Assembly (NCBI RefSeq): GCF_000193375.1 | Contig: NC_015315.1 | Span: 1,682,622 to 1,746,621, forward strand | From: Thermoproteus uzoniensis 768-20 | Lineage (GTDB): Archaea > Thermoproteota > Thermoprotei > Thermoproteales > Thermoproteaceae | Reading direction: 5' to 3' | DNA: 64,000 nt | In this document: piece after piece, positions 1 to 64,000 of the stretch | How positions within the stretch are numbered: the first letter of the stretch is position 1 | Layout: every line of letters starts with the position of its first letter | Notes under the pieces: model-generated | What the model was told of the DNA's origin: nothing | The model's input: the letters and a program-made list of their open reading frames with translations, nothing else | Database searches by the model: none | Position numbers and translations under genes: made by a program

Positions 1-578
1 GCGACCTCCTCGAGGAGGAGTTGCCCCAGCTCTACGTAGGATGGTCGCCTTGTTTCAGAAGAGAGGCCGGGGCCGGCAGTAGGGACATAAAGGGGATCTT
101 CAGAGTCCACATATTCCATAAGGTGGAGCAGTTCGTCTTCTCGCTGGCCGAGGAGTCCTGGACATGGCACGAGGAAATAACGAAGAACACAGAGGAGCTT
201 ATGCAAGGACTCGGCCTGCCGTATAGGGTAGTCAACATATGCGCCCACGATCTCGGCGCTCCGGCTGCTAAGAAATACGACGTAGAGGTATGGTATCCGG
301 CCCAGGGGACCTATAGGGAGCTCGCCAGCTGTTCCAACGTGACGGACTGGCAGTCGTATCGCTTGGGCATTAGGGTTACGAGGAGGGGCATGAAGCGCGA
401 GTATGTCCACACGCTTAACTGTACAGGTCTAGCGACTACTAGGACTATCACGGCGATTTTGGAGAACTACCAGAGGGAGGACGGGGCCGTCGAGATACCC
501 AAGGTCTTGAGAAAGTACCTAGAGCCCATAGCGACGGCCCCCAAGGATTATATAGTGCCTAAAAACGTCCGTAGATAA
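1..578 (+). CDS. serS: Seryl-tRNA synthetase, C-terminal part (5' end outside window)
   Basis: This is the 3' part of a class II aminoacyl-tRNA synthetase that charges tRNA-Ser in the cytoplasm. The open frame runs in from the window edge (first full codon at position 3) and ends with TAA at 576-578. The motif 2 region is visible (CFRREAGAG, then [12 protein letters not shown]), as is the C-terminal motif 3 region ([16 protein letters not shown]) with its conserved Arg. The combination is typical of SerRS, including the serine-site context around [19 protein letters not shown]. The N-terminal coiled-coil arm is off-window. A C/D box sRNA candidate follows directly downstream. Family assignment is secure; the start cannot be seen. 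Confidence 0.93.
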
Positions 579-630
579 TGAAGCCGGCGAGGCGCTCCGC
601 CGTCCTTTTTTAAATAGACTTCTTGGCGAT

Positions 631-690
631 AGTCGGTGATGAGGTAGCTCGCGGCTTAGCCGGTGACGAAGAGGCATACTGCCTGACTTG
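631..690 (+). ncRNA. Candidate C/D box sRNA (2'-O-methylation guide)
   Basis: The serS to NMN-adenylyltransferase gap contains an ordered set of C/D elements: C box GTGATGA (636-642), a 12-nt guide (643-654), a degenerate D' box CTTA (655-658), a 4-nt spacer, C' box GTGACGA (663-669), a 13-nt guide (670-682) and D box CTGA (683-686). A strong TATA-like box, CTTTTTTAAATAG (605-616), lies about 20 nt before the C box. Archaeal sRNAs of this class guide fibrillarin-dependent methylation of rRNA or tRNA with L7Ae and Nop5. I did not identify the target, and the transcript ends are approximate. Confidence 0.72.
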
Positions 691-717
691 TTTAAAAACA
701 CGTGGCGACACGGCCTT

Positions 718-1227
718 GTGAGGGTGGCGTTTATAGGGCGGTTCCAGCCGCTTCACTTGGGCCACGTCAAGGTGTTGGAGTGGCTTTCGGAACGGTACGA
801 CGACGTTGTAGTAGTCATAGGCTCTGCCGATAAGGGCATCACTAGGGACAACCCGTTCACTGTAGGCGAGAGGATCGAGATGTTCCTGCGCACCTTCGAC
901 AAGAGGTTTGTCCTATGCGCGGTGCCCGACACCAACGGCGGCTCCAGCCTATGGGGGGCCTACGTGAGGCATTGGTGCCCCCGCTTTGAGGTGGCCTTCT
1001 CCAACAACGGCTATGTGAGGGCCGCGTTGCGGTATGCCGGCGTAGACGTCAGAGAGCACCCCCTCTTCGATAGAGAGATCCTCTCCGGCAAGCATATAAG
1101 GGAGATGATAGCCTTGGGCGATCAGAAATGGCGCGAGTTGGTCCCGCGTAGCGTGTCCGACCTCATAGACGAGGTGGACGGCGTTAGGAGGATAAGGGAT
1201 CTATACGAGGAGGTTAGGTTTATATAG
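718..1227 (+). CDS. Nicotinamide-nucleotide adenylyltransferase (archaeal type)
   Basis: The protein (169 aa from this start) joins NMN with ATP to make NAD+. The nucleotidyltransferase signature GRFQPLHLGH stands at the N terminus, and the C-terminal SGKHIREM corresponds to the family's phosphate-binding ISGTxIR-like motif. I chose GTG 718 because it gives the usual family start (MRVAFIGRFQP) and because TTTAAAAAC (690-699) sits at TATA distance upstream, making the mRNA leaderless. The frame stays open back to TTG 688, but that stretch contains the promoter. rpo12 follows 18 nt downstream with its own TATA box overlapping this gene's end. Confidence 0.9.
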   Translation: MRVAFIGRFQPLHLGHVKVLEWLSERYDDVVVVIGSADKGITRDNPFTVGERIEMFLRTFDKRFVLCAVPDTNGGSSLWGAYVRHWCPRFEVAFSNNGYVRAALRYAGVDVREHPLFDREILSGKHIREMIALGDQKWRELVPRSVSDLIDEVDGVRRIRDLYEEVRFI

Positions 1228-1245
1228 CGGGCTGTCCTGGTCGGC

Positions 1246-1452
1246 ATGGGCGAGGAGGGCGCAGAGGAGGTGAATCTCGGCGAGGCCGCCGGCGCCTCCG
1301 GCGAGCGGAAGATCTATATGTGTATGAGGTGCGGCCGTACCTTCTCCAGGAGCGAGATGGAAATACTGCCGGGCATACGCTGTCCTTACTGCAATTACAA
1401 GATAATACTTAAGGTGAGATCTCCGATGGTTAAACGGATCCCCGCGATCTGA
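1246..1452 (+). CDS. rpo12: DNA-directed RNA polymerase subunit Rpo12 (RpoP)
   Basis: This is a small zinc-ribbon subunit of archaeal RNA polymerase, the counterpart of eukaryotic Rpb12. The pattern CxxCGRTF then LPGIRCPYC followed by [16 protein letters not shown] matches the family, with Cys pairs for one zinc. The product of 68 aa is longer than the common 45-50 aa because of an acidic, Ala/Gly-rich N-terminal extension. The ATG lies 20 nt after TTTATATA (1219-1226), which supports it as a leaderless start. The 3' end overlaps the convergent agmatinase-family gene by 23 bp. Confidence 0.92.
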
Positions 1453-2251
1453 CTGCGTCGAGTATCCTCGTCGCGGTCAACATAAGTCTGACCACCTTGG
1501 TGGCGCCTACATCTGTGGGGTCGTTGACGGGGGAGTACTCAACTATGTCCACGGCCAACGGCCTGGCGGCTAGCAACACGTCTACGTAGATGCCCTCCAA
1601 CTCTCTGAAGCTGAGCCCTCCCGCCTCGGGCGTCCCCACGGCGGGGAACTCCGACGGATCCATGACGTCTAGGTCGAGGGACGCGTAGACGGGCCCCGTC
1701 GACGTCGACAAGGCGTCTAGGATCTGGCTTCTGGAGATCCTCCTATTGCCGTCGACTACGTAGAACCCGTTGGACTTGGCGTATCTAAGCTCCTCGTCGT
1801 CGAAGGCCCTCACAGCTATATATATTACATAAAGGCCGAGCTCCTCGGCGGCGCGCCTCACGAAGGTCGCGTGTGATAGCTTCTGGCCAGGCGGCCACTC
1901 GTCCCTTGTGTCCATGTGGGCGTCTATGTGCACGTAGGTCTTCGGCCGGGCTGCTCTGAGAGCCGCCAGGGTTGCTGTGTGCTCGCCGCCTATCATCACC
2001 CAAGGCGGTCCCAGATCCCTCAAAACGCGTTCTATATTCGCCAGGTTCTCGGCGGGGGCTCCCCGTAGTAGCTCCACATCGCCAACATCGCAGGGACTTT
2101 CGACGTTGCCGAAGACCGTGTTGTACTCTAGGTAGGGCAATATCTGCCTTATCTTAGCCGGCGCGAATCTCGTGCCTGGCTTGAAGCTCAACGTATCCTC
2201 CATGGGCACTCCGACCATCTTGACTGCATCGCTCCTACACGCCCGGATCAC
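1430..2251 (-). CDS. speB: Agmatinase/arginase-family ureohydrolase
   Basis: This is a binuclear-Mn ureohydrolase of 273 aa. The metal-ligand motifs appear in order: [22 protein letters not shown] and DLDVMDPS, followed by VEYSPVNDP. In archaea the family usually hydrolyses agmatine to putrescine and urea for polyamine synthesis, and a SpeD-family decarboxylase is encoded at 50.7 kb. The GTG start is supported by the palindromic TATA box at 2273-2284, shared with the divergent glyS; a later ATG at 2218 is possible. Substrate is inferred and could be another guanidino compound. Confidence 0.85.
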
Positions 2252-2272
2252 GCCGCCACGCCCGTCGGGCCT

Positions 2273-2284
2273 TAAATTAATTTA
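2273..2284. promoter_or_regulatory. Palindromic bidirectional TATA element (speB/glyS)
   Basis: TAAATTAATTTA is a perfect 12-bp palindrome. Its centre lies about 27 bp from the speB GTG (2251, minus strand) and about 25 bp from the glyS ATG (2304, plus strand). That is TATA-box distance for leaderless transcripts in both directions, so one element can serve both genes. Confidence 0.65.
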
Positions 2285-2303
2285 GCAGGCTCTTCTAGGG
2301 GCT

Positions 2304-4070
2304 ATGCAGAGGAGCGAGTTGGTCGCCGACATAGCTGTCAGAAGGGGATTCTACTGGCCTTCGTTTGAGATCTACGGCGGCGTGGGGGGTTTCTACGACT
2401 ACGGCCCCTTGGGGACTCTCACCCGCCGCAACATAGTCGAGAAATGGCGTAGGACCTTCATACTGCCGTACCAAGACATTATGATAGAGATAGAGACGCC
2501 TGTGATAATGCCGGAAGCCGTCTTCGAGGCGTCCGGCCATCTTGAGCATTTTACTGACTACGTAGTCACCTGCCAGAAATGCGGCAGGAAGTTCAGAACG
2601 GATCACTTGATAGAGGATGTGCTCTCGCAGAAGGGGATAAGGCTAAGTCTAGAGGGCCTCTCCGGGGAGCAACTTGACGAGATAATAGCTAGGTACGATA
2701 TAAGGTGTCCCGCGTGCGGAGGCCCTCTCGGCAAATCGGAGAGGTTCAACCTATTGTTCAAGACAAACATAGGGCCCTACGCAAACGAGTACGGCTATCT
2801 CAGGCCGGAGACCGCGCAAGGCATGTTCGTGGCGTTTCCTCGACTCGCCGACTATATGGGCAGAAAGGTCCCCTTCGGCGTGGCGCAGATAGGCAGGGTG
2901 GGGAGGAACGAGATCTCGCCTAGACAAGGCCTGATCAGGCTCAGGGAGTTCTCGCAGATGGAGATAGAGCTTTTCTTCGATCCCCAGAACCCCCACTGCC
3001 CGTACTTCGCCGAGGTCGAGGACATGGAGGTGCCCATAGTCCCCGAGGAGGAGGTGGCCAGAGGCAACACAGAGCCCCAATTCCTCACGGCGAGGGAGAT
3101 AGTGGCCAGAGGCCACGCCAACGAGTGGATGGCTTTCTTCATGGCTCTTTCTGCCAAGTTCTTAAAAGAGTTGGGCGTGCCCCTCGAGAGGCAGAAGTTC
3201 TTGGGGAAGTTGCCGCAAGAGAGGGCGCACTACAGCGCGAAGTCCTACGACCAGATGGTCCTCACCGAGAGGTTCGGCTGGGTAGAGGTCTCAGGCCACG
3301 CATATAGGACAGACTACGACCTGTCTAGACACAGCAAATACAGCGGCCACGAGATGTATCTGGAGCGTAGGTTGAAGGAGGCGAGAGAGATAGAGGAGGT
3401 CAGAGTATATCCGAACCCGAATGCGTTGAGGGAGAGATACGGCGATAGGATCGGCGAAGTGATTAAGGCAATACAGAAAAACTCGCAGACGATCGCCGCA
3501 TCGTTTTCGAGCGGCGCCGAGAGGGTCGAGGTAGAGGGCTACGAGATAACGCGGGATATGGTTTTCTTGAAACGCGAGGTGAGGCGCACCGATGTGGAGA
3601 AGTTCATACCACACGTGGTGGAGCCCTCCTTCGGGCTCGACAGGATCCTCTACGTCGTATTGGAGAGCGCGGCTGTTGTGGAGGATGACAGGAAGTATCT
3701 GAGGCTCCCGCCCGATATAGCGCCGATAACCGCGTGCATCCTGCCCATAGTCAAACGGCGTGATTATGTGGCGATAGGCGTCGATCTGGCGAGGAGGCTC
3801 TGGCGCGCCGGGATAACTGCGTTGTACGACGACGAGGGCACCATAGGTAGCAGATATGCCGAATGTGACGAGATAGGGACTCCTATCGCTGTGACTATAG
3901 ACGAGATGACCCCGAAGGACAACACTGTGACTATTAGAGATAGGGACTCGCGGAGGCAGATCAGGATAGATATAGGCAAGGTGGTCGACTTCGCCGTTGG
4001 GATCAAGGCGGGGGGATCTTTCGATGAGATATCTAGGCGTCTAGGCGGCGTTGTCTTCAAAAACGCTTAA
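2304..4070 (+). CDS. glyS: Glycyl-tRNA synthetase
   Basis: This is the archaeal/eukaryotic dimeric class II GlyRS (588 aa), which charges tRNA-Gly. The N-terminal catalytic core is recognisable (FYWPSFEIYGGVGGFYDYGPLG), followed by an inserted Cys-rich segment (CQKCGRKF, CPACGG), the motif 2 region (RVGRNEISPRQGLIRLREF) and the motif 3 region (EPSFGLDRILYVVLE). An anticodon-binding domain follows at the C terminus (APITACILPI onward). The ATG 2304 start is about 20 nt after the shared palindromic TATA element. Length and motif order are normal for the family. Confidence 0.96.
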   Translation: MQRSELVADIAVRRGFYWPSFEIYGGVGGFYDYGPLGTLTRRNIVEKWRRTFILPYQDIMIEIETPVIMPEAVFEASGHLEHFTDYVVTCQKCGRKFRTDHLIEDVLSQKGIRLSLEGLSGEQLDEIIARYDIRCPACGGPLGKSERFNLLFKTNIGPYANEYGYLRPETAQGMFVAFPRLADYMGRKVPFGVAQIGRVGRNEISPRQGLIRLREFSQMEIELFFDPQNPHCPYFAEVEDMEVPIVPEEEVARGNTEPQFLTAREIVARGHANEWMAFFMALSAKFLKELGVPLERQKFLGKLPQERAHYSAKSYDQMVLTERFGWVEVSGHAYRTDYDLSRHSKYSGHEMYLERRLKEAREIEEVRVYPNPNALRERYGDRIGEVIKAIQKNSQTIAASFSSGAERVEVEGYEITRDMVFLKREVRRTDVEKFIPHVVEPSFGLDRILYVVLESAAVVEDDRKYLRLPPDIAPITACILPIVKRRDYVAIGVDLARRLWRAGITALYDDEGTIGSRYAECDEIGTPIAVTIDEMTPKDNTVTIRDRDSRRQIRIDIGKVVDFAVGIKAGGSFDEISRRLGGVVFKNA

Positions 4071-4095
4071 ATAAGCGCTGGGCCATCCATACTAT

Positions 4096-4425
4096 ATGGG
4101 CGAGATAGAGAGGGGCCGTAAGGTCCTAGTTCCGCCGTTCTTGAAGCCGCAGAAGGAGGAGAAGAAAACCTCCCGTGAGGAAAGGCGGCTGAGGGCGAAG
4201 GCTATCGACGAGGTCGAGAAAGGTAGCGTCAAGATCAACAAGTCTATTGCGGAGGAATACGGACAGCTCGAAGAGGTCGAGATAGTGGGGGGAGAGAGGA
4301 GAAGGACGTTTAAGGCGCTCGCGGATGAGAAGATCCCCCAGCAAGAGGTTTGGCTAAACCCCGAGGATCTGAGATCGCTCGGGATTGCCGAAGGCACTAT
4401 AGTCACCGTGAGGAAGACTAAATGA
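4096..4425 (+). CDS. Conserved hypothetical protein, beta-barrel-like C terminus
   Basis: I do not recognise a characterised family. The 109-aa protein has a highly charged Lys/Arg/Glu-rich N-terminal half (helical by composition) and a C-terminal segment ([22 protein letters not shown]) that resembles the strands of double-psi or AbrB/Cdc48-N-like barrels. The start is supported by TTAAATAAG (4067-4075), which overlaps the glyS stop. Its stop overlaps the endA start (ATGA), so the two genes are probably co-transcribed and translationally coupled. A nucleic-acid-related role is only an inference from charge and context. Confidence 0.7.
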
Positions 4426-4970
4426 GAGGTCGCCTGAGGGGCTTAGCCGTTGTCGTAGAGGATGTCGAGGAGGCACGTAGGCTCTACAAGAGCGGGTTCT
4501 ACGGAAAGTTCTTGCTCAAGGACAAGGTGAAGCTGGAGGAAGTGGATAAGATAGAGTCGCCATTGGTCCTATCGCTGTACGAGGCCCTATATCTCGCCGA
4601 GAGGGGTTTGCTCGAGATCTACGACGATGAGAGGAGGATAGATATCGATGAACTTAGAAAAATTGGCGAAATTAATTTGAAAAATTTTAATGAAATTTAT
4701 TTAATTTATAAGTATTTTAGAGACCTAGGATATATAGTTAAATCAGGTTTAAAATTCGGAGCCCTATTCTCCGTCTACGAGAAGGGACCTGGAATAGACC
4801 ACGCGCCCATGGTCGTGGTGTTTCTAGAGCCCGACCGCGGCATCAGCGCTACCGATATAGCTAGAGGCGGCCGGCTTTCCCACTCGGTTAAAAAGACGTT
4901 TACCTTGGCGACGGTGTTAAAACCGAGCAACGAGGTGGCGTTGATAGGGTTTAGGTGGGCTAAGCTCTAG
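4422..4970 (+). CDS. endA: tRNA-splicing endonuclease EndA
   Basis: This is the catalytic subunit of the tRNA intron endonuclease, which cuts bulge-helix-bulge motifs in pre-tRNA. The 182-aa protein contains the conserved core [19 protein letters not shown] with catalytic Tyr119 (FSVYEKGP), His127 (IDHAP) and Lys157/158 (SHSVKKTF). Crenarchaeal enzymes of this class, working with a structural partner subunit, have relaxed specificity; this fits the odd intron positions in this window's tRNAs. The segment 4649-4760 is strikingly AT-rich (9 of 60 G/C at 4681-4740, against 37 of 60 at 4801-4860) yet stays in frame and encodes core residues. Confidence 0.95.
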
Positions 4971-5350
4971 TCTATCTTCAACTCGGCGGTCCCCACCTCC
5001 CCAGCCTTTATCGCAGATATTTGGAGCACGCCATCTTTATATATAGCTCTTGCGCTATCCACCCTTAGCCTAAACGGCAACTCTATACGTCTCTGTACGG
5101 GGAAGTTAGCTGCCCTCTCTCTAACGACGGCGCGGCCAGGTATGTCGGAGTTGGGCAAGGCCGTTATCTCAACGGCGTGTTCGAATAGCTTGACCTTTAT
5201 CGAGTCTTTCCGGAAGCCGGGTAAGTCTATCATTATCAGTAGGTTCTCGCCTTGCTCGTATATATCGATATCGGGCTCGCGCTCTATCTTGCCTACGTTA
5301 GCCGCGTAGAGCTCTTTCAACCCCTCTTCTATCTTTTTTATAGGTTCCAT
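4967..5350 (-). CDS. Small heat-shock protein, Hsp20/alpha-crystallin family
   Basis: This is an ATP-independent chaperone that holds unfolding proteins. The alpha-crystallin domain runs from [21 protein letters not shown] to the conserved [14 protein letters not shown] (family signature AxxxnGVL). The ATG 5350 start gives 127 aa with a weak TATA-like CTAAATT (5371-5377) upstream. An in-frame TTG at 5392 would add 14 residues and also has an AT-rich box at TATA distance, so the start is unsettled. The gene converges on endA, overlapping its end by 4 bp. Confidence 0.9.
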
Positions 5351-5419
5351 ACAGATTTGAGGGAGATCCTCTAAATTGGACCCTTTAAGCAATCGAGATA
5401 TTTGAAAAGTATCCCTGTA

Positions 5420-5662
5420 TTATTTCTTCTGCTTCTGCGGCTTCACCTCGCCCACAATCTGGCCGTACATATTTATTGGGAATTGGTATCCGCATTTGGG
5501 ACACGCTATGCTGAAGCCCATGTTGTACCAGCTCTCCCCTATCTCTACCTCGAATACGTGCCCGCATTTGGGACATTTTGCCTTGACCTTCAAGGTGCGC
5601 TCAGGTACGCCGCCCGCATACTCCCAGTCCTCAGGGAAATTCCACTCTTCTCCCTCCGACAT
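5420..5662 (-). CDS. Small zinc-ribbon protein
   Basis: No characterised function is recognised. The protein (80 aa) has two CPKCG knuckles (CPKCGHVFEVEIG and CPKCGYQFPINM) spaced for one zinc ribbon, an acidic/aromatic N terminus and a Lys/Gln-rich tail. I preferred ATG 5662 over the upstream in-frame ATG 5680 because TTTTTTAAAG (5682-5691) lies 20-29 nt before it, as for other leaderless genes here. Such ribbons commonly bind nucleic acid or protein partners, but no role can be assigned. Confidence 0.75.
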   Translation of the reverse strand: MSEGEEWNFPEDWEYAGGVPERTLKVKAKCPKCGHVFEVEIGESWYNMGFSIACPKCGYQFPINMYGQIVGEVKPQKQKK

Positions 5663-5681
5663 GGCAAACCCCCTAGACATG

Positions 5682-5716
5682 TTTTTTAAAGGTTATCGGA
5701 CGACGGTTTTTAATAG
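5682..5716. promoter_or_regulatory. Divergent TATA boxes (zinc-ribbon gene / mevalonate operon)
   Basis: TTTTTTAAAG (5682-5691) lies 20-29 nt before the minus-strand ATG 5662. TTTTTAATAG (5707-5716) lies 17-26 nt before the plus-strand GTG 5733. Both fit leaderless initiation and fix the two starts. Confidence 0.6.
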
Positions 5717-5732
5717 AGGACGAATAGGGCAC

Positions 5733-7004
5733 GTGTCGCTTTCTAGCTACGTGGAGGGGCTGGAGGATCTTCGGACGTACGACCCGCCGTATGAAGGGTT
5801 CCGGATAGCGCGGATACTTAAGGAGACGGAGGGCTCGGCAACGCCGTATTTCAGGGAGGTGGGGCCCGGCATGGATGGCGTCGGCAACTTGGTTGATAGG
5901 AGATCTAAACTTTTGAAGATCCTAGGCGCCCGCGACGACGAGGAGGCGTACAAGGCCCTCCTCTCCGCCGAGGACGCTCCTGGCAAGCTCGACGTGGTCG
6001 GCGCTTGGGTCGACGAATACAGGACTATCGACTCGTTGCGCAAGCTTCCTCTGGTAAAGTACTACGAAAAAGAAGCAGCCCCGTATATCACCTCTGCGGT
6101 TATCATAGCTAGAGCGCCAGATGGGGCCTACAACGCCTCTATACATAGATTCACTCCTATAGGCGACGATAGAGCCGTCGTTAGGCTGGTCCCGCGACAC
6201 CTATACACCATATACCACAAATGGCGCGATATGGGGAAGGACACCCCTGTGGCTGTGGTATGGGGGACGCACCCAGCGGTTTTGTTGTCCGCAGCATCGT
6301 CGCCTCCCTACGGCGTCTTCGAGCTCGCCGTGGCCGCCCGCCTTATGAACGGCTTAAAGGTCGTCGAATTGGACAACGGGACATATGCCCCATATCTGGC
6401 GACGGTGATCATGGAGGGCTATATAACGGGCCAACTAGCCGATGAGGGGCCCTATGTGGATGTCGTGGGCACTTATGACGTAGTCAGAAAACAGCCCGTG
6501 ATAAAGATAGAGCGTATATATGTTCTCAAAAGCTCGCCTATAGTTAACTATCTATTGCCGGCTGGCCTGGAGCACCAGCTGTTAATGGGCTTCGAGAGAG
6601 AGGCCAAGATATGGCGTGCTGTATCCTCGGTGGTCCCCAAGGTTGTTAAGGTAAGGCTCACACGAGGCGGCTTCGGCTGGATGCACGCGGTGATCTCCAT
6701 AAAAAAGAACGTGGAAGGCGACGCCAAGAACGCTGCCCTTGCGGCGTTCGCGGCGCACCCCAGCTTGAAACACGTGGTGGTGGTCGACGAGGATATAGAT
6801 CCGGACGATCCGCGGGACGTGGAGTGGGCCTTGGCCACGCGCTTCCGCGCAGATAGGGGACTGTTCGTGATACCCTATGCGCGCGGCTCCACGCTCGATC
6901 CGATGGCCCTCAACGAGGAGGGCTTGACCTACAAGGTAGGCGTCGACGCCACGCGGCCGCTGGACAAAGATCCGCGTATGTTCGAGAAGGCGAGGATACC
7001 ATGA
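5733..7004 (+). CDS. UbiD-family decarboxylase, probable anhydromevalonate-phosphate decarboxylase
   Basis: UbiD enzymes use prenylated FMN for reversible decarboxylation. The 423-aa protein has family landmarks in SATPYFREVGPGMDGVGNLVDRR, PYITSAVIIARAPDG and the distal DEDIDPDDPRDVEWALATR region. It overlaps by 4 bp (ATGA) with the aconitase X-type dehydratase genes. In archaea this trio matches the modified mevalonate pathway: phosphomevalonate is dehydrated to trans-anhydromevalonate 5-phosphate, then decarboxylated to isopentenyl phosphate for lipid synthesis. GTG 5733 is chosen because of TTTTTAATAG upstream; a longer open frame back to 5496 would overlap the divergent gene and its promoter. 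Confidence 0.88.
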   Translation: MSLSSYVEGLEDLRTYDPPYEGFRIARILKETEGSATPYFREVGPGMDGVGNLVDRRSKLLKILGARDDEEAYKALLSAEDAPGKLDVVGAWVDEYRTIDSLRKLPLVKYYEKEAAPYITSAVIIARAPDGAYNASIHRFTPIGDDRAVVRLVPRHLYTIYHKWRDMGKDTPVAVVWGTHPAVLLSAASSPPYGVFELAVAARLMNGLKVVELDNGTYAPYLATVIMEGYITGQLADEGPYVDVVGTYDVVRKQPVIKIERIYVLKSSPIVNYLLPAGLEHQLLMGFEREAKIWRAVSSVVPKVVKVRLTRGGFGWMHAVISIKKNVEGDAKNAALAAFAAHPSLKHVVVVDEDIDPDDPRDVEWALATRFRADRGLFVIPYARGSTLDPMALNEEGLTYKVGVDATRPLDKDPRMFEKARIP

Positions 7005-8113
7005 TAGAGGCCGCGGAGGCTGTCCGCAAGATAGCGGATGCGGTCTCAAGAGGCGAGGTCGTCGAGATTGAGACGGCGCACGTGTCGGGCGTATCCTATC
7101 TCACCTTGGGCGAGTACGGCGTGAGGTTCATAGAGGAGCTGGCCGCGTCGGGGGCCAGAGTCAAGGTCTTCACCACGTCGAATCCTCCCGGGATCGATCT
7201 GCACTTGTTGCTGGATGTGTCGCGCGAGTTCGTGACGGGCCAGCGGAGGGTTTTAGACGCTTTCCTCAAGATGGGCATTTCGCCTATCTCCACATGCGCG
7301 CCCTACGAGTTCTTGAGGGTTAAGCCGGGCACCGTCCACGCATGGGCTGAGTCGAACGCCATAACGTACATCAACACGTTCAGGGATGCTTGGTCAGACA
7401 AGAACCCCGGTCCGCTCGCCTTGTTGTCGGCTATAGCGGGCTTCGTGCCTAAGACCGAGATGTATACCTTAGAGGGCAGGCGCCCGACGGCGGAAGTGCG
7501 CGCGGAGGTTGCGGCAGATCCCCTGAAGGCCGGCCTAATAGGAGCCTTCATAGGCGAGACGCTGGGCTCGGGCATCCCGTACATCTCGGGCCTAGCGCTA
7601 AACGGCGAGGAGGCCCGCCGCGAGTTCGCCGCCGCTCTCTCCACCTACTCCTCCATAATCTTCGCAGTGCTGGAGGGCATCACGCCGAACTGGAGGCTGT
7701 ATTTGGCTGAGGCCGACTTCAGAGATAAGATAGCCATAGCCGAAGAGGATTTATCAAAATATCTTAAAGATATGGATAATCCAGATGTGATATATCTAGG
7801 TTGTCCTCATTTAGATATAGATACTTTACTTAAAATATCTAGGATAATATTTGAAAGAGGTCGGGCAAAGAGGCCCGTCTACATATCGACATCGCCTGGC
7901 GTGTACGGCGCTCTGAAGGATCTAGTGAATAAACTGAGGGAGTATAACGTATACGTCTTTGCAGGCTCCTGCCTCGTCGTATCCCCCTATACGAGGAGAT
8001 TTAGAGCCGTGGCGACAGACTCCATGAAGTCCGTCTACTACATACCGAGGCTTCACGGGGTGAAGACGATACCCTGCGAGACCATCAAGTGCCTTGACTA
8101 TGCCTACGCTTAG
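7001..8113 (+). CDS. Phosphomevalonate dehydratase large subunit (aconitase X catalytic type)
   Basis: This 370-aa protein belongs to the aconitase X (AcnX) catalytic family, in archaea the large subunit of mevalonate 5-phosphate dehydratase, an Fe-S enzyme. Visible family features include STCAPYEF (a candidate cluster Cys), AESNAITYINT, the LGSGIPYISG segment, YLGCPHLDIDTL and a C-terminal Cys-containing strand (VFAGSCLVVSP). The ATG overlaps the UbiD stop and its own 3' end overlaps the small-subunit start, so all three are translationally coupled. An AT-rich island lies at about 7744-7862 inside the conserved C-terminal half. Confidence 0.87.
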   Translation: MIEAAEAVRKIADAVSRGEVVEIETAHVSGVSYLTLGEYGVRFIEELAASGARVKVFTTSNPPGIDLHLLLDVSREFVTGQRRVLDAFLKMGISPISTCAPYEFLRVKPGTVHAWAESNAITYINTFRDAWSDKNPGPLALLSAIAGFVPKTEMYTLEGRRPTAEVRAEVAADPLKAGLIGAFIGETLGSGIPYISGLALNGEEARREFAAALSTYSSIIFAVLEGITPNWRLYLAEADFRDKIAIAEEDLSKYLKDMDNPDVIYLGCPHLDIDTLLKISRIIFERGRAKRPVYISTSPGVYGALKDLVNKLREYNVYVFAGSCLVVSPYTRRFRAVATDSMKSVYYIPRLHGVKTIPCETIKCLDYAYA

Positions 8114-8456
8114 GCCAATAGTAAAAGGGGCTGGAGTCGTACGGACCGAGGTAGTGAGGCTCGGCCCCATATCGTTCCTCGGCGATCTGAACCCAGAAAG
8201 CGGCGAGATCTCGGGCGTCAAGATCTCGGGCAAGATTCTCGCTGTGCCCTACGTGAGAGGCTCCACCGTCGGGCCCTACGTGCTCTGGCATGCGGCAGCT
8301 AGAGGCAATGCGCCGCTAGCCATAGTGGCGAAGTCCGTAGATTTGATGTTGATAACCGCGTCGGTTCTGGCAAACGTGCCGCTGTTCCAGGGCGAGTTGT
8401 CCGAGGAATGTATCGAGATAGATCTCTCGACAGGCCGCTATGAGCGTTGTCGATAG
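8100..8456 (+). CDS. Phosphomevalonate dehydratase small subunit (aconitase X swivel domain)
   Basis: This is the swivel-domain partner (DUF126 type) of the upstream catalytic subunit; together they form mevalonate 5-phosphate dehydratase. The 118-aa product contains the characteristic SFLGDLNPESGEISG and the conserved Ser loop in PYVRGSTVGPYVLW. The ATG at 8100 is taken; TTG 8094 would add two residues. It overlaps the large-subunit gene by 14 bp and is overlapped at its own 3' end by the next small gene, continuing the operon. Confidence 0.88.
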   Translation: MPTLRPIVKGAGVVRTEVVRLGPISFLGDLNPESGEISGVKISGKILAVPYVRGSTVGPYVLWHAAARGNAPLAIVAKSVDLMLITASVLANVPLFQGELSEECIEIDLSTGRYERCR

Positions 8457-8736
8457 AAAAAAGCTGTTGTCCGAAATAGCGCTTTATATATTGGAGGAAC
8501 TGGCGCTCAGAGGAGGTAAGGCCAGGGCTAAGTACTTGCGCTCCTACAGGGCACTAGAGTTCTGGGCGGGAGAGGACGTAGCGCGCGACGTAGTTAAGAG
8601 GCTTGCCGAGGGAGGATATATAAAACTAGAACAAGGCGATGTTATAGTATTAACGAAAGAGATATCAACAAAAAGAACTATTAAAGAAATAGAGAGATTA
8701 TCGTTATCTATTGCAAAATCTCTTTATAAAATCTAG
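8440..8736 (+). CDS. Small protein, possible winged-helix fold
   Basis: This is not a recognised family. The 98-aa protein overlaps the end of the dehydratase small subunit by 17 bp, so it is the last gene of the mevalonate operon. The pattern of helices ending in VVKRLAEGGYIKLEQGDVIVLTKE resembles the recognition helix and wing of a winged helix-turn-helix domain; the C terminus is a charged helix. The last 100 bp are AT-rich. A DNA-binding or regulatory role is only inferred. The 3' end overlaps the convergent glycosylase gene by 33 bp. Confidence 0.65.
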   Translation: MSVVDRKKLLSEIALYILEELALRGGKARAKYLRSYRALEFWAGEDVARDVVKRLAEGGYIKLEQGDVIVLTKEISTKRTIKEIERLSLSIAKSLYKI

Positions 8737-9447
8737 GAATTCTTTCGGGACGGCGTAGGATCTGTCCCCATACAGCACGACCCTTCCAGCCAGCCAGAGC
8801 AACGTATCTATATGGAGCGGCGGCACGCCGCTTCTCTCCGCTATCTCGCTCCAGATTCTCTGGACCTCTTCCCGTCTTCTCAAAGCCCCCTCCGGGTCGG
8901 CCTTTATTAGGCCGAGGCACGCAGTTAGCCTAGCTACTCTGTAGTCCACGGGGATAGGTATATCGTTGGGCAGAGCCCTATCAACGCCTCTGCAACACAT
9001 ATAGACATAGTTCAACATCTTCACCGTAAATACGACCGTCTTGGCCTCGCCGTCAGATCCCAGCAGGCGAGCTAGGTCTCTCCACGTCCTGGAGAGATCG
9101 ATTATATCGGGGTCGTAGTTACATACCTTTCTTATTCTCTTAATTCTAATATCTCTACCTATTGCTAAATAGGGACTTGTCTTTATATATTGTATGAATT
9201 CTTCGCAGATATTGTTCCCTTTTCTCCTGGAGAAGAAATCTGCGAAATAATGCCAGTGCTCCTCTCCTTTGCCTGTGAGCCTATAGCTTATCAAGGCATT
9301 CATCATGACGAGCCGCGCCGTATCCAGCTCGCCCCTATTACTGCAGAGACGGCATACTGACTTATACTGGGGATCCTCCTTCTCCAGATCCAGTATAGCC
9401 TTAAGCCCTATTTTCCTCAACAGCAGCGCTATCTCTTCTGCGGCCAT
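8704..9447 (-). CDS. Archaeal 8-oxoguanine DNA glycosylase/lyase (AGOG)
   Basis: AGOG is the archaeal helix-hairpin-helix glycosylase that removes 8-oxoguanine in base-excision repair. The 247-aa sequence shows the diagnostic segments ALISYRLTGKGEEHW, TVVFTVKMLNYVYMC (catalytic Lys143) and DIPIPVDYRVARLT (catalytic Asp168), and ends like Pyrobaculum AGOG (PPLHIDTLLWLAGR). The ATG 9447 start matches the family N terminus and lies inside the 3' end of priL, a 47-bp overlap, so the two are likely co-transcribed. The central region (about 9125-9245) is AT-rich. Confidence 0.93.
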   Translation of the reverse strand: MAAEEIALLLRKIGLKAILDLEKEDPQYKSVCRLCSNRGELDTARLVMMNALISYRLTGKGEEHWHYFADFFSRRKGNNICEEFIQYIKTSPYLAIGRDIRIKRIRKVCNYDPDIIDLSRTWRDLARLLGSDGEAKTVVFTVKMLNYVYMCCRGVDRALPNDIPIPVDYRVARLTACLGLIKADPEGALRRREEVQRIWSEIAERSGVPPLHIDTLLWLAGRVVLYGDRSYAVPKEFLDFIKRFCNR

Positions 9448-10450
9448 ATTGTACCGGGTTCTTCACTCCGCATCCCAAGTTGGTGGGGCAGAGGCCCCAG
9501 GAGTTCATGGTCTCGCAACTAGGCACCGAGTACTCCTTCCTGCCGCCGGCCTGTCCCGCTATGTGTTGCACCTGGTACCGCGTGATCTTCTCGTTGAAGT
9601 CGGGGACCGACCTGAAGAGGTCGACTATGCGGTCGACGTCCCACCCCCGCTTCAGCAGATAGGTGGTTATCGCAAAACGAGCCACGTGCGGGAGGTTCTC
9701 GCCGCGCCTCAACGCCTCAAGGATGGCGGCCATACAAGGCGGCGCCTCGCCCGTGGGCGCGGCTTTGACGGTGATGGGCCTATAAGATCTCAGCTTTTCT
9801 AGGAGGGCAGAGATTTTATCCACCTTGCCTAGGACGCCCGCTATATACCCGACGTCCTCTCTGGAGGCGAGCCTCAGTATCTTTGACTCGTATGCCTCTT
9901 CCAAGATCCTCTCGAAGTCGTCTATACGTAGAAGGACCCAGCCTCTCACCACGGGCCTATTTATCATAGACCAATCGGGATCTTGCGGCGCGTATCTTAG
10001 GTAGTGGATCCATTTAATCGCCAGGGGGTGGGTTACGGCGAGTACGGAGCCCTTGATTATGTCATGTGTGAGAGCAGTCTCCACGCCCAGATCGGCGGCT
10101 ATTTCTGCTTTACATTCAAACGACTGAATGCCCGGCGTGTTCCTGATTCTGAAAGTGAATATCTTGCTTTGGGAGTCCGCGAATCTCCTCAACACGTACG
10201 AGTTTGTTGAGGTTGCGACGATGTAGACCGCCAGTCTAGCCGCGGCCGCCTCAAGTTCTTGGTTCGAGGAGCACGGAGCGGGTTTACCCTTGCGGAGAGA
10301 GTTCTCGACTATTTGTATAGCCCTCTCTATAATAGCCTCAGACGCCAAGACGTTCTCGAGCGTGAGCCCGCGAGAGTATAGATACTCCCCCGACTTGTCA
10401 AGGTAGGGGAAGAGGCACGCGAGCTCCTGCGATGTGGCGTGGCAAGGCAC
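9401..10450 (-). CDS. priL: DNA primase large subunit PriL
   Basis: This is the regulatory subunit of the archaeal/eukaryotic primase; it holds a 4Fe-4S cluster and works with PriS to make primers. The four cluster cysteines are visible in the C-terminal domain: PPCM (about 239), PSCE (312), GLCP (321) and LGCG (327). The N-terminal region is helical as expected, and the length (349 aa) is typical. The GTG start is supported by an AT-rich box (10469-10482) on the minus strand. The 3' end overlaps the glycosylase gene by 47 bp, linking priming and oxidative-damage repair in one transcript. priS is not in the window. Confidence 0.9.
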   Translation of the reverse strand: MPCHATSQELACLFPYLDKSGEYLYSRGLTLENVLASEAIIERAIQIVENSLRKGKPAPCSSNQELEAAAARLAVYIVATSTNSYVLRRFADSQSKIFTFRIRNTPGIQSFECKAEIAADLGVETALTHDIIKGSVLAVTHPLAIKWIHYLRYAPQDPDWSMINRPVVRGWVLLRIDDFERILEEAYESKILRLASREDVGYIAGVLGKVDKISALLEKLRSYRPITVKAAPTGEAPPCMAAILEALRRGENLPHVARFAITTYLLKRGWDVDRIVDLFRSVPDFNEKITRYQVQHIAGQAGGRKEYSVPSCETMNSWGLCPTNLGCGVKNPVQYGRRRDSAAVEENRA

Positions 10451-10547
10451 TGAAACGCACGCTTCTCAAAATAAAAAACTGAGGGCCAGCCGATACCGCT
10501 CTTGGGCATAGGCCTTAAGGCTAAAAAGACGATGTACCGTATATTAC

Positions 10548-11861
10548 GTGAGGACTTACTCCATGGAGCCAGGCGATATCTTCAGAGTTGAGGGACCTGC
10601 GAAGATAGACGTATTGGAAGGCGCCATATACGCGGTCGGGGCGCTCTACACTAGCGGGAGCCACTTCACCGTATTGAGGGCCAGAAGACTTGCGTTTAAG
10701 GCTGTTGACAAGGCCAAGATAAGCGTCGTGTTGGGCCCCAACGCAGTCTTGGAGCGCGCAAGGCCCGAGGAGGAGGTTCTCGACGAGTGGGAATCCGCGG
10801 CGTCTAGCGTGGACCTAAACGGCGTCACTGTGGTTATTGGCGCCATCGACGTGGGCAAGTCGACGATGACCGCCGTGTTGGCCAATAAGGCCCTCTCGCG
10901 CGGCCTCAGAGTAGCTGTAATCGATGCCGACGTCGGCCAGAACGACATAGGCCCCCCAACTACTATATCGGCCAGCAGAATTGTCAAGCCTATCACAAGT
11001 CTGAGGCAGATCCAGGCCGAGAAGTCGGTGTTCATGCAGTCGACGAGCCTCGAGAGGATATGGCCGCGGGCGGTAGAGGCCATAGGCAAGTTGGTGCTCT
11101 ACGCGCGCCAGGCGTGGTCGGCCGACGCCGTTATAATAAACACAGACGGCTGGATCTCCGGCGAGGAGGCCGAGGAGTACAAGAAAACCCTATTGGCGAA
11201 GATCAAGCCCAATAACGTAGTCGCTATCAGGATCGGCAATGAGCTTGACGGCATATTGGCGAATTTCTCGAACGTTGTGTTTGTGAGGCCTCCACCTGCC
11301 GTCGGGACTAGGACGAAGGAGGATAGGAAGATACATAGAGAGATGAGCTACGCGCGGTTTATATTCCCAGTGAGGGAGGTGTCGGTTGATTTAAACAAAA
11401 CGCCATTATGTAACATAGGCCTCTTCAAGGGGCTTGACCTAGAGGGCGAGTTCAAGGCCATGCTGTCGCGTGCCATCAACGCGAAGATTACCTACGCCAA
11501 CCAATTAGGCTCGGCGTTGTACGTTATAGCGGATCAGTGGATCACTAGGAAACTCAACTCGTTTAAAGTCTTCGGCTTTCCCGAAGGTTTTGAGAAAGGG
11601 TTGCTTGTCGGCGTCGAGGATCGCGACGGGTTCCTGATAGGGTTGGGAGTTCTTAAGAAGATATATTACGATAGAAAGAAGGCGGTGGTGTACATGTCGT
11701 CGAGGACCGAGAAGGCTTTACAGAAAGCCGCGTGTATCCGCGTCGGGTTCATACGGCTTAACGACAACTTCGAAGAAGCAGAAAGAGTAGTTCAACTGTT
11801 GAGATATGATTTATATACGTATGCCCAGAACGGCACGATGAGGGGAGCGGGCAGCGCCTGA
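10548..11861 (+). CDS. Clp1/Grc3-family polynucleotide 5'-hydroxyl kinase
   Basis: This 437-aa protein resembles archaeal Clp1, which phosphorylates 5'-OH ends of RNA or DNA. It has an N-terminal beta domain, a P-loop GAIDVGKST (residues 98-106), a Walker B-like IDADVGQNDIGPPTT that is characteristic of the Clp1/Grc3 group, and an all-beta C-terminal domain. The GTG start lies 21-31 nt after CTAAAAAG (10521-10528). In eukaryotes the family acts in mRNA 3' processing and tRNA splicing; here a role in RNA end repair is plausible but inferred. Its 3' end abuts the convergent phosphoesterase gene. Confidence 0.85.
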   Translation: MRTYSMEPGDIFRVEGPAKIDVLEGAIYAVGALYTSGSHFTVLRARRLAFKAVDKAKISVVLGPNAVLERARPEEEVLDEWESAASSVDLNGVTVVIGAIDVGKSTMTAVLANKALSRGLRVAVIDADVGQNDIGPPTTISASRIVKPITSLRQIQAEKSVFMQSTSLERIWPRAVEAIGKLVLYARQAWSADAVIINTDGWISGEEAEEYKKTLLAKIKPNNVVAIRIGNELDGILANFSNVVFVRPPPAVGTRTKEDRKIHREMSYARFIFPVREVSVDLNKTPLCNIGLFKGLDLEGEFKAMLSRAINAKITYANQLGSALYVIADQWITRKLNSFKVFGFPEGFEKGLLVGVEDRDGFLIGLGVLKKIYYDRKKAVVYMSSRTEKALQKAACIRVGFIRLNDNFEEAERVVQLLRYDLYTYAQNGTMRGAGSA

Positions 11862-11862
11862 T

Positions 11863-12678
11863 CTATGATGTCACCATCTCAAGCCGAGAGCTCTCCTCTC
11901 CACCTCTCTCCTTAAGGAAGAGATCCAGAGTCCCGAGGAACGTGAAGTCTGTCAGGTAAACTTCGGCGAGTTCTGGCCTCAACTCCACATATCTTAGGAT
12001 AGTCCTATCGTCGGCAGTCAGTTGCGGCAGATTGGCTATGTCAAAGCCCGTTATTAGGGGGTGCGAGGCTGGAAGAATAACAATTTTAATATCTTCATCT
12101 AAATCATATTGTTTATTATACATCTTTCTCATTAAAGTACCTTTATTCTGTTTTATCTTAATTATAGCATGTTCTCTGGTGACGTACCCTATCTCGTCTA
12201 CTATTGAGACCGAGGGGTGTGTGTGGCCCATGACCAAGACCTCGGCTCTTGCCAAGTCCTCGGGACGAGGCTTGGCATGTCCATGCAATAGTAGGGTGGG
12301 CTTGACGCCGTCGAGCAGTACCCCTCTGCTGTCGGCTAAGTAGACGCCCTCTATGCCTTGCGAAATCTCGTCGAGCAAGCCGTCGTGGTTTCCCGGAATT
12401 AATATAACCCTCTCGTATAGCTTCGCGAGGTCCTTTAGGAACTGTCTGACCTCAGCGGCGGTCTCCCGCGGGGTAGGCAACTCGTGTTTCACGTCGCCGA
12501 GTATCGCCAGAGTGTTGGCCCCCGCCTCCTCGCCCCACTGTTTTAAGTTGTTAAGAAGCCTGCTCGTCTGGCTAACGGCCCGTATTCCTCTGAGCCTGAG
12601 CTCGGCTTCGTAGCCGACGTGGGTATCGGCTACAAGCAATACGTTGTCGCCATCGACCTTGAAGACAATGCCCCTCAC
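11863..12678 (-). CDS. Calcineurin-like metallophosphoesterase (archaeal SbcD-like, COG1407 type)
   Basis: This is a binuclear-metal phosphoesterase of 271 aa. Motifs in order are VADTHVG (Asp18/His20), LGDVKHE, PGNHDG and LLHGHAK followed by MGHTHPS. The family is often annotated as an ICC-like or DNA-repair-related phosphoesterase, but substrates are unproven. The GTG start has TTAAATAG-type and GGAGG sequences upstream on the minus strand, so it may use either leaderless or Shine-Dalgarno initiation. An AT-rich island (about 12080-12175) falls in the C-terminal third. Confidence 0.85.
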   Translation of the reverse strand: MRGIVFKVDGDNVLLVADTHVGYEAELRLRGIRAVSQTSRLLNNLKQWGEEAGANTLAILGDVKHELPTPRETAAEVRQFLKDLAKLYERVILIPGNHDGLLDEISQGIEGVYLADSRGVLLDGVKPTLLLHGHAKPRPEDLARAEVLVMGHTHPSVSIVDEIGYVTREHAIIKIKQNKGTLMRKMYNKQYDLDEDIKIVILPASHPLITGFDIANLPQLTADDRTILRYVELRPELAEVYLTDFTFLGTLDLFLKERGGEESSRLEMVTS

Positions 12679-12693
12679 ACATTCCTCCAGCTC

Positions 12694-13236
12694 TTAACTA
12701 TTTAATCTTCTTGCTATATCCACAGCCGCTTTGACCATCTTGGCGACTCCCACGCTCCTTAACTTGATAGGATCGATGCCATTAGCTCTATATATACGCA
12801 ATTGTTCATCGAAAGGAATTAAATAGATTTTACTATATTTGCTATATAATATCATGTATTTTAATTTAGGTCTTCCAATTATCATGTTAATCAGTATACC
12901 TAGTTTTCGCCCTCGGGCGAGTTTCAAGAAAGTCCCGGCGGACTCCAAGGTGTGCGGGTCCTCGTCGGCCACGAATACAATATTTCTACAGGAAAGATAG
13001 AGGGAGAGCAGATCTCTATCGCCTAAGTGAAAAGCAGGGAAATCGTAGATCTTTATATCTCCATCTACCATGTCTGTCTCGATATCTATATCAGTTTTTA
13101 TTCTATACGGAATTTTAGAGAGATTAATTATAATAATATTTTTTTGATAAATATATTTTAAAACATGCGCCATAATTATACTGAAAGTAGTCTTGCCGGT
13201 TCCGCCTCTAGAACCCGATGTGATGCAGATATCCAC
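12694..13236 (-). CDS. Small MinD/ParA-like P-loop ATPase
   Basis: A deviant Walker A motif (GSRGGTGKTT, residues 8-17) opens a ParA/MinD-type fold; YDFPAFHLGD occupies the Walker B/switch position and NMIIGRP the NKxx-like strand. At 180 aa it is clearly shorter than typical MinD (220-260 aa), lacking part of the central helices and the C-terminal amphipathic helix. The GTG start lies about 15-24 nt after GCTTTTAACG (minus strand, 13250-13260). Two AT-rich stretches (12790-12900 and 13080-13180) encode Ile/Lys/Tyr-rich segments. Function is unknown; membrane or DNA positioning is only a family-level guess. Confidence 0.72.
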   Translation of the reverse strand: MDICITSGSRGGTGKTTFSIIMAHVLKYIYQKNIIIINLSKIPYRIKTDIDIETDMVDGDIKIYDFPAFHLGDRDLLSLYLSCRNIVFVADEDPHTLESAGTFLKLARGRKLGILINMIIGRPKLKYMILYSKYSKIYLIPFDEQLRIYRANGIDPIKLRSVGVAKMVKAAVDIARRLNS

Positions 13237-13287
13237 AAGCTGTCCGGATCGTTAAAAGCTACGTTGCTTTTTAGGCTATCGAAAACC

Positions 13288-13431
13288 GTGGATAGCTTAG
13301 TCGAATACCTCTACATATCAGGAGAAATTTCGCTAAAGGAATTTATAGATCTTTTATATAACTATAATTTACTTAAAAGAATTATAGTGGCTATGAAAAT
13401 ATATTATAGAAAGAAAATAAATTATTTATGA
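13288..13431 (+). CDS. Possible small gene (47 aa), unknown
   Basis: A frame from GTG 13288 encodes an amphipathic, Leu/Ile/Tyr/Lys-rich peptide (LVEYLYISGEISLKEFIDL) that looks protein-like and fills the gap between the MinD-like and acetyltransferase genes, converging on the latter with a 10-bp overlap. A TTG at 13264 is an alternative start. The open frame extends back into the divergent gene, which is not expected to be coding. No clear TATA box stands at the usual distance, so this remains tentative. Confidence 0.35.
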   Translation: MDSLVEYLYISGEISLKEFIDLLYNYNLLKRIIVAMKIYYRKKINYL

Positions 13432-13889
13432 CAAAATATTTCGAAGTATTTTTTATCAGTCAGCTCCATTCTGTAGCCGTCCTCTCCATCACTGTAATAA
13501 TTCTTAAGCGTTTCGACTATTTGAAAACCAGCTTTTCTGTATAAATCTATAGCTTCTTTATTACTTACTCGAACTTCTAAATAGATTTTCTTAACAGTAT
13601 TTACTTTCAAAAGTTTTAAAGCGGTGCAGAGAAGGGCTGATCCTACTCCTTTGCGTCTGGACTCCCGCCTTACGGCGATAGAGATTATATGAGCCGCCGG
13701 TCCCTCTATACAGGTAATAATATATCCGATAACTTTATTATTTTCAATATATATATACGAATTATCATAACAAAATGAGCAGAGAAATTTAAGTAAATCA
13801 ATACTATATACATCTTCTTTCTTAAACGAGTCGAGCTCCACCTCATATACCTCGTTGAGCCTTTCGGCAGAACAGCGCTCCAAGGGCAC
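13422..13889 (-). CDS. RimI-like GNAT N-acetyltransferase
   Basis: This is a GNAT-fold acetyltransferase of 155 aa. The acetyl-CoA pyrophosphate loop is seen in AVRRESRRKGVGSALL (R/QxxGxG/A), preceded by IISIAV, and the C-terminal NYYSDGEDGYRMEL is typical of RimI/Ard1-type enzymes that acetylate protein N termini (known in archaea as broad-specificity NATs). The GTG start has CTATAAAC (13908-13916) upstream on the minus strand. Most of the gene is AT-rich relative to its neighbours. Confidence 0.85.
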   Translation of the reverse strand: MPLERCSAERLNEVYEVELDSFKKEDVYSIDLLKFLCSFCYDNSYIYIENNKVIGYIITCIEGPAAHIISIAVRRESRRKGVGSALLCTALKLLKVNTVKKIYLEVRVSNKEAIDLYRKAGFQIVETLKNYYSDGEDGYRMELTDKKYFEIFCHK

Positions 13890-13973
13890 TATAGCCGATG
13901 GATGCGGTGTTTATAGGCGTTGCGTAGCGCTTTTTGTCCATAGCGGATATATTGGCATTAACGACGAATTGGC

Positions 13974-16811
13974 GTGCTTAATATTACAGACTCGCCGTTC
14001 AACCCATCAGGGGTTACCCATCTGCATAGGCTACATCGCGCGCTCGGGTTCGACAAGGAGCTGGCTCAGATCGCCGATCTATTCGACCTAGTCGCAAAGA
14101 CCAGGAACAACGTGCTCGCAGTAGTCGTCGCGCCCTACGGCTACGGCAAGAGCGAGTTCCTAGATGAAGTGCAGAGGGAGGCGGATTCGAGAGGGCTTAG
14201 GACCATACGGGTGGCTCTGACGCACACGTTCAAGGAGGATGTACTGAGAAGTTTACAGGAGAAACGCCAAGGCGAGCCGCTGTTGGTGTTAATCGACGAA
14301 GCCGACGAGCTGTCGAGAATAGCGGCTATGCACAGGCTGGGCGCTTTGTCCAACGACGAGTTTAGGCAGGCGGTGATGGATCTGGCGTCTATAGTGCGGG
14401 CGTTGCTCGAGCCGAGGAACTACCCCCACGTGCTCAAGAACCCCGAGAATTACGATAGGGTGTTGGTGATCGCCGCATTAACGCCGCAGGTCTACTACAC
14501 TATACTCAAAAACGTAGTGCCGGACGTCTTCGACCTAACCACCGGCCGGGTGTATAAGGAGATAGTTCTCGACACGCGATACCCGTTTTGGCTCTTCGTC
14601 GAAATGGTGGCGTCGAGGCTAGATGCGTATATCAGAGCCAAAAGGCCGGACAAGCTTTGGCCCTTCACCCTAGGCGAGCTGGCCGCCCTATACAATATAG
14701 CCATGAAGAAGGGCGAGGTCAGTCCGAGATATCTGTTGAAATTGGCGGCCCGCCTATTCGAGCTGAAGAATAAGGGGAAGGGGCTTGCCGAGCTCGCCGA
14801 AGAGGAAGGAATATATATTCAGAAAAAGGAACTTGTTGAATATATATTATCTGGGCTTCCTACTATTAATATAGAAGAGAAATATATAGATATTTTTAAG
14901 AAAAAATATCTATATAGAATACCGTTTAGCGATAAGGAGGCTGTGGCCGCCGTCAATAGGTTCCTCAAGTTAAGAGGCGGGGAGATTAAGCCCACCGACG
15001 AGAGATCAGCCTCATACGAACCGAATCTATACTACACGATAATGGAAAACGGCGAGTTGATGATATATTTCGTCCACGACGAGGTGCTGGAAGAACTGAG
15101 AGAGTACCTGCTAGGCGAGGCCTATGTCGTGAGCGGCGACGTAATTTCCGCGACTGACAGGAGGGAGGATACGTATAGGATAAGCAAGGAGTTGCTTGCC
15201 AAGTTGCAAGACCCCCAGCAGTTTCTCAATGAAATAGAAAAAATACTTGATCTAAATGGAATAAAAATAAAAATATGTTGCGGAAAAGCTATATGGTATA
15301 ATAATTTAGGATTTAGAGAATTAATATTGTTAATATATCTAGATAAAGAAAACGATATAAATAACATTAGGAGCTTTATGAGCAAGATAATAGCGGAAGG
15401 AGCACTAGAGGAATATCCAATAGACTATATAATAGCATATATATTCTCAAATGTTTTATTAACCGACGAGTTGGAGGCCTCGATCTCTCAACTGCTTAAG
15501 ATTAGTTGGAAAAATCTATATATAGATAGCGCTGGTAAATATGTTTATTTAAATATATATGGTGCAGATAAATTAGATAGGCTGAAAACCGATATTGTCA
15601 AGTTCCAAATCGATAGAATACTGGGCAGAGATGCCGGGCCTCTGGAAATGCTGGAGAATCTCAAGCTGTATAGAGAGAAGGCGCGGGAGAACGTGCTCAA
15701 GTACACGCTGGCGTTGCGGAGAGGTAAGGAAAGGAAGGAGCTCTCCCTGCTGAAAGTCGCCGAGCAGCTTATCTCGGGCGAAGTGCCTGAAGGTATGGCC
15801 GCATATCATAGAATCGTCGACGTGCTTATCAGAGGTATAGAAAACGACATGCACGAAAAAGAGCTCAAGACGTTTATAGGCAGGCTCTTCCCGGTAAACC
15901 TCTGGAGAGATCTACGCGAGGACGACTTGGTGACCCTTATGGTCTACACGGGCTATCTAATTCCCCGAGATAGGGTCTATGTTAAATTTAATATGGAAGA
16001 CGCACGTAGATATCTAGAGGCTTTATCGAAAGAATTATATGCCTATTCCGAGATCGCGGTCTCCTTCAAGAGCAAGATTTTCGGAGAGATAAAGCTATCC
16101 AAAAAGCTCGACGTCGAGAAGATACCCCTCGAGTTTAAAGACGCCAAGGAATATGCGGCGTTAGTCGTGCGCCTCAAGAAGGCGTTGCTAGCGGCGCAAC
16201 AGGAGGCGGTCGCCGTGAGAGGCGAGTTGGAGCAAGAGCTTAGGGCCAAGAAAGACCTTGTAGGGATCTTGGAGAAGCTCGCAGAAAGGATGCCGCAGAG
16301 GATCAAGTACATGGCTCTCGACGAAAAGATAGCTGAGAGGGAGTCCGCCATCCTCAAGGCAGTGGACGAGATTACGGAGATCTGGAAGGGCTTGCATCCC
16401 CTGGCGCGCGAGCTCGGCAAGGCTATCTCCGTCGAGGCGGATCTCGGAATTCTGCTGAATTTGCCGGAGCCTTGGGTCGAGGACTATCTGGCCACGCTAA
16501 GGCTCTACTCGGTTAAGCTCAGGGAGGAGTACGAGGCGTATAGAAAGGACTCAGAACGCCGGAGGAGAGTTGCCGAATGGGTCAAGGTCCGCCTGGGCGC
16601 GTCCGACGGCGTTGACGAGGTCTTGAAGAAGAAATCGGAGGAGCTCCAGGTACCCTACCGGTTGCTGTACGCCATAGCGTCGCGGGGTCCCGGCGCCGAA
16701 CTGGACCCGGATGTGCTGGCCTCAGAGGCCTCTATGGAGGTCCGGCTGGTGTCCAAATACCTGGACTTGTTGGCAGAGAAGGGGCTAGTTGCGAAGAAGT
16801 ATGTCTCCTAG
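13974..16811 (+). CDS. Large P-loop (AAA+/ORC-like) ATPase linked to a NurA-like nuclease
   Basis: This 945-aa protein has an N-terminal AAA-type domain with Walker A APYGYGKS (53-60) and Walker B LLVLIDEAD (103-111), beginning with an ORC/KAP-like approach (GFDKELAQIADLFDLV). The middle is long and unassigned, with AT-rich patches (14810-14935, 15230-15460, 15500-15600, 15980-16040). A predicted coiled coil lies near residues 725-765 and a winged-helix-like domain closes the C terminus (LASEASMEVRLVSKYLDLLAEKGLV). It is not HerA by sequence, but it lies in overlapping frames with a 166-aa protein and a NurA-like nuclease. GTG 13974 has GATATATT upstream. A DNA end-processing or defence role is inferred from context only. 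Confidence 0.78.
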   Translation: MLNITDSPFNPSGVTHLHRLHRALGFDKELAQIADLFDLVAKTRNNVLAVVVAPYGYGKSEFLDEVQREADSRGLRTIRVALTHTFKEDVLRSLQEKRQGEPLLVLIDEADELSRIAAMHRLGALSNDEFRQAVMDLASIVRALLEPRNYPHVLKNPENYDRVLVIAALTPQVYYTILKNVVPDVFDLTTGRVYKEIVLDTRYPFWLFVEMVASRLDAYIRAKRPDKLWPFTLGELAALYNIAMKKGEVSPRYLLKLAARLFELKNKGKGLAELAEEEGIYIQKKELVEYILSGLPTINIEEKYIDIFKKKYLYRIPFSDKEAVAAVNRFLKLRGGEIKPTDERSASYEPNLYYTIMENGELMIYFVHDEVLEELREYLLGEAYVVSGDVISATDRREDTYRISKELLAKLQDPQQFLNEIEKILDLNGIKIKICCGKAIWYNNLGFRELILLIYLDKENDINNIRSFMSKIIAEGALEEYPIDYIIAYIFSNVLLTDELEASISQLLKISWKNLYIDSAGKYVYLNIYGADKLDRLKTDIVKFQIDRILGRDAGPLEMLENLKLYREKARENVLKYTLALRRGKERKELSLLKVAEQLISGEVPEGMAAYHRIVDVLIRGIENDMHEKELKTFIGRLFPVNLWRDLREDDLVTLMVYTGYLIPRDRVYVKFNMEDARRYLEALSKELYAYSEIAVSFKSKIFGEIKLSKKLDVEKIPLEFKDAKEYAALVVRLKKALLAAQQEAVAVRGELEQELRAKKDLVGILEKLAERMPQRIKYMALDEKIAERESAILKAVDEITEIWKGLHPLARELGKAISVEADLGILLNLPEPWVEDYLATLRLYSVKLREEYEAYRKDSERRRRVAEWVKVRLGASDGVDEVLKKKSEELQVPYRLLYAIASRGPGAELDPDVLASEASMEVRLVSKYLDLLAEKGLVAKKYVS

Positions 16812-17301
16812 AGTGGTCGTCATAAGGGAGGGGGAGTTGAGGCTCGACGGCGATGTGGTGATAGACGCCCGGCCGCCCTACGATTTCTACGACGTAGTGA
16901 TACTGGAGGGCAAAGAGTTGCGCTCAGTAGTCGCCGTGGGCGAGGCCAGGGGAGACGCGGTGGTTGGATGGGGCAAATACACCGGCAAGCCGGTCGCGGC
17001 CCTCCTCAAAGGCGTGTTGTACCTAAGGGCGGTCCCGTTGACGCTGTATCAGGAAATGGGGTATCTGGAACGCGAGTTCTCTACAAGAGAGGAGGTCGAC
17101 ATAAAGAAACTGGTGGAGAGGCTGAAGAAGATAGTGTTGGAGGAAAGACGAAAGTACAAGAAATCATCCTCGTTACTCGCCTTGCAGAAATTCGTGAACG
17201 GCGATGCGCCGTTGCCGAGCTATCTAGCAGACGTCCTCGGCCCTATTGGCAAGGACGTTGCGGCTAAGGTGTTGGAAGCGCTCTACAGCGAAATATATTG
17301 A
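16801..17301 (+). CDS. Uncharacterised protein between ATPase and NurA-like nuclease
   Basis: No family is recognised. The 166-aa product has a beta-rich N-terminal half (VVVIREGELRLDGDVVIDAR and further short strands) and a helical, Lys/Glu-rich C-terminal half (EEVDIKKLVERLKKIVLEER). ATG 16801 overlaps the ATPase stop by 11 bp, and its own stop shares one base with the nuclease ATG. This tight packing argues that the three proteins are made together and may form a complex; this one could be an adaptor. An upstream in-frame TTG at 16789 is less likely. Confidence 0.7.
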   Translation: MSPRVVVIREGELRLDGDVVIDARPPYDFYDVVILEGKELRSVVAVGEARGDAVVGWGKYTGKPVAALLKGVLYLRAVPLTLYQEMGYLEREFSTREEVDIKKLVERLKKIVLEERRKYKKSSSLLALQKFVNGDAPLPSYLADVLGPIGKDVAAKVLEALYSEIY

Positions 17302-18083
17302 TGAGACAGCTCATATCCGAGATACTGCGCCTTGCCGAGATGGAGATACCTAAATATAGAGATAAATTGATAGAGCTAGCGAGAGATATAGATGAGTATA
17401 AAAAGGAGGCGGTGGAGAGGCCCCGATATGTGGATACGCCGGACTATATCGCGATAGACTCCGGATATGCCGTGATTCAGTATAGATATTTAAATATAGC
17501 CATAATAGTTGTAGTTATAATTGATAAATATATAAATAGTGAAACCATATTATTTAGTTTTAAAAGAAATGAGGATATAGATTTAAATAGTTATATAAGA
17601 AAGCAGGAACTCGCACGTGCCGAAAAGCACAGCGGATATGTTCTGTCCGACGGCCCGTTGTCGCCCTATATGAAAGAACCTAGAGGCTTCATCATCGGCG
17701 TCTCGAAAGATCCGGTAGCTCCCAGGTATTGGAAGGGCATAGGCGGCCGTGTAGGCGAATGGCTCAGGGAAATATCCGGCTACGTATCAGAGCTGTACGG
17801 AGCCGAGCTTCTGCTTCGGGGCGAGCCGCCGGGCTCTATGCTGAAGCCCGTAAAGCTCGGCAAATATCTTGTTACATATATAAAGGGTGACTCTGTATTT
17901 TATGTAGAATTTCCTGAGTATATACCCAAGGATATTGTTGCATCATTTTTTAGGTATGGATATCCAATCAAGCTTAGAATCGCGCATAGGTATGCAAAGA
18001 TTACTCGGGAGTATTTGAGGACCGTTAGGACGATAGCGCCTAGACTTTTAGATATATCGACAAAATATAGGGAGTATCTATAA
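17301..18083 (+). CDS. NurA-like nuclease domain protein
   Basis: The 260-aa protein carries the ordered motifs of the NurA domain (Mn-dependent 5'-3' exonuclease/endonuclease, RNase H-like fold): IAIDSG with Asp53, a helix containing Glu103 (RKQELARAE), LSDGPLS with Asp117 and GVSKDP with Lys136. Canonical archaeal NurA (about 300-350 aa) works with the HerA translocase in DNA end resection with Mre11-Rad50. None of those partners is nearby; instead a different P-loop ATPase precedes it. Much of the gene is AT-rich. The assignment rests on motif spacing and is a divergent match. Confidence 0.7.
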   Translation: MRQLISEILRLAEMEIPKYRDKLIELARDIDEYKKEAVERPRYVDTPDYIAIDSGYAVIQYRYLNIAIIVVVIIDKYINSETILFSFKRNEDIDLNSYIRKQELARAEKHSGYVLSDGPLSPYMKEPRGFIIGVSKDPVAPRYWKGIGGRVGEWLREISGYVSELYGAELLLRGEPPGSMLKPVKLGKYLVTYIKGDSVFYVEFPEYIPKDIVASFFRYGYPIKLRIAHRYAKITREYLRTVRTIAPRLLDISTKYREYL

Positions 18084-18215
18084 GCCTTTATAAATATATA
18101 TTAGGTTAGCTATGGCTAGATTAACACAATCATCTAGGTCCAATTCATGTTTTTTACAGATTTCCTTGAGCGCCTTATATTCGGCGGGTTTGAGCGAGAT
18201 CACGACACGTTCCAT
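18078..18215 (-). CDS. Small ribbon-helix-helix (CopG-like) protein, 45 aa
   Basis: This frame encodes a beta strand (ERVVISLKPAEY) followed by two helices (YKALKEICKKHELDLDDCVN and LAIANLIYIY), the layout of a CopG/Arc-type ribbon-helix-helix DNA-binding protein. ATG 18215 lies about 17-29 nt after TTTTAATATATAC on the minus strand, as for leaderless genes in this window. Its stop overlaps the NurA-like gene end by 6 bp in convergent orientation. It may be an autoregulated repressor or an antitoxin-like protein; no toxin partner is evident. Confidence 0.72.
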   Translation of the reverse strand: MERVVISLKPAEYKALKEICKKHELDLDDCVNLAIANLIYIYKGL

Positions 18216-18265
18216 ACATCTATTGGTGTATATATTAAAAGAGGATTTGTTAAAAATGTATACGT

Positions 18266-18865
18266 CTACTTCAATAAGCTCGTTATTTGCTGGAGCTTGT
18301 TCTTGACCTCCTCAAGCTCTCTGCGCAATCTGTCGTTCTCGGCCCTAAGCCTCTCCACCTCCTTAGACAGCTCCTCCTTCTCCCTCCTCAACGCCTCGTA
18401 GTCGGGCGCCGCTTGCCCGCACCTATCGCTTCTGACCCAGTAAATAAGTTCCGTCTTGTCCTTGTTCCACGTTATTTCGCCGGTGTCGGGATCTACGAGG
18501 AGCTCTGTCGATATCATAAATATGTCGCCGCGCTCCAGCTTATGCTTGGGCACAGCCTCCTCGAAAAACCACTTCTTCAACCCGTCGAAGAGCTCTCTGG
18601 AGGTCTCCCTAAACTTTTCTGAGTCCCTAATCCGCGCAAAAATATTCTCGCCATCGGGCCCGAACTGCTCTCTGAGCGAGCCGGCAACGGCTCCGAAGAG
18701 TAGCTTGAAGAACTCGGGCCGGCCGCCGGGGCCATACCGTCCGAAGAGCCTGCCTGCCGACGTCTTTCCCGTGTTCCATCTGATCAACAGAAGCCTCTTG
18801 CCCTCGCGGGTTACCAGCTCTGAGCGGACCTCTCCCCTCTCCTCCTCCCTCACCTCCTCGCCCAT
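18266..18865 (-). CDS. Coiled-coil protein of unknown function
   Basis: I do not recognise the family. The 199-aa protein has an acidic N terminus, a central compact domain (LLLIRWNTGKTSAGRLFGRY to FDGLKKWFFEEAVPKHKLERG) and a C-terminal coiled coil of about 45 residues with clear heptads (YEALRREKEELSKEVERLRA continuing to the end). A single Cys and an EITWNKDKTELIYWVRSD strand segment precede the coil. ATG 18865 lies 18-28 nt from the TTTTTAATATT box shared with the divergent radical-SAM gene. It may oligomerise; nothing more specific can be said. Confidence 0.72.
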   Translation of the reverse strand: MGEEVREEERGEVRSELVTREGKRLLLIRWNTGKTSAGRLFGRYGPGGRPEFFKLLFGAVAGSLREQFGPDGENIFARIRDSEKFRETSRELFDGLKKWFFEEAVPKHKLERGDIFMISTELLVDPDTGEITWNKDKTELIYWVRSDRCGQAAPDYEALRREKEELSKEVERLRAENDRLRRELEEVKNKLQQITSLLK

Positions 18866-18882
18866 GGAGTATATGGAGCACG

Positions 18883-18893
18883 TTTTTAATATT
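18883..18893. promoter_or_regulatory. Shared bidirectional TATA box
   Basis: TTTTTAATATT lies 18-28 nt from the minus-strand ATG 18865 and 15-28 nt from the plus-strand GTG codons at 18908 and 18911. It is the only AT-rich box in the divergent gap, so it probably serves both genes. Confidence 0.55.
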
Positions 18894-18907
18894 GAGTCGG
18901 GATCGCG

Positions 18908-19819
18908 GTGGTGTATTATAATATATACAGAGGCCCCCTCGCCAAGGGATGCGACATGTGCTTAGTGGGCGCTAAGGCGGTTATATTCATCACAGGCCTC
19001 TGCAAGTATAGGTGCTTCTACTGTCCGGTGGATAGGGAGAGGTTCGGCAAAGACGTCGTCTACGTCAACGACGTGAGAGTAAATACGACGGACGACGTTG
19101 TGCGCGAGGTCGCCGCGTCGGGCGCCGCGGGGGCTGCCATAACCGGCGGAGATCCCCTTGAAGTCCCCGACAGAGTGGTGGAGATCGCGTCGGCGTTGAA
19201 ACGCGCGTTTGGGAAAGAGTTCCACATACATCTATACACCAGGCCTGCCAGCTTGGACAACAAGACGACAAACGCCCTAATAAACTCCGGCGTGGACGAG
19301 GTGAGGCTCCACTTCTTGGGCTACGGCGAGGTGGCGGGGAGGTTGCACTACATCGCGGCGCTTAAGTACGCCGGGCTTTCCCTAGGCGTCGAGGTCCCCG
19401 CGATACCCGGCCTCGAGGCGAGCATATCGGCGGCTATAAACGCGTTGGCCGCACGCGGGTTCGTCGACTTCGTGAACATCAACGAGCTCGACGTGTCCGA
19501 CAGCAACATAGACATGTTGAGGCGTCTGGGCTATAGGGTGGGCGACGGGTCGGCGTACGGTAGCTTCGAGGCGGCCAAGAGACTAATGGAGCTTGTCAGA
19601 GGAGTCCCCGTCAATTTGTGTAGGAGCAAGACAAAGGATCTGTACCAGATAGGGGCGAGGGTCTTCAGAGAGGCCATGTTCTCCGCGGCGTCCTCGGAGC
19701 GCGTGCGCGACGACGGAACTATAGAATACACGGAAGACGGCGTGCATCCCGGCCATAGGCTTGCCAGAAATATCAAGGTGAAGATCAAGCTCGGAGGGAA
19801 GTATCTAGAGGTCGCGTAG
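18908..19819 (+). CDS. Radical SAM protein (COG2108-like)
   Basis: The radical-SAM 4Fe-4S signature CKYRCFYC (CxxxCxxC) follows KAVIFITGL, with AITGGDPLEVPD as the GGE-like SAM-binding motif. An extra CDMC near the N terminus might bind metal. The 303-aa protein resembles an archaeal family (related to pyruvate-formate-lyase-activating-type proteins) with no established substrate. GTG 18908 is immediately followed by GTG 18911; either fits the upstream TATA box. The gene is divergent from the coiled-coil protein and upstream of a small secreted or membrane protein. Confidence 0.8.
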   Translation: MVYYNIYRGPLAKGCDMCLVGAKAVIFITGLCKYRCFYCPVDRERFGKDVVYVNDVRVNTTDDVVREVAASGAAGAAITGGDPLEVPDRVVEIASALKRAFGKEFHIHLYTRPASLDNKTTNALINSGVDEVRLHFLGYGEVAGRLHYIAALKYAGLSLGVEVPAIPGLEASISAAINALAARGFVDFVNINELDVSDSNIDMLRRLGYRVGDGSAYGSFEAAKRLMELVRGVPVNLCRSKTKDLYQIGARVFREAMFSAASSERVRDDGTIEYTEDGVHPGHRLARNIKVKIKLGGKYLEVA

Positions 19820-19845
19820 GTGTTTTTAACCATGAAGCAGTTTAC

Positions 19846-20172
19846 ATGAAGCTGTGCCTGGCGCTGATAGCTATAGCCGTCGGCGTCTACGCGTCCGCCG
19901 TCAACGGCACAAACGCCACAGCTCCTGTAGGGGTCCTAGACAATATAAATAATATAATAAATAATTGGTTAAATATAGGTACAAACTTTCTAGTTAATCT
20001 AGAATATACATTAAAGTATTATATTGTTAAAATATCGGAAGTCGCGGCCGTCATTATGGCCATGATAGGGGCGTTTCTATATTTCACAAGGCTAAGTAAG
20101 TACACCGGGCGTAGTCTGCTCATAGGCGCCGTGTTGCTGTACCTCTTCGCAGAGATCCTAAAGGGCATCTGA
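19846..20172 (+). CDS. Small secreted/membrane protein, VirB2/TedC-like pilin candidate
   Basis: The 108-aa product starts with a typical Sec signal peptide (MKLCLALIAIAVGVYASAVNG, possible cleavage near residues 17-21). Two hydrophobic helices follow (ISEVAAVIMAMIGAFLYF and SLLIGAVLLYLFAEIL) separated by a short basic loop (TRLSKYTGR). This order (signal peptide, long helix, basic loop, second helix) is that of conjugative VirB2/TrbC pilins and of the crenarchaeal DNA-import pilins CedA1 and TedC. The identification is by topology only. The start has TTTTTAACC (19822-19830) upstream. The inter-helix region is AT-rich. No other Ted/Ced gene lies in the window. Confidence 0.6.
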   Translation: MKLCLALIAIAVGVYASAVNGTNATAPVGVLDNINNIINNWLNIGTNFLVNLEYTLKYYIVKISEVAAVIMAMIGAFLYFTRLSKYTGRSLLIGAVLLYLFAEILKGI

Positions 20173-20173
20173 C

Positions 20174-20199
20174 GCCGCGTGGAGCTACACCACGGCGGC
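20174..20199 (+). terminator. GC-rich hairpin after the pilin-like gene
   Basis: GCCGCGTGG (20174-20182) can pair with CCACGGCGGC (20190-20199) around a 7-nt loop, with one bulged base. It directly follows the stop codon and precedes the tRNA-Lys TATA box. Archaeal termination usually relies on U-tracts, and none follows, so it may instead be a 3'-end stabiliser. Confidence 0.35.
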
Positions 20200-20249
20200 C
20201 GTCCCAACGTAGTCGGAAAGCTTTAAAAGTATAGGGAATATACGTCAAG

Positions 20250-20368
20250 GGGCCCGTAGCTCAGCCCGGTAGAGCGGCGGTGGACCCAGCCAGATCCGCC
20301 GAGGCTTTTAACCCGTAGGTCGTGGGTTCGAAGGGGGACGGCCCCCGAAACTCCCACCGGGCCCGCCA
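20250..20368 (+). tRNA. tRNA-Lys (TTT) with two non-canonical introns, CCA encoded
   Basis: Acceptor GGGCCCG (20250-20256) pairs with CGGGCCC (20358-20364), followed by G73 and an encoded CCA. The anticodon TTT is at 20307-20309 in loop CTTTTAA. The anticodon stem only closes if about 23 nt (about 20281-20303, near position 29/30 or 30/31) are removed. The T-loop only becomes TTCGAAT if 19 nt (20333-20351, position 59/60) are removed. The nearby tRNA-Arg gene has the uninterrupted T-arm, which confirms the second intron. TTTAAAAG (about 20222-20229) is the promoter box. Confidence 0.9.
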
Positions 20369-20438
20369 GCGCGCCGTTTACGTAGACATCAAGCCTTTGT
20401 AGTCTGAAGTCTATATAAAAACGGCTGGTCTTGGCTTC

Positions 20439-20957
20439 GTGCAAGAGGCTTATTATCAAATAAATAGAGGAAAAGCTGTTGTGAGAAAACTCATCGCCGA
20501 GATGGCCTACATGGGACTTGTCGGCACTCTCGCAGTGCCTCCTTTCGGCGTTTTGAGAAGCCCGCTGTCCTCTATTATAACGCCGGAGATAGTCTCGGCG
20601 CTTGCCCTCGAGATCTTGAAAGACGACCCTAATGCCGTCCTCAACTCGAGATTGGGGCTGAAGCTGGGCGGGATCCCCGCTTGCGATATGTTGAAATACC
20701 ACGAGCTGAACGTCTTATGTAGACTAGTTAAGGAGAACGGCGATAGGCCTCTCTACGCGGTTGTGGACTTGCTCGCGCCCCATCTAGGCGTGGCCTTATC
20801 CAACCTGGGCTACAGGGAGGGCGATCTCTTGATAACGGCCCTCAGAGTCTTAAAGGGGGAGGCCGGCTCGGCGGAGCAAGCCCAGCTGTTCAAGCTGTAC
20901 GACGAATGGGGCCTTTACGCGCACATTAACGTTCGACGTAGCGAGCGGACGCCCTGA
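20439..20957 (+). CDS. Hypothetical protein
   Basis: This 172-aa protein is not recognised. It looks globular and mostly helical, with Leu/Ala-rich segments (EIVSALALEILKDDPN, YAVVDLLAPHLGVALSNLG), three Cys and no membrane segment. The GTG start lies about 20-28 nt after TATATAAAAAC (20411-20421). It is the first gene in the stretch bounded by the inverted tRNA-Lys and tRNA-Arg genes, and its 3' end overlaps the convergent bud32 by 32 bp. Confidence 0.65.
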   Translation: MQEAYYQINRGKAVVRKLIAEMAYMGLVGTLAVPPFGVLRSPLSSIITPEIVSALALEILKDDPNAVLNSRLGLKLGGIPACDMLKYHELNVLCRLVKENGDRPLYAVVDLLAPHLGVALSNLGYREGDLLITALRVLKGEAGSAEQAQLFKLYDEWGLYAHINVRRSERTP

Positions 20958-21549
20958 TGCGCCTCACGCCCTCGCGGACGTCCTCGGCCAGGCGCCCCAA
21001 CGCCGAGTAGCCATCCCAGAAAGCCCTCTTGTAGTCCTCGCCCCTCTCGCCGTATGTATCCAACACCCTCAACAACACGTTGACGTCGCGCGCGAACTCC
21101 AGCACGGCCCTCCTGCCGGAGCCCTCTACGAAGTATCCGAGGCCCATATCGATGAAGTAGGGCCTAACGCCGCCTCTATAGATCACGTTGGTGAGGGCCA
21201 GATCCCCGTGGACTATGCCCGCCGCGTGTAGCCTCGCTACCATAGAGCCCACGTCGCCCAACACGTTCTTGCCGCTCTCCAGAAGATCCTTGGCCGTGGG
21301 GCCGTCGATATATTCCATGACTATGGCCGCCCGCTCCACGTCGAAGAAATACACGGCGGGCACGTCGACGCCGGCTTCGCGGGCCTTGGCCATAACCCTG
21401 ACCTCGTTCAACGTCCTCCTAGACCTAATGGCCTTATCCAGCTCCGGATCCCTATAGCGCTTGGGCTTTCTGAGCTTCACGACAGCCCTCATGCCGAACC
21501 AGTCCACCTCGTAGAGGTCGGCCTCGGCGCCTCTGGCTATGAGCCTCAC
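20926..21549 (-). CDS. bud32: KEOPS complex kinase/ATPase Bud32 (PRPK)
   Basis: Bud32 is the small RIO-related kinase of the KEOPS complex, which with Kae1 makes t6A37 in ANN-decoding tRNAs. The 207-aa product begins MRLIARGAEADLYEVDWFG (reduced glycine-rich region), then VVKLRKPKRYRDPELD (ATP-binding Lys and the family KxYRxPxLD motif), MEYIDGP, the catalytic HGDLALTNVI and FIDMGLGYF (metal-binding Asp). The start is set at GTG 21549 by comparison with the family N terminus; the longer open frame upstream (to 21768) is antisense to the divergent radical-SAM gene. It is separate from kae1 here. Confidence 0.9.
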   Translation of the reverse strand: MRLIARGAEADLYEVDWFGMRAVVKLRKPKRYRDPELDKAIRSRRTLNEVRVMAKAREAGVDVPAVYFFDVERAAIVMEYIDGPTAKDLLESGKNVLGDVGSMVARLHAAGIVHGDLALTNVIYRGGVRPYFIDMGLGYFVEGSGRRAVLEFARDVNVLLRVLDTYGERGEDYKRAFWDGYSALGRLAEDVREGVRRIRASARYVER

Positions 21550-21582
21550 GAAAAATGAAAAAACCACAGCCCTAAGAACGTT

Positions 21583-22701
21583 GTGGCCTGGGCCCTCTAC
21601 AGGCCCGACGCGGTGGCCGTATGGAGCGACGAGGTGGTGAGGGAGCGGCTTAGTTGGTACTACGCCGTGATGCGGGACAAGGCTCCGTCTAAGTTCCACA
21701 TAGCGGCGCGCGTCGAAGCGCCGCGCGACTACGCCGAGCTCGACGACGAGAGGTTGTGGAGGCTCCACGAGGAGCTGGGCAGAGCCTTCGACGAGGAGTG
21801 GTCCGCCCAGAGGGAGAGGCCGGACGTGCGCCTGGTCGAGAAGGGCCTGCCGGAGGCCTCGTTCCTAGACGTCAAGATAGAGCTGGCGCGTAGGCAGCTG
21901 AGGCGGTGCAACTTGTGCGAGAGGCATTGCGGAGTGGACAGGACCAGGAGGAGGGGGGCTTGCCTGCTCGACGACAAGCCGAGGGTATCCAGCTGGTTCC
22001 TCCACATGGGCGAGGAGGCCCCGCTCGTCCCCTCGGGCACTATCTTCTTCGCCGGCTGTAACTTCAGATGCGCCTTCTGCCAGAACTGGGACATATCGCA
22101 GAGGCCCGAAAACGGCGCGGAGGCGACGCCGCGCCACCTCGCCCTAATACAGATCAGGCTGAGGGCTGAAGGAGCGCGGAACATAAACTGGGTGGGCGGC
22201 GAGCCTACCCCCAACATACCCTCCATACTCGAGTCCTTGAGGGAGCTCGCGGCGAGGAGGTTCAACGCGCCCCAGCTGTGGAACAGCAACATGTACCTAA
22301 CCCCCGAAGGCCTCTCGCTCATACTCCACATAATGGACATCTGGCTCCCCGACTTCAAATATGGCAACAACGCCTGCGCCCTCCGGTACTCGGTGGCCCC
22401 CAGATACGTCGATGTGGTGGCCAGAAACCTCTCGACGATATGCAGACGGGGCGAGGACGTGATAATCAGACACCTAGTGTTGCCGGGCCACGTAGACTGT
22501 TGCACCAAGCCCGTGCTCAAATGGATAGCCGAGAACTGCCCAAGGGCCTTGGTGAACATAATGGACCAGTACCACCCCGACTATCTAGTCCCCACAATGG
22601 CCAAATACTCTGACATAAACCGGCTTGTGTCCGACGCAGAGATGAGAGAGGCCTACCGTTACGCCGATGAGCTGGGCCTCGCCTGGCGCCAAGTCAGCTA
22701 G
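21583..22701 (+). CDS. Radical SAM protein, PflX/PflA-like (COG1313)
   Basis: This 372-aa protein has a Cys-rich entry (CNLCERHCGVDRTRRRGAC) and the radical-SAM signature CNFRCAFCQN, followed by WVGGEPTPN (GGE motif), as in the uncharacterised pyruvate-formate-lyase-activase-like PflX family. An extra N-terminal region of about 100 residues precedes the first Cys cluster. Its substrate is unknown. GTG 21583 lies 18-25 nt after GAAAAAACC (21557-21565) and diverges from bud32. The gene ends 61 bp before the 3' end of the inverted tRNA-Arg gene. Confidence 0.82.
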   Translation: MAWALYRPDAVAVWSDEVVRERLSWYYAVMRDKAPSKFHIAARVEAPRDYAELDDERLWRLHEELGRAFDEEWSAQRERPDVRLVEKGLPEASFLDVKIELARRQLRRCNLCERHCGVDRTRRRGACLLDDKPRVSSWFLHMGEEAPLVPSGTIFFAGCNFRCAFCQNWDISQRPENGAEATPRHLALIQIRLRAEGARNINWVGGEPTPNIPSILESLRELAARRFNAPQLWNSNMYLTPEGLSLILHIMDIWLPDFKYGNNACALRYSVAPRYVDVVARNLSTICRRGEDVIIRHLVLPGHVDCCTKPVLKWIAENCPRALVNIMDQYHPDYLVPTMAKYSDINRLVSDAEMREAYRYADELGLAWRQVS

Positions 22702-22762
22702 GCTCTACAGAGCGTGAAGCCGGCACGTCCAAGATAGCCAGACCGCGATAGCGCGAGGTCGC

Positions 22763-22895
22763 TGGCGGGCCCGGTGGGATTCGAACCCACGACCTCCGCC
22801 CCCTCTAGGGCCTACGGCTCGCTCCGCTTCCGCTTAGGAGGCACGGCGGACCGGCCGGGTCCACCGCCGCTCTATCCATGCTGAGCTACGGGCCC
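22763..22895 (-). tRNA. tRNA-Arg (CCT) with three introns, CCA encoded
   Basis: Acceptor and T-arm are intact (GGGCCCG/CGGGCCC, GTGGG TTCGAAT CCCAC). The anticodon CCT (plus-strand 22836-22838) sits in loop CTCCTAA. Folding requires removal of about 22 nt in the 5' anticodon stem (22842-22863), about 15 nt at the canonical 37/38 region (22819-22833) and about 18 nt in the variable region near 45/46 (22793-22810). That leaves stem GCGGC/GCCGT and variable loop AGGTC. The first intron and the flanks closely resemble tRNA-Lys at 20250. TTAAAAAC on the minus strand (about 22916-22924) is the promoter box. Confidence 0.86.
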
Positions 22896-23363
22896 CTTGA
22901 CGTATATTTCTATCTGTTTTTAAGCTTTTCCGCCATCTTTGTCCATCTCCAGATCTTTCCGCGAGGGTCGAACGCCTCCTGTCGCCTAATACGAAAGGCG
23001 GCCCTCGCCCACACATTACGCCGGGCTTCTTGCGATGAGCCGCCTCTCCTTGCATATTCCATACTGTCCATCTCAACGCCGTATCCCCCGCCGATACCTT
23101 AGCTTATGCCGCGGTATGTACGTTACGTAATGCCGTCCGGCTTGGCGTGTAGCCTCCGCGCCTCGAGGGCTGGCAAGGCCTTTCGTAATTCTCTTTACGT
23201 TTTTCGACCGAGGTTTTGAGGACACAGCGACAAGTAGCCCAAGTCGCCCTCACAGATCCTTCGCCGGCTTGGTTTTGTGCGTGCTTGGACGGCGGGGCTG
23301 TGAAGAGGCGGCCGTGCCCGGGGCTGGACGATATATGTAAATTTTTAGGGTTTGTACCCAATC
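22896..23363. other. Gene-free stretch of about 470 bp
   Basis: Apart from the tRNA-Arg promoter at its left end and the TATA box ATTTTTAG (23341-23348) for the next gene at its right end, I see no convincing coding frame. The GC content is like that of genes, and several short hairpins are possible, for example GCGAC/GTCGC around 23230-23253. It could hold a structured RNA or a decayed gene. I looked for RNase P RNA and SRP RNA signatures and did not find them. Confidence 0.4.
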
Positions 23364-23786
23364 ATGGAGATCCCCGAGGTGAGCGAGGTGGAGCTCGAGA
23401 ACCCGTCTTTCTCGGTAGCTGGACCTGCAGAATACACGATCTCTTTCGGAAGTCCCTGTAAGGTCTCGGCCAACGTCAGGATGGACGTGCTCATGTTTTC
23501 ATGGCCCCGTGTTTTCTCGAAGGCCCTAGTGGCGGTCTACAAATGCGGCGACTTCTGGCCGCACTTCGACGTGAAGGTGAGGGCCCTATCCTTCGGCAAA
23601 TCGATATACCTATTGGTCGACTCTGTGGCGCGACACAACGAGAGCGACGCGGAGATCGTGCCTCTGGAGCGCGGCCCGCTCTGGATCTATTTGGCCAAGC
23701 TGGGCGCGATTGCTCTGTGCAAGACCGTGAGGGAGGTCCTCAACGTGCAGGGCAAGTGCAGGACGTATATGTCAGCCGGTACGTGA
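23364..23786 (+). CDS. Hypothetical protein
   Basis: The family is unrecognised. The 140-aa product starts MEIPEVSEVELENPSFSVAG and is beta-rich in its first half (YTISFGSPCKVSANVRMDVLM) with a helical C terminus (AKLGAIALCKTVREVLN). It contains four Cys in non-zinc-ribbon spacing. ATG 23364 is favoured because ATTTTTAG lies at TATA distance; an in-frame ATG 23352 is too close to that box. Neighbours give no functional clue. Confidence 0.6.
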   Translation: MEIPEVSEVELENPSFSVAGPAEYTISFGSPCKVSANVRMDVLMFSWPRVFSKALVAVYKCGDFWPHFDVKVRALSFGKSIYLLVDSVARHNESDAEIVPLERGPLWIYLAKLGAIALCKTVREVLNVQGKCRTYMSAGT

Positions 23787-24000
23787 ACACGTCACCGATC
23801 GGCTTCGGAGGCTTTCATCCCGACACATCTAGCTCGCCTAGATAAGTCTTATTGCGGAATACGGGAGCTCCCGCGTTGCGGCGAGGCTATGCCGTGGGCG
23901 CCTCCCTGCCCGCCGTCTTGGCGCCAGCGGGCTCTATAAGGAGGCTCCGCGGCTGGACACAGGCGCTTTGTTTAATAATCGGTTGGTCGGGAGGTTATAT

Positions 24001-24928
24001 GTTGTGCATAAGCTTGGATGCTTGTCTGTCGGAGTATCGTCCCGAGTCCGTGGATGTGGCGACCCGTATGCTGGGCGGGCTCGGGCTTAGGGAATTGGCG
24101 TCGCGGGTAAAATCGCTTAGAGTAGTCACCCAAGGGCCTATCCTCGGGAAGCTGAAAGTCCTCGAAACAGTGGACAACAACGACGTGGAGGTGCGCTACG
24201 TTCCAAAGCTCTTCTCGTCTTTCTACGTCTTGCGTAGGGGGGATAGAGTCTGCGCGGTGTTCGGCGGCGATCTGTTCCTGGACGCCGTCGAGGGCTCCGC
24301 CTCAGGCCTCTTGATGGCCAACTGCGGGGACGACGCGATAGGCGCGGCCGAGCTCTTCGAGAAGCTGTGGTCGAGATCGCGGAGCATATTCGACGTCGAT
24401 CCCTATCTGTTGGGCCGCACGAAGGACTGGGGCGCGTATAGGATAATAGCAGAGCTCAGGCGGGTTAAGGTCGAGGGGGAGGACGAGGAGGATCTAGTCG
24501 ATAAAATAGTGAGGGGGCACGCCAGGAGGATATTCGGCATAGACGACTCGGACGAGGTCGCCAGGAGGTTCTGGTCGGCGATATTCGCGACGCGCGATAT
24601 GTCTGTAAAGATCATGGACGACCGGTCGACCGGGTTGCCTGTGACGGCGCCGCTTATATACTACTCGGTCAAGGTCTTGAGAAGCCCGCCGGATAGGTGC
24701 CAGGACGGCCCCTGCCTCAGGACGACGGCTAAGCTACTAGAGCGCGCCCTGCGGCACGTGCCCCAGTCTAGACTGCACGACGCGTGGAGGGAGGCGTTGA
24801 AGAACGGCGCAGAGAGGAGGAAGATAGAGCGCTCTCCCTATCTGCCGGCCTTGTTGTTGTTGACGGGAAAGGTCGAGATAGGGTACGACAAGTCCATAGA
24901 CGCGCGGATCTACAGGCTCAGACGCTAG
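24001..24928 (+). CDS. Hypothetical protein
   Basis: The 308-aa protein has no recognised family. It begins MLCISLDACLSEYRPESVDV, has a beta-rich stretch (YVPKLFSSFYVLRRGDRVCA), a charged middle (RRVKVEGEDEEDLVDKIVRG) and a C-terminal helical region. ATG 24001 is supported by TTTAATAAT (23970-23978); the frame stays open back to 23852 but includes the promoter. The 214-bp gap before it holds nothing else recognisable. The 3' end overlaps the convergent DUF72 gene by 11 bp. Confidence 0.65.
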
Positions 24929-25652
24929 GCCGCGGATCCGAATAGAAGCTTTCAGATACGAGCTTCTTAAACCTAACCGCATCGTCGAACATATATATAT
25001 TATTAAACATAACATATGGATTTTTTAAATCTTTTATAGAATTTCTTAATTTTATTAAATCATTGTCAGTATATTTATATTTATAGTTAACTTCGCCTTT
25101 GCCCAGACCGTGTAGTCTAAAGTAATGCACGGGGGATCTCGGTACCTCCCTCCTTAGGGGATCAACCACTAGGGAGACTCCGACGTCGGCTAACATCGCG
25201 TCGAGATCCCTTACGGCGGCCACCTCGCCCCTCGGCTCCCAGACGAACGCGCCCTCGCCTCTGATCGTTCTGAAGAACTCCAACGCGTCTCTTAAGAGAT
25301 CGGCGCGCATGCTCGGCGGCGTCTGGAACACGTAGACCTTGGGCCTAAGCGGCGCGACCAGCCTCCTGAAGAGATCCCAAAGCTCTAGGTTCTCCCTCGT
25401 CGGCCTCAAGAGGCCGTGGCCCTCTCCCGGCTTGAATCCTCTCGTCCTCTTATAAGTCGGGCTGCCGGCGGGATGGGTTATGCCTTGGAAGACCTTGACC
25501 GTGAACGCGAACCCCTCCGGCGCCTCTTTGGCCAGCTCGCCCATGCGGCGCTCGTTGGGGAGGTTGTAGAAAGTCTCCTGTAGCTCTACGGCGTCCAGCG
25601 ATCTGTAGACCTCCCGTCTGCTTCTGGGAAAGCCGCACGTGCCTACTATCAC
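24918..25652 (-). CDS. DUF72 (YecE-like) family protein
   Basis: The 244-aa TIM-barrel-like protein begins with the family hallmark VGTCGFP, followed by the first-strand motif LDAVELQETFYNLP and FAFTVKVFQGITHP, and shows VYVFQTPPSM and the C-terminal YFRLHG. DUF72 proteins occur across bacteria and archaea without an established reaction. The GTG start is fixed by the shared ATATATTTAAAA box (25667-25678). An AT-rich island (about 24985-25095) encodes the Asn/Tyr/Lys-rich C-terminal part. Confidence 0.87.
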   Translation of the reverse strand: MIVGTCGFPRSRREVYRSLDAVELQETFYNLPNERRMGELAKEAPEGFAFTVKVFQGITHPAGSPTYKRTRGFKPGEGHGLLRPTRENLELWDLFRRLVAPLRPKVYVFQTPPSMRADLLRDALEFFRTIRGEGAFVWEPRGEVAAVRDLDAMLADVGVSLVVDPLRREVPRSPVHYFRLHGLGKGEVNYKYKYTDNDLIKLRNSIKDLKNPYVMFNNIYMFDDAVRFKKLVSESFYSDPRPSV

Positions 25653-25666
25653 GTTAGCTGTTGCCC

Positions 25667-25678
25667 ATATATTTAAAA
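25667..25678. promoter_or_regulatory. Shared bidirectional TATA box
   Basis: ATATATTTAAAA lies 15-26 nt from the minus-strand GTG 25652 (DUF72) and the same distance from the plus-strand GTG 25693. The gap between the two starts is only 40 bp, so both genes appear to use this one element. Confidence 0.6.
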
Positions 25679-25692
25679 CCCGCCGCCGGTTT

Positions 25693-26049
25693 GTGGGAGA
25701 TTCCGCATCGATATACTCGGGTATCAGGAGTTGCTACGCGAAGATGGACGGCATGTACGTCGAGACGGGGCCCATGGACTTAGCCAAGGCCGCGGCCCAC
25801 CTATACCTCCACCTCAGAGATCTCGAGAGGGGCTTTACCTACGACCACGAATGTAGGCGGGTGCCGATGTCTTGGTCTCTCTTCGAGGCGCGTTCTAAGT
25901 ATTTGGCCGAGATATGCAGGAAGCAGGGCGGGAGGGAGTGCGGCGAGATAGAGGAGCTCGTGGAGGAGGTTCTGAGGCATAGGGCCTTGCCTAGATGGGC
26001 CGAGGAGCTGGCTACGAGGAAGATAATACGGATTGGCCGGTTGATATGA
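25693..26049 (+). CDS. Hypothetical protein
   Basis: This is an unrecognised 118-aa protein, mostly helical and charged (YLHLRDLERGFTYDHE, ECGEIEELVEEVLRHRALPR), with four Cys. GTG 25693 is preferred for its position relative to the shared TATA box; ATG 25744 is an alternative. An open frame to 25639 runs into the divergent gene and is unlikely to be used. It is followed by another small gene with its own promoter. Confidence 0.6.
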   Translation: MGDSASIYSGIRSCYAKMDGMYVETGPMDLAKAAAHLYLHLRDLERGFTYDHECRRVPMSWSLFEARSKYLAEICRKQGGRECGEIEELVEEVLRHRALPRWAEELATRKIIRIGRLI

Positions 26050-26075
26050 TTTATAAATAGCACTCATTCGCGCTA

Positions 26076-26297
26076 ATGGGTGAAGAGGAAGGACGCCGAA
26101 GGTCGAGAAACGTAGACGTCGAGGGTGAGCTTTCCAAGTTGCCTGTTGACGTGTCGAAGGAGGACGACGAGCTCGTGGTCAAGGTCGGGAAGGGCCGTCG
26201 GTTGCCTGAAGACGAGTTCAGGAACACTATATCTAAGCTCAAGAAGATGGGCTTTAAGTTCGACCCGGACACAAAGACCTGGCGCAAAAGGGCGTAG
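26076..26297 (+). CDS. Small hypothetical protein
   Basis: The 73-aa protein has a charged N terminus (EEEGRRRSRNVDVEG) and a compact C-terminal half ending KKMGFKFDPDTKTWRKRA, suggestive of a small alpha/beta nucleic-acid-binding fold. The function is unknown. The ATG is about 20 nt after ATTTATAAATAG (26049-26060), so it is transcribed from its own promoter as a leaderless mRNA. Confidence 0.65.
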   Translation: MGEEEGRRRSRNVDVEGELSKLPVDVSKEDDELVVKVGKGRRLPEDEFRNTISKLKKMGFKFDPDTKTWRKRA

Positions 26298-26311
26298 GCA
26301 AAACCTTTCTT

Positions 26312-27256
26312 TTAGGGCCAAGCATCCTCCCGGCGAAGGGCGACTCGCCTAATCTGCCTGCCGGCGCCCCACGCCCTGGCCATGGCGGCTGTGTTGAAGG
26401 CGGCCGCCACTTTGCCTCTCCTGTCTATGCCGAGAAGGCCTACCGTGTCTTCGCCGAACCTCTCGGTGACTAGATCCACGACTCTTCTCAGCGCCGTGTC
26501 TATGTCCAGTCCGGCCCTCATGAGCTCGACGGCCCTCAGAGAGGCCATAGTTAGGATTATCGCCTCGCCGACGCCTGTCGCCGATATGGCGCCTATTGAG
26601 TTGTCGGCCCAGAACCCGGCTCCCGGTATCGGCGAATCGCCGACCCTCCCATCTAGCTTCAGCCACACGCCTCCTGTCGACGTGGCGGCGGCCAAATTGC
26701 CGTCCTTGTCGAGCGCCACAGCGCCGACAGTATCGCCGATTCCAAGCCTCTTCGCTATCTCCAACACCTTCTTGTAATGCCAACGGCCGGCCGACGTCTC
26801 CTGCAACATCTGCCTAAACCTCTCGTTCTTACGTTCGCTGTAGAACGCCGCCTTGGCGGTCAGAAGCCCGGCTATGCGGGCCAGATCCCTGGCGCCGTCG
26901 CCGACGACCAGCACGTGGTCGGTGGCGTCCAACACGTATCTGGCCAGCCTCACGGGGTTCCTCACGTCCTCAACTGCCGCGACGGCGCCAGCTCTGCCCG
27001 ACGCGCCGTCCATCACGCCGGCGTCCATCTGCACGCGGCCCGAGATGGTATAGACGGAGCCCACGCCGGCGTCGAACACGCCCGAGTCCTCCATATACGC
27101 GACGGCCTCCACGACCGCGTCTACTGCGTTGCCCCGCGCAATTGCGGCGAGTCCGGCCTCGACAGCGTCGGCGAGAGCCCTCCGTGCGCGCGCCTCCTCT
27201 TCAGGAGTTACGCTCCATCTACCGGCCCCTCCGTGGACCGCGACTACGGGCTCCAT
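26312..27256 (-). CDS. Isoaspartyl peptidase/L-asparaginase (Ntn hydrolase)
   Basis: This is a plant-type asparaginase, which autocleaves to expose a catalytic Thr (Thr176 in GDTVGAVALD). The 314-aa sequence opens with VVAVHGGAGRW and includes NAVDAVVEAVAYMEDSGVFDAG, ATSTGGVWLK and the substrate loop ISATGVGE. It may repair isoaspartyl peptides, which form quickly at high temperature, or degrade asparagine. The ATG directly abuts the rps4 stop codon with no gap, so it is the last gene of the rps13-rps4 operon, where most archaea instead have rps11. Confidence 0.9.
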   Translation of the reverse strand: MEPVVAVHGGAGRWSVTPEEEARARRALADAVEAGLAAIARGNAVDAVVEAVAYMEDSGVFDAGVGSVYTISGRVQMDAGVMDGASGRAGAVAAVEDVRNPVRLARYVLDATDHVLVVGDGARDLARIAGLLTAKAAFYSERKNERFRQMLQETSAGRWHYKKVLEIAKRLGIGDTVGAVALDKDGNLAAATSTGGVWLKLDGRVGDSPIPGAGFWADNSIGAISATGVGEAIILTMASLRAVELMRAGLDIDTALRRVVDLVTERFGEDTVGLLGIDRRGKVAAAFNTAAMARAWGAGRQIRRVALRREDAWP

Positions 27257-27772
27257 TTATTGGGCCTGCTGGGCTCCGGCCGCTATGGGGCTACCGGGCG
27301 CGTAGGAGATCTTGTCCTCTAGATCTCGCGGGACTAAAAAGCCGGGCGACCTCACCCTCCTGCCGTTTATGGCTATATGTCCGTGGGTTATCAACTGTCT
27401 GGCTTGGTACGGGGTCTTCGCGAACCCCTTCCTATACACTATCGTCTGGAGGCGCCTCTCCAGTATGGCCCTCACGTCCAGAGAGAGCACTCTATCGAGG
27501 GGGATATTCACGTCCTCTATAAACCCCATCTTGTAAAGCCTCTCCTTAAAGGGCAGCTCCAACGGCGCTCTCTCCTCGGCGCGCATCGAGAGCAAGCTTC
27601 TAGCGCGCCTCACTATATGTTTCAGAACCGACCTCGCCTTCCACAACTCTCGCTTGTTCCTAAGGCCATATTCGCCCATGAGCTGTAGTTCCTCGAGCAA
27701 TAGTTGCGTGTTCCACAGCTTCTTGGGCTTCCCGTCGAGATACGTCTTTCTACTTTTCTTCTTGCCGCCCAT
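27257..27772 (-). CDS. rps4: 30S ribosomal protein S4 (uS4)
   Basis: The 171-aa protein binds 16S rRNA early in small-subunit assembly. The sequence starts MGGKKKSRKTYLDGKPKKLW, continues with the archaeal S4 pattern, and contains the S4 RNA-binding motif RRLQTIVYRKGFAKTPYQARQLITHGHIAINGRRV. It follows rps13 by two bases and is followed without a gap by the asparaginase gene. The C terminus (SPIAAGAQQAQ) is a flexible tail. Confidence 0.96.
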   Translation of the reverse strand: MGGKKKSRKTYLDGKPKKLWNTQLLLEELQLMGEYGLRNKRELWKARSVLKHIVRRARSLLSMRAEERAPLELPFKERLYKMGFIEDVNIPLDRVLSLDVRAILERRLQTIVYRKGFAKTPYQARQLITHGHIAINGRRVRSPGFLVPRDLEDKISYAPGSPIAAGAQQAQ

Positions 27773-27774
27773 GG

Positions 27775-28245
27775 CTACTGCTTAGCGCCTCCGCCTGGTT
27801 GCGCCTCCTTCTTCTTGGCCACTCCGGCGGTCGGGCCGAACCTGCCAGTGGTCACCGTGCGTTGCCCTCTGACCTTCAGCCCGGCGGCGTGCCTCATGCC
27901 CTTCCAGCTCCTCAGCTTCTTCATTAGATCTATGTCGCTCTTGGCGGCGAGGATCAGCTCCGACCCTATTAGGTGGACGTCGCGTCCGCTCACGGGATCT
28001 CTGCGTCTGTTGAGGAACCAGGCCGGCGCTATCTCGTGCAAGTTCCTCACCGCCCAGTCCAGTTTGGAGATCTGCTCCTCGCTGAGAGAGCCCAGCGGAG
28101 CGTAGGGATCTACGCCAAGCCGCCTACATATAGCAAATGCCGAGGAGATGCCTATGCCCTTAATGCGGGCTAAGGCGAAGGCCACGGCCTTGGCGCCTTC
28201 TAGGTCCGTATCCCCAACGCGGACTATAGCCCTTACTTCAGACAC
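27775..28245 (-). CDS. rps13: 30S ribosomal protein S13 (uS13)
   Basis: This is a small-subunit head protein that contacts the large subunit and P-site tRNA. The 156-aa sequence contains the S13 signatures VRVGDTDLEGAKAVAFALAR and the C-terminal LRSWKGMRHAAGLKVRGQRT. The tail is Lys/Gly/Gln-rich. The GTG start has TTTTAAACAC (minus strand, about 28263-28272) upstream, overlapping the 3' end of the preceding gene. It heads the rps13-rps4-asparaginase operon. Confidence 0.96.
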   Translation of the reverse strand: MSEVRAIVRVGDTDLEGAKAVAFALARIKGIGISSAFAICRRLGVDPYAPLGSLSEEQISKLDWAVRNLHEIAPAWFLNRRRDPVSGRDVHLIGSELILAAKSDIDLMKKLRSWKGMRHAAGLKVRGQRTVTTGRFGPTAGVAKKKEAQPGGGAKQ

Positions 28246-28266
28246 GAAGGTGCGAGAACAAAGTGT

Positions 28267-28848
28267 TTAAAAGTTTAGTAGGCCCTCCTCGGGCTGAGCA
28301 AGCCGAGGGACGTATTTGGTTGCGCCTTGGCGGGTCAACACCATATGGCTTCTCGTGCGCATAAGCTCGAAGAGGACGTTCCCCACATGGTTCAAGAGCG
28401 TGATGACCTCCCGCCCACGATCTAGTTGGGCCAGCCGCCTCTCGGTCCAGCGGACCCAAGCCCTCGCTGCGTTGATATAGGCGCAGATCTCGTCGAGACA
28501 TACGACCCAGCCCAGCGGCGCGTCGGAGGCCAGCACATAGGACAACTTAACGGCCTTTTTGAGAGATTTAAAGGCCTTGGCCAGATAGGCGCCATCCCCC
28601 GTGGACAAATAGAAGCCTGCGTACTGCAGAGCCCATAGGACCAGCCAGAGGATCCGCCTTGTACGGCCCTCGGCCTTCACAGCGGCGAGGTTTACGTGCA
28701 CAGTCGCCGCCTCGAGGGCGCCAAACAGCTTTACTATTGCAGAAGCCTTAGACACGCATTTTGCCTCGCCGAACCACAACACCTCCGTCTCGCCGAGGTC
28801 CCCGGGACAAGAGCCGGTCAAGATACAGGGCTTAGCGAGCTTTGCCAC
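28267..28848 (-). CDS. PduO-type corrinoid adenosyltransferase-like protein
   Basis: The 193-aa protein resembles PduO-type ATP:cob(I)alamin adenosyltransferases: GDLGETEVLWFGEA at 16-29 parallels the family GDxGxT ATP-binding motif, Lys34 follows, then a helix where DELN is usual (here GALEAATVHVNL), then LWALQYAGFYLSTGD and a late RWTERRLAQL near the usual RRAER helix. Several expected residues differ, so it could be a catalytically divergent paralogue. The GTG start has TTTTTATAAT upstream on the minus strand. The gene is independent of the rps13 operon. Confidence 0.5.
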   Translation of the reverse strand: MAKLAKPCILTGSCPGDLGETEVLWFGEAKCVSKASAIVKLFGALEAATVHVNLAAVKAEGRTRRILWLVLWALQYAGFYLSTGDGAYLAKAFKSLKKAVKLSYVLASDAPLGWVVCLDEICAYINAARAWVRWTERRLAQLDRGREVITLLNHVGNVLFELMRTRSHMVLTRQGATKYVPRLAQPEEGLLNF

Positions 28849-28894
28849 AAGAAATGATTACACTATTATAAAAATACATATAAGAATAATAGAT

Positions 28895-29003
28895 TGGTGG
28901 ACCGGCCGGGATTCGAACCCGGGATCTCGGGCGCGGTGCGGCTCCCGCGCGCAAGGCGGGCCTAAGGGAACGGCTTTCAATCCTTCCGCTAGACGACCGG
29001 CCC
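28895..29003 (-). tRNA. tRNA-Ala (TGC) with two non-canonical introns, CCA encoded
   Basis: Acceptor GGGCCGG pairs with CCGGTCC and includes the G3-U70 pair that marks alanine tRNAs. The T-arm is CCGGG TTCGAAT CCCGG. The anticodon TGC (plus-strand 28951-28953) lies in loop CTTGCGC between stems CCCGC and GCGGG. About 18 nt near position 25/26 (28961-28978) and 16 nt near 45/46 (28926-28941) must be removed for a normal cloverleaf. TTAAAAATT on the minus strand (about 29023-29032) is at promoter distance. Exact splice sites may shift by one base. Confidence 0.86.
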
Positions 29004-29052
29004 TTTACATATATTTCCAGTAATTTTTAAGCCTTTCGCCCACCTACTTGGG

Positions 29053-29964
29053 CTATACCCTATGCCCATGCGGCGGGCCTAGCGCTGATTTCAACATGCG
29101 GGCGGCCCTGACGCCGACTTCCTCGGGGCTCTCGCCGAAGGCTTTTACGAGGACTTTCCTGGATCCGTCGACGGAGGCCCAGCCAGCTAGGAACTCTATC
29201 CCGTTGGGCGTGGCAGTGGCGAGACCCCCTACCGCTACGTGGCACCCTCCACCCATCTCCTTAAGGAATGCCCTCTCGGCTCTCGCCTCCAGGGCGGCCC
29301 TAGGATCGCTGGCCTTTCTCAACAGATCGATGATCCCTCTATCGTCTTTCCGCGCTACGGCGGCTACTATGCCTTGTCCCGGCGGCGGCGGGATCTCGTC
29401 CGGCTTAACCCTCCTGATCTCCACCGGCGGATTCTCGCCGTAGAGTCTCCTCACGCCAGCCTCGGCGAGCACGGCGGCGTCGACTGCGCCGGATAAGACC
29501 TTGCCGATCCTCGTGTCCACGTTGCCTCTGAGAGGCTCTATATGTAGATCGGGCCTTATAGATTTCAGAAAAGCCCCCCGCCTCACGCTCGACGTGCCGA
29601 CTCTAGCGCCTCGGGGCAAGCCCCACACGTCGTAACCCCTCGTGCTCGCTATTGCGTCATAGGGTGAATCCCTTTTTGAGTAGCCCGCTACGACCAAGTC
29701 CTCGTGGATTTCCGAGGGCAGATCCTTAAGGGAATGCACGGCCACGTCCGCCTGCCCCCTCAGCACGGCTAGGTTCACCTCCTTCTCGAAAACGCCCTTG
29801 ACGCCTATGGCATATAGGGGTCTGTCCTGGACTAGATCCCCGGTGGTCTTCACCACGACTATCTCGAACTCCAAGTCCGGCTCGACTTCCTTTATACTCT
29901 TGATAAACAACTCGGTCTGGAGCAGACTTAGCTTGCTGCCTCTCGTGGCTACCCGCAACTTCAC
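29053..29964 (-). CDS. hemC: Hydroxymethylbilane synthase (porphobilinogen deaminase)
   Basis: The enzyme polymerises four porphobilinogen units to hydroxymethylbilane for sirohaem and haem synthesis. The 303-aa product starts [16 protein letters not shown], contains the Arg-rich [21 protein letters not shown] and [17 protein letters not shown] substrate loops, and has the dipyrromethane-cofactor Cys in [15 protein letters not shown] 29964 is selected because TTTTTAAGAC lies upstream on the minus strand at TATA distance (29982-29991) and homologues begin here; the frame is open back to 30015. It is divergent from hemA. Confidence 0.95.
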
Positions 29965-29981
29965 GCGGTGGCCAGATTCTG

Positions 29982-30009
29982 TCTTAAAAACGTGAATACA
30001 GCTTAAATA
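29982..30009. promoter_or_regulatory. Divergent hemC/hemA promoter region
   Basis: TTAAAAACG (29984-29992) is placed for leaderless transcription of hemC from GTG 29964. GCTTAAATA (30001-30009) is placed for hemA from GTG 30030. The two boxes lie only 9 bp apart, so polymerase binding at one may exclude the other. Confidence 0.55.
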
Positions 30010-30029
30010 CCTCAAATATAACGACAGGA

Positions 30030-31235
30030 GTGGCGGCCCTCGACAAGCTATTTTCGGCCTCCATAACTTTTCGAGAGATACCGACAGATAAGCTGGGCGA
30101 GCTGGGCAGGAGCGTCATGGAACTGCTCGGAATAGCGCCTTATTTCCCCGTCCCTCTTTTCGTTCTGCATACGTGCAACAGAGTCGAGGTCTACGCCTGG
30201 GACGTTCCCCAGACCGCCGTCGAGCTCGTTCTGGCGCATTATAGGGACTACGCAGATAGGGTCGTCATAAGGAAAGGGCGCGAGGCCGCCCTACATCTGC
30301 TGGAGGTGGCGGCCGGCCTCGACTCCATGCTGATTGGCGAGACCGATATATTGGGCCAGCTCGAGGAGGCCTACGACAGCCAAGTCAAGGCGCATATAGC
30401 ACGGGAGCCTCTTAGGACCGTCGTGGAACGCGCCATAAGGTTCGGCAAGATGGTGAGGACCCGCACGAACATCTCTAGAGGGCCTCGGGGCCTCGGAAGC
30501 CTCGCTATAATATACGTAAAGGAGAGGTTCGGGGATCTGCGAAACTTGAATATAGGCATAATAGGCGCGGGCGCAGTCGGTAGCGGGTTGGTCAAGGAGT
30601 TGAGAGACGGAGGCGCCGGCCGTATCTACGTCTTGAACCGCACGTTGGATCGCGCGGAGGAGGTGGCTAAGAAATACGGCGCGATAGCCATGCCGCTAAA
30701 CGGCGAAAGTGTGGCTGAGTGTCTGAAGACCTGCGACGTGGTGTTCACCACGGCCCTCTCGTTTGAGCCCATAATAACCGAGATACCGCCGGGCAGTAAG
30801 GTGAAGGTGATAGTGGATTTAGGCGTGCCGGGGAACGTGCCGAAGGGTCTGCCCGTGGACGTCGTTAAGCTCGAGGATCTCGAGGACATAGCGGCGCGCT
30901 ACAACAAGGAGAGGGCTTCCGAGATAGAGAAAGCGAGGGCTTTGGCCCTCGAGGAGCTCGACAACGTCGAGAGGGCGGTTGCTAAGAGGATCGCCGAGAT
31001 GGAACTTAGCGAGTATATGCAGTTCGTTGAGGCGGCGGCCCGGGAGGAGGCCTCGCGCGCCGGGTCCGATTCCTTGACGGCGGCCCGATCCTCGGCAAAG
31101 AGGGCTGTGTTGCCCCTCGTAGAGGCTTTGAGGGAGCTGGCCGGAAGGGGCAAGGTCGAGGAGGTGCTGGAGATTATAAACGAGGCAAGGAAGCGCGTGA
31201 AGAGCCCAGCTACAGAGCGGACTTCAGCTCCCTGA
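30030..31235 (+). CDS. hemA: Glutamyl-tRNA reductase
   Basis: This is the first enzyme of C5-pathway tetrapyrrole synthesis, reducing glutamyl-tRNA to glutamate-1-semialdehyde with NADPH. The 401-aa protein has the catalytic Cys49 in [14 protein letters not shown], the catalytic-domain segment [13 protein letters not shown], the NADPH-binding [12 protein letters not shown] and a C-terminal dimerisation helix. GTG 30030 has both GCTTAAATA at TATA distance and an AGGAG just upstream. Its 3' end overlaps the convergent hemL, which encodes the next pathway enzyme. Confidence 0.96.
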
Positions 31236-32481
31236 AGGACTTCTCCAGGGAGCCTAGGGCCCACTCCACGACCTCTTGCGTGTGCGCCGACGTGGTGAAG
31301 TTGACCTCGTACTGGCTGGGGGCCAGATAGAGGCCGTGCCTCAGAGCTATCTCGTGTAGCTTGAGGTACAGCCTCTCGTCGCTTCTCCTCACGTCGTCGG
31401 GCGTCTTGACATCGCCGCGCTTGAAGTAGAGCTGGAACATCGACGATATTTGTTTAACCACTACGTCGAACCCGTATCTGCCCGCGACATCCTCGATGCC
31501 CCTCGCCATCCTCTCGGCGGCTTTATTGGCGACCTCGTACGGCCTGCCCGTCTCGAGCTCCTCGAGGACGGCGAGACCGGCCGCTATCGATACGGGATGC
31601 GCGTTGTACGTGCCGGCGTTGTAGACCGGGCCCTGCGGCGCCAGCAAGTCCATGATCTCCTCCCCGCCGCCGAAGGCGCCGATGGGGAAACCGCCTCCCA
31701 GAACCTTCCCCAGGGTAGTCAAATCCGGCCTTACCCCGAAGTGGCCCTGGGCCCCCGACAGCCCGAGCCTGAATCCGGTTATAACCTCGTCGAAGATCAG
31801 CACGGCGCCGGTCCTCTCCGTTTCCTCCCTCAAGGCCTTGAGGAACTCTTTGTCGGGTATTATCAAGCCGTAGTTGCCGGCCACCGGCTCGGCTATAACC
31901 GCGGCGAGCCTATCGCCCACCTCCCTGACCGCGCGCACGAAGGCCTCCACGTCGTTGTAGGGAACGACGACGGTGAGCTTGACCACATCGGCCGGTATCC
32001 CGGCGCTGGTGGGGATGCCCCAAGTCGCCGCGCCCGACCCGGCCTTGACCAAGACGTAGTCGTGGGATCCGTGGAAGTTGCCGTCGAACTTTATTATCAC
32101 GTCGCGTTTGGTATAGCCTCTGGCCAGCCTTATGGCGTTCATGGTGGCCTCCGTTCCCGTATTGACGAACCGGATCTTGCGTATGGAAGGCATGTGCGAC
32201 CTTATCTTCTCTGCCAGCGCGACCTCTTGCTCAGTCAACAACGCGTAGATCCACCCGCTCCTCAACTGCCGCTCGACGGCCTCCCGCACTCTCGGGTTGT
32301 TATGGCCCAATATTATGGCGCCGAAGGCCGAGCAGAAGTCCACCAGACGCCCGCGATCTGTGTAGAGGTACGGCCCGTCGGCCCCTAAGGCCACCAGCGG
32401 TCTGGCGAGGTGCTTCAAGGCCCTCGCCGGCGAGTTGACGCCGCCCGGGAACACCGCCTTGGCTCTCTCCCAGATATCCAT
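31210..32481 (-). CDS. hemL: Glutamate-1-semialdehyde 2,1-aminomutase
   Basis: This PLP enzyme converts glutamate-1-semialdehyde to 5-aminolevulinate. The 423-aa product begins MDIWERAKAVFPGGVNSPAR, the family N terminus, and has the PLP-contact FVNTGTEATMNAIRLARGYT, the Asp of IFDEVITGFRLG and the Schiff-base Lys259 in TTLGKVLGGGFPIGAFGG. ATG 32481 is chosen because the longer frame (to 32625) is antisense to the divergent cobA and contains both promoters. The TATA box TTAAATTTA (32501-32509) overlaps the cobA start region. Confidence 0.96.
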   Translation of the reverse strand: MDIWERAKAVFPGGVNSPARALKHLARPLVALGADGPYLYTDRGRLVDFCSAFGAIILGHNNPRVREAVERQLRSGWIYALLTEQEVALAEKIRSHMPSIRKIRFVNTGTEATMNAIRLARGYTKRDVIIKFDGNFHGSHDYVLVKAGSGAATWGIPTSAGIPADVVKLTVVVPYNDVEAFVRAVREVGDRLAAVIAEPVAGNYGLIIPDKEFLKALREETERTGAVLIFDEVITGFRLGLSGAQGHFGVRPDLTTLGKVLGGGFPIGAFGGGEEIMDLLAPQGPVYNAGTYNAHPVSIAAGLAVLEELETGRPYEVANKAAERMARGIEDVAGRYGFDVVVKQISSMFQLYFKRGDVKTPDDVRRSDERLYLKLHEIALRHGLYLAPSQYEVNFTTSAHTQEVVEWALGSLEKSFRELKSAL

Positions 32482-32483
32482 GG

Positions 32484-32509
32484 TTAAAAACTGGCACCGG
32501 TTAAATTTA
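32484..32509. promoter_or_regulatory. Interlocked divergent promoters of hemL and cobA
   Basis: TTAAAAAC (32484-32491) serves cobA (GTG 32510), while TTAAATTTA (32501-32509) serves hemL (ATG 32481). Each gene's TATA box abuts the other gene's start codon, so the two leaderless transcripts begin back to back and initiation complexes would compete. Confidence 0.6.
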
Positions 32510-33241
32510 GTGGGCAAGGTCTTCATCGTAGGCGCAGGTCCGGGCGATCCGGAGCTGATCACAGTGAAGGGCTTGAGGCTGATAGAGAGGGCAGACGCTA
32601 TATTGTACGACCGCTTGGTGCCCAAAGCGCTTCTGTCCCGCGCGAAGCCCCAGGCGGTGTTGATCTACGTGGGGAAGAAGCCCGGAGGAGAGGGCCCTTC
32701 GCAGTCAGAGATAAACGAGATGTTGTACGATCTGGCGCTCCGCCACGACGTGGTGGTCAGACTACACGGCGGCGACCCCCTGGTGTTCGGCAGAGGCTTC
32801 GAGGAGTGCGAGTACCTAGCGTCTCGGGGGATAAGTTGCGAGTTCGTGCCCGGCGTAACCAGCGGCCTCGCGGCACCTGCGAAGTACTACATACCACCGG
32901 TGGCGAGGGGCACCGCTAGCTCCGTCGCTTTGGTAACCGGGAGGGAGGATCCCTCAAAGGGGAAGAGACAAGTCGATTTCAAGAAATTGGCTACGGCGGT
33001 AGACACGATAGTTATCTACATGGGAGCATCATCGGCGAGAGAGATAGCTATGGAATTGATGGAGGGCGGCCTGCCGCCGGATACCCCAGTCGCTGTGGTG
33101 GAGTCCGCGTTCTTCGACGAGGAGAGGTTCTACACGACCACGCTAGGCGGACTCGGCGCCGTCCGCAACCCGGCAGTGATAGTGGTCGGGAAGACCGTCG
33201 AGAGGGGGTTACGGCTGAGGGAGGCGTTATGTCGGTTGTAA
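32510..33241 (+). CDS. cobA: Uroporphyrinogen-III C-methyltransferase (SUMT)
   Basis: The enzyme adds two SAM-derived methyl groups to uroporphyrinogen III, giving precorrin-2. The 243-aa sequence has the SUMT signatures VGAGPGDPELITVKGLRLI, VRLHGGDPLVFGRGFEE and VPGVTSGLAAPA. GTG 32510 gives the normal N terminus and fits TTAAAAAC upstream; the open frame before it (to 32435) is antisense to hemL. The 3' end overlaps hemD by 13 bp, so cobA, hemD, met8 and hemB likely form one operon leading to sirohaem. Confidence 0.95.
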   Translation: MGKVFIVGAGPGDPELITVKGLRLIERADAILYDRLVPKALLSRAKPQAVLIYVGKKPGGEGPSQSEINEMLYDLALRHDVVVRLHGGDPLVFGRGFEECEYLASRGISCEFVPGVTSGLAAPAKYYIPPVARGTASSVALVTGREDPSKGKRQVDFKKLATAVDTIVIYMGASSAREIAMELMEGGLPPDTPVAVVESAFFDEERFYTTTLGGLGAVRNPAVIVVGKTVERGLRLREALCRL

Positions 33242-33855
33242 TAGTCAGGCTCAAGGAGGGCCCTTGCCCCAAGGGCGCCGAGTGTATATCTATAGGGTCC
33301 ATATCGCCGCGCGCGGGCGTGTCGATACCGGATGGAGACTATCTGGTCGTGATGAGTCCCGCAGTGGCGCGAGCAGTCGACATAAAGGCCGTCAGGGAGA
33401 GGTTCAAGTGCGTCATATGCGTCGGGCCTACGACCGCGTCGGCAGTTGGAGGCTGTCTCGTGCCGCGGGAGTACAGTAGCTACGGCGTCGCGCGCCTGAT
33501 TAAGGAAATGGCGCCGGGAAGGGTCGTGGTCTTGAGATCCAGTGCGGGCAACGACATATTGAGGAGGCTTCTGCCGGACGCGGTCGAGGTGCCGGTGTAC
33601 GACATATCCATAGACAAGGATAAACTGAGGGAGGCCGCGGAGATGGTCGCAAGATCTAGCGTCGTAGTGTTGACCAGCGCTACTGTCGCCGACAAGATCG
33701 CACCGCTCGTCGATCTTAGGGGCAAGAAAGTAGTGGCTATAGGGCCTGTGACGTCGGCGCGTCTGGCGTCCCTGGGCATACCCCACGTAGTTGCGGCCGA
33801 GTCAACGATAGAGGGCGCGTTTAAGACTGCCCTATCGCTTCTAGGGCAGAGCTAA
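33229..33855 (+). CDS. hemD: Uroporphyrinogen-III synthase
   Basis: The enzyme closes hydroxymethylbilane to uroporphyrinogen III with inversion of ring D. The family is poorly conserved, but the 208-aa protein shows the two-domain alternation and typical stretches (CVGPTTASAVGG, VVLRSSAGNDILRRLL, VVVLTSATVADKI, VVAIGPVTSARLASLGI). Its position between cobA and met8 supports the call strongly. The ATG lies within the cobA 3' end, indicating translational coupling. Confidence 0.9.
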   Translation: MSVVIVRLKEGPCPKGAECISIGSISPRAGVSIPDGDYLVVMSPAVARAVDIKAVRERFKCVICVGPTTASAVGGCLVPREYSSYGVARLIKEMAPGRVVVLRSSAGNDILRRLLPDAVEVPVYDISIDKDKLREAAEMVARSSVVVLTSATVADKIAPLVDLRGKKVVAIGPVTSARLASLGIPHVVAAESTIEGAFKTALSLLGQS

Positions 33856-33878
33856 AAACACCGGCCTAACCCCCTCCT

Positions 33879-34517
33879 ATGAGGATCCCTTTGTGGATTG
33901 AGGCCTCTAGACTGAAGGTGGTCGTCTTCGGCGGCGGCTCTGTGGGAACTAGAAGGGCTAGGCTGTTTGCGTCGGCCGGCGCCAGGGTTAGGGTAGTGGC
34001 CAAGGAGGTGAGCCCCGATATAAGGGCTCTCGGTGTGGAGGTGAAGCTGGTGGATCTCCGCGAGTACGAGCCCAACGAGGACATAAAATGGGCCGACATA
34101 GTGGTCGTGGCCGTGAACGACGTAGCGCTCGCCGAGAGGCTGTTCACATTGGCCGAGTCCATGGGCAAGCTCGTCAACGACGCCACAAATGCGGCTCGGA
34201 CACACGTGGTAGTCCCCTACTTCAGGGAGGTGGAGGGCATAAAGGTGGCAACGACCAGCGAGGGGGCTGCCGGGACGCCGGCGCGCCTATCGCTCGACTT
34301 AATAGATGAATGCATAAGGAGAAGCTGGATACCTACGTTCTTCAGAGCATATGCGGCGGCCAAGGAGGAGGCTAAGAGGCGGATAAGCGACGTCAGGCGT
34401 AGGCTTGCGTTCTACCGAGAGCTGGCCGACGACGGCGAGTTCATGGATTACGTCAAGAGGGGGGATCTGGATTCCGCCTTGAGGAGGGCGCATGAGATAT
34501 TAAGAAGATACGTATGA
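33879..34517 (+). CDS. Precorrin-2 dehydrogenase (sirohaem synthase Met8/CysG N-terminal type)
   Basis: This NAD-dependent dehydrogenase oxidises precorrin-2 to sirohydrochlorin and may also chelate iron. The 212-aa product has the Rossmann motif VVVFGGGSVGTRRARLF, then VVVAVNDVALAERLF and VNDATNAARTHVVVPYFRE, and TTSEGAAGTPARLSLDL, all typical of the family. The ATG lies 22-26 nt after CTAAAAACA (33854-33862), so it can also be transcribed separately. In archaea sirohaem feeds the Ahb haem route; the ahb genes are not in this window. Confidence 0.92.
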   Translation: MRIPLWIEASRLKVVVFGGGSVGTRRARLFASAGARVRVVAKEVSPDIRALGVEVKLVDLREYEPNEDIKWADIVVVAVNDVALAERLFTLAESMGKLVNDATNAARTHVVVPYFREVEGIKVATTSEGAAGTPARLSLDLIDECIRRSWIPTFFRAYAAAKEEAKRRISDVRRRLAFYRELADDGEFMDYVKRGDLDSALRRAHEILRRYV

Positions 34518-34523
34518 GGCGCC

Positions 34524-35546
34524 ATGCAGGTGCAGCTGTCTTTCCCCACCTCGAGACCTAGAAGGCTGAGGGCTAACAAGCTCGTGAGGGATGCAGTGGC
34601 CGAGACGTCGCTATCGCCCGACGACTTTATAATGCCTATATTCGTCAAAGACGGCGCGGGCAAAGAGCCCATAGACTCCATGCCGGGCTACTTCAGATGG
34701 CCCGTCGACGGCTCGTTGGTCGAACACGTGGAGGAGGCGCTCAGCCTGGGCGTGAACAAGTTCATACTCTTCGGCGTCCTGCCTGACGACGTTAAGGATC
34801 CCGAAGGCAAGGCGTCCTACGATCCCCAAGGCGTGGTTCCCCGGGCGATTAGGCTACTTAAGGAAACCTTCGGCGACAGAGTTCTCCTATTCGCCGATGT
34901 GTGCCTCTGCGAATACACCGACCACGGCCACTGCGGCGTCGTGGTCCGGGACGGGAGAGGATGGCGTATAGATAATGATAGGACGATCTCTATATACGCC
35001 AAGGAGGCGGTCGTGTACGCAGACGCCGGCGCCGACTTTGTTGCCCCCAGCGGTATGATGGACGGCCAAGTGAGGGCAATAAGGCAGGCCCTAGACGCCG
35101 CCGGGTATCAAGACGTAGGCATAATGGCTTATTCGGCCAAATACGCGTCGGCGTTCTACGGCCCCTTCCGTGTCGCGGCGTCTTCGGCGCCTAAGTTCGG
35201 CGATAGGAGGACGTACCAGATGGATCCGCGCAATTCGAGAGAGGCCGTGAAAGAGGTCATGTTAGATATCGAGGAAGGCGCTGACATAGTCATGGTCAAG
35301 CCGGCTCTGGCCTACCTAGACGTGGTGAGGCTGGTCAAGGACTGGTTCCCTTGGGTGCCCCTGGCGGCCTACAGCGTATCCGGCGAATACTCCATGATAA
35401 AGGCCGCGGCCAAGATGGGGTACCTCGACGAACGGCTGGTAGCTCTGGAGGCTCTATTTGCTATAAAGAGGGCCGGCGCCGATCTGATACTGACATATTA
35501 CGCACTAGACGCCGCTAGGTGGCTGAGAGAGGGCACGCCGTTTTAA
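34524..35546 (+). CDS. hemB: Porphobilinogen synthase (delta-aminolevulinate dehydratase)
   Basis: The enzyme condenses two 5-aminolevulinate molecules into porphobilinogen. The 340-aa TIM barrel has the zinc-site Cys cluster ADVCLCEYTDHGHCG, the two active-site lysines in MAYSAKYASAFYGPFR and VMVKPALAYLDVV, and the metal/allosteric RDAVAET...PIFV N-terminal region. It starts 6 nt after the precorrin-2 dehydrogenase stop, making it the fourth gene of the operon. The pathway enzymes HemA, HemL, HemB, HemC, HemD, CobA and Met8 are thus all encoded within 6.5 kb. Confidence 0.97.
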   Translation: MQVQLSFPTSRPRRLRANKLVRDAVAETSLSPDDFIMPIFVKDGAGKEPIDSMPGYFRWPVDGSLVEHVEEALSLGVNKFILFGVLPDDVKDPEGKASYDPQGVVPRAIRLLKETFGDRVLLFADVCLCEYTDHGHCGVVVRDGRGWRIDNDRTISIYAKEAVVYADAGADFVAPSGMMDGQVRAIRQALDAAGYQDVGIMAYSAKYASAFYGPFRVAASSAPKFGDRRTYQMDPRNSREAVKEVMLDIEEGADIVMVKPALAYLDVVRLVKDWFPWVPLAAYSVSGEYSMIKAAAKMGYLDERLVALEALFAIKRAGADLILTYYALDAARWLREGTPF

Positions 35547-35576
35547 GTCGACAGTTGCACTACACCCAACGCCTTT

Positions 35577-35637
35577 CCCCATCAGCAAGGGATGAATCGG
35601 CAAGCTCAAGCCCATTTGGAGTCTTCATCACACGCTC
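35577..35637 (-). ncRNA. Candidate C/D box sRNA upstream of rps3, opposite strand
   Basis: On the minus strand the hemB-rps3 gap carries C box GTGATGA (35625-35631 in plus coordinates) and D box CTGA (35582-35585) 39 nt apart, nearly the same spacing as the candidate at 631-690. Between them a degenerate D' (CTTG) and a weak C' (TTGCCGA) can be placed, giving guides of about 14 and 11 nt. A TATA-like box GTTTAAAAAC (35651-35660) lies about 20 nt upstream of the C box. The internal boxes are imperfect and the target is unknown. Confidence 0.5.
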
Positions 35638-35745
35638 TTAACGCGCCGAGTTTTTAAACGCTATTGCTCGATGCGCCGTACGCGTGCCCGCCAGTGGGGC
35701 GTCGCAAGGAGGAGAATTTTTAAAGATGCGGCTTTCGGGGGAAGC

Positions 35746-36396
35746 GTGTCTCAGCAAGGCAAACGACTTGCGGTCTACAAGAAGATTCTCCAGGACAACG
35801 TGAAGAGATGGATGATAAAGGAGTTTCTCGAATATAAGCTTGCCAGGCTCGGCTACGTCGATTCCGAGATCTTGAAGACGCCTCTAGGGACCAGGATCGT
35901 CATATATGCCGAGAGGCCCAGCAGGATAATAGGGAAGAAGGGCGCTGTGGTTAAGGAGCTGAGCCAGATCCTTGGATCTAAGCTGGGCGTGGAGAACCCC
36001 CAGATAGACGTCATAGACATCTCCAAGGTGGATGTGCCCGAGATGTTCCCCAAGGTCGTGGCCTATAGGATAGCCAACGCGATGGCCAAAGGCATTAGGT
36101 TCCGTAGAGTGGCCTTTATAGCGATCAGACAGGTCACGGAGGCTGGCGCTAGGGGGTTTGAGTTGGTTATAAGCGGTAAGCTGTCCACCGAGAGGGCCAA
36201 GTTCGAGAAATACAAGATCGGCAAGGTCTACAAGACAGGCGCCGACTCGACGAAGACTATGAGAAGCGCCGTTGTGCACGTGTTGCTCAAGCCGGGTATA
36301 TATGGGATAAAGGCTACCATAGCGCCGGCCAACGCCAGATTCGCGGACGACTTCAAGCTGAAGCTCCCGGTCAGACAAGAGGCTCAAGCCCAATAA
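35746..36396 (+). CDS. rps3: 30S ribosomal protein S3 (uS3)
   Basis: This is a small-subunit protein at the mRNA entry channel. The 216-aa product begins MSQQGKRLAVYKKILQDNV, has the KH domain with the GxxG loop in RIIGKKGAVVKEL, and the C-terminal S3 domain (GARGFELVISGKLSTERA, KPGIYGIKATI). GTG 35746 is favoured by AATTTTTAAAG (35715-35725) upstream; the frame is open to 35671 but holds that promoter. It heads rps3-rpl29-rnp1, a remnant of the S10 ribosomal operon. Confidence 0.95.
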   Translation: MSQQGKRLAVYKKILQDNVKRWMIKEFLEYKLARLGYVDSEILKTPLGTRIVIYAERPSRIIGKKGAVVKELSQILGSKLGVENPQIDVIDISKVDVPEMFPKVVAYRIANAMAKGIRFRRVAFIAIRQVTEAGARGFELVISGKLSTERAKFEKYKIGKVYKTGADSTKTMRSAVVHVLLKPGIYGIKATIAPANARFADDFKLKLPVRQEAQAQ

Positions 36397-36425
36397 CGTT
36401 TTAAAATAGGCCATATAGTGTCGGC

Positions 36426-36635
36426 ATGTCCTCACCCCCTAAGAAGTTGAACGCCAAGACCTTGAGGCAGATGAGTAGGGAGGATAGACTGAAGTTGCTT
36501 GACCAGCTTAGAGCAGAGTACGTCAAACTGCAGACGCAACGCGCCAGAGGCATAGTGGAGAACTCGGGGAGGATCAGATTCATTAGGAGAGCCATCGCGC
36601 GCATTCTGACCATAGAGCGCGAGGAGGCTAAGTGA
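36426..36635 (+). CDS. rpl29: 50S ribosomal protein L29 (uL29)
   Basis: This is a small helical protein near the peptide exit tunnel. The 69-aa sequence shows LNAKTLRQMSREDRLKLLDQ, ELRAEY-like LRAEYVKLQTQ and the C-terminal RFIRRAIARILTIERE, the family signature. The ATG lies 18-27 nt after TTTTAAAATA (36399-36408), so it has its own promoter as well as following rps3. The stop overlaps the rnp1 start (GTGA). Confidence 0.95.
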   Translation: MSSPPKKLNAKTLRQMSREDRLKLLDQLRAEYVKLQTQRARGIVENSGRIRFIRRAIARILTIEREEAK

Positions 36636-36895
36636 GCTGTTGGGACCTCCTCGGCCGGAGGGTCAAGGCCGTCAACTGTAGCCACGAGGCCGAGGGTTTA
36701 GTGGTGGGCGAGAGCAGAGAGGCGCTCTATATCCTCAGAGGCGCCAGAGTGGCGTTAGTGCCTAAGAGGCTCTGCGACTTTATAGATCTCGATAGGGCCG
36801 TGTTAATAAAGGGTATCTATCTGGCGGGCTATAGAGACGTCCGGTTGCTGAGCGATAGATGTCTATCTCTTAGCGAGAAGGGCAAGGGCGGATAG
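36632..36895 (+). CDS. rnp1: Ribonuclease P protein component 1 (Rpp29/Pop4)
   Basis: This is the archaeal homologue of human Rpp29, part of RNase P, which trims tRNA 5' leaders. The 87-aa Sm-like barrel shows LLGRRVKAVNCSHEAEGLVVGES, EALYILRGARVALVPKRLC and a short basic tail. In archaea rnp1 normally sits after rpl29 in the S10 operon, as here. The GTG start overlaps the rpl29 stop by four bases. The 3' end overlaps the convergent MetF-like gene by 33 bp. Confidence 0.92.
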   Translation: MSCWDLLGRRVKAVNCSHEAEGLVVGESREALYILRGARVALVPKRLCDFIDLDRAVLIKGIYLAGYRDVRLLSDRCLSLSEKGKGG

Positions 36896-37534
36896 CTCCG
36901 CCTCGAAGTCGCCTGGCGCCGAGATCACCACCGCCTTGACGTACGGATCTAATGCCTCTATATATCTCCTTAAGGAATCGAGCCCCACCGCTGGTTGCTT
37001 GAGCCGCTCAACTAAGCCCGCGTTCCGCTCCGTCCTCAGAAGGACGTAGGGGTACACGTCAAAGGCCGCTAATCTCTCTAGGGATTTTGGGTCGACGAGG
37101 TTTAAGACTAGGTAGAAGTCGGCCCCTATCTTCAACCTCTCGGCGTAATTCCTCCGCATGCTCAACAGAACGCCTACCCTAAACCCATACTCCCTGGCTA
37201 TGGGCACGGCTTCCTCAGTGGTTAGGTGGTCGACCGGCCGTCCCACCGAGGGCAGATCTCCCGACAGCGGGACCACGTACTCCAGTCCCAGCAACCTGGC
37301 GGCCCCCAAGAGAGACCGATACGCGAGCTCGTTCAGATCCCTCAGACGTATATGGGCTATCGGCGTCAGTCCAATCTCCTTGACTACGTACGCGACGGCT
37401 ATCGCGTGGGCGCTCGGCCTCCCGCCGGGGGAATCCGGTATGTCCACCATGTCGACGTAGTCCGACAAGGCCTTAGCCCGGCTGACCACCACGCGTCTAG
37501 ATGTGGAGGGAGGTAGCTCGGCTATTATCCTCAT
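36863..37534 (-). CDS. Methylenetetrahydrofolate reductase-like (MetF-like) TIM-barrel protein
   Basis: The 223-aa protein matches the MetF fold: AHIRLRDLNELAYRSLLGAARLLGLEYVVPLSGDLPS parallels the family THITxRDRNxxxLxxxLxGAxxLGxxNxLxLTGD pattern. GVLLSMRRNYAERLKIGADFYLVLNLVDP parallels the (G/V)xPExH...KxxAGAxFxxTQ region. It is shorter than MetF (about 290 aa), and FAD use cannot be judged. The ATG shares a base with the ATP synthase subunit I stop (TGATG), so it is co-transcribed with that gene. The frame upstream to 37726 is a shadow of subunit I. Confidence 0.68.
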   Translation of the reverse strand: MRIIAELPPSTSRRVVVSRAKALSDYVDMVDIPDSPGGRPSAHAIAVAYVVKEIGLTPIAHIRLRDLNELAYRSLLGAARLLGLEYVVPLSGDLPSVGRPVDHLTTEEAVPIAREYGFRVGVLLSMRRNYAERLKIGADFYLVLNLVDPKSLERLAAFDVYPYVLLRTERNAGLVERLKQPAVGLDSLRRYIEALDPYVKAVVISAPGDFEAELSALALLAKR

Positions 37535-39870
37535 CAAGGCAAGACCAACGGCGTGAAGAGGCGCCCCCTCCCTTCGTAGAATTTGCTTAAAGTCTCGTAG
37601 AAGGTCAGACGGAGCGATTGGACCAGCGACATGAAGCCCTCGCCTACCGCTATGAGTATGTTGAACAGAACCGCTATAGCGACGGCGCCAGCTATATTGC
37701 CCGACTCCGCTACGGCTAGGGCCCACCCCATAGACAGCTTCGTGAATATGCCGTGCATCAGTATCAGGATCATCAGACGGGCGAAGCTCGGCACGTTGGC
37801 GAGGCCGCCAAATATCCCCTCGACAAGCCCGACAGCCATCTCTAGCCCTATCGGCGGCTTCTCTTCATGTCCTCTGTACTTGGCTGTGAGAGCCGCGGCG
37901 CCTGCGACGAGCAACACTATGGCGGCAATTAAGGTATAAGTCCAGGGGAGGTTTAGGGCGTCGGCCATCAGCGGGGGCATAGGCAAAATCGGCTTGAGGA
38001 GGGCCAGCACTATCATGCCTGCGGATACATAGATCAACAATATGGGGATGCCTATGCCTAGGGCCATGTCCTTCTCGCCCTCCAAGACGAAGTTGGCTAT
38101 CTTGAGCGAGAAGGACCCCGCCATTATTATATAGCCGAAGAGCAAGGCGGCTAGAAGATCGGCGAATATGCCCTCCGTCTCCACGGCGGTTCCCATCTGC
38201 GGACTTACAATAGGCTGGAACATATGGATCAGCCCATCCCAGCCTACCCCGAAATACGACAGAGGGAAGCCGAAGAATTCCCCGTAGACCACTCCGCCGA
38301 AGAACATGGAGAACACGCCGGTCACCATCCAGATAACGCCCCAATCCTTGTACTTCCCGCCGAAAAGGCTCTTGTAGAGCCACAGACCGAAAAGGAATAG
38401 CAATAGGCCGTGGCCCAGATCGCCGAACATCCAGCCGAAGAATATGGGGAACAACACGGCGACCAGCGCCGACGGGCTTATCTCGGAGGCGCTCGGCACC
38501 CCGTACATGTAGGCTATCTTGTTGACTATCTGCCTAACAGGCGTTGGAAATCTCTCCAGAGTAGGCCTCCTCCTCGCCGGCACGTTCTGGAAGTATTTAT
38601 ACCGTATGTTTCTCACTATATCGAGTTTGACCGACAACGCCTTAACGAGCTCGGTGAGGGCGGCGTCTACGGCGCCCACGTCCCCCTCCTTGACGTAGAA
38701 GATCACTGTGCCGATATCTTTGTGGGCTTGCCAATCCCCGTCGCCATATACCGAGTATTCCCTGTAGATCTCCTCTAGGCTCTTCAATTCGCCCTCCCTA
38801 TTCCTCAAAGATCTCTCTATCGAGTTTAGGGTTTCCTCTACAACCTTTAAAGAGGAAGCTATATCGTCTAGATATTGTCTGGGAATCTTTATCCCCCTCA
38901 GCCCATCTCTCGCCAGATACGCCTCTCTATTGCCTACCGCTATCTTGGCGGCGGCACTGCCATCCTCAACCTCGGCGTAAAGGGCCAGCCCATCGGGCAA
39001 CTTTATTCTGTCGGTGCCGGAGGCCTTGAGCTCTGCCAGAACCTCCTTTATAGTCGACAGCGTATGGAACTCGGACTTTAGCCGCCCGATCTCTGCCGAT
39101 AGCGACGTGAACAAGTGCCCTGTCTCTTCGCCTTCGGATATGGCCGACTTATTAAATGTATCAATAATAATCGATAATGTATATCTTAATGTATAAATGA
39201 AATCTATAAATTTCCTATAATTATATATTTTATCTCTTATCTGATTATATAAGCTATCTATTTTATTTCTCAAGTAGTCGGGATCGTCGAGGTTTGCCAG
39301 ATCCTCCGGCCGCAACGGCTCGAGGCCCAGCTTCGAGAGGGTAGATACGAGGAGTTTGCTCTTTTCCTTGGCTATCGATAGAATAGCTACATCTCCTACC
39401 GAGATAAATGCCGCGCCTAGATCTCTGGACAGGTTGATTAGTTCTTGGGTATATTTCCCGGGTATTACTATAAAATTATCGAGGGCATCTGTCTTGGGAA
39501 ACCGATAGTTCCTCAGCTGGTTTAAGGCGGCTGACAGCTGGAGCTTTTGCCTCAATGCCTGCAGTTCCTGCGCGTACTTTTTGGTCTCCTCAAATAAGGG
39601 GGCGATCTCATTTAACGCCCTATCTAATAGACGGGCAAGAGGCTCTCTTGGTAAAGTGACTATATTTGGTTGATAATATTGAGAAAATATAGAGAGAATC
39701 TCATCGAGCTTTCTGACACCTTGCTGTATTTCGGGATCTCTTGGCCTGGCTAGCCTCTGAGGCCTCTCCTCGAACATCGCAATGCCCGTTTTGCCTAGGT
39801 AGAATATTAGGTCAGGCAACGCATCGACCGGCGCCGCTATCCTAAACTCGACCACGCGCTCAAGAGGCAC
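37534..39870 (-). CDS. atpI: A-type ATP synthase subunit I (a-subunit)
   Basis: This is the membrane subunit of the archaeal A1A0 ATP synthase, forming the proton half-channels next to the rotor. The 778-aa protein has a cytoplasmic N-terminal half with coiled coils (residues about 85-120, 200-290 and 340-375) and a C-terminal half with seven to eight membrane helices containing FPIFFGWMFGDLGHGLLLF, GVVYGEFFGFPLSYFGVGW and NVPSFARLMILILMHG (the essential Arg region). The GTG start has TTAAAAAAC (minus strand, about 39889-39899) upstream. An AT-rich island lies at 39150-39260. Other ATP synthase genes are not in the window. Confidence 0.95.
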   Translation of the reverse strand: MPLERVVEFRIAAPVDALPDLIFYLGKTGIAMFEERPQRLARPRDPEIQQGVRKLDEILSIFSQYYQPNIVTLPREPLARLLDRALNEIAPLFEETKKYAQELQALRQKLQLSAALNQLRNYRFPKTDALDNFIVIPGKYTQELINLSRDLGAAFISVGDVAILSIAKEKSKLLVSTLSKLGLEPLRPEDLANLDDPDYLRNKIDSLYNQIRDKIYNYRKFIDFIYTLRYTLSIIIDTFNKSAISEGEETGHLFTSLSAEIGRLKSEFHTLSTIKEVLAELKASGTDRIKLPDGLALYAEVEDGSAAAKIAVGNREAYLARDGLRGIKIPRQYLDDIASSLKVVEETLNSIERSLRNREGELKSLEEIYREYSVYGDGDWQAHKDIGTVIFYVKEGDVGAVDAALTELVKALSVKLDIVRNIRYKYFQNVPARRRPTLERFPTPVRQIVNKIAYMYGVPSASEISPSALVAVLFPIFFGWMFGDLGHGLLLFLFGLWLYKSLFGGKYKDWGVIWMVTGVFSMFFGGVVYGEFFGFPLSYFGVGWDGLIHMFQPIVSPQMGTAVETEGIFADLLAALLFGYIIMAGSFSLKIANFVLEGEKDMALGIGIPILLIYVSAGMIVLALLKPILPMPPLMADALNLPWTYTLIAAIVLLVAGAAALTAKYRGHEEKPPIGLEMAVGLVEGIFGGLANVPSFARLMILILMHGIFTKLSMGWALAVAESGNIAGAVAIAVLFNILIAVGEGFMSLVQSLRLTFYETLSKFYEGRGRLFTPLVLP

Positions 39871-40094
39871 AACGGAGGGAAAACCCAGTTTTTTAACTAT
39901 ATGTTCTCGCCTTCTTCTAAATATAGTAATAATATACTTTTTAATTTAAAATTAAATAATTTTAAATAAGATAAATAATAATATATTTAATAACATTAAT
40001 ATTGATATAAATATAGAGACGGAAACGAGCTCTAGGGTGGGCGGCAACTATCATTAATGATAATATTTTTAGGGTCCACGGAATCTACAATGCT
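39871..40094. promoter_or_regulatory. AT-rich divergent promoter region (atpI / pyrophosphatase)
   Basis: This is 224 bp of very AT-rich sequence without a gene. It holds the atpI TATA box on the minus strand, a perfect 14-bp palindrome TATCATTAATGATA (40049-40062) and, directly abutting it, AATATTTTTAGG (40062-40073), the TATA box for the pyrophosphatase ATG at 40095. The palindrome covers the position where TFB and upstream regulators bind, so it may be an operator controlling the pyrophosphatase. Confidence 0.5.
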
Positions 40095-42254
40095 ATGCCA
40101 GTTATACCAGTTATAGGATTACTGATCGGCGCATTCGGCCTTCTATATGCGCTGTATTTGGCCAGGTGGGTTCTGCGTCAAGACCCAGGGACCGACAAAA
40201 TGAGGTTTATATCTAACGCCATAGCGACAGGCGCCCGCGCGTATTTGTTCAGGCAGTACAAGACTCTATCAATTCTCCTGGTGATTCTCGCCATCGCCAT
40301 CTTTTTCGCCGTAGATATGACCAGAAGGTTGCCAGGCCTCACAGCATTGGGCTTCGTGGTCGGCGCGCTTGGGTCCATGTTGGCCGGATATCTAGGCATG
40401 TACGTGACGACTAGATCGGCCTCGCGCGTGGCTCAAGCCGCGGCTAGCGGCGGCATGGGCAAGGCGCTACAAGTATCCTGGCGCGCTGGCGCGGTCATGG
40501 GGCTTTCGCTGGCGAGCGTCGCGCTTCTGCTGATATCCGGCTTCTATCTGGTATTTAGTTGGATCGCGCCTGAGGAGTGGGCCACCCCCCTGGTTGCGCT
40601 CGGCTTCGGAGCCAGCTTGGTGACTCTCTTCATGAGGGTTGGCGGCGGTATATATACGAAGGCCGCCGATCTCGGGGCCGACCTAGTCGGCAAGATAGAG
40701 GCGGGGATCCCCGAGGACGACCCGAGGAACCCAGGCGTCATCGCGGACAACGTGGGCGACAACGTGGGGGACGTGGCTGGCATGGCCGCCGACGTGTACG
40801 AATCGTATATAGTAACGGTCACGGCAGCTATATTTCTGGCCTACATACTGGGCCTCTCGACTGCCTTCATAGAGGGCATAATACTCATAGCGTCGTTGGC
40901 GTTGCTGGCGACGTTCGTGGGCGTAAATCTGCTGAGAACTAAGAACGTCAAGAATCCCATGAGCTCAATAAGCTTCGCCATATATTCCACCATAGCGATC
41001 TCCGTGGCCTTGTTCTTCGCGGGCTCCTTCGCCTTGGGGCTCAGCACTACAGAGTCTCTCGCCATGGCAGCTACGGCGTCTCTGGGCGCTGTAGTGGCGC
41101 CGCTAGTCGTCAAGATAACCGATTATTACACCTCCTACAACTACAGCCCTGTTAGGCAGATAGCCGAGCAGGCCAAGATAAGTCCCGCCACCGTGATAAT
41201 TACCGGCTATGGCGTGGGGCTCATAAGCGCCGTGCCTGTTCTGTTCGTCATAATAGCGGTGCTGGGGGTATCGTACGCTATAGGGTTCTTCGCGTTCCAA
41301 GTCGCCAGCTTCGGCAGTTACGGCCAATATCTCGCGGGCATATTCGGCACAGCGTTGGCCTCGGTCGGCTTGTTGGCCATAGCCGGTATAATAATAACGG
41401 CCGACTCCTACGGCCCTGTCAGCGATAACGCCAACGGCGTAGTGGAGATGGCGGGTCTGCCCGAGCAAGTCAGGGAGGTCACGGACGTGCTGGACTCGAT
41501 AGGCAACACCACCAAGGCGACGACCAAGGGCTACGCCATAGCGAGCGCCGCGTTGGCGGCGCTTGTGCTCTTCATAGCTCTGATGTTCGAGATAATGAAG
41601 TCGATGGCGCGGGTACTGCAACAGCCTCTTACCTCTCTGCTGGCCGACTCGATCTCCAAGATATCGATAATCAACCCTAACGTCCTGATAGGCGCCTTCA
41701 TAGGCGTGATGATAGTGTACTTCTTCACGAGCAGAACGCTCGGCGCAGTCGGGCGGACCGCCATGGAGATTGTCGAGGAGATAAGAAGGCAGTTCAGAGA
41801 GAGGCCGGGCATATTGGAGTGGAAGGAACAGCCCGACTACGCGAGAGTCGTAGATATAGCCACGAGGAGGGCTTTAGGCGAGTTCTTGCTACCCGGCCTG
41901 GTGGTGATAGTCGTGCCGTTGGTGACGGGCTTCGTCATGGGCTGGCAGGCTCTGGCAGGCTTGATCATGGGCGCCTTGGTTTCCGGCGTCCCCCGCGCCT
42001 TGTTGATGGCCAACGCCGGCGGGGCTTGGGACAACGCGAAGAAGTACGTGGAGTTGCAGGGCCTAAAGAAGACGGAGCAACACAAGGCCGCGGTTGTGGG
42101 CGACACTGTAGGCGATCCGTTCAAGGACACGTCGGGCCCATCGCTGAACCCCCTGATCAAGGTGCTCAACACTCTATCCGTGGTGTTCGCGTTCGCTATA
42201 GTGTTGGCCAATGTACATATGCATATAGTATTGACAGGCCTATTCCCGTTCTAA
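40095..42254 (+). CDS. hppA: K+-independent membrane-bound proton pyrophosphatase
   Basis: The protein pumps protons outward using pyrophosphate hydrolysis. The 719-aa protein has about 16 membrane helices and the signature GGGIYTKAADLGADLVGK, followed by the acidic DDPRNPGVIADNVGDNVGD and, near the C terminus, GDTVGDPFKDTSGPSLN. The motif GNTTKATTKG carries Lys where K+-dependent enzymes have Ala (GNTTAA), which marks the K+-independent class. It is probably linked to the PPi-based energy metabolism of Thermoproteus, where PPi-dependent phosphofructokinase is known. Expression may respond to the palindrome just upstream. Confidence 0.96.
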   Translation: MPVIPVIGLLIGAFGLLYALYLARWVLRQDPGTDKMRFISNAIATGARAYLFRQYKTLSILLVILAIAIFFAVDMTRRLPGLTALGFVVGALGSMLAGYLGMYVTTRSASRVAQAAASGGMGKALQVSWRAGAVMGLSLASVALLLISGFYLVFSWIAPEEWATPLVALGFGASLVTLFMRVGGGIYTKAADLGADLVGKIEAGIPEDDPRNPGVIADNVGDNVGDVAGMAADVYESYIVTVTAAIFLAYILGLSTAFIEGIILIASLALLATFVGVNLLRTKNVKNPMSSISFAIYSTIAISVALFFAGSFALGLSTTESLAMAATASLGAVVAPLVVKITDYYTSYNYSPVRQIAEQAKISPATVIITGYGVGLISAVPVLFVIIAVLGVSYAIGFFAFQVASFGSYGQYLAGIFGTALASVGLLAIAGIIITADSYGPVSDNANGVVEMAGLPEQVREVTDVLDSIGNTTKATTKGYAIASAALAALVLFIALMFEIMKSMARVLQQPLTSLLADSISKISIINPNVLIGAFIGVMIVYFFTSRTLGAVGRTAMEIVEEIRRQFRERPGILEWKEQPDYARVVDIATRRALGEFLLPGLVVIVVPLVTGFVMGWQALAGLIMGALVSGVPRALLMANAGGAWDNAKKYVELQGLKKTEQHKAAVVGDTVGDPFKDTSGPSLNPLIKVLNTLSVVFAFAIVLANVHMHIVLTGLFPF

Positions 42255-42305
42255 GTATTTTAGAGAAAAACTAAAAAGCTCTTTTCACGCCTCCATTCAA
42301 TGTAG

Positions 42306-43850
42306 ATGTATCCTCCTGAGAGCGAGGAAGGCAATAGGGAATACAAGCTTCTCATCAAGGATAGCGACATAGAGCATTTAGCGGGGCAGATGAAACGCCG
42401 GCTGGTAGAGGGCGGCGGCGAGGCGTTTTACTTAATAGGCGTATCCGACGACGGCAAGCCCCTCGGCTTGGACGAGGGGGCCCTCAAGGAGGCCCTCTCA
42501 GTCGTGGAGAAGGCCGCGGAGAGAATAGGGGCTGTGGCGTATCTGGTGAGGCTTGAGGAGGGCATAAGGGGAAAGGTTGCCGAGGTCTTAATAAGAAATA
42601 GGGCGGGCGAGGACAACCCGCCTCCGGTCGTGCACGTCGTGGCGTTGGGAAACGTGGATGCTGGTAAGTCGACGTTGATAGGAGTCTTGATCACCGGGCG
42701 GCTAGACGACGGAAGGGGGAGCGCGAGGGTCTACGCCGCCCGTTTCAAGCACGAGGTCCTCACAGGGCGTACATCGGCGGTCTCCACAAGGCTTCTGGGA
42801 TTCAGAGGCTACCAGGTAGTTAATGCGGATCTGCCTGACCCGCTTGACGAGGCCTCGGTCTATCTGAACTCGGATAAGGCGGTTCTGTTCATAGATGTGG
42901 GGGGCCACGAGGGCTATCTCAGAACGTCTCTGAGAGGCATTCTGGGAAACGCACCGGATTACGGGATGTTGGTAGTAGCGGCCAACTCCGGCGTCCAGAG
43001 GATGACCAAGGAGCATTTAGCCGTGGCAGTTGCAGTAGGCGTCCCCGTCTTTGTCGTGGTGACCAGAGTAGACATAACGCCCAAATCGGTCCTGGAGAGA
43101 ACCGTCGACGACGTCGTGGGCCTCTTGAAGATGCCCGGAGTGAGCAAAGTCCCCTATATGGTAAAGAACGACGAAGATGCAGTGGTCGCGGCTAAAATGA
43201 TGCCCACCGGACGCGTGGCGCCTATATTCCTCGTCTCCAACGTGACTGGCGAGGGGCTGGACAAGCTGAGGCTATTTCTGTCGCTATTGCCTAAGAGACT
43301 TCACTGGAGCAACTCCGGCGTTCCCGTCCTCTATATCTCCGAGATATACAAGGTCCGAGGCGTAGGCACCGTAGTTGGGGGGTTGCTCGAAGGCGGCCGG
43401 CTGGCCTCCGGCCAGAAAGTACTCATAGGCCCTCTAGATGACGGCGGCTGGAAATCGGTCAGGATAAAATCAATACAAGTGAATAGGGTCTCGGTAGGCT
43501 CAGCGAGCCCTGGGCAGTATATCACAGTAGCCATAGAGGGCTTCGACGACGTGCGTAAGGGTATGGCCCTTGCGGCCGAGCCGTTGAAGTCCTCTATCAG
43601 AATACGGGCGGATGTGATAGTCCTAAGACATCCGACTGTGATAAGGCCGGGCTTCACCGGCGTACTGCATCTGAGGTCTATAAGATCGCCGGCTACAATA
43701 ACGTGGATAGACAAGGGCGTGTTGATGATGGGCGACGTCGGCAAGATAGAGCTGGAGCTTCCGCGGCCTTGGGCCGTGCCCAACGGCGAGAGGTTTATCT
43801 TCAGAAACGGCCCGACGAGGGTGTTAGGCCGAGTGATCCACACTTATTAA
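42306..43850 (+). CDS. GTPBP1/2-like translational GTPase
   Basis: This is an EF-Tu/EF-1A superfamily GTPase of the archaeal GTPBP1-like group (514 aa). After an N-terminal domain of about 108 residues come P-loop GNVDAGKST (115-123), the G2 region around SAVSTRLLGF, G3 DVGGHEGY, G4 TRVD and G5 SNVTGEGLD, then beta-barrel domains 2 and 3. Mammalian GTPBP1 can deliver aminoacyl-tRNA and assist exosome-linked mRNA decay; the archaeal role is unproven. The ATG has CTAAAAAGC (42271-42279) upstream at slightly more than the usual distance. Confidence 0.85.
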   Translation: MYPPESEEGNREYKLLIKDSDIEHLAGQMKRRLVEGGGEAFYLIGVSDDGKPLGLDEGALKEALSVVEKAAERIGAVAYLVRLEEGIRGKVAEVLIRNRAGEDNPPPVVHVVALGNVDAGKSTLIGVLITGRLDDGRGSARVYAARFKHEVLTGRTSAVSTRLLGFRGYQVVNADLPDPLDEASVYLNSDKAVLFIDVGGHEGYLRTSLRGILGNAPDYGMLVVAANSGVQRMTKEHLAVAVAVGVPVFVVVTRVDITPKSVLERTVDDVVGLLKMPGVSKVPYMVKNDEDAVVAAKMMPTGRVAPIFLVSNVTGEGLDKLRLFLSLLPKRLHWSNSGVPVLYISEIYKVRGVGTVVGGLLEGGRLASGQKVLIGPLDDGGWKSVRIKSIQVNRVSVGSASPGQYITVAIEGFDDVRKGMALAAEPLKSSIRIRADVIVLRHPTVIRPGFTGVLHLRSIRSPATITWIDKGVLMMGDVGKIELELPRPWAVPNGERFIFRNGPTRVLGRVIHTY

Positions 43851-43871
43851 TAGAGGTGTCCACAATCGCCA

Positions 43872-44522
43872 GTGCTGATACCTCCGCCGTTGTGTAAAGT
43901 CGTAAAGTGCGACGATCTGGAACAATTGACCCTGGACGAGGCTTTGAGAGAGCTCAGAAAGACCGACGAGGTGGAGATCTTAAGGCCTAATATATACGCC
44001 GTCAAGTACGACTTCGGGAAGATCACGCCTTCGATGATAAACGACTACGAATACTGCCCCCGCCTGCTCTGGATACAAGCGAAGCTAGGCAAGAAGCTCC
44101 TCACGCGCAGATCGCTGATCGCCCTCATAAGGGGCCGCCTGCTCCACGAGAGATATGAGAGAATACTCTCGGCCATGGAGGATGTCTTGACGGAGTACAA
44201 GATAGAGCTCGGCGACATGGTCGGGGTCATAGATCTAGTGTTTAGACGCAACGAGAAGATGATACCTGTGGAAATAAAAAGCGGAGCTATGACAAGGGAA
44301 TCCCACGTAAAGCAGTTGCAGATATACATAGAGCTGTTGAGGACGGATTTCGGATATCTAGTTTATAGGAACAAGGTAGAAAGGATAGAGCGCAACCCAG
44401 AGGCGACTAAAATCCTTGAAGATATAAGAAGGGTTCTGAGGAGCCCGGAGCCGCCTCCCGTTGACAGAGGGCGTTGCAGAAGTTGTCCATTTAGATCAAT
44501 ATGCAATATATATTCTAAATAG
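43872..44522 (+). CDS. Solitary Cas4-family Fe-S nuclease
   Basis: This is a RecB-like nuclease of the Cas4/DUF83 family (216 aa). Visible residues are Cys62 (YEYCPRLLWI), His92 (RGRLLHERY), Asp121 (GVIDLVF), Glu134-x-Lys136 (VEIKSG), Gln148 (KQLQIYIELL) and the C-terminal cluster Cys202, Cys205 and Cys211 (CRSCPFRSIC), which with Cys62 can bind a 4Fe-4S cluster. An N-terminal extension of about 50 residues precedes the core. No CRISPR array or cas gene is near, so it is probably a stand-alone Cas4-like 5'-3' exonuclease. GTG 43872 has ACTTATTAATAG upstream. Confidence 0.85.
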   Translation: MLIPPPLCKVVKCDDLEQLTLDEALRELRKTDEVEILRPNIYAVKYDFGKITPSMINDYEYCPRLLWIQAKLGKKLLTRRSLIALIRGRLLHERYERILSAMEDVLTEYKIELGDMVGVIDLVFRRNEKMIPVEIKSGAMTRESHVKQLQIYIELLRTDFGYLVYRNKVERIERNPEATKILEDIRRVLRSPEPPPVDRGRCRSCPFRSICNIYSK

Positions 44523-44633
44523 TAATATAGTTATGCTAATAGGATAAAACAATTAATATGATAAGTAGATAGAGCACTTTAGATAGATATAGAAATAAAG
44601 AAATCTATAAAAAGGGCGTATTGACCGTAGCCT

Positions 44634-46571
44634 ATGTCACCGAGCTACGTAGAGTATTTGAGCATGCCGTCGTTTACCCCCTATGTCGTCTATACCTTAG
44701 CCGCTCTATCCGCGGCATCGCTTCTCTATTCTACCAATAAACTTCTATATGAGCTAGGTGGTATTAAAACAATTCTAAAGTATATTTTTAAAAAGAAAAC
44801 GTATAAATTCATTTATGAATTTATAATACATAGAAGATTTTTCATGGAGGAAATTCTAGGAGGTTTTGCACACTATCTGTTGATAATAGGCCTCGGTATT
44901 TCGTTGATAGCCACCACAATAGTTGCTGTAACACACTATGCAGATATAGTGTATAGCGGGCCTGTATTTTTAGCATTCAGATTTCTCCTGGACGTAGCGG
45001 CCGTATTCTTAATCCTGGGTCCTATACTAGCAATCTATAGAATAGTAAAATATAAAAATAGATATAATAACCTTAGAGAATATATAATTATATTAATAGG
45101 ATTTATTATTATAAGCTTAACGGGGATGATACTGCAGAGGTACAGAATAGAGTACTACTTCGGCGGCCCTACGCCGTGGTCTCCCCTATCCTACTTAATT
45201 CCGATGCCATCACATAGTTTATATGTATACTCATATTTTATTCATATAATAATAGCATTTTTATTAATATCAATAATACCGTTAACTATGTTAAAGCATA
45301 TGATAATATCCCTTGTAAATTATGTTGAGTTGGATAGAGGATATGGAGAGCTCACTACGCCGTTTGATCTCGAGAAGGTTATCGAGACGGGTCAGACCGA
45401 GGTGAAGGTGGGCGTGAAGACTAAAGCCGACATGGAGCCGTTACATAGGATTATGGTTGATGCATGTACGAGGTGCAATAGGTGTGAGGACGTCTGTCCC
45501 GCCACTAGGGCTGGCCGCCCGCTTAGTCCGCGCGTTCTCATAAATAAGATATCTGGCGCCGATATCGACAAGTCGTTCTTTGAGTTGGGCCTCCAAGAGG
45601 ATGAGGTATGGGCGTGTACGACTTGCGGGGCTTGTATGTTGTCTTGTCCTGTTTATATAAGACATATTGATTATATTATCGACATTAGGAGAGGTCTTGT
45701 TTTCGAATCTAAGTTGGACCAGAAGAAGTCGGATTTATTGATGTCGTTGAGCCAATACGGCAACACGCAGATGCAGAGCAATTATGGGAGGCATGATTGG
45801 TTGAGGGAGTTAGGAGTCAAGACTGTCGGCGAGAACCCCAACTTCGAGTATTTGCTGTGGGTGGGCTGTATGGGTAGCTTCGACAATAGGGCTAGGCAAA
45901 TCATAAAGGCCTTCATAGGCATACTTAAGGAGGCCGGGCTTCTGGACAAGATAGCGGTGCTCGGAGATGAGGAGACTTGTTGCGGCGATCCTGCTAGAAG
46001 GCTCGGCGAGGAGAGCAGATTCCAAGAAATTGTACTTAATAACAAAAATATATTTAATAAATACAATGTAAAGAATATAATTACTATATGTCCACATGGA
46101 TATAATACATTTAAGAATGAATATAAACGTTTCGGAGTCCAGCTTAACGTGTATCACCACACAGAGTTTTTGAACAAACTACTGGAGGAGGGAAGGATCA
46201 AGATAAACGGCGGCGCCGGCATCTACACGATACACGATCCCTGCTACCTCGCTCGCCACAACAAGGTGGTGGAGCCTCAGAGGAGGATAGTGGTCAAGCT
46301 CGGCGAGTTGAGAGAGGCCGAGCTACATGGCGAGAGGACGTTCTGTTGTGGGGCGGGCGGCGCCAATTATTGGTACGACGTTAAGGAAGAGAGGCGTATC
46401 AGCCACATAAGGCTTGAGCAGTTGATGGAGACGGGAGCCTCCACCATAGTCACGCTCTGCCCGTTCTGCAACGCGATGTTGTCCGACGCGGCGAGGAATA
46501 AAGAGGCTAAGGTCTCCATAAAGGACCTCGCCGAGGTGCTCTACGAGAACATAGCGAGCTCCCCTAAATAA
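44634..46571 (+). CDS. Membrane-anchored Fe-S oxidoreductase, HdrD/GlpC-like with NarI-like domain
   Basis: The 645-aa protein fuses a membrane domain of five to six helices (His residues that could bind haem b, NarI-like) to a soluble HdrD-like part. The latter has two ferredoxin clusters (CTRCNRCEDVCP and CTTCGACMLSCP) and two CCG domains (VGCMGSF...ETCCGDP...CPHG and HDPCYLA...TFCCGAGGA...CPFC). Such proteins pass electrons between quinone and a thiol/disulfide or other redox partner; the substrate here is unknown. CTATAAAAA (44606-44614) fits the ATG. The membrane part (44700-45330) and 46030-46130 are AT-rich. Confidence 0.85.
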   Translation: MSPSYVEYLSMPSFTPYVVYTLAALSAASLLYSTNKLLYELGGIKTILKYIFKKKTYKFIYEFIIHRRFFMEEILGGFAHYLLIIGLGISLIATTIVAVTHYADIVYSGPVFLAFRFLLDVAAVFLILGPILAIYRIVKYKNRYNNLREYIIILIGFIIISLTGMILQRYRIEYYFGGPTPWSPLSYLIPMPSHSLYVYSYFIHIIIAFLLISIIPLTMLKHMIISLVNYVELDRGYGELTTPFDLEKVIETGQTEVKVGVKTKADMEPLHRIMVDACTRCNRCEDVCPATRAGRPLSPRVLINKISGADIDKSFFELGLQEDEVWACTTCGACMLSCPVYIRHIDYIIDIRRGLVFESKLDQKKSDLLMSLSQYGNTQMQSNYGRHDWLRELGVKTVGENPNFEYLLWVGCMGSFDNRARQIIKAFIGILKEAGLLDKIAVLGDEETCCGDPARRLGEESRFQEIVLNNKNIFNKYNVKNIITICPHGYNTFKNEYKRFGVQLNVYHHTEFLNKLLEEGRIKINGGAGIYTIHDPCYLARHNKVVEPQRRIVVKLGELREAELHGERTFCCGAGGANYWYDVKEERRISHIRLEQLMETGASTIVTLCPFCNAMLSDAARNKEAKVSIKDLAEVLYENIASSPK

Positions 46572-46590
46572 ATAGGGGCATATTTTCTAC

Positions 46591-47844
46591 ATGATTTTCC
46601 TGGTGTTGTTAGCCATAGGCGCCGTGACCGCTACCTGGCACCTAATAACCACGTTTTCCTCGTCCGAGGAGCAACTTGATTACGGATACGCCGACGATGA
46701 CGAAGGGGTCTATGTCGTCATGCCATCGTGTAGAGACGAGAACTTATTCGAGACGCTCCCCAAATGGCTGTCTCAGAACTATAGAAATTACAAAGTGGTT
46801 GTTGTGGAGGACTGCGGCGATATGGGCCTGGCGGAGCCCTACAAGCTTAGGCCCTCAGGCTCGGTGAGGACTCCTAGGTTGCTCAAGGTCTTTTCAAGCG
46901 AGAGGCTTATCCTGTTTATGAGGGAGGGCAGGTTCGGGCTTAAGGGCGGTGCCTTAAACGACGCTATAAGAGGCCTATTGTTGCTCAAGCCTCTCAGAAA
47001 TCCCAAATACGTGATCTTCGTGGATAGCGACCACGAGCCTCCCGACTTCGACTTCATCAAGAGGGCCGTCTCGACTATAAGGAGGTTAGGCGTCGACTTG
47101 GTCCAAGGAGTGCAGAGACATCTATATTTGGGCTCCTCGCTCGACGCCTTGGTCTCTGTCTCCCACGACATATCGGGGACTATGCTAGTGGGCAGGACCC
47201 GTCTAGGCATGATGCCCATATTCACCGGGTCGACAGCTATAGCGAGGCTCGAGCCGATAACTAGGTTGTGGTTCTCGGAGGACACAGTGACGGAGGACCT
47301 AGACCTCTCCGTACGCATGTGGCTCAACGGCTACTCCATAGCGGCGACTTGGGGGCTCTACACGTGGGGTAGACCTCCCCGTAGCCTCAGATCCTATTTC
47401 AAGCAACAGCTGAGGTGGGCCTCGGGCACCATAAGGGTATTCCTTCGGTACCTAGTTCCGGTTATCAGAAGCGATATGCCTCTGGCCAGAAAGATCGATT
47501 TCTTCTTCCAGGGCACGGTCTTCGCCACGAGCGCGATCTATGTAGCCATCATAGCGTTGTTTATATACAAACTGGCTGTCGACCCTCGGTTTACGGCGGC
47601 TGAGGTAGCTCTGCTCCTCTATATGTTCTCGGCGGGTCTAGCCATCGACGTGTACGTGGAGTCGAAATACCATACGCCGACCAAGCCGGATGTCTTGGCT
47701 CCGTTTCTGGAGCTCGTCACGGCCTTTGTCCACCTCGCGGGCACAGTGCTCGGCATCGTCGGCAGGGAGTACGGATGGGTTAGAACGGAGAGGAAGTTCG
47801 CCAATGCGATTGACGAGCTCAGTTATTCCGCTCGCCGTTTATGA
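46591..47844 (+). CDS. Membrane glycosyltransferase, family 2 (cellulose-synthase-like)
   Basis: This is a processive-type GT2 enzyme (417 aa). One N-terminal membrane helix (IFLVLLAIGAVTATWHLI) precedes the catalytic domain, with the nucleotide-sugar metal motif DSDHEP, the SEDTVTEDLDLS catalytic-base region and QQLRWASG (QxxRW). Three or four membrane helices follow. It probably polymerises or transfers sugars at the cell surface; the acceptor is unknown. It starts 20 bp after the HdrD-like gene. The 3' end overlaps convergent ino1 by 26 bp. Confidence 0.88.
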   Translation: MIFLVLLAIGAVTATWHLITTFSSSEEQLDYGYADDDEGVYVVMPSCRDENLFETLPKWLSQNYRNYKVVVVEDCGDMGLAEPYKLRPSGSVRTPRLLKVFSSERLILFMREGRFGLKGGALNDAIRGLLLLKPLRNPKYVIFVDSDHEPPDFDFIKRAVSTIRRLGVDLVQGVQRHLYLGSSLDALVSVSHDISGTMLVGRTRLGMMPIFTGSTAIARLEPITRLWFSEDTVTEDLDLSVRMWLNGYSIAATWGLYTWGRPPRSLRSYFKQQLRWASGTIRVFLRYLVPVIRSDMPLARKIDFFFQGTVFATSAIYVAIIALFIYKLAVDPRFTAAEVALLLYMFSAGLAIDVYVESKYHTPTKPDVLAPFLELVTAFVHLAGTVLGIVGREYGWVRTERKFANAIDELSYSARRL

Positions 47845-48880
47845 ACTCCACGACGGCTCTATAGGCCTCCTCAGGCGGCATGTGCACGGGCGGGTTCTTA
47901 AAGCCCCAGGCGGATGCGCTGTATATAGGACCTCCTATATGTCTGTCTAGAGCAAGTTTAGCCAGCCTTATGGCGTCTGACACGACAGCCGCGCTGTTCC
48001 AAGCGTCGTGTACCTCCAGCTCTACTCTTATGCTTATCGGGACCCCGCCGAATATACGGCCCTCTATCAGCATATGCGCTATTTTCCTATCGCCGAGAAA
48101 CGGTATGTAGGCCACCGGGGCTATATACGCGTTGAAGTCCTGGCCCTCAGCCATCTTCTTGACAGCCGCCGTCTTGGTCTTCTCCTTGTCGCCCCTTCTG
48201 TACATCAAATTGGCGAAGTCGGGCGTCCCGCCTACATTTATCTGGTAGGTATCCATGATCTCGACCCCCCTCAGTGACAGCAAATGCACTAAGGTCTTGT
48301 GCAACACGGTGGCTCCTATCTGGTTCTGGGTATCGTCGCCCAACAGCGGCACCTCCCTCTCGGCGAACTTCCGTTGCCAGACTTCGCTTGTCGCTATCGG
48401 AGCCGGCATCGCGTTTATGAACGCCGCTCTCGCCCTCAAGGCAGCCTCGGCATACGCCTCGGCGGCTTTTCTGGCTCCCGTCGGCAGGTAGTTGACCAAC
48501 ACCTCAGTGTTTGTGGACTCCAGCTCCCTCACTACATCTTCGAGGGATCCCTCGACGACCTTATCGACGACGTTTCCCTCCGGCTTTCCGTCAAGGACAG
48601 GCCCTGCCCTAACCACTACGCCCAGTTTACCCGGCTGATATACCTTGGTCGCGTTGTTTGGAGGCGAGAATATGGCCTCGGCGAGATCTCTGCCGACCTT
48701 GCGCGCGTCTATGTCGAAGGCCGCCGTGAACTCTATATCGGCCACGGTGTAGTTGCCGACTTTCTTGAAAGCGACTAGCGGCTCCAGCTCCGGATATTTC
48801 TTGTACATCTCCACTCCCTGCACTAAGGCGGAGGCGCAGTTGCCCACGCCTGCAATCCCGACCCTGATGGGCATATCCAT
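47819..48880 (-). CDS. ino1: myo-Inositol-1-phosphate synthase
   Basis: The enzyme converts glucose 6-phosphate to L-myo-inositol 1-phosphate with an internal NAD redox cycle. The 353-aa sequence has the Rossmann start IRVGIAGVGNCASALVQG, then LVNYLPTGARKAAEAYAEAA, GDDTQNQIGATVLHKTLVHL and the catalytic region INVGGTPDFANLMYRRGDKEKTKT. In hyperthermophilic archaea the product feeds inositol phospholipids and, in some, the thermoprotectant di-myo-inositol phosphate. The ATG has TTTATTAAC upstream on the minus strand. It is divergent from a PadR regulator, which might control it. Confidence 0.95.
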   Translation of the reverse strand: MDMPIRVGIAGVGNCASALVQGVEMYKKYPELEPLVAFKKVGNYTVADIEFTAAFDIDARKVGRDLAEAIFSPPNNATKVYQPGKLGVVVRAGPVLDGKPEGNVVDKVVEGSLEDVVRELESTNTEVLVNYLPTGARKAAEAYAEAALRARAAFINAMPAPIATSEVWQRKFAEREVPLLGDDTQNQIGATVLHKTLVHLLSLRGVEIMDTYQINVGGTPDFANLMYRRGDKEKTKTAAVKKMAEGQDFNAYIAPVAYIPFLGDRKIAHMLIEGRIFGGVPISIRVELEVHDAWNSAAVVSDAIRLAKLALDRHIGGPIYSASAWGFKNPPVHMPPEEAYRAVVEFINGERNN

Positions 48881-48947
48881 CTAAACAGATCTGTTAATAA
48901 ACTATTCTGTAAGCATAAGTATTTAAACTCGCCTACACGACAGCCAA

Positions 48948-49265
48948 ATGCCGACCAGGGCGTATCTGAGATTCCGGAACTGTATAGGCAAGGGCAATCT
49001 ATGGCTCTACACCGTGGCGATATTGTTGAAGGAGGGCCCCCTCCACGGATACGGCATAATATCCCGCCTGAGGGCCTTGGGATTTAACATAAGCAACGTA
49101 TATGGGTACGTCCTCCTCAAGAGGATGGTAGCGGACGGGGTCCTGGCCGAGAGGGAGGAGTCGGGCAGAAAGGTGTATGTGGTCAGCGAGGAGGGTCTTA
49201 GATCCTATAGAGTCGCCGTAAACGAGATGAAAAATCTCTTGAAGTTCCTAGAGGCCGAGCCCTAG
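48948..49265 (+). CDS. PadR-family transcriptional regulator
   Basis: This is a winged helix-turn-helix protein of 105 aa with the PadR start LYTVAILLKEGPLHGYGIISRLRALGF, recognition helix NVYGYVLLKRMVADGVLAERE and wing SGRKVYVVSEEG, plus a short C-terminal dimerisation helix. The ATG lies 20-30 nt after AGTATTTAAAC (48918-48928). Its location between ino1 (divergent) and an HtpX-like protease (convergent, overlapping by 4 bp) makes either a possible target. The ligand is unknown. Confidence 0.85.
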   Translation: MPTRAYLRFRNCIGKGNLWLYTVAILLKEGPLHGYGIISRLRALGFNISNVYGYVLLKRMVADGVLAEREESGRKVYVVSEEGLRSYRVAVNEMKNLLKFLEAEP

Positions 49266-50302
49266 ACCTCTACAGTGTCGAGGAATTTAAGGCGCTTAGG
49301 AACCGGCGGGTGGTCCGACAAGATCTCCTGCACCCCGCCGACCTCCACACGCTTTAGCCTATTGACGACGTCGGGGGTGACCTCCCTGAAGGGATTGGCG
49401 TAGGCGGCCGTAAACGCGTAGATGAATAAGGCCTTTAACTTGCTATCGCCTAAGGCCTCCCCTCCGCCGCCCTCATAATACAAGTGGATCTTTGCAAGGG
49501 CCTTCTGCATGGGCCATCTTCCCGCTGCGCGGGCGCCCACATAGTCGGCGTAATACTCCCTCATCCTACTAAAGGCCAAAACCAGTAGTTGCTCTATGAA
49601 CGACACGGCGACGAGCGCGAGGCCCACCAACGCCATGGCGGTTCCGGGATTATCCCTCCTCTCCCCACCGCCCAAGAATCCTTGCCAAATAAGGCTGTAT
49701 CCCAAGTAATACAACACGGAGGGGAATAGGCCGAAGAACAACATCACTAGGTTGTCCTTATGTAGATGGTGGCCTATCTCGTGGCCTATAACCGCCTCGA
49801 GCTCGTCGCGGCTCAACATGCCGTAGAGGGATCTCGTGACGGCCACCCGCCTGCCGGTTATGAAGTTGCCGTAGGAGAACGCGTTGGGAGGCCCGTCGAC
49901 TAACACGGCCTTTATACGGCCGCCGATACCCAGCCTAGAGGCTACGGCGTCTACCACGGCTTGAAGCTCTGGATCCTCTCTAGCTCCATATGTGAGATCT
50001 ATTATAAATGGCGATATTAAATATGTAAACAAATTCATTATTAATACAAATAATATTATAAATGGAATGGAATATATTGTTGCATAACCGCCCACGTATA
50101 AGGCCGCCCATATGGATGCCGCGGTCACGGAGATCAAGACGAAGGCCAGTATTGCCATAGAGACGTATAGGGAAAAACGTCCGCTGAATTTACGCGCTAA
50201 TTTAGGCGCCAACGTCGACGCGAGAACTAACATCAAAACATACCCCAGCAACATCGTGATCCAGTAGATTGGGTCAAACCATATGAAATACGGAAACAGC
50301 AT
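49262..50302 (-). CDS. HtpX-like membrane zinc metalloprotease (M48)
   Basis: This is a membrane quality-control protease. The 346-aa protein has two to four N-terminal membrane helices, the zinc motif HEIGHHLHKD and the third ligand in REYYADYVGARAAGRW, with further helices between them (NLVMLFFGLFPSVLYYLGY). ATG 50302 is chosen because GATATTTATACGG (50319-50331) on the minus strand is at TATA distance; the frame extends to 50341. An AT-rich island lies at about 49990-50090. The family degrades misfolded membrane proteins. Confidence 0.88.
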   Translation of the reverse strand: MLFPYFIWFDPIYWITMLLGYVLMLVLASTLAPKLARKFSGRFSLYVSMAILAFVLISVTAASIWAALYVGGYATIYSIPFIILFVLIMNLFTYLISPFIIDLTYGAREDPELQAVVDAVASRLGIGGRIKAVLVDGPPNAFSYGNFITGRRVAVTRSLYGMLSRDELEAVIGHEIGHHLHKDNLVMLFFGLFPSVLYYLGYSLIWQGFLGGGERRDNPGTAMALVGLALVAVSFIEQLLVLAFSRMREYYADYVGARAAGRWPMQKALAKIHLYYEGGGGEALGDSKLKALFIYAFTAAYANPFREVTPDVVNRLKRVEVGGVQEILSDHPPVPKRLKFLDTVEV

Positions 50303-50471
50303 GTGCGCTTTTCGAATATCCGTATAAATATCTTTCCCCAATAAAAGATAGTAATAATATTTTATACAATAATTAATAATTTATTTATTATAAAAATAAT
50401 TTACTATTAAAAATATAAAAGAATATAGAATATTAGTAAAGATAAGTTGGATAAAAAGAGGAGGAATAGTT

Positions 50472-50750
50472 GTGAAGAGCGAGTTCTTAAACGCGCTATT
50501 GACATATATAAACAATGTCGGCGAGAAAGGAACAGCAGTTACTATAAAAATAGATAGAATTTGTGGTGTAGATAGAAGATGTTCTTGGTATATTTATAAA
50601 TATATGAACGTATTAGAATCTAAAAATTTAGTTGTTAAGTGGAAAAAAGGCACGTGGATAGCCGAGAGGCAGAATTTAGATAGGATACGGGAATACATAG
50701 CTACCTATCTTCCTCGAAGAGGTGCTAAAAATATCTCTGTAAAAAGATAA
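50472..50750 (+). CDS. Hypothetical protein, possible winged-helix domain
   Basis: This is an unrecognised 92-aa basic protein. Helices (FLNALLTYINNVGEKG, SWYIYKYMNVLESKN) followed by LVVKWKKGTWIAERQ suggest a winged-helix-like fold. The gene is AT-rich over most of its length, and the 130 bp before it are almost pure A/T. The GTG start has GGATAAAAAGAGG (50449-50461) and a GGAGG just upstream. It converges on speD, whose end lies 3 bp away. Confidence 0.6.
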   Translation: MKSEFLNALLTYINNVGEKGTAVTIKIDRICGVDRRCSWYIYKYMNVLESKNLVVKWKKGTWIAERQNLDRIREYIATYLPRRGAKNISVKR

Positions 50751-50753
50751 AGA

Positions 50754-51149
50754 TTATTTGGGATATTTATACGATCTATCTGAATAGTTTATAGTATATC
50801 TTTTCGGTTTTAATTGGCTTATTATATACCTAAAAGCGGTGAGAGGATCCGACTGCTCGCCGCAGGTATAGACGTCTATAGTGGCGTATCTGTATGTCGG
50901 CCACGTATGGACTGCTATGTGGCTCTCGAGCACTAGCGCGATCACCGAGACGCCCTCCTTATCTCCGCCTTTAAACTTCCAGCTGTTGACCTCTACCAAG
51001 TGCATGTTGGCTAGCTCGGCGGCCCTCATAACTATACGTCGCAGTCTCTCCTCGTCGGAGAGAAGTTCGGGATCTATTCCATAAGCCTCGCCGTAGTAGT
51101 GCTTCCCTATCACCGGGACGCTACCCCGCGCGATTTGCGTTGTTTGCAT
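50754..51149 (-). CDS. speD: SpeD-family pyruvoyl decarboxylase (AdoMet or arginine decarboxylase)
   Basis: The proenzyme self-cleaves between Glu75 and Ser76 (LVLES|HIAVHTWP), turning the Ser into the pyruvoyl cofactor. The 131-aa sequence also has the family YATIDVYTCGEQSDP with Cys96. Most archaeal members decarboxylate S-adenosylmethionine for spermidine synthesis, but in crenarchaea a close paralogue is arginine decarboxylase making agmatine, which would feed the agmatinase-like enzyme at 1.4 kb. Sequence alone does not settle which. The ATG has GGCTTAAATAC (minus strand, about 51170-51181) upstream. Confidence 0.9.
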   Translation of the reverse strand: MQTTQIARGSVPVIGKHYYGEAYGIDPELLSDEERLRRIVMRAAELANMHLVEVNSWKFKGGDKEGVSVIALVLESHIAVHTWPTYRYATIDVYTCGEQSDPLTAFRYIISQLKPKRYTINYSDRSYKYPK

Positions 51150-51253
51150 TGCTGTCTGCGCGGATGGTACCCGTATTTAAGCCTTTTGTTTTTAATAAGG
51201 AGCTGAGTGGCGTAATACGTGAATTGCTAAATATAGGTGGCTAATCTTCATCG

Positions 51254-53092
51254 ATGCGAGTCTTGTTGATACACGCCGAGTCGTTTCGGTGGGAGCCTAA
51301 GGAACCTGCAGGCGAGATAAGAGATGAGCCCAATTCCGGCGAGGCCAAAAACGCCTTGGTGGCTTTCATCACTGTTGAGGAAGGCGACGTGCTTGATGAC
51401 GGATACCTATCAAGAGTGGCGGAGGATATTGTAGACGTTGCGAGGAGGGTGAAAGCCAGCTCTATAGTTATATATCCATATGCACATTTATCATCAAAAT
51501 TAGCACGTCCCTATTTATCTAAAGAAATTCTTAGTAAAGTATACAACATCGTCTCAGCTACTGCCCAGGGGTTTAGCGTGTTGAAGGCGCCTTTCGGATA
51601 CTACAAGGAATTTGAGCTAAAGTGTCTCGGCCACCCCTTGTCGGAGCTTAGTAGATCCTACACGCCGGAGGCTACGCCGAGGCCGTCAACGCAACAGGCT
51701 AAGCAACAGGATGTTTACTTGATACTAACTCCGGATGGAGACGAGTACGATCCTGTACAGTTCCCGCTTGATAAATATCCCGATCTAAAGGCCCTAGTAG
51801 AGAAGGAGGTTTTCAGGAAGGAGTTGCCGGGCGGAGAGCCGAAGTATATAGAATATGTAAAGAGATTTACCTTCGACTGGGAGCCCATGTCCGATATCGG
51901 CCATATGAGGTACGGCCCAGACGCGACGATTATGATGGAGCTGGTCGAGGACTACGCGTTTCAAGTCGCCAGATCTTTGGGGATACCGATATTCAAAATA
52001 AGAGGGACCAATATGTTCAAGCTGAGCGAAAAGCCCATAGAGACTCACGCCAAGCTGTTCGGCGAAAGGCTCTATATAGTGGAGACCGACGTCGACTCCA
52101 TACTGCGCTACGCGGCATGTTTCCAACAGTTCGCCATGGCCAAAGACTGGGTAATAAGCTACAGAAATCTGCCCTTCGGAATGTTGGAGATAGCCGACTC
52201 CTATAGGTATGAACAGCCGGGCGAGACGGTGTTGCTTTTCAGACTTAGGAGATTCTACATGCCAGATCTACATATATTTACAAAGAACTTAAATGAGGCA
52301 ATAGAGGTCACATATAAGTTACATGAAAAAATATTTGAAGAAATAAGAAAAATAAATAGAGATTATGTATCATTATATAATATAACGGCGGAATTTTATA
52401 AGGGGCATAAAGATTACTTAGTTGAACTTGCAAAAAGAGAGGGAAAGCCTATATTATTACGTATATTACCTGAACAAAAATATTATTGGGTTCTTAATGT
52501 GGAGTTCCATATCATTGACGAGCTGGGCAGACCGCGCGAGATTGCTACATTCCAGATAGATGTCGGAAATGCAATGAGATTTGGTATAAAATATATAGAT
52601 GAAGAAAATAAAGTAAAGTATCCTGTTATAATACATACGGCTATTCTTGGTAGCGTCGAGCGATATATTTTTGCATTGTTCGATACGGCGGCTTTGATGG
52701 AGAAACGCGGAGAAGTCCCGAGATTGCCTACCTGGATAACGCCGGTACAAGTGCGCATAATTCCGGTCAACCGGGAATATCTTCGCCCGGCGTCTGATCT
52801 CGCCGACGAGTTGGAGAGGAGGGGCATAAGGGTCGATATAGATGATAGAGAGGAAACCCTTTCGAGGAAGATACGTGACGCAGAGCGGGAGTGGATCCCG
52901 TATATAATAGTCATAGGTCAGAAAGAGGCTTCCTCGAACATGCTTACTGTTAGGATTAGGGGCAAAGGACAAGTACAAATGTCGAGACAAGATCTCGTGG
53001 AAGTTGTGGAGAAGGAGATCTCGGGCTTCCCGAGGAGGCCGTTATATATGCCGAGGCTTCTTTCCCAGAGACCCTCCTACAAACAGCTCTGA
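51254..53092 (+). CDS. thrS: Threonyl-tRNA synthetase (archaeal type)
   Basis: This is a class II synthetase for tRNA-Thr. The N-terminal archaeal editing domain (residues about 1-140, D-aminoacyl-tRNA deacylase-like, starting MRVLLIHAESFRWEP) removes mischarged Ser. The core includes DIGHMRYGPDATIMMELVED, ATFQIDVGNAMRFGIKYIDE and motif 3 HTAILGSVERYIFALFD, and an anticodon-binding domain lies near residues 495-600. Length 612 aa. The ATG has GCTAAATATAGG (51227-51238) upstream. AT-rich islands at 51460-51550, 52270-52500 and 52560-52690 break an otherwise GC-rich housekeeping gene. Confidence 0.96.
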   Translation: MRVLLIHAESFRWEPKEPAGEIRDEPNSGEAKNALVAFITVEEGDVLDDGYLSRVAEDIVDVARRVKASSIVIYPYAHLSSKLARPYLSKEILSKVYNIVSATAQGFSVLKAPFGYYKEFELKCLGHPLSELSRSYTPEATPRPSTQQAKQQDVYLILTPDGDEYDPVQFPLDKYPDLKALVEKEVFRKELPGGEPKYIEYVKRFTFDWEPMSDIGHMRYGPDATIMMELVEDYAFQVARSLGIPIFKIRGTNMFKLSEKPIETHAKLFGERLYIVETDVDSILRYAACFQQFAMAKDWVISYRNLPFGMLEIADSYRYEQPGETVLLFRLRRFYMPDLHIFTKNLNEAIEVTYKLHEKIFEEIRKINRDYVSLYNITAEFYKGHKDYLVELAKREGKPILLRILPEQKYYWVLNVEFHIIDELGRPREIATFQIDVGNAMRFGIKYIDEENKVKYPVIIHTAILGSVERYIFALFDTAALMEKRGEVPRLPTWITPVQVRIIPVNREYLRPASDLADELERRGIRVDIDDREETLSRKIRDAEREWIPYIIVIGQKEASSNMLTVRIRGKGQVQMSRQDLVEVVEKEISGFPRRPLYMPRLLSQRPSYKQL

Positions 53093-53129
53093 TCCAACAT
53101 TACAGTAGCTTTTAACCAATAGATAGGTC

Positions 53130-53330
53130 ATGAAAAGGAGAGGGTCCCTATTCGTCGAGGAGACGTTGTTGCTGTTTCTGGCCATAGGGATATTCGTGGC
53201 GTTTGCGCTGACAGTTACAGGCATGATTAAAGGAGCGCTTAGCGGCATTCTCGGCTTCAGAAACGAGACGAATACCCTGTTAAGTCAGCTAGTTAATGCG
53301 GCGAAACAGCTGATACTCGGAGGTAGCTAA
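53130..53330 (+). CDS. Small type IV pilin-like secreted protein
   Basis: The 66-aa protein has a basic leader MKRRG followed by SLFVEETLLLFLAIGIFVAF. Cleavage after Gly5 would give a mature protein with Glu at position +5 and a continuous hydrophobic helix, the hallmark of class III (type IV pilin) signal peptides processed by PibD. The mature peptide would be about 61 aa, very small for a pilin. The start has CTTTTAACC (53109-53117) upstream. It could be a minor pilin or an adhesion filament subunit; a simple small membrane protein is the alternative. Confidence 0.6.
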   Translation: MKRRGSLFVEETLLLFLAIGIFVAFALTVTGMIKGALSGILGFRNETNTLLSQLVNAAKQLILGGS

Positions 53331-53334
53331 CTTC

Positions 53335-53919
53335 TTACTCAATATATATACCATTTTTATTTAATCGATCAATAATGTTTTCTTTTTCAGAAATAAATAA
53401 ATCAATTATATTTTTAATATATGATTTATTTATAGATATATTATATTTTGGATCAGCCAACATGCGCGCGATATTGGCGATGAAATCCTCCGCATCCTTG
53501 GTAGCCATCTTTGCCTTTAGGACTAGAAGATCTTCTAGCCTTATGCTTCTTATATTAAAATTATCAATTTTAATAGTAAGAGAATTTTCAATAATTTGAG
53601 GAGGAATATATATATCTAATATATTTTCTAATAGATCTATTTTAAGTAATTCGCCAGATACGACGAGTTCGTAGTATATGGTGCCGTGGTCCGTAGTTCC
53701 TATATCCCACTCATTCTCTTGTGCTATTTTTTCAAATAATTCATAATCTAATATTGTTGATTTATTAATTATAAATAAATCAAGATCTACAGGATCTAAA
53801 TCGATATTATAAACTAGAGGCAGTATAGCAGAGCCTACGAGGACAAACTCCACGCCGTGCCTCCGTAACGCATCGCCGACCTGTAGTAGTCCCTCCTTGT
53901 ATTTTCGATAGCGGTCCAT
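53335..53919 (-). CDS. Nucleotidyltransferase-fold protein
   Basis: The motif VGSAILPLVYNIDLDPVDLDLFI (GS followed by DxDxF/I) near the N terminus of this 194-aa protein is typical of the MNT/AbiEii-like nucleotidyltransferase superfamily, and RLEDLLVLKAKMATKDAEDF is the usual C-terminal helix with Lys-x-Ala. Such proteins are often antitoxin or toxin components, but no partner gene is adjacent. Nearly the whole gene from 53340 to 53800 is AT-rich. The ATG has CTTTAAAAG upstream on the minus strand (53938-53946). Confidence 0.75.
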   Translation of the reverse strand: MDRYRKYKEGLLQVGDALRRHGVEFVLVGSAILPLVYNIDLDPVDLDLFIINKSTILDYELFEKIAQENEWDIGTTDHGTIYYELVVSGELLKIDLLENILDIYIPPQIIENSLTIKIDNFNIRSIRLEDLLVLKAKMATKDAEDFIANIARMLADPKYNISINKSYIKNIIDLFISEKENIIDRLNKNGIYIE

Positions 53920-53950
53920 GGTCGGCGAGAGGCGGAGTCTTTTAAAGTTG

Positions 53951-53995
53951 CTATATATAGTATATATAGTGAGTGTTATGGTAAAGCTTATAACA
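53951..53995 (+). promoter_or_regulatory. pgk promoter region with repeated TATATAG elements
   Basis: CTATATATAG and TATATATAGT are repeated head-to-tail at 53951-53970. A second box, CTTATAACA (53987-53995), sits 21-29 nt before the pgk ATG 54016. The first would give a short-leader transcript and the second a leaderless one. A 14-codon frame (ATG 53978) ends just past the pgk ATG. Confidence 0.5.
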
Positions 53996-54015
53996 ACTGA
54001 TTTTCTTGATCATTC

Positions 54016-55221
54016 ATGTTAGAACATGCTTTATCAGTTATACCGAACATATCTAGGTGTGCTAAACCAAGCAAGAGAATAATTGTAAGAATAGATATAA
54101 ATTCTCCAATAAAAAATAACAAGATACTTGATGATTATAGGCTAAAGGCTCATGCAAAAACGATATCTATCCTTTCCGACGCCGGGGCGCGAGTTGTCGT
54201 TTTGGCTCACCAAGGCCGTCCCGGTCAAGATGACTTCACAAGTCTTGAGATTCATAAAAATATATTAGAAAAATATGTTAATAAAACTATATTATTTATC
54301 GAAGATATAATAGGTCCATATGCATTAAATAAAATAGATAATATGAAAGATGGAGAGATCTTGATGCTGGAGAACGTGAGAATGTTATCGGAGGAGGTCG
54401 TTGAGGGGCCGCCGGAAAAACAAGCGAATACCTGGCTTGTGAGGAAGTTGGCGCCCCACGCCGACTATTTCGTGTTCGACGGATTCGCCGTGGCGCACAG
54501 GTCGCAGCCCAGCGTAGTGGGCTTCCCCATGGTCATGCCCTCGTGTATGGGCTACGTGATGGAAAGAGAGTTAACCGCCCTCTCAGAGATCTGGCGCAAC
54601 AGGAAGCTCACGCTGATCGTTGTCGGCGGCGCCAAGGTGCCGGAGTCCCTTAGAGCGATAAAGGAGGTGTTAGACAAAGGTCTCGCAGATAAGGTGCTCG
54701 TCGGCGGCCTTGTGTCCGTCGTCATGGCCTCTGCCAAATCGCGCGTGGGACCGTCTGTAAGGCAGTTCCTCGAGGGCATGGGCTTGCTGTCCGAGGTGGA
54801 GAAGGCTAGGATGTTGTTGGAAACCTACGGAGACTTCATCGTATTGCCGGAGGACTTCAGGTCTAGGACCGGCGAGCTGAGCCTATCCAACCTAGACGAA
54901 GTCCCGGGCGATATAGGCAACGCCACGGCCGCCAAGTTCGCAGAGATAATAAACGACTACGAATACGTAGTAGTGACGGGGCCCATGGGCAAAATAGAGG
55001 AGCCCGATTTCTTCGCCGGCACGCGCCGCGTCTTGGAGGCCGCTAGCAGGCGTAAGGCGATTATAGGAGGGGGCCACACAATACTGTCCGCCGAGAAGGC
55101 AGGAGTCCTCGACAAGATCTTCCACGTATCTACGGGAGGCCGCGCCTTCTTGATGGCGCTGTCGGAGGAATTGCCTGCTGTCAACGCGTTGGTTAAATCG
55201 GCCGAGAAGTTCTGGCTATGA
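54016..55221 (+). CDS. pgk: Phosphoglycerate kinase
   Basis: This glycolytic/gluconeogenic enzyme interconverts 1,3-bisphosphoglycerate and 3-phosphoglycerate. The 401-aa protein has [59 protein letters not shown] and [13 protein letters not shown], the substrate and nucleotide motifs of the family. Its stop overlaps the gap start by 4 bp; overlapping pgk and gap genes are characteristic of Thermoproteus. The N-terminal third (54000-54340) is extremely AT-rich (9 of 60 G/C at 54241-54300), the rest GC-rich (41 of 60 at 54481-54540). Confidence 0.96.
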
Positions 55222-56246
55222 AAGTCGCCGTAGTCGGCTACGGCACCATAGGCAAAAGAGTGGCTGACGCCGTTGCGGCGCAAGACGACATGAAGCTGGT
55301 CGGCGTGTTCAAGACGACGCCCGACTACGGCGCAATTCTGGCGGCGCGGAGGGGCTACAGGATATACGCGCCCGACGACCGGCGCGAGAATTTCCGTAAG
55401 GCCGGCGTAGAGGTCTGGGGCGGCTTGGCCGACTTAATATCGGAGGCCGACATCGTGGTGGACGCCACGCCCGACGGCGTCGGGGCGGAGAACAAGGGCC
55501 TCTACGTAAAGGCGGGGAGGCCGGCTATATTCCAGGGGGGCGAGGAGGCCGACGTGGCGGAGGTCAGCTTCAACGCATTGGCAAATTTCGAGAGCGCCGT
55601 GGGCAAGAGGTTCGTGAGGGTGGTCAGCTGCAACACCACCGGGATATCGAGGGTGTTGTCGGCCCTTAGGCTGAACGGGCTCGGCATCAGGAAGGCCAGG
55701 ATCTTCATAGCGAGGAGGGGGGCAGACCCGAGGGAGTACAAGAAGGGCCCCATAAACGACGTTGTGCCCAACCCGGCCACGATACCGAGCCACCACGGCC
55801 CCGACGCCAAGACGGTGCTCGGCGACGTGGACATAGTCACAGTGGCTGTGGCGGTGCCGGTCACCATAATGCATATGCACATGGCTTACATAGAGCTCGA
55901 CGACACGCCGAGTAGGGAGAGGGTAATAGACGCGCTGGCGTCTACGCCCAGAATTCTGCTCTTCGACGTGAAGGCGGGGTACAACAGCCTCGCGCAGATA
56001 GTAGAATGGGCTAGGGATATGGGCAGGCCGCGCGGCGATATTTGGGAAGTCGCCGTCATCTCGGACTCCGTAACCGTAAACGGGCGCGAGCTTTATCTAA
56101 TGTACGGAGTCCATCAAGAAGCCGTAGTGGTGCCCGAGAACATAGACGCAATAAGGGCAGTGGGGAGGTTGGCGGATAAATGGACCTCGATAGAGAAAAC
56201 TGATAAAGCGTTGGGCATAATCGCGCATGGAAAGAGATATGGTTGA
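55218..56246 (+). CDS. gap: Glyceraldehyde-3-phosphate dehydrogenase, phosphorylating (archaeal)
   Basis: This archaeal type II GAPDH of 342 aa acts mainly in gluconeogenesis in Thermoproteus, where non-phosphorylating enzymes dominate glycolysis. It starts with the Rossmann motif [17 protein letters not shown] and has the catalytic Cys138 in [11 protein letters not shown] and the substrate region [12 protein letters not shown]. It is translationally coupled to pgk and followed by a universal stress protein that overlaps its 3' end by 20 bp. Confidence 0.96.
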
Positions 56247-56646
56247 CGAGCCCTCATACAAACTCGCCTACAGATTCAGGAAAGTCCTAGTCCCTATAAC
56301 CCCCGACGAGAGGTCGCAGATAGCCATAGAGGTCGCGAAGGACTTCTATACTAGATATGGATCTCATATAGTATTTCTATATATAATAGATAATATAGAT
56401 AAAACTAAAGAAATAAATCAACTACTATCAAAATATGCAAATGATATAGTATACGAGCTCAAAATAGAGCGTCTCAAGGAGGGGGAGACTGTGGCGTCCG
56501 CAATACTTGAGGAGATAAAGAGGGGACTATACGATTTGGTAATCGTCGAGTCGAGGGGGCGCACAGGTATTGAGGCCCTACTGTACAACTCCGTATCTAC
56601 CGCCATAGCTCTTTCGGCCCCCACTAGCGTATTAGTGCTCAGATGA
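56227..56646 (+). CDS. Universal stress protein (UspA family)
   Basis: This alpha/beta nucleotide-binding-type protein (139 aa) starts the fold at [20 protein letters not shown] and ends with [34 protein letters not shown]. The last part corresponds to the G-2x-G-9x-G(S/T) ATP-binding region with partial conservation. ATG 56227 overlaps gap; ATG 56239 is an alternative. It overlaps the glycosidase gene by 4 bp, placing it in the pgk-gap operon. A short AT-rich island lies at 56370-56460. Confidence 0.87.
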
Positions 56647-57704
56647 GGATAGGGGCCGCCATATCGCCGTATCAACATTTCGGCATATGCGGTTGCGATC
56701 TACCAGACGAAATAGGGGCCAGACATATCCAGTTCTTCGAAAAGGATATACTCCTGGCCAAGAAGATAGGGCTAGACTCGTTCAGGACAGGTATAGAGTG
56801 GGCGTTGCTCGAGCCAGTAAGGGGAAAATATAACGCGACATGGCTTAATTTCTTCGAAAAATATCTAGACTATATAAAGAGCGCCGGTCTCGAGATATGG
56901 CTGACGGCCCATCACTTTACAAATCCTAGATGGATCTGGAAGGAGGGAGGGTGGGAATCTAAAAACATAATTAAATCCTATTTAAATTATATAGATTTAA
57001 TTTTAAAAAATTTTAAAAAATACATAAAATTTTTACTAATATTTAATGAGCCAGAAATATATGTATATCTAGCCTATTTAAAAGGAGATTTGCCGCCGTA
57101 CGGATTCTTCGCATATAAACACGCCGCGAGGGCGTTCGGCAACATAAGGGAGGCGATACTAGCCGCTAGAGATCTCGCCAAGAGCTACGGCGTCCCTGCG
57201 TCGTTTACGCACCCCTACAGGAAGTATAGGGCTAAGCCCCATCTAAAGCCCCTGAAGTGGGTATTCACCAAGCTAAGTCCCTCCACATTGGATTTGGCGA
57301 AGGAGATGGACGTTGCGGCGATTAACTTTTATGTAGTCACAGAGGTTTCGCTCGGGGACTTTAGGAGCCTCTTAGAGCCAGAGGCGCTTCTTGAGTTAAA
57401 GGCGCCGAGAATAGCCGTGACGGAGTACGGGATAGCCACCCGCAATGAGCGCATTAGATCGGCCTATCTGTGCGAGATGGCGCGTGTATTTCGGAAAATA
57501 GAGCCGGTGGCCGTTATTTGGTGGTCTTTTCTGCACGGCTACGAGTGGGGCCTCGGATACAAGCCGTTCTTCGCCTTGATAGACGAGAATAGGAGGCCGA
57601 CGCCGCTCGCGTTAAGTATGAGACAGATATTGGAGGCGCCGCCTCCAGAATGCGGGCCTTTGCCGAGGGATTTGGGCATTGAGTGGAGAATGGCGTTGGA
57701 TTGA
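56643..57704 (+). CDS. Glycoside hydrolase family 1-like beta-glycosidase
   Basis: This TIM-barrel glycosidase has both GH1 catalytic glutamates in context: acid/base Glu136 in LIFNEPEIY and nucleophile Glu261 in VTEYGIAT, plus the family start AISPYQHFG and SFRTGIEWALLEP. At 353 aa it is about 80-130 residues shorter than usual archaeal GH1 enzymes, lacking some barrel loops. The ATG overlaps the usp stop, making it the fourth gene of the pgk-gap operon. The substrate is unknown. The gene has an AT-rich island at about 56950-57090. Confidence 0.82.
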   Translation: MRIGAAISPYQHFGICGCDLPDEIGARHIQFFEKDILLAKKIGLDSFRTGIEWALLEPVRGKYNATWLNFFEKYLDYIKSAGLEIWLTAHHFTNPRWIWKEGGWESKNIIKSYLNYIDLILKNFKKYIKFLLIFNEPEIYVYLAYLKGDLPPYGFFAYKHAARAFGNIREAILAARDLAKSYGVPASFTHPYRKYRAKPHLKPLKWVFTKLSPSTLDLAKEMDVAAINFYVVTEVSLGDFRSLLEPEALLELKAPRIAVTEYGIATRNERIRSAYLCEMARVFRKIEPVAVIWWSFLHGYEWGLGYKPFFALIDENRRPTPLALSMRQILEAPPPECGPLPRDLGIEWRMALD

Positions 57705-58352
57705 CTAGAAGAACGCAGAGAGATCCGTCTCGTTGTCCTCCTGTAGACCCTCCAACACTCTCCTTATTTTTGCAAGAGCCTTATCCGGGAGAGGCCAAGA
57801 TCTATAGTTCTGGATCGCCTTGAGCGGGCTTCCGTATTTTTTAAGCAGTTGTTCTGCTGTTTTGATCCCCACGCCTGGCAACGACGAGAGGAACTCTATC
57901 TGTAGCTTCCTTAAATCGGTGCCTTTAATGTGCGGGATCCGGATTCCTCTATCTTCCCTTTCGGCCTGTCTAGCGGCCAGACATATGGCATGGCCGGTCT
58001 GCTCGGGCGAGCGAGTATACAATATACCTACGCCCATCCTCGCTATAGCTAGCTCGGCGCCTAGTATGGCGTTTTGATGGACCTCGCGCATATCGGCCGC
58101 CCTCCACAGATCGCCCTCTATTATGATCACCGGCCTCTGGCCGCTTGAGAGGAGGCGAGTTGCTTGGTCGAACAGCCGCCCATCTACTATAGAAGATATG
58201 AAATCGTGGGCGCTCTTCCGCTCAAATAAGAAATAACCAGCTATATAGTCGCCTATCTCGAGCTGTTTCTGTACAACTTGACAACCGGCCTCCTTTATAT
58301 ACTTAACAACATCAGTTCTATATTCCCTTGAGTCCGCTATTACTTGGCTCAA
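57705..58352 (-). CDS. xpf: XPF/Mus81-family structure-specific endonuclease
   Basis: This crenarchaeal short XPF nuclease cuts 3' flaps and branched DNA with PCNA. The ERCC4 domain shows Asp7 (ADSRE), Asp35 (EIGDY) and the ERKSAHD motif (44-50). A tandem helix-hairpin-helix region follows (FLSSLPGVGIKTAEQLLKKYG), and the last residues ETDLSAFF form a PCNA-binding PIP-like box. Length 215 aa is typical for crenarchaeal XPF without a helicase domain. The TTG start overlaps the rps17 stop by four bases, so it is translated from the rps19-rps17 transcript. Confidence 0.92.
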   Translation of the reverse strand: MSQVIADSREYRTDVVKYIKEAGCQVVQKQLEIGDYIAGYFLFERKSAHDFISSIVDGRLFDQATRLLSSGQRPVIIIEGDLWRAADMREVHQNAILGAELAIARMGVGILYTRSPEQTGHAICLAARQAEREDRGIRIPHIKGTDLRKLQIEFLSSLPGVGIKTAEQLLKKYGSPLKAIQNYRSWPLPDKALAKIRRVLEGLQEDNETDLSAFF

Positions 58353-58789
58353 GTCGTCAACACTTCACGTTTGGCGGACCACTCGACGACATCCTCCTTC
58401 TTGCCTATAACTACCCAGGAGATCGTCTTGGCCAAGGGCCTCGTCTCGGCGATAATAACTCTGTCGCCCGGCTTGATCTCTATACATTCGGGAACCCTCA
58501 CGTGGAGCTTTCTCCTCCTCCTCTCGTAACGTTTGTACTTGGGGACGTAGTGCATCCACTCGTGAATAACCACAGCGGCTTTGTGCATCCTCACGCTCTC
58601 CACCTCGACCTCCAGCAACTTCGTCCTTATCTTCAAATTGCCGTGCCAGGGACATTCCGGGTCGTCGCACGCGGCGGCGGGAGGCTGGATCCAAGGAATA
58701 CCGATATCGGCAACTCTCACCTTCACGCCGTTGGGGAAGGTTATCGTGTCGCCTATATGGGGCCTTGAGGGCAATTTGATGACCGCCAT
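58349..58789 (-). CDS. rps17: 30S ribosomal protein S17 (uS17)
   Basis: This 16S rRNA-binding OB-fold protein of 146 aa has the S17 core VVIHEWMHYVPKYKRYERRR KLHVRVPE and KPGDRVIIAETRPLAKT. The N terminus contains CDDPECPWHG, an archaeal/eukaryotic insertion. It follows rps19 by one base and is coupled to xpf. It belongs to the S10 cluster, but rpl29-rnp1 and rps3 are 22 kb away on the other strand. Confidence 0.95.
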   Translation of the reverse strand: MAVIKLPSRPHIGDTITFPNGVKVRVADIGIPWIQPPAAACDDPECPWHGNLKIRTKLLEVEVESVRMHKAAVVIHEWMHYVPKYKRYERRRRKLHVRVPECIEIKPGDRVIIAETRPLAKTISWVVIGKKEDVVEWSAKREVLTT

Positions 58790-58790
58790 A

Positions 58791-59273
58791 TCACTTAGCG
58801 GCTATGTGCAACGACGACTTCGTGGCCTTGAGTCCGGGCTCGCCGTGCTGTACGGGCTTGCACGTTATGGCGAACTCGCCGAGGTAGTGCCCTACGTGCC
58901 AGGGAGATATGTAGACAGGTATCCAAGTGATGCCGTTGTAGACTTGGATGGTTAGGCCGACCATCTCGGGGAGGATTATCATGTCTCTGCTATGCGTTTT
59001 TATGGTCACTTTCTTGCCCTGCGCCGCCAAGGCGCGGGCCTTCCTCACCTTCTCGAGCAGTTTTCTGTGTTCAGGTTTTAGCCCACGCCGCAAGCTCCGC
59101 CTCTGTCTGGCAGGCAGTAGCTTTATGAAATCGTCCATGGGCATAGAAAGGATATCGTCGAGGGTCTTGCCCCTGTACCTAAACGTGCCCCACTCCTCTT
59201 GGGCGATCACGGCCGGTTGCGGCCACCCGGTCCTTCCGCGTTGTGCGGCCTCAGCCTCTTGAGGCGCAGACAT
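58791..59273 (-). CDS. rps19: 30S ribosomal protein S19 (uS19)
   Basis: This is a small-subunit head protein. The 160-aa sequence contains [34 protein letters not shown] and the S19 signature [22 protein letters not shown] followed by [10 protein letters not shown]. It has a Gln/Ala-rich N-terminal extension typical of archaea. GAGATTTAAACACC on the minus strand (about 59292-59305) is the promoter. It heads the rps19-rps17-xpf operon. Confidence 0.95.
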
Positions 59274-59314
59274 CGCTTGCCAGATAGTGAGGTGTTTAAA
59301 TCTCTTCTCCTACC

Positions 59315-59611
59315 CTACGATATTAAGCCCATCTTGGCCGCGAGGCCGTGGGCTTCCTTGATTATCGAGACGGCCTCGTCGAGCATGTCGACGTGTCTGG
59401 CCTGCACTACGGCGTTCTCGTCGCCGACCATGTACTCTATGTAGTACTCATCGCCGGCCCAAGACAGCACTATGAACACGTAGAAGTCCTCGCCCAGCTG
59501 GATCTGGCCGAAGGCCTCGTCGCGCCGCCACTCCACGGTCAAACGCCTGGATCTCTTCTCGAGAGCCTCGGCGAGCTTTTTGAAATACTCCTCGGCGCGC
59601 TCTCTGCCCAT
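59315..59611 (-). CDS. Conserved hypothetical protein
   Basis: This is an unrecognised 98-aa protein with an N-terminal helix (AEEYFKKLAEALEKRSRR), a beta sheet (FGQIQLGEDFYVFIVLSWAGDEYYIEYMVG) and a C-terminal helix. It is compact and acidic, with no Cys. The ATG lies 20-28 nt from TTTTATAAG (59631-59639), which also serves pheT divergently. Pairing with pheT gives no clear functional hint. Confidence 0.65.
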   Translation of the reverse strand: MGRERAEEYFKKLAEALEKRSRRLTVEWRRDEAFGQIQLGEDFYVFIVLSWAGDEYYIEYMVGDENAVVQARHVDMLDEAVSIIKEAHGLAAKMGLIS

Positions 59612-59630
59612 AGCCTACGACGGGCATATG

Positions 59631-59639
59631 TTTTATAAG
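59631..59639. promoter_or_regulatory. Shared bidirectional TATA box (pheT / hypothetical)
   Basis: TTTTATAAG lies 18-26 nt before the pheT ATG (59657) and 20-28 nt from the minus-strand ATG 59611. The 45-bp gap has no other AT-rich box, so both leaderless transcripts likely use it. Confidence 0.6.
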
Positions 59640-59656
59640 GATTCTATCTGTGGCAT

Positions 59657-61219
59657 ATGCCCGTAATAGACGTATCGTTGTGGGATCTACAGCGCCTTGT
59701 GGGCGCCTCCGAGGCCCAGATCCTCAACGCGCTTGAGTACGTAAAGGGAGAAATAGAAGGGCGGGAAGGCGATAGGCTCAGGATAGAGATAACGCACGAT
59801 AGGCCCGACCACTTCTCGGCGGAGGGCCTGGCGAGGACTTTAAAGGGCATTCTAGGGATAGAGGAAGGCCTCCCGGAGGCCAAAGTCGAGGAAGGAGCCA
59901 TCGAGCTGAGGTACGAGGGGGTCATAGAGGAGAGGCCCTACGCAGTTATGGCGGTTGTCAGAGACTTGGCGCTCGACGACGAGGCGATAGTCCAGATGAT
60001 ACAGTTGCAAGAGAAGCTCCACGACACCTACGGACGCGACAGGAAGAAGGTCGCCATAGGGTATTACGACCTATCGAAGATCAAGCCGCCTATTTTCTAC
60101 AGAAGAATATCGCAGGAGGATAAGTATACGCCGCTGGGATTCGACAGAGAGATCAGGGTGAGGGAGATGTACGAGGTCACAGACAAGGGGAGGAAATACG
60201 CCTCTCTCATAAAGAGGGAGGCCCCGCCGGCCCTCGTGGACTCCGAAGGCAAAATAATGGTGGTAGTGCCCGTCTTGGGTAGCGAGTGTTGCAAGGTCAC
60301 TCCAAGCACTAGGGATGTCCTCATCGACGTGACGGGGCCGCAGCTGGAGCCGTTGTTGAAGATTTTGTCTATACTCGTCTACAGCCTATTGGAGCGTAGC
60401 AAGAGCAGAAGGGTGGAGCTGGTCAAGATAAACGGCGTATACCCGACTAGGCTGGAAAGCCGTGAGATATACGTGGATAGGAAACAAGTCGGCGAGATGC
60501 TGGGCATTGATCTGAGCGACGAGGAATACAGAAGTCTACTACGCCGCGCGCGCCACGACCTGCGCGGCGACAGCGTGCTCGTGGCTCCCTATAGGATCAA
60601 CCTAATTAGCTGGGTCGATATAGCCGAGGATATAGCCATAATGAAGGGCTACGGCAATATATCCAGAGTGCCGCCTCCAATAATTACGGCCGGAAGGAGG
60701 CACAGATCGGAGATCTCCTCCGAGGATGCCCGAAGGGCCTTGCTGTCGTTGGGATTCCAGGAGGTCATGAACGGCGTCTTGACCCACTCGGCGCTTCTCG
60801 ACGCGTTCGGTCTAAAGTACGCGAGGGTTGTGAACCCCGTATCGGAGCGCCTAGACGCAGTGAGAAGCTCGTTGCTTCCCGGCCTGCTGAGCGTGGTCTC
60901 GGGTCTAAAGAGACCTAGGGTTAAGCTGTTCGAGATAGGCGACGTGGTCGCGGAGGGGCTCACCAGAAGAGCCGTCGCCGCGGCTATAGGAGGCGACGGC
61001 GTCACGATCACCGACGGCATTGCGGTATTTAGATCGTTATGTATAGCGCTCGGCGTCAATTGCAGAGTGGAGAACGGGCACATGTACTGGTGCGCTGAGG
61101 GAAGATGCGCCGAGCTTAAAGGCGAGGTCGACGGCTATGTAGGCGAGGTGCGGCCTGATATTCTGACAAAACTCGGCGTGTTTGTGCCGGTAGTGTTGGG
61201 CGAGATCTTCCTCACCTAG
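59657..61219 (+). CDS. pheT: Phenylalanyl-tRNA synthetase beta subunit
   Basis: PheT pairs with PheS to charge tRNA-Phe and carries the B3/B4 editing module. The 520-aa archaeal-type protein shows IEITHDRPDHFSAEGLART (B1), the B3/B4 region AIGYYDLSKIKPPIFYR, B5 with YRINLISWVDIAEDIAIMKGYG, and the catalytic-like core LLSLGFQEVMNGVLT...RVVNPVSERLDAVRSSLLPGLL. The last part (VKLFEIGDVV to LGEIF) closes the core domain. pheS is not adjacent. The length is slightly below the usual 540-560. Confidence 0.95.
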   Translation: MPVIDVSLWDLQRLVGASEAQILNALEYVKGEIEGREGDRLRIEITHDRPDHFSAEGLARTLKGILGIEEGLPEAKVEEGAIELRYEGVIEERPYAVMAVVRDLALDDEAIVQMIQLQEKLHDTYGRDRKKVAIGYYDLSKIKPPIFYRRISQEDKYTPLGFDREIRVREMYEVTDKGRKYASLIKREAPPALVDSEGKIMVVVPVLGSECCKVTPSTRDVLIDVTGPQLEPLLKILSILVYSLLERSKSRRVELVKINGVYPTRLESREIYVDRKQVGEMLGIDLSDEEYRSLLRRARHDLRGDSVLVAPYRINLISWVDIAEDIAIMKGYGNISRVPPPIITAGRRHRSEISSEDARRALLSLGFQEVMNGVLTHSALLDAFGLKYARVVNPVSERLDAVRSSLLPGLLSVVSGLKRPRVKLFEIGDVVAEGLTRRAVAAAIGGDGVTITDGIAVFRSLCIALGVNCRVENGHMYWCAEGRCAELKGEVDGYVGEVRPDILTKLGVFVPVVLGEIFLT

Positions 61220-61257
61220 ACGTCAAAGACTTATTAATGAGAGCCGCGGCGGGGTAT

Positions 61258-61617
61258 ATGTCGGACGAGATAGACACCATTATCAAGAAAAAGGCTTTGG
61301 AGATGGCGATCAGACAAGCGATGTCGAAAAAGCCTGAGGAGAAGCCGCTTACCAACGACGACGTGATAAGGATAGTCAGAGGCTTGCTGAGGGGCGAAAG
61401 GGCTGAGGAAATTCTGAAGACGTCTCTGGAGCTGTACGGAGACTCTCTCATGCCTCTCCTCAGAAAGATAGTGGATCTGCACAGACAGGGGGTGATCAAC
61501 GAGCTGTGGGACTACGAGCTCTACAGAATATTGACGAACGCCGGCTTCGTGATCCCGTTAAAGACGAGGCTGCGCATAGTCAGACACGGCCGCGAGTACA
61601 AGATAGGGGAGGATTAA
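61258..61617 (+). CDS. Hypothetical helical protein
   Basis: This is an unrecognised 119-aa protein, mostly alpha-helical and charged (MSDEIDTIIKKKALEMAIRQ, EEILKTSLELYGDSLMPLL), with a C-terminal segment (LKTRLRIVRHGREYKIG) that may be a beta hairpin. ATG 61258 is preferred to ATG 61237 because ACTTATTAATG (61228-61238) is at TATA distance. The 3' end overlaps the convergent zinc-ribbon gene by 4 bp. Confidence 0.65.
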   Translation: MSDEIDTIIKKKALEMAIRQAMSKKPEEKPLTNDDVIRIVRGLLRGERAEEILKTSLELYGDSLMPLLRKIVDLHRQGVINELWDYELYRILTNAGFVIPLKTRLRIVRHGREYKIGED

Positions 61618-61865
61618 CCCAAGGCGGCGTCCTTGAATAGGCCGTAGAGGTCCTGGAGGAGATCGCGCCAGAGCACCCTGCGCGATACGTAGTTCCAATA
61701 ACGCCTTACATCTCTTTTACTTATTTTGATATAGAGGGCGCATCTATCACACCCAAGCCACACGTTGTCCCCCTCTTCTATGAACGTCAGATCGGAGCCG
61801 CATTTAGGGCATTTGAGATCTGTTTTGAAGACGACAGAGGGCTTGGCTACCTCAACGATAGCCAT
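61614..61865 (-). CDS. Zinc-ribbon protein
   Basis: The 83-aa protein carries one zinc ribbon (LKCPKCGSDLTFIEEGDNVWLGCDRCALYIKI) followed by a helical, aromatic C terminus (YWNYVSRRVLWRDLLQDLYGLF). The function is unknown. The ATG lies about 20-28 nt from TTTTTAAGG on the minus strand (61884-61893). It is similar in style to the zinc-ribbon protein at 5420 but not obviously homologous. Confidence 0.72.
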   Translation of the reverse strand: MAIVEVAKPSVVFKTDLKCPKCGSDLTFIEEGDNVWLGCDRCALYIKISKRDVRRYWNYVSRRVLWRDLLQDLYGLFKDAALG

Positions 61866-61962
61866 CGCAAACCTGGCGACGGCCTTAAAAATCTACTTCA
61901 GCCAAAATAGCGTATCCTCTGTTTTATCTCCTTACGTTATATCTTTCAACGGGCCAAAGCGC

Positions 61963-62067
61963 GTGAAGCTGAATATATGGATCTTGTTGCTCCGCCTAAT
62001 CCCTAGGGACGAGGATAGGAGGAAGTTGGCCCAAGCGCTGGCTGAGGACGAGCTGGAGGTTATCTAA
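61963..62067 (+). CDS. Possible 34-aa protein
   Basis: GTG 61963 opens a short frame (MKLNIWILLLRLIPRDEDRR onward, ending LAEDELEVI) with CGTTATATC (61934-61942) at TATA distance. The peptide has a hydrophobic N-terminal helix and a charged C terminus. The frame is open further upstream but without a start codon in the right place. It overlaps the convergent hypothetical gene by 4 bp. It may be spurious. Confidence 0.35.
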   Translation: MKLNIWILLLRLIPRDEDRRKLAQALAEDELEVI

Positions 62068-62360
62068 CACCTAGGTTGCCTCAAGCCCGAGGCATCTCTC
62101 CCGACAGCTTCTAGGTCCATCCTCGCCTCTGCAACAAAGCGGGCGACGTCGCGGCACCTCTCCCTCAGTTGCGGGATAGACGCGTCGATATGCGCGGCCT
62201 CTCTCTCGAGGATCTCTACAGCCCAAATTGCGATTTGTTTAAGCCTATCGTAAAAGTCGGCATCGCCATAAATTTCGATACGCATGCCGACGCGCTCCGC
62301 GTATTCCGCGAGGAGCTCCGGCCTCTTGACCGCCTGCCAGAGGAAGTCGTAGAAGCTCAT
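62064..62360 (-). CDS. Hypothetical helical protein downstream of archease
   Basis: This is an unrecognised 98-aa protein, predicted almost entirely helical ([40 protein letters not shown]). Its ATG overlaps the archease stop (ATGA), so it is translationally coupled to archease and could act with it. It has Cys only near the C terminus. No motif is recognised. Confidence 0.62.
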
Positions 62361-62797
62361 ATATCGACGACGAACTGCACGGTCCAGAAACCGTCGTGCC
62401 TTATCTCCATCATGTTGTAGGTCATCGCCTTGACTATAAGGCCCTTGAACCCATGCCTACCTATGTCGTACCTCTCGCCTTTCACAGACGCCGTAAGTCT
62501 GTACGGCCCCTCGCCGGATATCTTCAGCTCGATATCCCTAGCCACGGCGAATTTCTCCCCGTCGAATAGGTACAACACTTCGCTGATCCAAGAGAAGAGC
62601 AACCCCTCCAAATCGTCGTGCTCGACCTCTATCTTCCTCTCCTCCACCGGCGCTACGCGCTCGCTGTAGTAGGTTATATCCGCCGTAGCTATCGCCGCGT
62701 TCTTGAAGGCCTCCTCAAGGGTGCAGCCGTAGGCCACCACGAGGACGTCGGCTGTGTGCTCGCCGTATTGGTAGTCCTTGGGCTTCCCGCACGCCAC
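62357..62797 (-). CDS. Archease
   Basis: Archease is a small Ca-binding protein that activates the RtcB tRNA/RNA ligase. The 146-aa protein shows the family opening [29 protein letters not shown], then the [21 protein letters not shown] region with acidic metal ligands, and ends [23 protein letters not shown] 62797 is chosen over the longer frame to 62881 because AATTAAAAACC (minus strand, 62814-62824) is at TATA distance. It is relevant to joining the many tRNA exons in this organism; rtcB is not in the window. Confidence 0.93.
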
Positions 62798-62830
62798 GTA
62801 ACTGTAATATCCGCGGTTTTTAATTCCTAC

Positions 62831-63472
62831 ATGAAGATCCAGATAGCCCTCGACTTGACGGACCTGCTCAAGGCCGTACACATGGCGAGGGATCTATGCG
62901 CCGCCGGCGCCGACTTGTTGGAGGCGGGCACGCCTCTCATAAAGACGTTCGGCGTGGGGTCCGTGGCCTTGTTGAAATCCGCATGTCCCTCGGCCGAGGT
63001 GGTCGCGGATCTCAAGACGGCCGACGTGGGCGCTCTGGAGGCCGAGCTCGCGAAGGCGGCCGGCGCCGATTGGGCGACCGTCATGGCCGCGACAAACGTC
63101 GAGACGATAGAGGAGTTCGCGCGGAGGGGCAAGGAGCTGGGCCTCAAGACGGCGCTGGACACGATAGGGGTGGCGAGCCCCTACGACAGAGTTAGAGAGG
63201 TACTTGACAGAGTTACGTTGGACATGGTGATATTGCACCTCGGCATCGACGTGCAGAGGAGGAGGGGGTTGACCGTAGATCAACTGATAGCGGAGGCCTT
63301 GAGGATAAAGCACCTCGGCGTGTCGGTCGCCGTCGCTGGCGGGATAGGGCAGAAAGAGCTCGAGAAGATAGCCGGGACGGAGATCGACGTGGTGATTATA
63401 GGCAGGGCCATCACGTCTGCGCCGTCGCCGAGAGAGGCTTTCCTTCTGTTGAAATCCATAATTACTAAGTAA
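62831..63472 (+). CDS. 3-Hexulose-6-phosphate synthase (OMP decarboxylase superfamily)
   Basis: The enzyme joins formaldehyde and ribulose 5-phosphate or, in archaea, works mainly in reverse to make ribulose 5-phosphate from hexose phosphate, replacing the oxidative pentose pathway. The 213-aa barrel starts [19 protein letters not shown] and has the DLKTADVG catalytic motif, [14 protein letters not shown] and [14 protein letters not shown] with phosphate-binding [16 protein letters not shown] 62831 fits TGTAATATC (62802-62810). KGPDC, a close relative, is an alternative but less fitting. Confidence 0.87.
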
Positions 63473-63503
63473 AACTTAAAAGAAGGGGTCTCTTCGGTAT
63501 CCG

Positions 63504-64000
63504 ATGAGAATTATCCTAGTCGCGGTCCCCGGAAGCGGCAAAACGACTATTATGGGCTATGTAAAGAAGAAGTTGCCGGACGTCCAGATCGTGAATTTCG
63601 GCGACGTCATGCTCGAGATATCCAGGAAGAAGTACGGCATAGAGAATAGAGACGACATGCGTAGGAAGATACCGGTGGAGGAGTACAGGAAAGTGCAGGA
63701 GGAGGCCGCCGACTACATAGCGTCTCTGCCAGGTGACGTCATAGTGGACACCCACGCCTCGATTAAGATGATGGGCGGATACTACCCCGGGCTCCCCGAT
63801 AGGGTTGTGGCCAGACTGAAGCCCGACTCCATAGTGCTGGTCGAGTACGACCCCAAGGACATACTGGAGAGGCGCAGAGGGGATCCCACGAGGTTCAGAG
63901 ACGTGGAGACCGAGGAGGAGATCGAGCTCCACCAGATGGCCAACAGATACTACGCGTTCGCTGCGGCTAATGCGGCGGAGTGCACCGTCCACATAATCAA
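63504..64000 (+). CDS. adkA: Adenylate kinase, archaeal type (3' end outside window)
   Basis: This archaeal trimeric adenylate kinase interconverts ATP, ADP and AMP. The visible 165 residues start MRIILVAVPGSGKTTIMGY (P-loop), then VNFGDVMLEISRKKYG, RDDMRRKI and VIVDTHASIKMMGGYYPGLP, and the LID-like DILERRRGDPTRFRD. All are typical of the archaeal AdkA family of about 190-200 aa, so only the last 25-35 residues are missing. The ATG lies 20-29 nt after ACTTAAAAG (63475-63483). Confidence 0.93.
   Translation, partial: MRIILVAVPGSGKTTIMGYVKKKLPDVQIVNFGDVMLEISRKKYGIENRDDMRRKIPVEEYRKVQEEAADYIASLPGDVIVDTHASIKMMGGYYPGLPDRVVARLKPDSIVLVEYDPKDILERRRGDPTRFRDVETEEEIELHQMANRYYAFAAANAAECTVHII

Follow-up and report, generated by a model that had tools for sequence, protein, structure and literature searches.

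The window analysed here, a 64,000-nucleotide stretch of the Thermoproteus uzoniensis 768-20 genome, carries a trio of genes at positions 13974-18083 of its plus strand, whose products are a P-loop ATPase of 945 aa, a middle protein of 166 aa and a NurA homologue of 260 aa (Table 1). The first-pass annotation had described the three genes as packed in overlapping frames, and this is indeed the case: the ATPase frame overlaps that of the middle protein by 11 bp, and the latter overlaps the NurA frame by 1 bp. The same overlaps recur in four congeners (11-bp and 1-4-bp), and the three genes probably form one operon that is translationally coupled.

Table 1. Genes of the trio and its convergent neighbours (window positions, in nucleotides), and segments of the ATPase (positions in residues).
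Feature	Position	Strand	Remarks
ATPase	13974..16811	+	GTG start, 945 aa
Middle protein	16801..17301	+	166 aa, no known family
NurA-family nuclease	17301..18083	+	260 aa; D53/E103/D117/K136 invariant
Conserved small protein	18078..18215	-	45 aa; converges on nurA 3' end
ThermoDBP	18266..18865	-	PF18361, E 1.4e-83; convergent neighbour
ATPase, AAA+ module	~27-280		Walker A K59, Walker B D108/E109, likely arginine finger R192, sensor-2 R252
ATPase, probable winged helix	~285-317		from predicted secondary structure and alignment
ATPase, alpha+beta region	~320-530		from predicted secondary structure and alignment
ATPase, second winged-helix-like segment	~611-671		from predicted secondary structure and alignment
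ATPase, predicted coiled coil	724-874		from predicted secondary structure and alignment
ATPase, C-terminal winged helix	~880-945		limits from predicted secondary structure and alignment

A ribbon-helix-helix gene was earlier said to converge on the end of the trio. A convergent 45-aa ORF does lie there and is conserved in that position in the Thermoproteaceae; the protein is ribbon-helix-helix-like by eye only, Pfam giving no such match. The larger gene converging on the trio, left unnamed at the time, encodes ThermoDBP. It is conserved near the trio in the Thermoproteaceae and was not recovered in the trio loci of other families; with adjacency confined to one family, a functional link to ThermoDBP is therefore weak. 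Genes for the DNA primase large subunit and an AGOG glycosylase lie a few kb upstream, and the vicinity of the trio also holds a ParA-like gene and the gene of a small secreted protein with two helices. The possibility that this small protein is a conjugative pilin was considered and is unsupported, its profile returning no pilin match in the PDB; nor was a TedA-like gene of the multi-span type observed next to it.

The ATPase possesses both motifs ascribed to it from the outset, Walker A (APYGYGKS) and Walker B (DEADE). Among 23-24 orthologues, drawn from three families, neither these motifs nor the four NurA residues listed in Table 1 vary, a conservation far beyond chance. In AlphaFold/Foldseek comparisons, the fold groups with ORC/Cdc6-type AAA+ proteins, many ORC/Cdc6 initiators being among the matches, and not with HerA/FtsK, an identity that the fold search excludes; the earlier view that its architecture differs from that of HerA is thereby borne out. 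Using hhalign, the whole AAA+ module aligned with DUF499 (87%, E 3.9e-6), the profile comparison stopping at the end of this module. The Pfam family BrxC_BrxD weakly matches nine of 23 members, passing its cut-off in two genomes, the direct match to PF10923 covers the P-loop region only, and PADLOC mad8 matches five of the 23. Weak nSTAND_NTPase5 matches raised the alternative of a STAND NTPase, which is not favoured since the ORC/Cdc6 fold fits better. The predicted C-terminal winged helix is supported by a MarR_2 match in 12 of 23 members. On its modelled structure, the protein is thus an AAA+ ATPase of the ORC/Cdc6-BrxC/DUF499 type with intact ATPase motifs.

Comparison with the two nearest groups delimits this assignment. 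With the Orc1/Cdc6 initiators (~400 aa) the trio ATPase shares the AAA+ fold class; in contrast to them, it is more than twice as long (945-1245 aa among orthologues), contains a coiled coil and extra domains, and has no reported Pfam match of the Cdc6_C type, the initiator C-terminal domain, in the window protein or the 23 members. With the BrxC/DUF499/DUF6079 ATPases it shares an AAA+ module of the ORC/Cdc6 clade, which the DUF499 alignment covers from end to end. The order of the segments that follow in those ATPases (winged helix, alpha+beta, winged helix, coiled coil) may be similar, since it fits the predicted secondary structure of the trio ATPase, but no sequence match to them is detectable beyond the AAA+ module, where the profile comparison ends.

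The assignment of the 260-aa protein as a divergent NurA holds at the level of the family. Taken alone, the window protein scores 17.0 bits against Pfam NurA (PF09376), below the cut-off of 21 bits; 22 of 24 orthologues match this profile at E<=0.01 (best 5.4e-20), many of them over the cut-off, and the only PDB match of the family profile is Sulfolobus NurA (2ygk, E 9.8e-7). D53, E103, D117 and K136 are invariant in all 24 orthologues. In S. islandicus NurA, residues D58, E116, D133 and K202 are described as critical (PMC4351679), and the four trio residues correspond to these in kind. The 2ygk alignment places both D residues on matching motifs, the equivalence of K136 and K202 lying outside what it shows. 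On sequence grounds the protein is a member of the NurA family, and we regard this call as firm. The RNase H-like/NurA fold on which the first-pass annotation made its reading depend is putative, indicated only indirectly by the family profiles and the match to the Sulfolobus NurA structure. In a NurA tree, a branch separates the trio NurAs from the others, with a support (60/83) that is not decisive.

The middle protein had been reported as belonging to no known family, and this is upheld. Its predicted fold is confident, with a beta-rich N-terminal half (seven strands at 5-79) and a helical C-terminal half bearing an invariant E115-R116 pair and Y166; no significant fold match was obtained, the best E being 0.13 in the PDB and 0.12 in the viral library. 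Nor did any match support its being a HerA-type beta-barrel that has become detached. It is possible that the protein serves as an adaptor.

The ATPase, middle and NurA genes were each found in 25 of 25 high-quality Thermoproteales genomes tested. The middle and nuclease genes are adjacent in all 39 genomes that possess the middle gene, and the ATPase and middle genes in 38 of the 39. Flanking genes differ between families, the trio being the only gene set common to them; the first-pass view of the three genes as one module was exposed to this comparison and survived it. No relatives of the ATPase were found in 223 other Thermoproteota genomes or in a scan of 84,980 species, nor on phages, plasmids or viral contigs in scans of those records. 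Matches of the ATPase profile in Thermoproteota outside the Thermoproteales were short, lay in the coiled coil, C-terminal region or P-loop, and were rejected, while two loci of another family, encoding a 908-aa P-loop protein and a 372-aa partner, were judged non-homologous beyond the P-loop. In one 69%-complete genome (G009), other genes directly follow the ATPase and no middle gene or NurA gene of this type was detected; the ATPase may therefore also act alone. The trio is a core, Thermoproteales-specific feature, without patchiness in the 25 good genomes.

Until now, NurA has been regarded as the nuclease that works with HerA. It had been noted that neither HerA nor Mre11-Rad50 accompanies the trio, which is correct for the window but not for the genome, where all are present elsewhere (G000:C1:~665985-671036). 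Matches to the HerA profile PF01935 likewise lie elsewhere in the genome, and two other NurA genes occur elsewhere in the same genome. The module is, therefore, an addition and not a replacement. Three other NurA loci were opened, of which two (L185 and L186) look like NurA-HerA pairs; at the third (L187), neither HerA nor an ATPase of the trio type adjoins. The trio resembles HerA-NurA (with Mre11-Rad50) in its NurA-family nuclease with intact catalytic residues, and in the close linkage of the nuclease gene to that of a DNA-related P-loop ATPase, but differs in that this ATPase is an ORC/Cdc6-type AAA+ protein and not HerA/FtsK, in its third gene of no known family, and in the location of the canonical HerA-Mre11-Rad50 elsewhere in its genome. 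NurA-family nucleases are retained across the Thermoproteales; for Pyrobaculum, Bernick et al. (2012, PMC3396285) list three NurA-HerA pairs and an unpaired herA group, the CRISPR-linked nurA-csm6-herA cluster being counted with the paralogue pairs. Unlike here, the accessible part of that study shows no NurA whose partner ATPase is other than HerA. A description of the trio itself was not found in the open-access papers searched on NurA, ThermoDBP and BREX.

We propose that the trio encodes a Thermoproteales-specific, ATP-dependent DNA-processing complex, a reading to which we assign a probability of roughly 0.5. The ATPase would oligomerise via its arginine finger, hold DNA by its winged-helix domains and use the middle protein to recruit and gate a NurA dimer, so that cutting would be under ATP control, as in HerA-NurA. 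With less certainty, the substrate may be ends, forks or recombination intermediates of the cell's own DNA, and the single-stranded product may be passed to ThermoDBP, a role in genome maintenance rather than immunity. One suggestion of the first-pass annotation, an alternative DNA end-processing machine, remains a plausible candidate; there is, however, no obvious need for a further end-resection machine in a genome that already encodes HerA-Mre11-Rad50 and two other NurA proteins.

The other early suggestion, an anti-mobile-element machine, corresponds to the main rival: a BREX-related system against viruses or plasmids, fixed in the order, in which invading DNA would be recognised or captured by the BrxC/DUF499-like ATPase and then degraded by NurA, acting where PglZ or a restriction effector otherwise would. 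It is chiefly from defence that BrxC-type ATPases are known, and a BREX-related capture system centred on HerA/FtsK has been described (PMC12839542), which counts for this rival, as do the full-length DUF499 alignment of the AAA+ module, the BrxC_BrxD and mad8 matches and a predicted domain order similar to that published for BrxC. However, the direct PF10923 match is limited to the P-loop region, and no methyltransferase, PglZ or helicase, nor indeed any defence gene, was found among the scanned neighbours in the window and the loci of other families. A mobile defence system would be expected to be patchy or carried on mobile elements, whereas the trio is present in every good genome, with a NurA partner and specific to the order, and its ATPase has no match on viral contigs, phages or plasmids. 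Immunity is weakened accordingly, and we consider it rather unlikely.

A replication or chromosome-segregation complex, whose ORC/Cdc6-like AAA+ protein would load or organise DNA while NurA trims intermediates, appears less probable still. It would accommodate the many initiators among the Foldseek matches, the long predicted coiled coil and winged helices, and the nearby primase subunit and ThermoDBP, but no replication genes were found among scanned neighbours outside the Thermoproteaceae, the Cdc6_C-type match is lacking, and BREX proteins also carry ORC-type AAA+ folds; the fold, therefore, does not fix the function. Least probable is a role in the Ted DNA-exchange system of the Thermoproteales, in which the module would make or receive single-stranded DNA for transfer. 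Its authors proposed NurA-HerA as the source of such DNA and reported that ParA, HerA and Rad50 are encoded in the vicinity of Ted genes (PMC9905601), which the ParA-like gene and small secreted protein near the trio might echo; yet these two genes are unlinked to the trio outside the Thermoproteaceae, and neither a pilin match nor an adjoining TedA-like gene was seen.

Genome maintenance remains our preferred reading, and a tentative extension of it, in which we place less trust, is that a BrxC/ORC-type AAA+ protein took the place of HerA as the motor of NurA, a BREX-type ATPase having been domesticated for housekeeping and co-inherited with an adaptor of novel fold.

In the Thermoproteales, their own ssDNA-binding protein has already been replaced by ThermoDBP, and the trio is a further candidate among the odd DNA proteins of this thermophilic order of archaea. 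The pairing of NurA with a replication-initiator/BREX-type ATPase suggests that the core equipment of Thermoproteales cells includes an ATP-driven machine for DNA processing that has so far escaped study. If this is true, a NurA nuclease can be driven by a motor other than HerA, and an ATPase family of the defence type would be tied to core genome upkeep. Whether the machine is essential, and which DNA it cuts, thereby become testable questions.

The three genes of the module overlap by 11 bp and 1 bp in the source genome (1.94 Mb, single contig) and again by 11 bp and 1-4 bp in congeners, a recurrence that fits translational coupling. The ATPase was detected in 41 of 45 Thermoproteales genomes and the middle protein in 39, while the module NurA profile matched 41, a few being weak or paralogue matches; all 25 good-quality genomes (completeness ≥90%, contamination ≤5%) possess each of the three. 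Adjacency, counted by eye from coordinate tables, holds for the middle and nuclease genes in 39/39 genomes, with the ATPase immediately upstream in 38. The trio is thus kept together across the order, the check that the first-pass annotation proposed. The flanks are common to members of one family or genus and not across families; hence, the conserved unit is the trio itself.

The lone adjacency exception, genome G034, is represented by a short metagenome contig (L105) in which 3.8 kb separates the ATPase from the oppositely oriented middle-nurA pair, possibly an assembly fault. The trio genes are fragmented in G012 (47% complete). Other genes follow the ATPase in G009 (69% complete), where a genome-wide search detected neither the middle nor a module-type NurA gene, and an 81-aa ORF occupies their place.

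Searches beyond the order with the ATPase profile gave no convincing match in 23 same-class genomes outside Thermoproteales, or in the non-Thermoproteales genomes among 250 Thermoproteota drawn (where the tabulated results include 27 matches and a single non-match from Thermoproteales itself). Conserved peptide patterns, which very distant relatives may escape, picked out 22 loci among 84,980 species of bacteria and archaea: those named to genus belong to Thermoproteus, Pyrobaculum, Thermocladium, Caldivirga and Vulcanisaeta, and the remainder to unnamed Thermoproteales, Thermoproteaceae, Thermoprotei or Thermoproteota bins. No ATPase relatives were found in the viral contigs, phages and plasmids searched. 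Two genomes of another family encode a 908-aa P-loop protein with a 372-aa partner of unknown family.

Coordinates of the features discussed (window positions unless a locus or contig is named)
Feature	Position	Strand	Remark
945-aa ATPase	within 13974-18083	+	ORF, first of three overlapping genes
166-aa middle protein	within 13974-18083	+	ORF, second gene
260-aa NurA-like protein	within 13974-18083	+	ORF, third gene
45-aa ORF	18078-18215	-	convergent with nurA, at its end; conserved in Thermoproteaceae loci with sequence there
AGOG DNA glycosylase and DNA primase large subunit	8704-10450	-	overlapping genes, few kb from trio
108-aa secreted protein	19846-20172	+	predicted membrane helices flanking basic loop
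Split trio (G034)	L105 5586-13564		
81-aa ORF locus (G009 metagenome contig)	L118 2300-7207		
908-aa/372-aa pairs	L157 2976-6827; L158 3238-7089		
1033-aa frame, source genome	C1:1482245-1482985		
HerA, Mre11, Rad50, source genome	about C1:665985-671036		consecutive

The ATPase model (mean pLDDT 85.8) retrieved AAA+ proteins as its leading PDB matches in Foldseek, with numerous ORC/Cdc6 initiators among the best, including Pyrobaculum Cdc6 (1fnn) and Aeropyrum Orc2 (1w5s), at target TM-scores of about 0.4-0.47. HerA and FtsK are absent from the 50 matches listed, in agreement with the earlier proposal of an architecture distinct from HerA. The alignment retains the Walker motifs as well as R192, from its place a probable arginine finger, and R252, which belongs to an SPR motif and may be sensor-2-like. 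Against a profile of twelve DUF499 ATPases the entire AAA+ module aligned (87% probability, E 3.9e-6), the alignment ending at the module boundary. BrxC comprises AAA+, winged-helix, alpha+beta, winged-helix and coiled-coil domains (PMC12839542); predicted secondary structure, read by eye, suggests the same order in the trio ATPase, which differs in adding a terminal winged helix. Another large ORF of the source genome (1033-aa frame) gives a weak DUF499 match that still exceeds the cut-off (35.4 bits), as occurs in several Thermoproteales.

The window NurA-like protein scores slightly under the Pfam NurA cut-off; of 24 orthologues, 22 do match that family, with a best E-value of 5.4e-20, and the orthologue profile has a single PDB match, Sulfolobus NurA 2ygk (E 9.8e-7). 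D53, E103, D117 and K136 are invariant, upholding the assignment as a divergent NurA with these residues. In S. islandicus, NurA nuclease activity is essential and D58, E116, D133 and K202 are critical (PMC4351679). A tree built from 47 NurA sequences places those of the module on the same side of one branch, whose support is modest (60/83), so that a single origin is only likely. The source genome carries two further NurA genes, and its HerA, Mre11 and Rad50 genes are consecutive (Mre11 identified by position and N-terminal sequence). The middle protein, modelled confidently (pLDDT 89, pTM 0.57) as seven strands followed by helices, gave no match in family searches and no significant one in fold searches, and so retains its description as a protein of no known family.

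In Thermoproteaceae the trio converges with the ThermoDBP gene, with zero, one or two genes between; weakly similar ORFs stand at the place of the 45-aa ORF in L118 and L119, loci of another family. Upstream in the window lie genes for a GNAT protein, a ParA-like protein, a phosphoesterase, a Clp1-type kinase, the DNA primase large subunit and AGOG glycosylase. The 108-aa secreted protein, kept in Thermoproteaceae, adjoins a radical SAM gene; its outline is VirB2-pilin-like, and its profile found no match among PDB pilins.

Judged from co-occurrence, coupling and the types of partner, the trio most likely encodes an ATP-controlled nuclease complex. Since its ATPase is related to BrxC/DUF499, the trio may be of fixed or domesticated defence origin. 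Its fixed, single-copy presence across the order favours a role for this putative complex on the cell's own DNA rather than in a mobile defence system.

Follow-up and report, generated by a model that had tools for sequence, protein, structure and literature searches.

Do tRNA genes of different amino acid identity exchange sequence with one another? This question is raised by a locus of Thermoproteus uzoniensis 768-20, at which a tRNA-Lys(TTT) gene on the plus strand and a tRNA-Arg(CCT) gene on the minus strand lie close together. The window, that is the whole stretch of DNA analysed, comprised 64,000 nt (NC_015315.1, positions 1,682,622-1,746,621; C1:1682622-1746621), and was compared with other genomes of the family, among them Thermoproteus sp. 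CP80 (G005) and G002, which is presumably T. tenax. The first-pass annotation had read the two genes as an inverted pair sharing an identical 5' flank, the same acceptor and T-arm bases and one homologous intron, and had proposed duplication or gene conversion between them, with possible inversion of the 2.4-kb segment that they enclose. Both genes were confirmed on the strands given, as was the content of the segment, which holds bud32 and two more genes, orfX and a radical SAM gene (Table 1). The pair forms an inverted repeat of 49 nt with 84% complementarity, plus shorter arms.

Table 1. Features of the tRNA-Lys(TTT)/tRNA-Arg(CCT) locus, in window positions
Feature	Position	Strand	Remarks
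tRNA-Lys leader	20217..20249	+	TATA-like AAAGCTTTAAAA and ATATACGTCAAG
tRNA-Lys(TTT) gene	20250..20368	+	CCA encoded; two introns
Lys intron at 29/30	20281..20303	+	junction ambiguous by one G
Lys T-loop intron (about 59/60)	20333..20351	+	GGGGG/CCCCC hairpin
orfX	20439..20957	+	conserved protein; no Pfam or NCBIfam match
bud32	20926..21768	-	TIGR03724, residues 80-278; true start probably internal
radical SAM gene	21583..22701	+	PF04055; under NCBIfam cut-offs; name amrS uncertain
tRNA-Arg(CCT) gene	22763..22895	-	CCA encoded; three introns; flipped relative to G002, G003 and G005
Arg variable-loop intron	22794..22811	-	like those of Arg(CCG) and Arg(TCG), same genome
Arg intron, most simply 37/38	22820..22834	-	repeat AGC makes 37/38 to 40/41 equivalent
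Arg intron at 29/30	22842..22863	-	junction ambiguous by one G
tRNA-Arg leader	22896..22928	-	AAAGCTTAAAAAC and ATATACGTCAAG
Spacer by flipped Arg gene	22936..23345	.	no copy found elsewhere in the window genome or in G001-G005

The genes were parsed against templates, since the Lys gene escapes both ARAGORN and Rfam when these are run at default settings. On the window ARAGORN called neither tRNA-Lys(TTT) nor tRNA-Arg(CCT), and of the two Rfam at its gathering score found Arg alone; in a whole-genome Rfam search the Lys gene scored just 15.2 bits. The parse bore out similar introns at the same site, 29/30, in both genes, but the Lys T-loop intron and the Arg 37/38 and variable-loop introns had been overlooked. 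With the introns removed, the exons fitted tRNA templates across the parsed genes. The spliced Arg exon folded as a cloverleaf; the minimum-energy fold of the spliced Lys exon was not a cloverleaf, and its canonical stems were picked out by eye. Bulge-helix-bulge (BHB) prediction gave, for the 29/30 sites, helices whose borders are unpaired, and looser structures at the remaining intron sites.

The wider sample consisted of 92 parsed Arg, Lys and Trp genes of the GGGCCSGTAGCTCAG class from 17 genomes of the family. Records starting GGGCCSGTAG without CTCAG next were excluded before counting, as were parses scoring below 100 (contig ends, 5' halves and misfits). In four genomes sequence was taken from some of the candidate places: 4 of 6 in G015, 5 of 8 in G017, 8 of 9 in G014 and 2 of 3 in G018. 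An intron at 29/30 was present in 50 of the 92 genes and in 15 of the 17 genomes, including 10 of 15 Lys(TTT) and 12 of 16 Arg(CCT) genes. In the window the two introns are TGGACCCAGCCAGATCCGCCGAG (Lys) and TGGACCCGGCCGGTCCGCCGTG (Arg), and each was found to be nearer to its CP80 orthologue than to the other: the Lys intron is 1 edit from that of CP80 Lys as against 4 from window Arg, and the Arg intron 2 edits from that of CP80 Arg as against 4 from window Lys. This is the outcome that the first-pass annotation had named as refuting its reading, and a recent passage of this first intron between the window Lys and Arg genes was therefore rejected. The two introns represent an old intron that is spread across the family and has been inherited separately in either gene. 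Their common end TCCGCCG, offered earlier as a sign of homology, is indeed common to both but would be partly forced, since BHB architecture implies that the 3' end of the intron pairs with the common 5' exon GGCGG. These introns fit an explanation by descent and constraint alone, in which introns are inherited per gene and any likeness arises from pairing of the splice motif with identical exons and from a common promoter leader.

The likeness of the leaders also turned out not to be limited to the pair. The 12-nt ATATACGTCAAG does abut both genes at their 5' ends (20238-20249 for Lys, 22896-22907 for Arg), as had been noticed, but it belongs to a leader family consisting of a TATA-like AAAGCTTAAAAA followed by about AAATATATGTAAAG. 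When searched with one regular expression, this family was found ahead of 9 of the 12 sampled GGGCCS-class tRNA genes in the window genome, and it precedes 7 of 9 such genes in CP80; a leader specific to the pair was rejected because the family is genome-wide, which again fits descent and constraint. Exact copies of ATATACGTCAAG number five in the genome, two at the pair and three with no tRNA gene following. The window pair has a C at -4 in common that is absent from the other family leaders of the genome, and a C at -7 found in just some of them. Similarly, the two genes do agree in their acceptor and T-arm bases, but these bases are common to 60 of the 92 parsed genes. The upstream score of the pair ranked 26th among 221 within-genome pairs of different identity, with 8 other pairs of the window genome outscoring it; it nevertheless exceeded the bulk of the cross-genome pairs, of which 15 of 3345 score as high. 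Taking this rank together with first introns closer to orthologues, conversion between the two window genes themselves was not indicated.

The order of genes at the locus bears on the proposed inversion. The window, G002 and G003 have in common the order rSAM-memb-Lys-orfX-bud32-radicalSAM-Arg-meipe, with the same orientations of the protein genes. The CP80 locus agrees with the window in protein-gene order as far as its contigs reach, the draft contigs ending near its Lys gene; in G004 the gene order at the locus differs. In G002, G003 and CP80 the tRNA-Arg gene lies downstream of the radical SAM gene and is read in the same direction, and only the window copy is flipped. Inversion of the 2.4-kb segment is thus rejected on synteny, and it was the flip of tRNA-Arg alone that turned a direct pair into an inverted one. 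The likeness of the window Arg locus to the CP80 Arg locus extends no further than the tRNA plus some 30 nt of its leader. A repeated element was considered as the cause of the flip and rejected, as the 410-bp spacer beside the gene has no second copy in the window genome or in G001-G005. These results make it very improbable that the pair arose by duplication of the region or of a single tRNA, followed by a change of anticodon (alloacceptor remolding) and inversion of the segment. The inverted arrangement with a common flank would suit such an origin, and remolding is documented in mitochondria (PMC4783518, opening of its abstract), but both isoacceptors are separate genes throughout the family and the genes of the segment hold their order and orientation in G002 and G003.

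Across the family, we calculated mean normalised edit distances for three kinds of pairs, given here in the order same genome and different isoacceptor, different genome and same isoacceptor, and both different. T-loop introns (n=25) gave 0.196, 0.419 and 0.406, and variable-loop introns (n=9) 0.167, 0.500 and 0.498; permutation of genome labels reached the observed values in 0 of 2000 and 32 of 2000 trials, respectively. For 29/30 introns (n=50) the means were 0.323, 0.301 and 0.387, and for the 37/38 class (n=20) 0.380, 0.346 and 0.458, with 0 of 2000 permutations in both cases and orthologues slightly closer than paralogues. For the leader, -36 to -1 (n=91), the distances were 0.425, 0.486 and 0.498 (0 of 2000), and for an upstream control, -100 to -41 (n=91), they were nearly equal at 0.563, 0.567 and 0.578, the permutation departing slightly (1 of 2000). 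The nearest neighbour was a paralogue of the same genome for 16 of the 25 T-loop introns (6 ties) and for 6 of the 9 variable-loop introns (1 tie). Within Thermoproteus alone, the permutation was not significant for the variable-loop (257 of 2000, n=7) or the 37/38 class (263 of 2000, n=8).

From these distances and permutations it follows that T-loop and variable-loop introns track the genome and not the gene, whereas 29/30 and 37/38 introns carry both genome and gene signals. Paralogues are the closer relatives, as expected under concerted evolution, for T-loop introns, variable-loop introns and leaders, but not for the 29/30 and 37/38 classes. Similar introns in different tRNAs of one genome are seen in the T-loop and variable-loop classes. 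In the window, the variable-loop intron of tRNA-Arg(CCT), GCCCTAGAGGGGGCGGAG, resembles that of the Arg(CCG) and Arg(TCG) genes of the same genome, TCCCTAGTGGGGCGGAG; the four variable-loop introns of CP80 are mutually alike and unlike those of the window. In the raw parse the window Arg intron showed a 6-edit tie between its own genome and G017, and with uniform borders the two of its own genome were closer than G017, as judged by eye. On sequence likeness, this intron is the clearest putative sign of exchange in the window. Descent and constraint alone are hence quite unlikely as a general account, since no orthologue signal above baseline is left in the T-loop and variable-loop introns, the T-loop class by itself being already contradictory.

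The clearest pairs were found in CP80 and G002. In CP80, the Lys(TTT) and Arg(CCT) genes have a 36-nt leader in common except for one base and are alike from -36 into the D-arm, where the Lys gene bears the Arg-like D-arm GCATGG. Differences lie in the D-loop, in a portion of the 29/30 intron and around the anticodon. Beyond the anticodon region the two genes do not differ at any base, variable-loop and T-loop introns included, and a further 17 nt of 3' flank is common with one mismatch. The Arg(CCT) and Lys(TTT) genes of G002 carry the same introns, base for base, at 29/30 and at 37/38, to either side of anticodons that differ; their leaders differ as well. The leader of the G002 Lys(CTT) gene is a match to that of Arg(CCT), and contains GCCTGTGAGCTAA, the final 13 nt of the radical SAM gene which adjoins Arg(CCT). 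This coding end is native to the Arg locus, which sets the direction of copying, from Arg to Lys(CTT), and places the event at the level of DNA. The exact identity in CP80 and G002 covers unpaired and flanking bases, which also speaks against descent and constraint alone.

Upstream scores set some pairs apart from the background of 3345 cross-genome pairs. Of the 221 within-genome pairs of different identity, five, from G016, G002, G004, G007 and CP80, lie beyond its 99.9th percentile. Four of the five also exceed its maximum; for the remaining one, that of CP80, 3 of the 3345 score as high. Downstream, the null maximum of 12.8 was exceeded by 2 of 225 within-genome pairs. Gene conversion between tRNAs of different identity, as first proposed for the window pair, thus appears to recur in the family, the CP80 Lys/Arg pair included, but does not hold for the first intron of the window pair.

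In two further genomes, G016 (L074, L146) and G007 (L010, L141), the Arg(CCT) and Lys(CTT) leaders are near-identical within the genome and differ between the genomes. In G016, similar coding sequence is found upstream of both genes. Because the common upstream stretch reaches this coding sequence, segmental duplication is possible in G016. In these data as a whole, conversion and duplication followed by loss are inseparable, and the latter is possible for single cases, G016 foremost.

Taken together, introns and leaders are homogenised within genomes across tRNA identities, flanks are transferred along with them, and in the two clearest pairs the anticodon region is left unconverted. Many tRNA genes of the family seem to copy stretches from one another, introns and promoters included. 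The best explanation is probably gene conversion among tRNA genes at the DNA level, with tracts that cross the anticodon selected against; from this pattern we infer both that conversion is at work and that selection is why the anticodon is spared. The genes involved, the window pair among them, would be the dispersed, mostly single-copy Arg, Lys and partly Trp tRNA genes, whose exons are almost identical. Recombination would repair one gene from another over short tracts, using the common exons as homology, and at times a tract may take in the leader and reach the gene next to it. Whatever lies within a tract, be it intron, exon base or promoter, would be copied with it. Transfer of introns would be tolerated because the splicing endonuclease would excise them. 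A tract over the anticodon of a single-copy tRNA would abolish that tRNA, so that the surviving tracts would be those flanking the anticodon.

Similar introns across the tRNAs of one genome, at canonical and non-canonical sites, were published by Fujishima et al. in 2010 for the same archaeal order, Thermoproteales, as large-scale intron transposition of unknown mechanism, according to papers citing that work (PMC4090602, PMC4033280). Similar introns at the same sites of different tRNAs are likewise present in our parsed set. Transposition proper, in which excised introns enter other tRNAs at BHB-compatible sites by reverse splicing or DNA insertion, with no exchange of exons or flanks, is nevertheless unlikely for our cases, since the moved sequence also takes in leaders, 3' flanks and part of an adjacent gene, and the CP80 Lys gene has an Arg-like D-arm. 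That flanks, leaders and exon bases travel with the introns is what suggests gene conversion. The mechanism of archaeal tRNA intron spread was called unknown in a 2014 review (PMC4090602), and among the papers found on tRNA intron spread, gene conversion or concerted evolution in archaea, no title or abstract opening describes conversion of this kind.

Intergenic gene conversion has been reported for yeast tRNA genes, which are also dispersed and have their introns equalised; the yeast cases, in the part of the review covering them (PMC4090602), concern the same isodecoder, whereas here anticodon and amino acid differ and the genes are mostly single-copy. Alloacceptor remolding (PMC4783518) resembles the present cases in that tRNA genes of different amino acids have bodies in common, but our genes retain their identity and exchange the sequence around the anticodon. 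The co-transferred flanks are a direct and testable mark of conversion at the DNA level, and the pattern shows how single-copy tRNA genes with differing anticodons could homogenise while retaining identity. With somewhat less assurance, we lean towards the view that the "tRNA intron transposition" of Thermoproteales is largely gene conversion among tRNA genes for different amino acids, which carries promoters and coding ends and has the anticodon as a selected barrier, essential single-copy genes evolving in concert except for their identity.

Some genes of G003 resembled split tRNAs. Its tRNA-Arg(TCG) is apparently split near 29/30, with halves 1.6 kb apart (L124, G003:C1:486294; L332, G003:C1:487938), complementary ends, a TATA-like box ahead of each half and a 465-aa ORF on the opposite strand between them. 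Passages on the subject in the one paper found (PMC3218864) name no split tRNA for Thermoproteus. Another Arg-type 5' half, L291 (G003:C1:1094936), had no 3' half in the stretch examined. A Val-like CAC gene looks split by about 3.2 kb (L255/L337; G003:C1:458957, 455751), with an ABC transporter-like ORF in the gap. A GAC gene (L296/L338; G003:C1:1810373, 1810212) has the same 5' half, the complement and a TATA-like box within about 160 nt, and resembles a gene with a long intron carrying a promoter. It is possible that the GAC and CAC genes represent the before and after of tRNA splitting.
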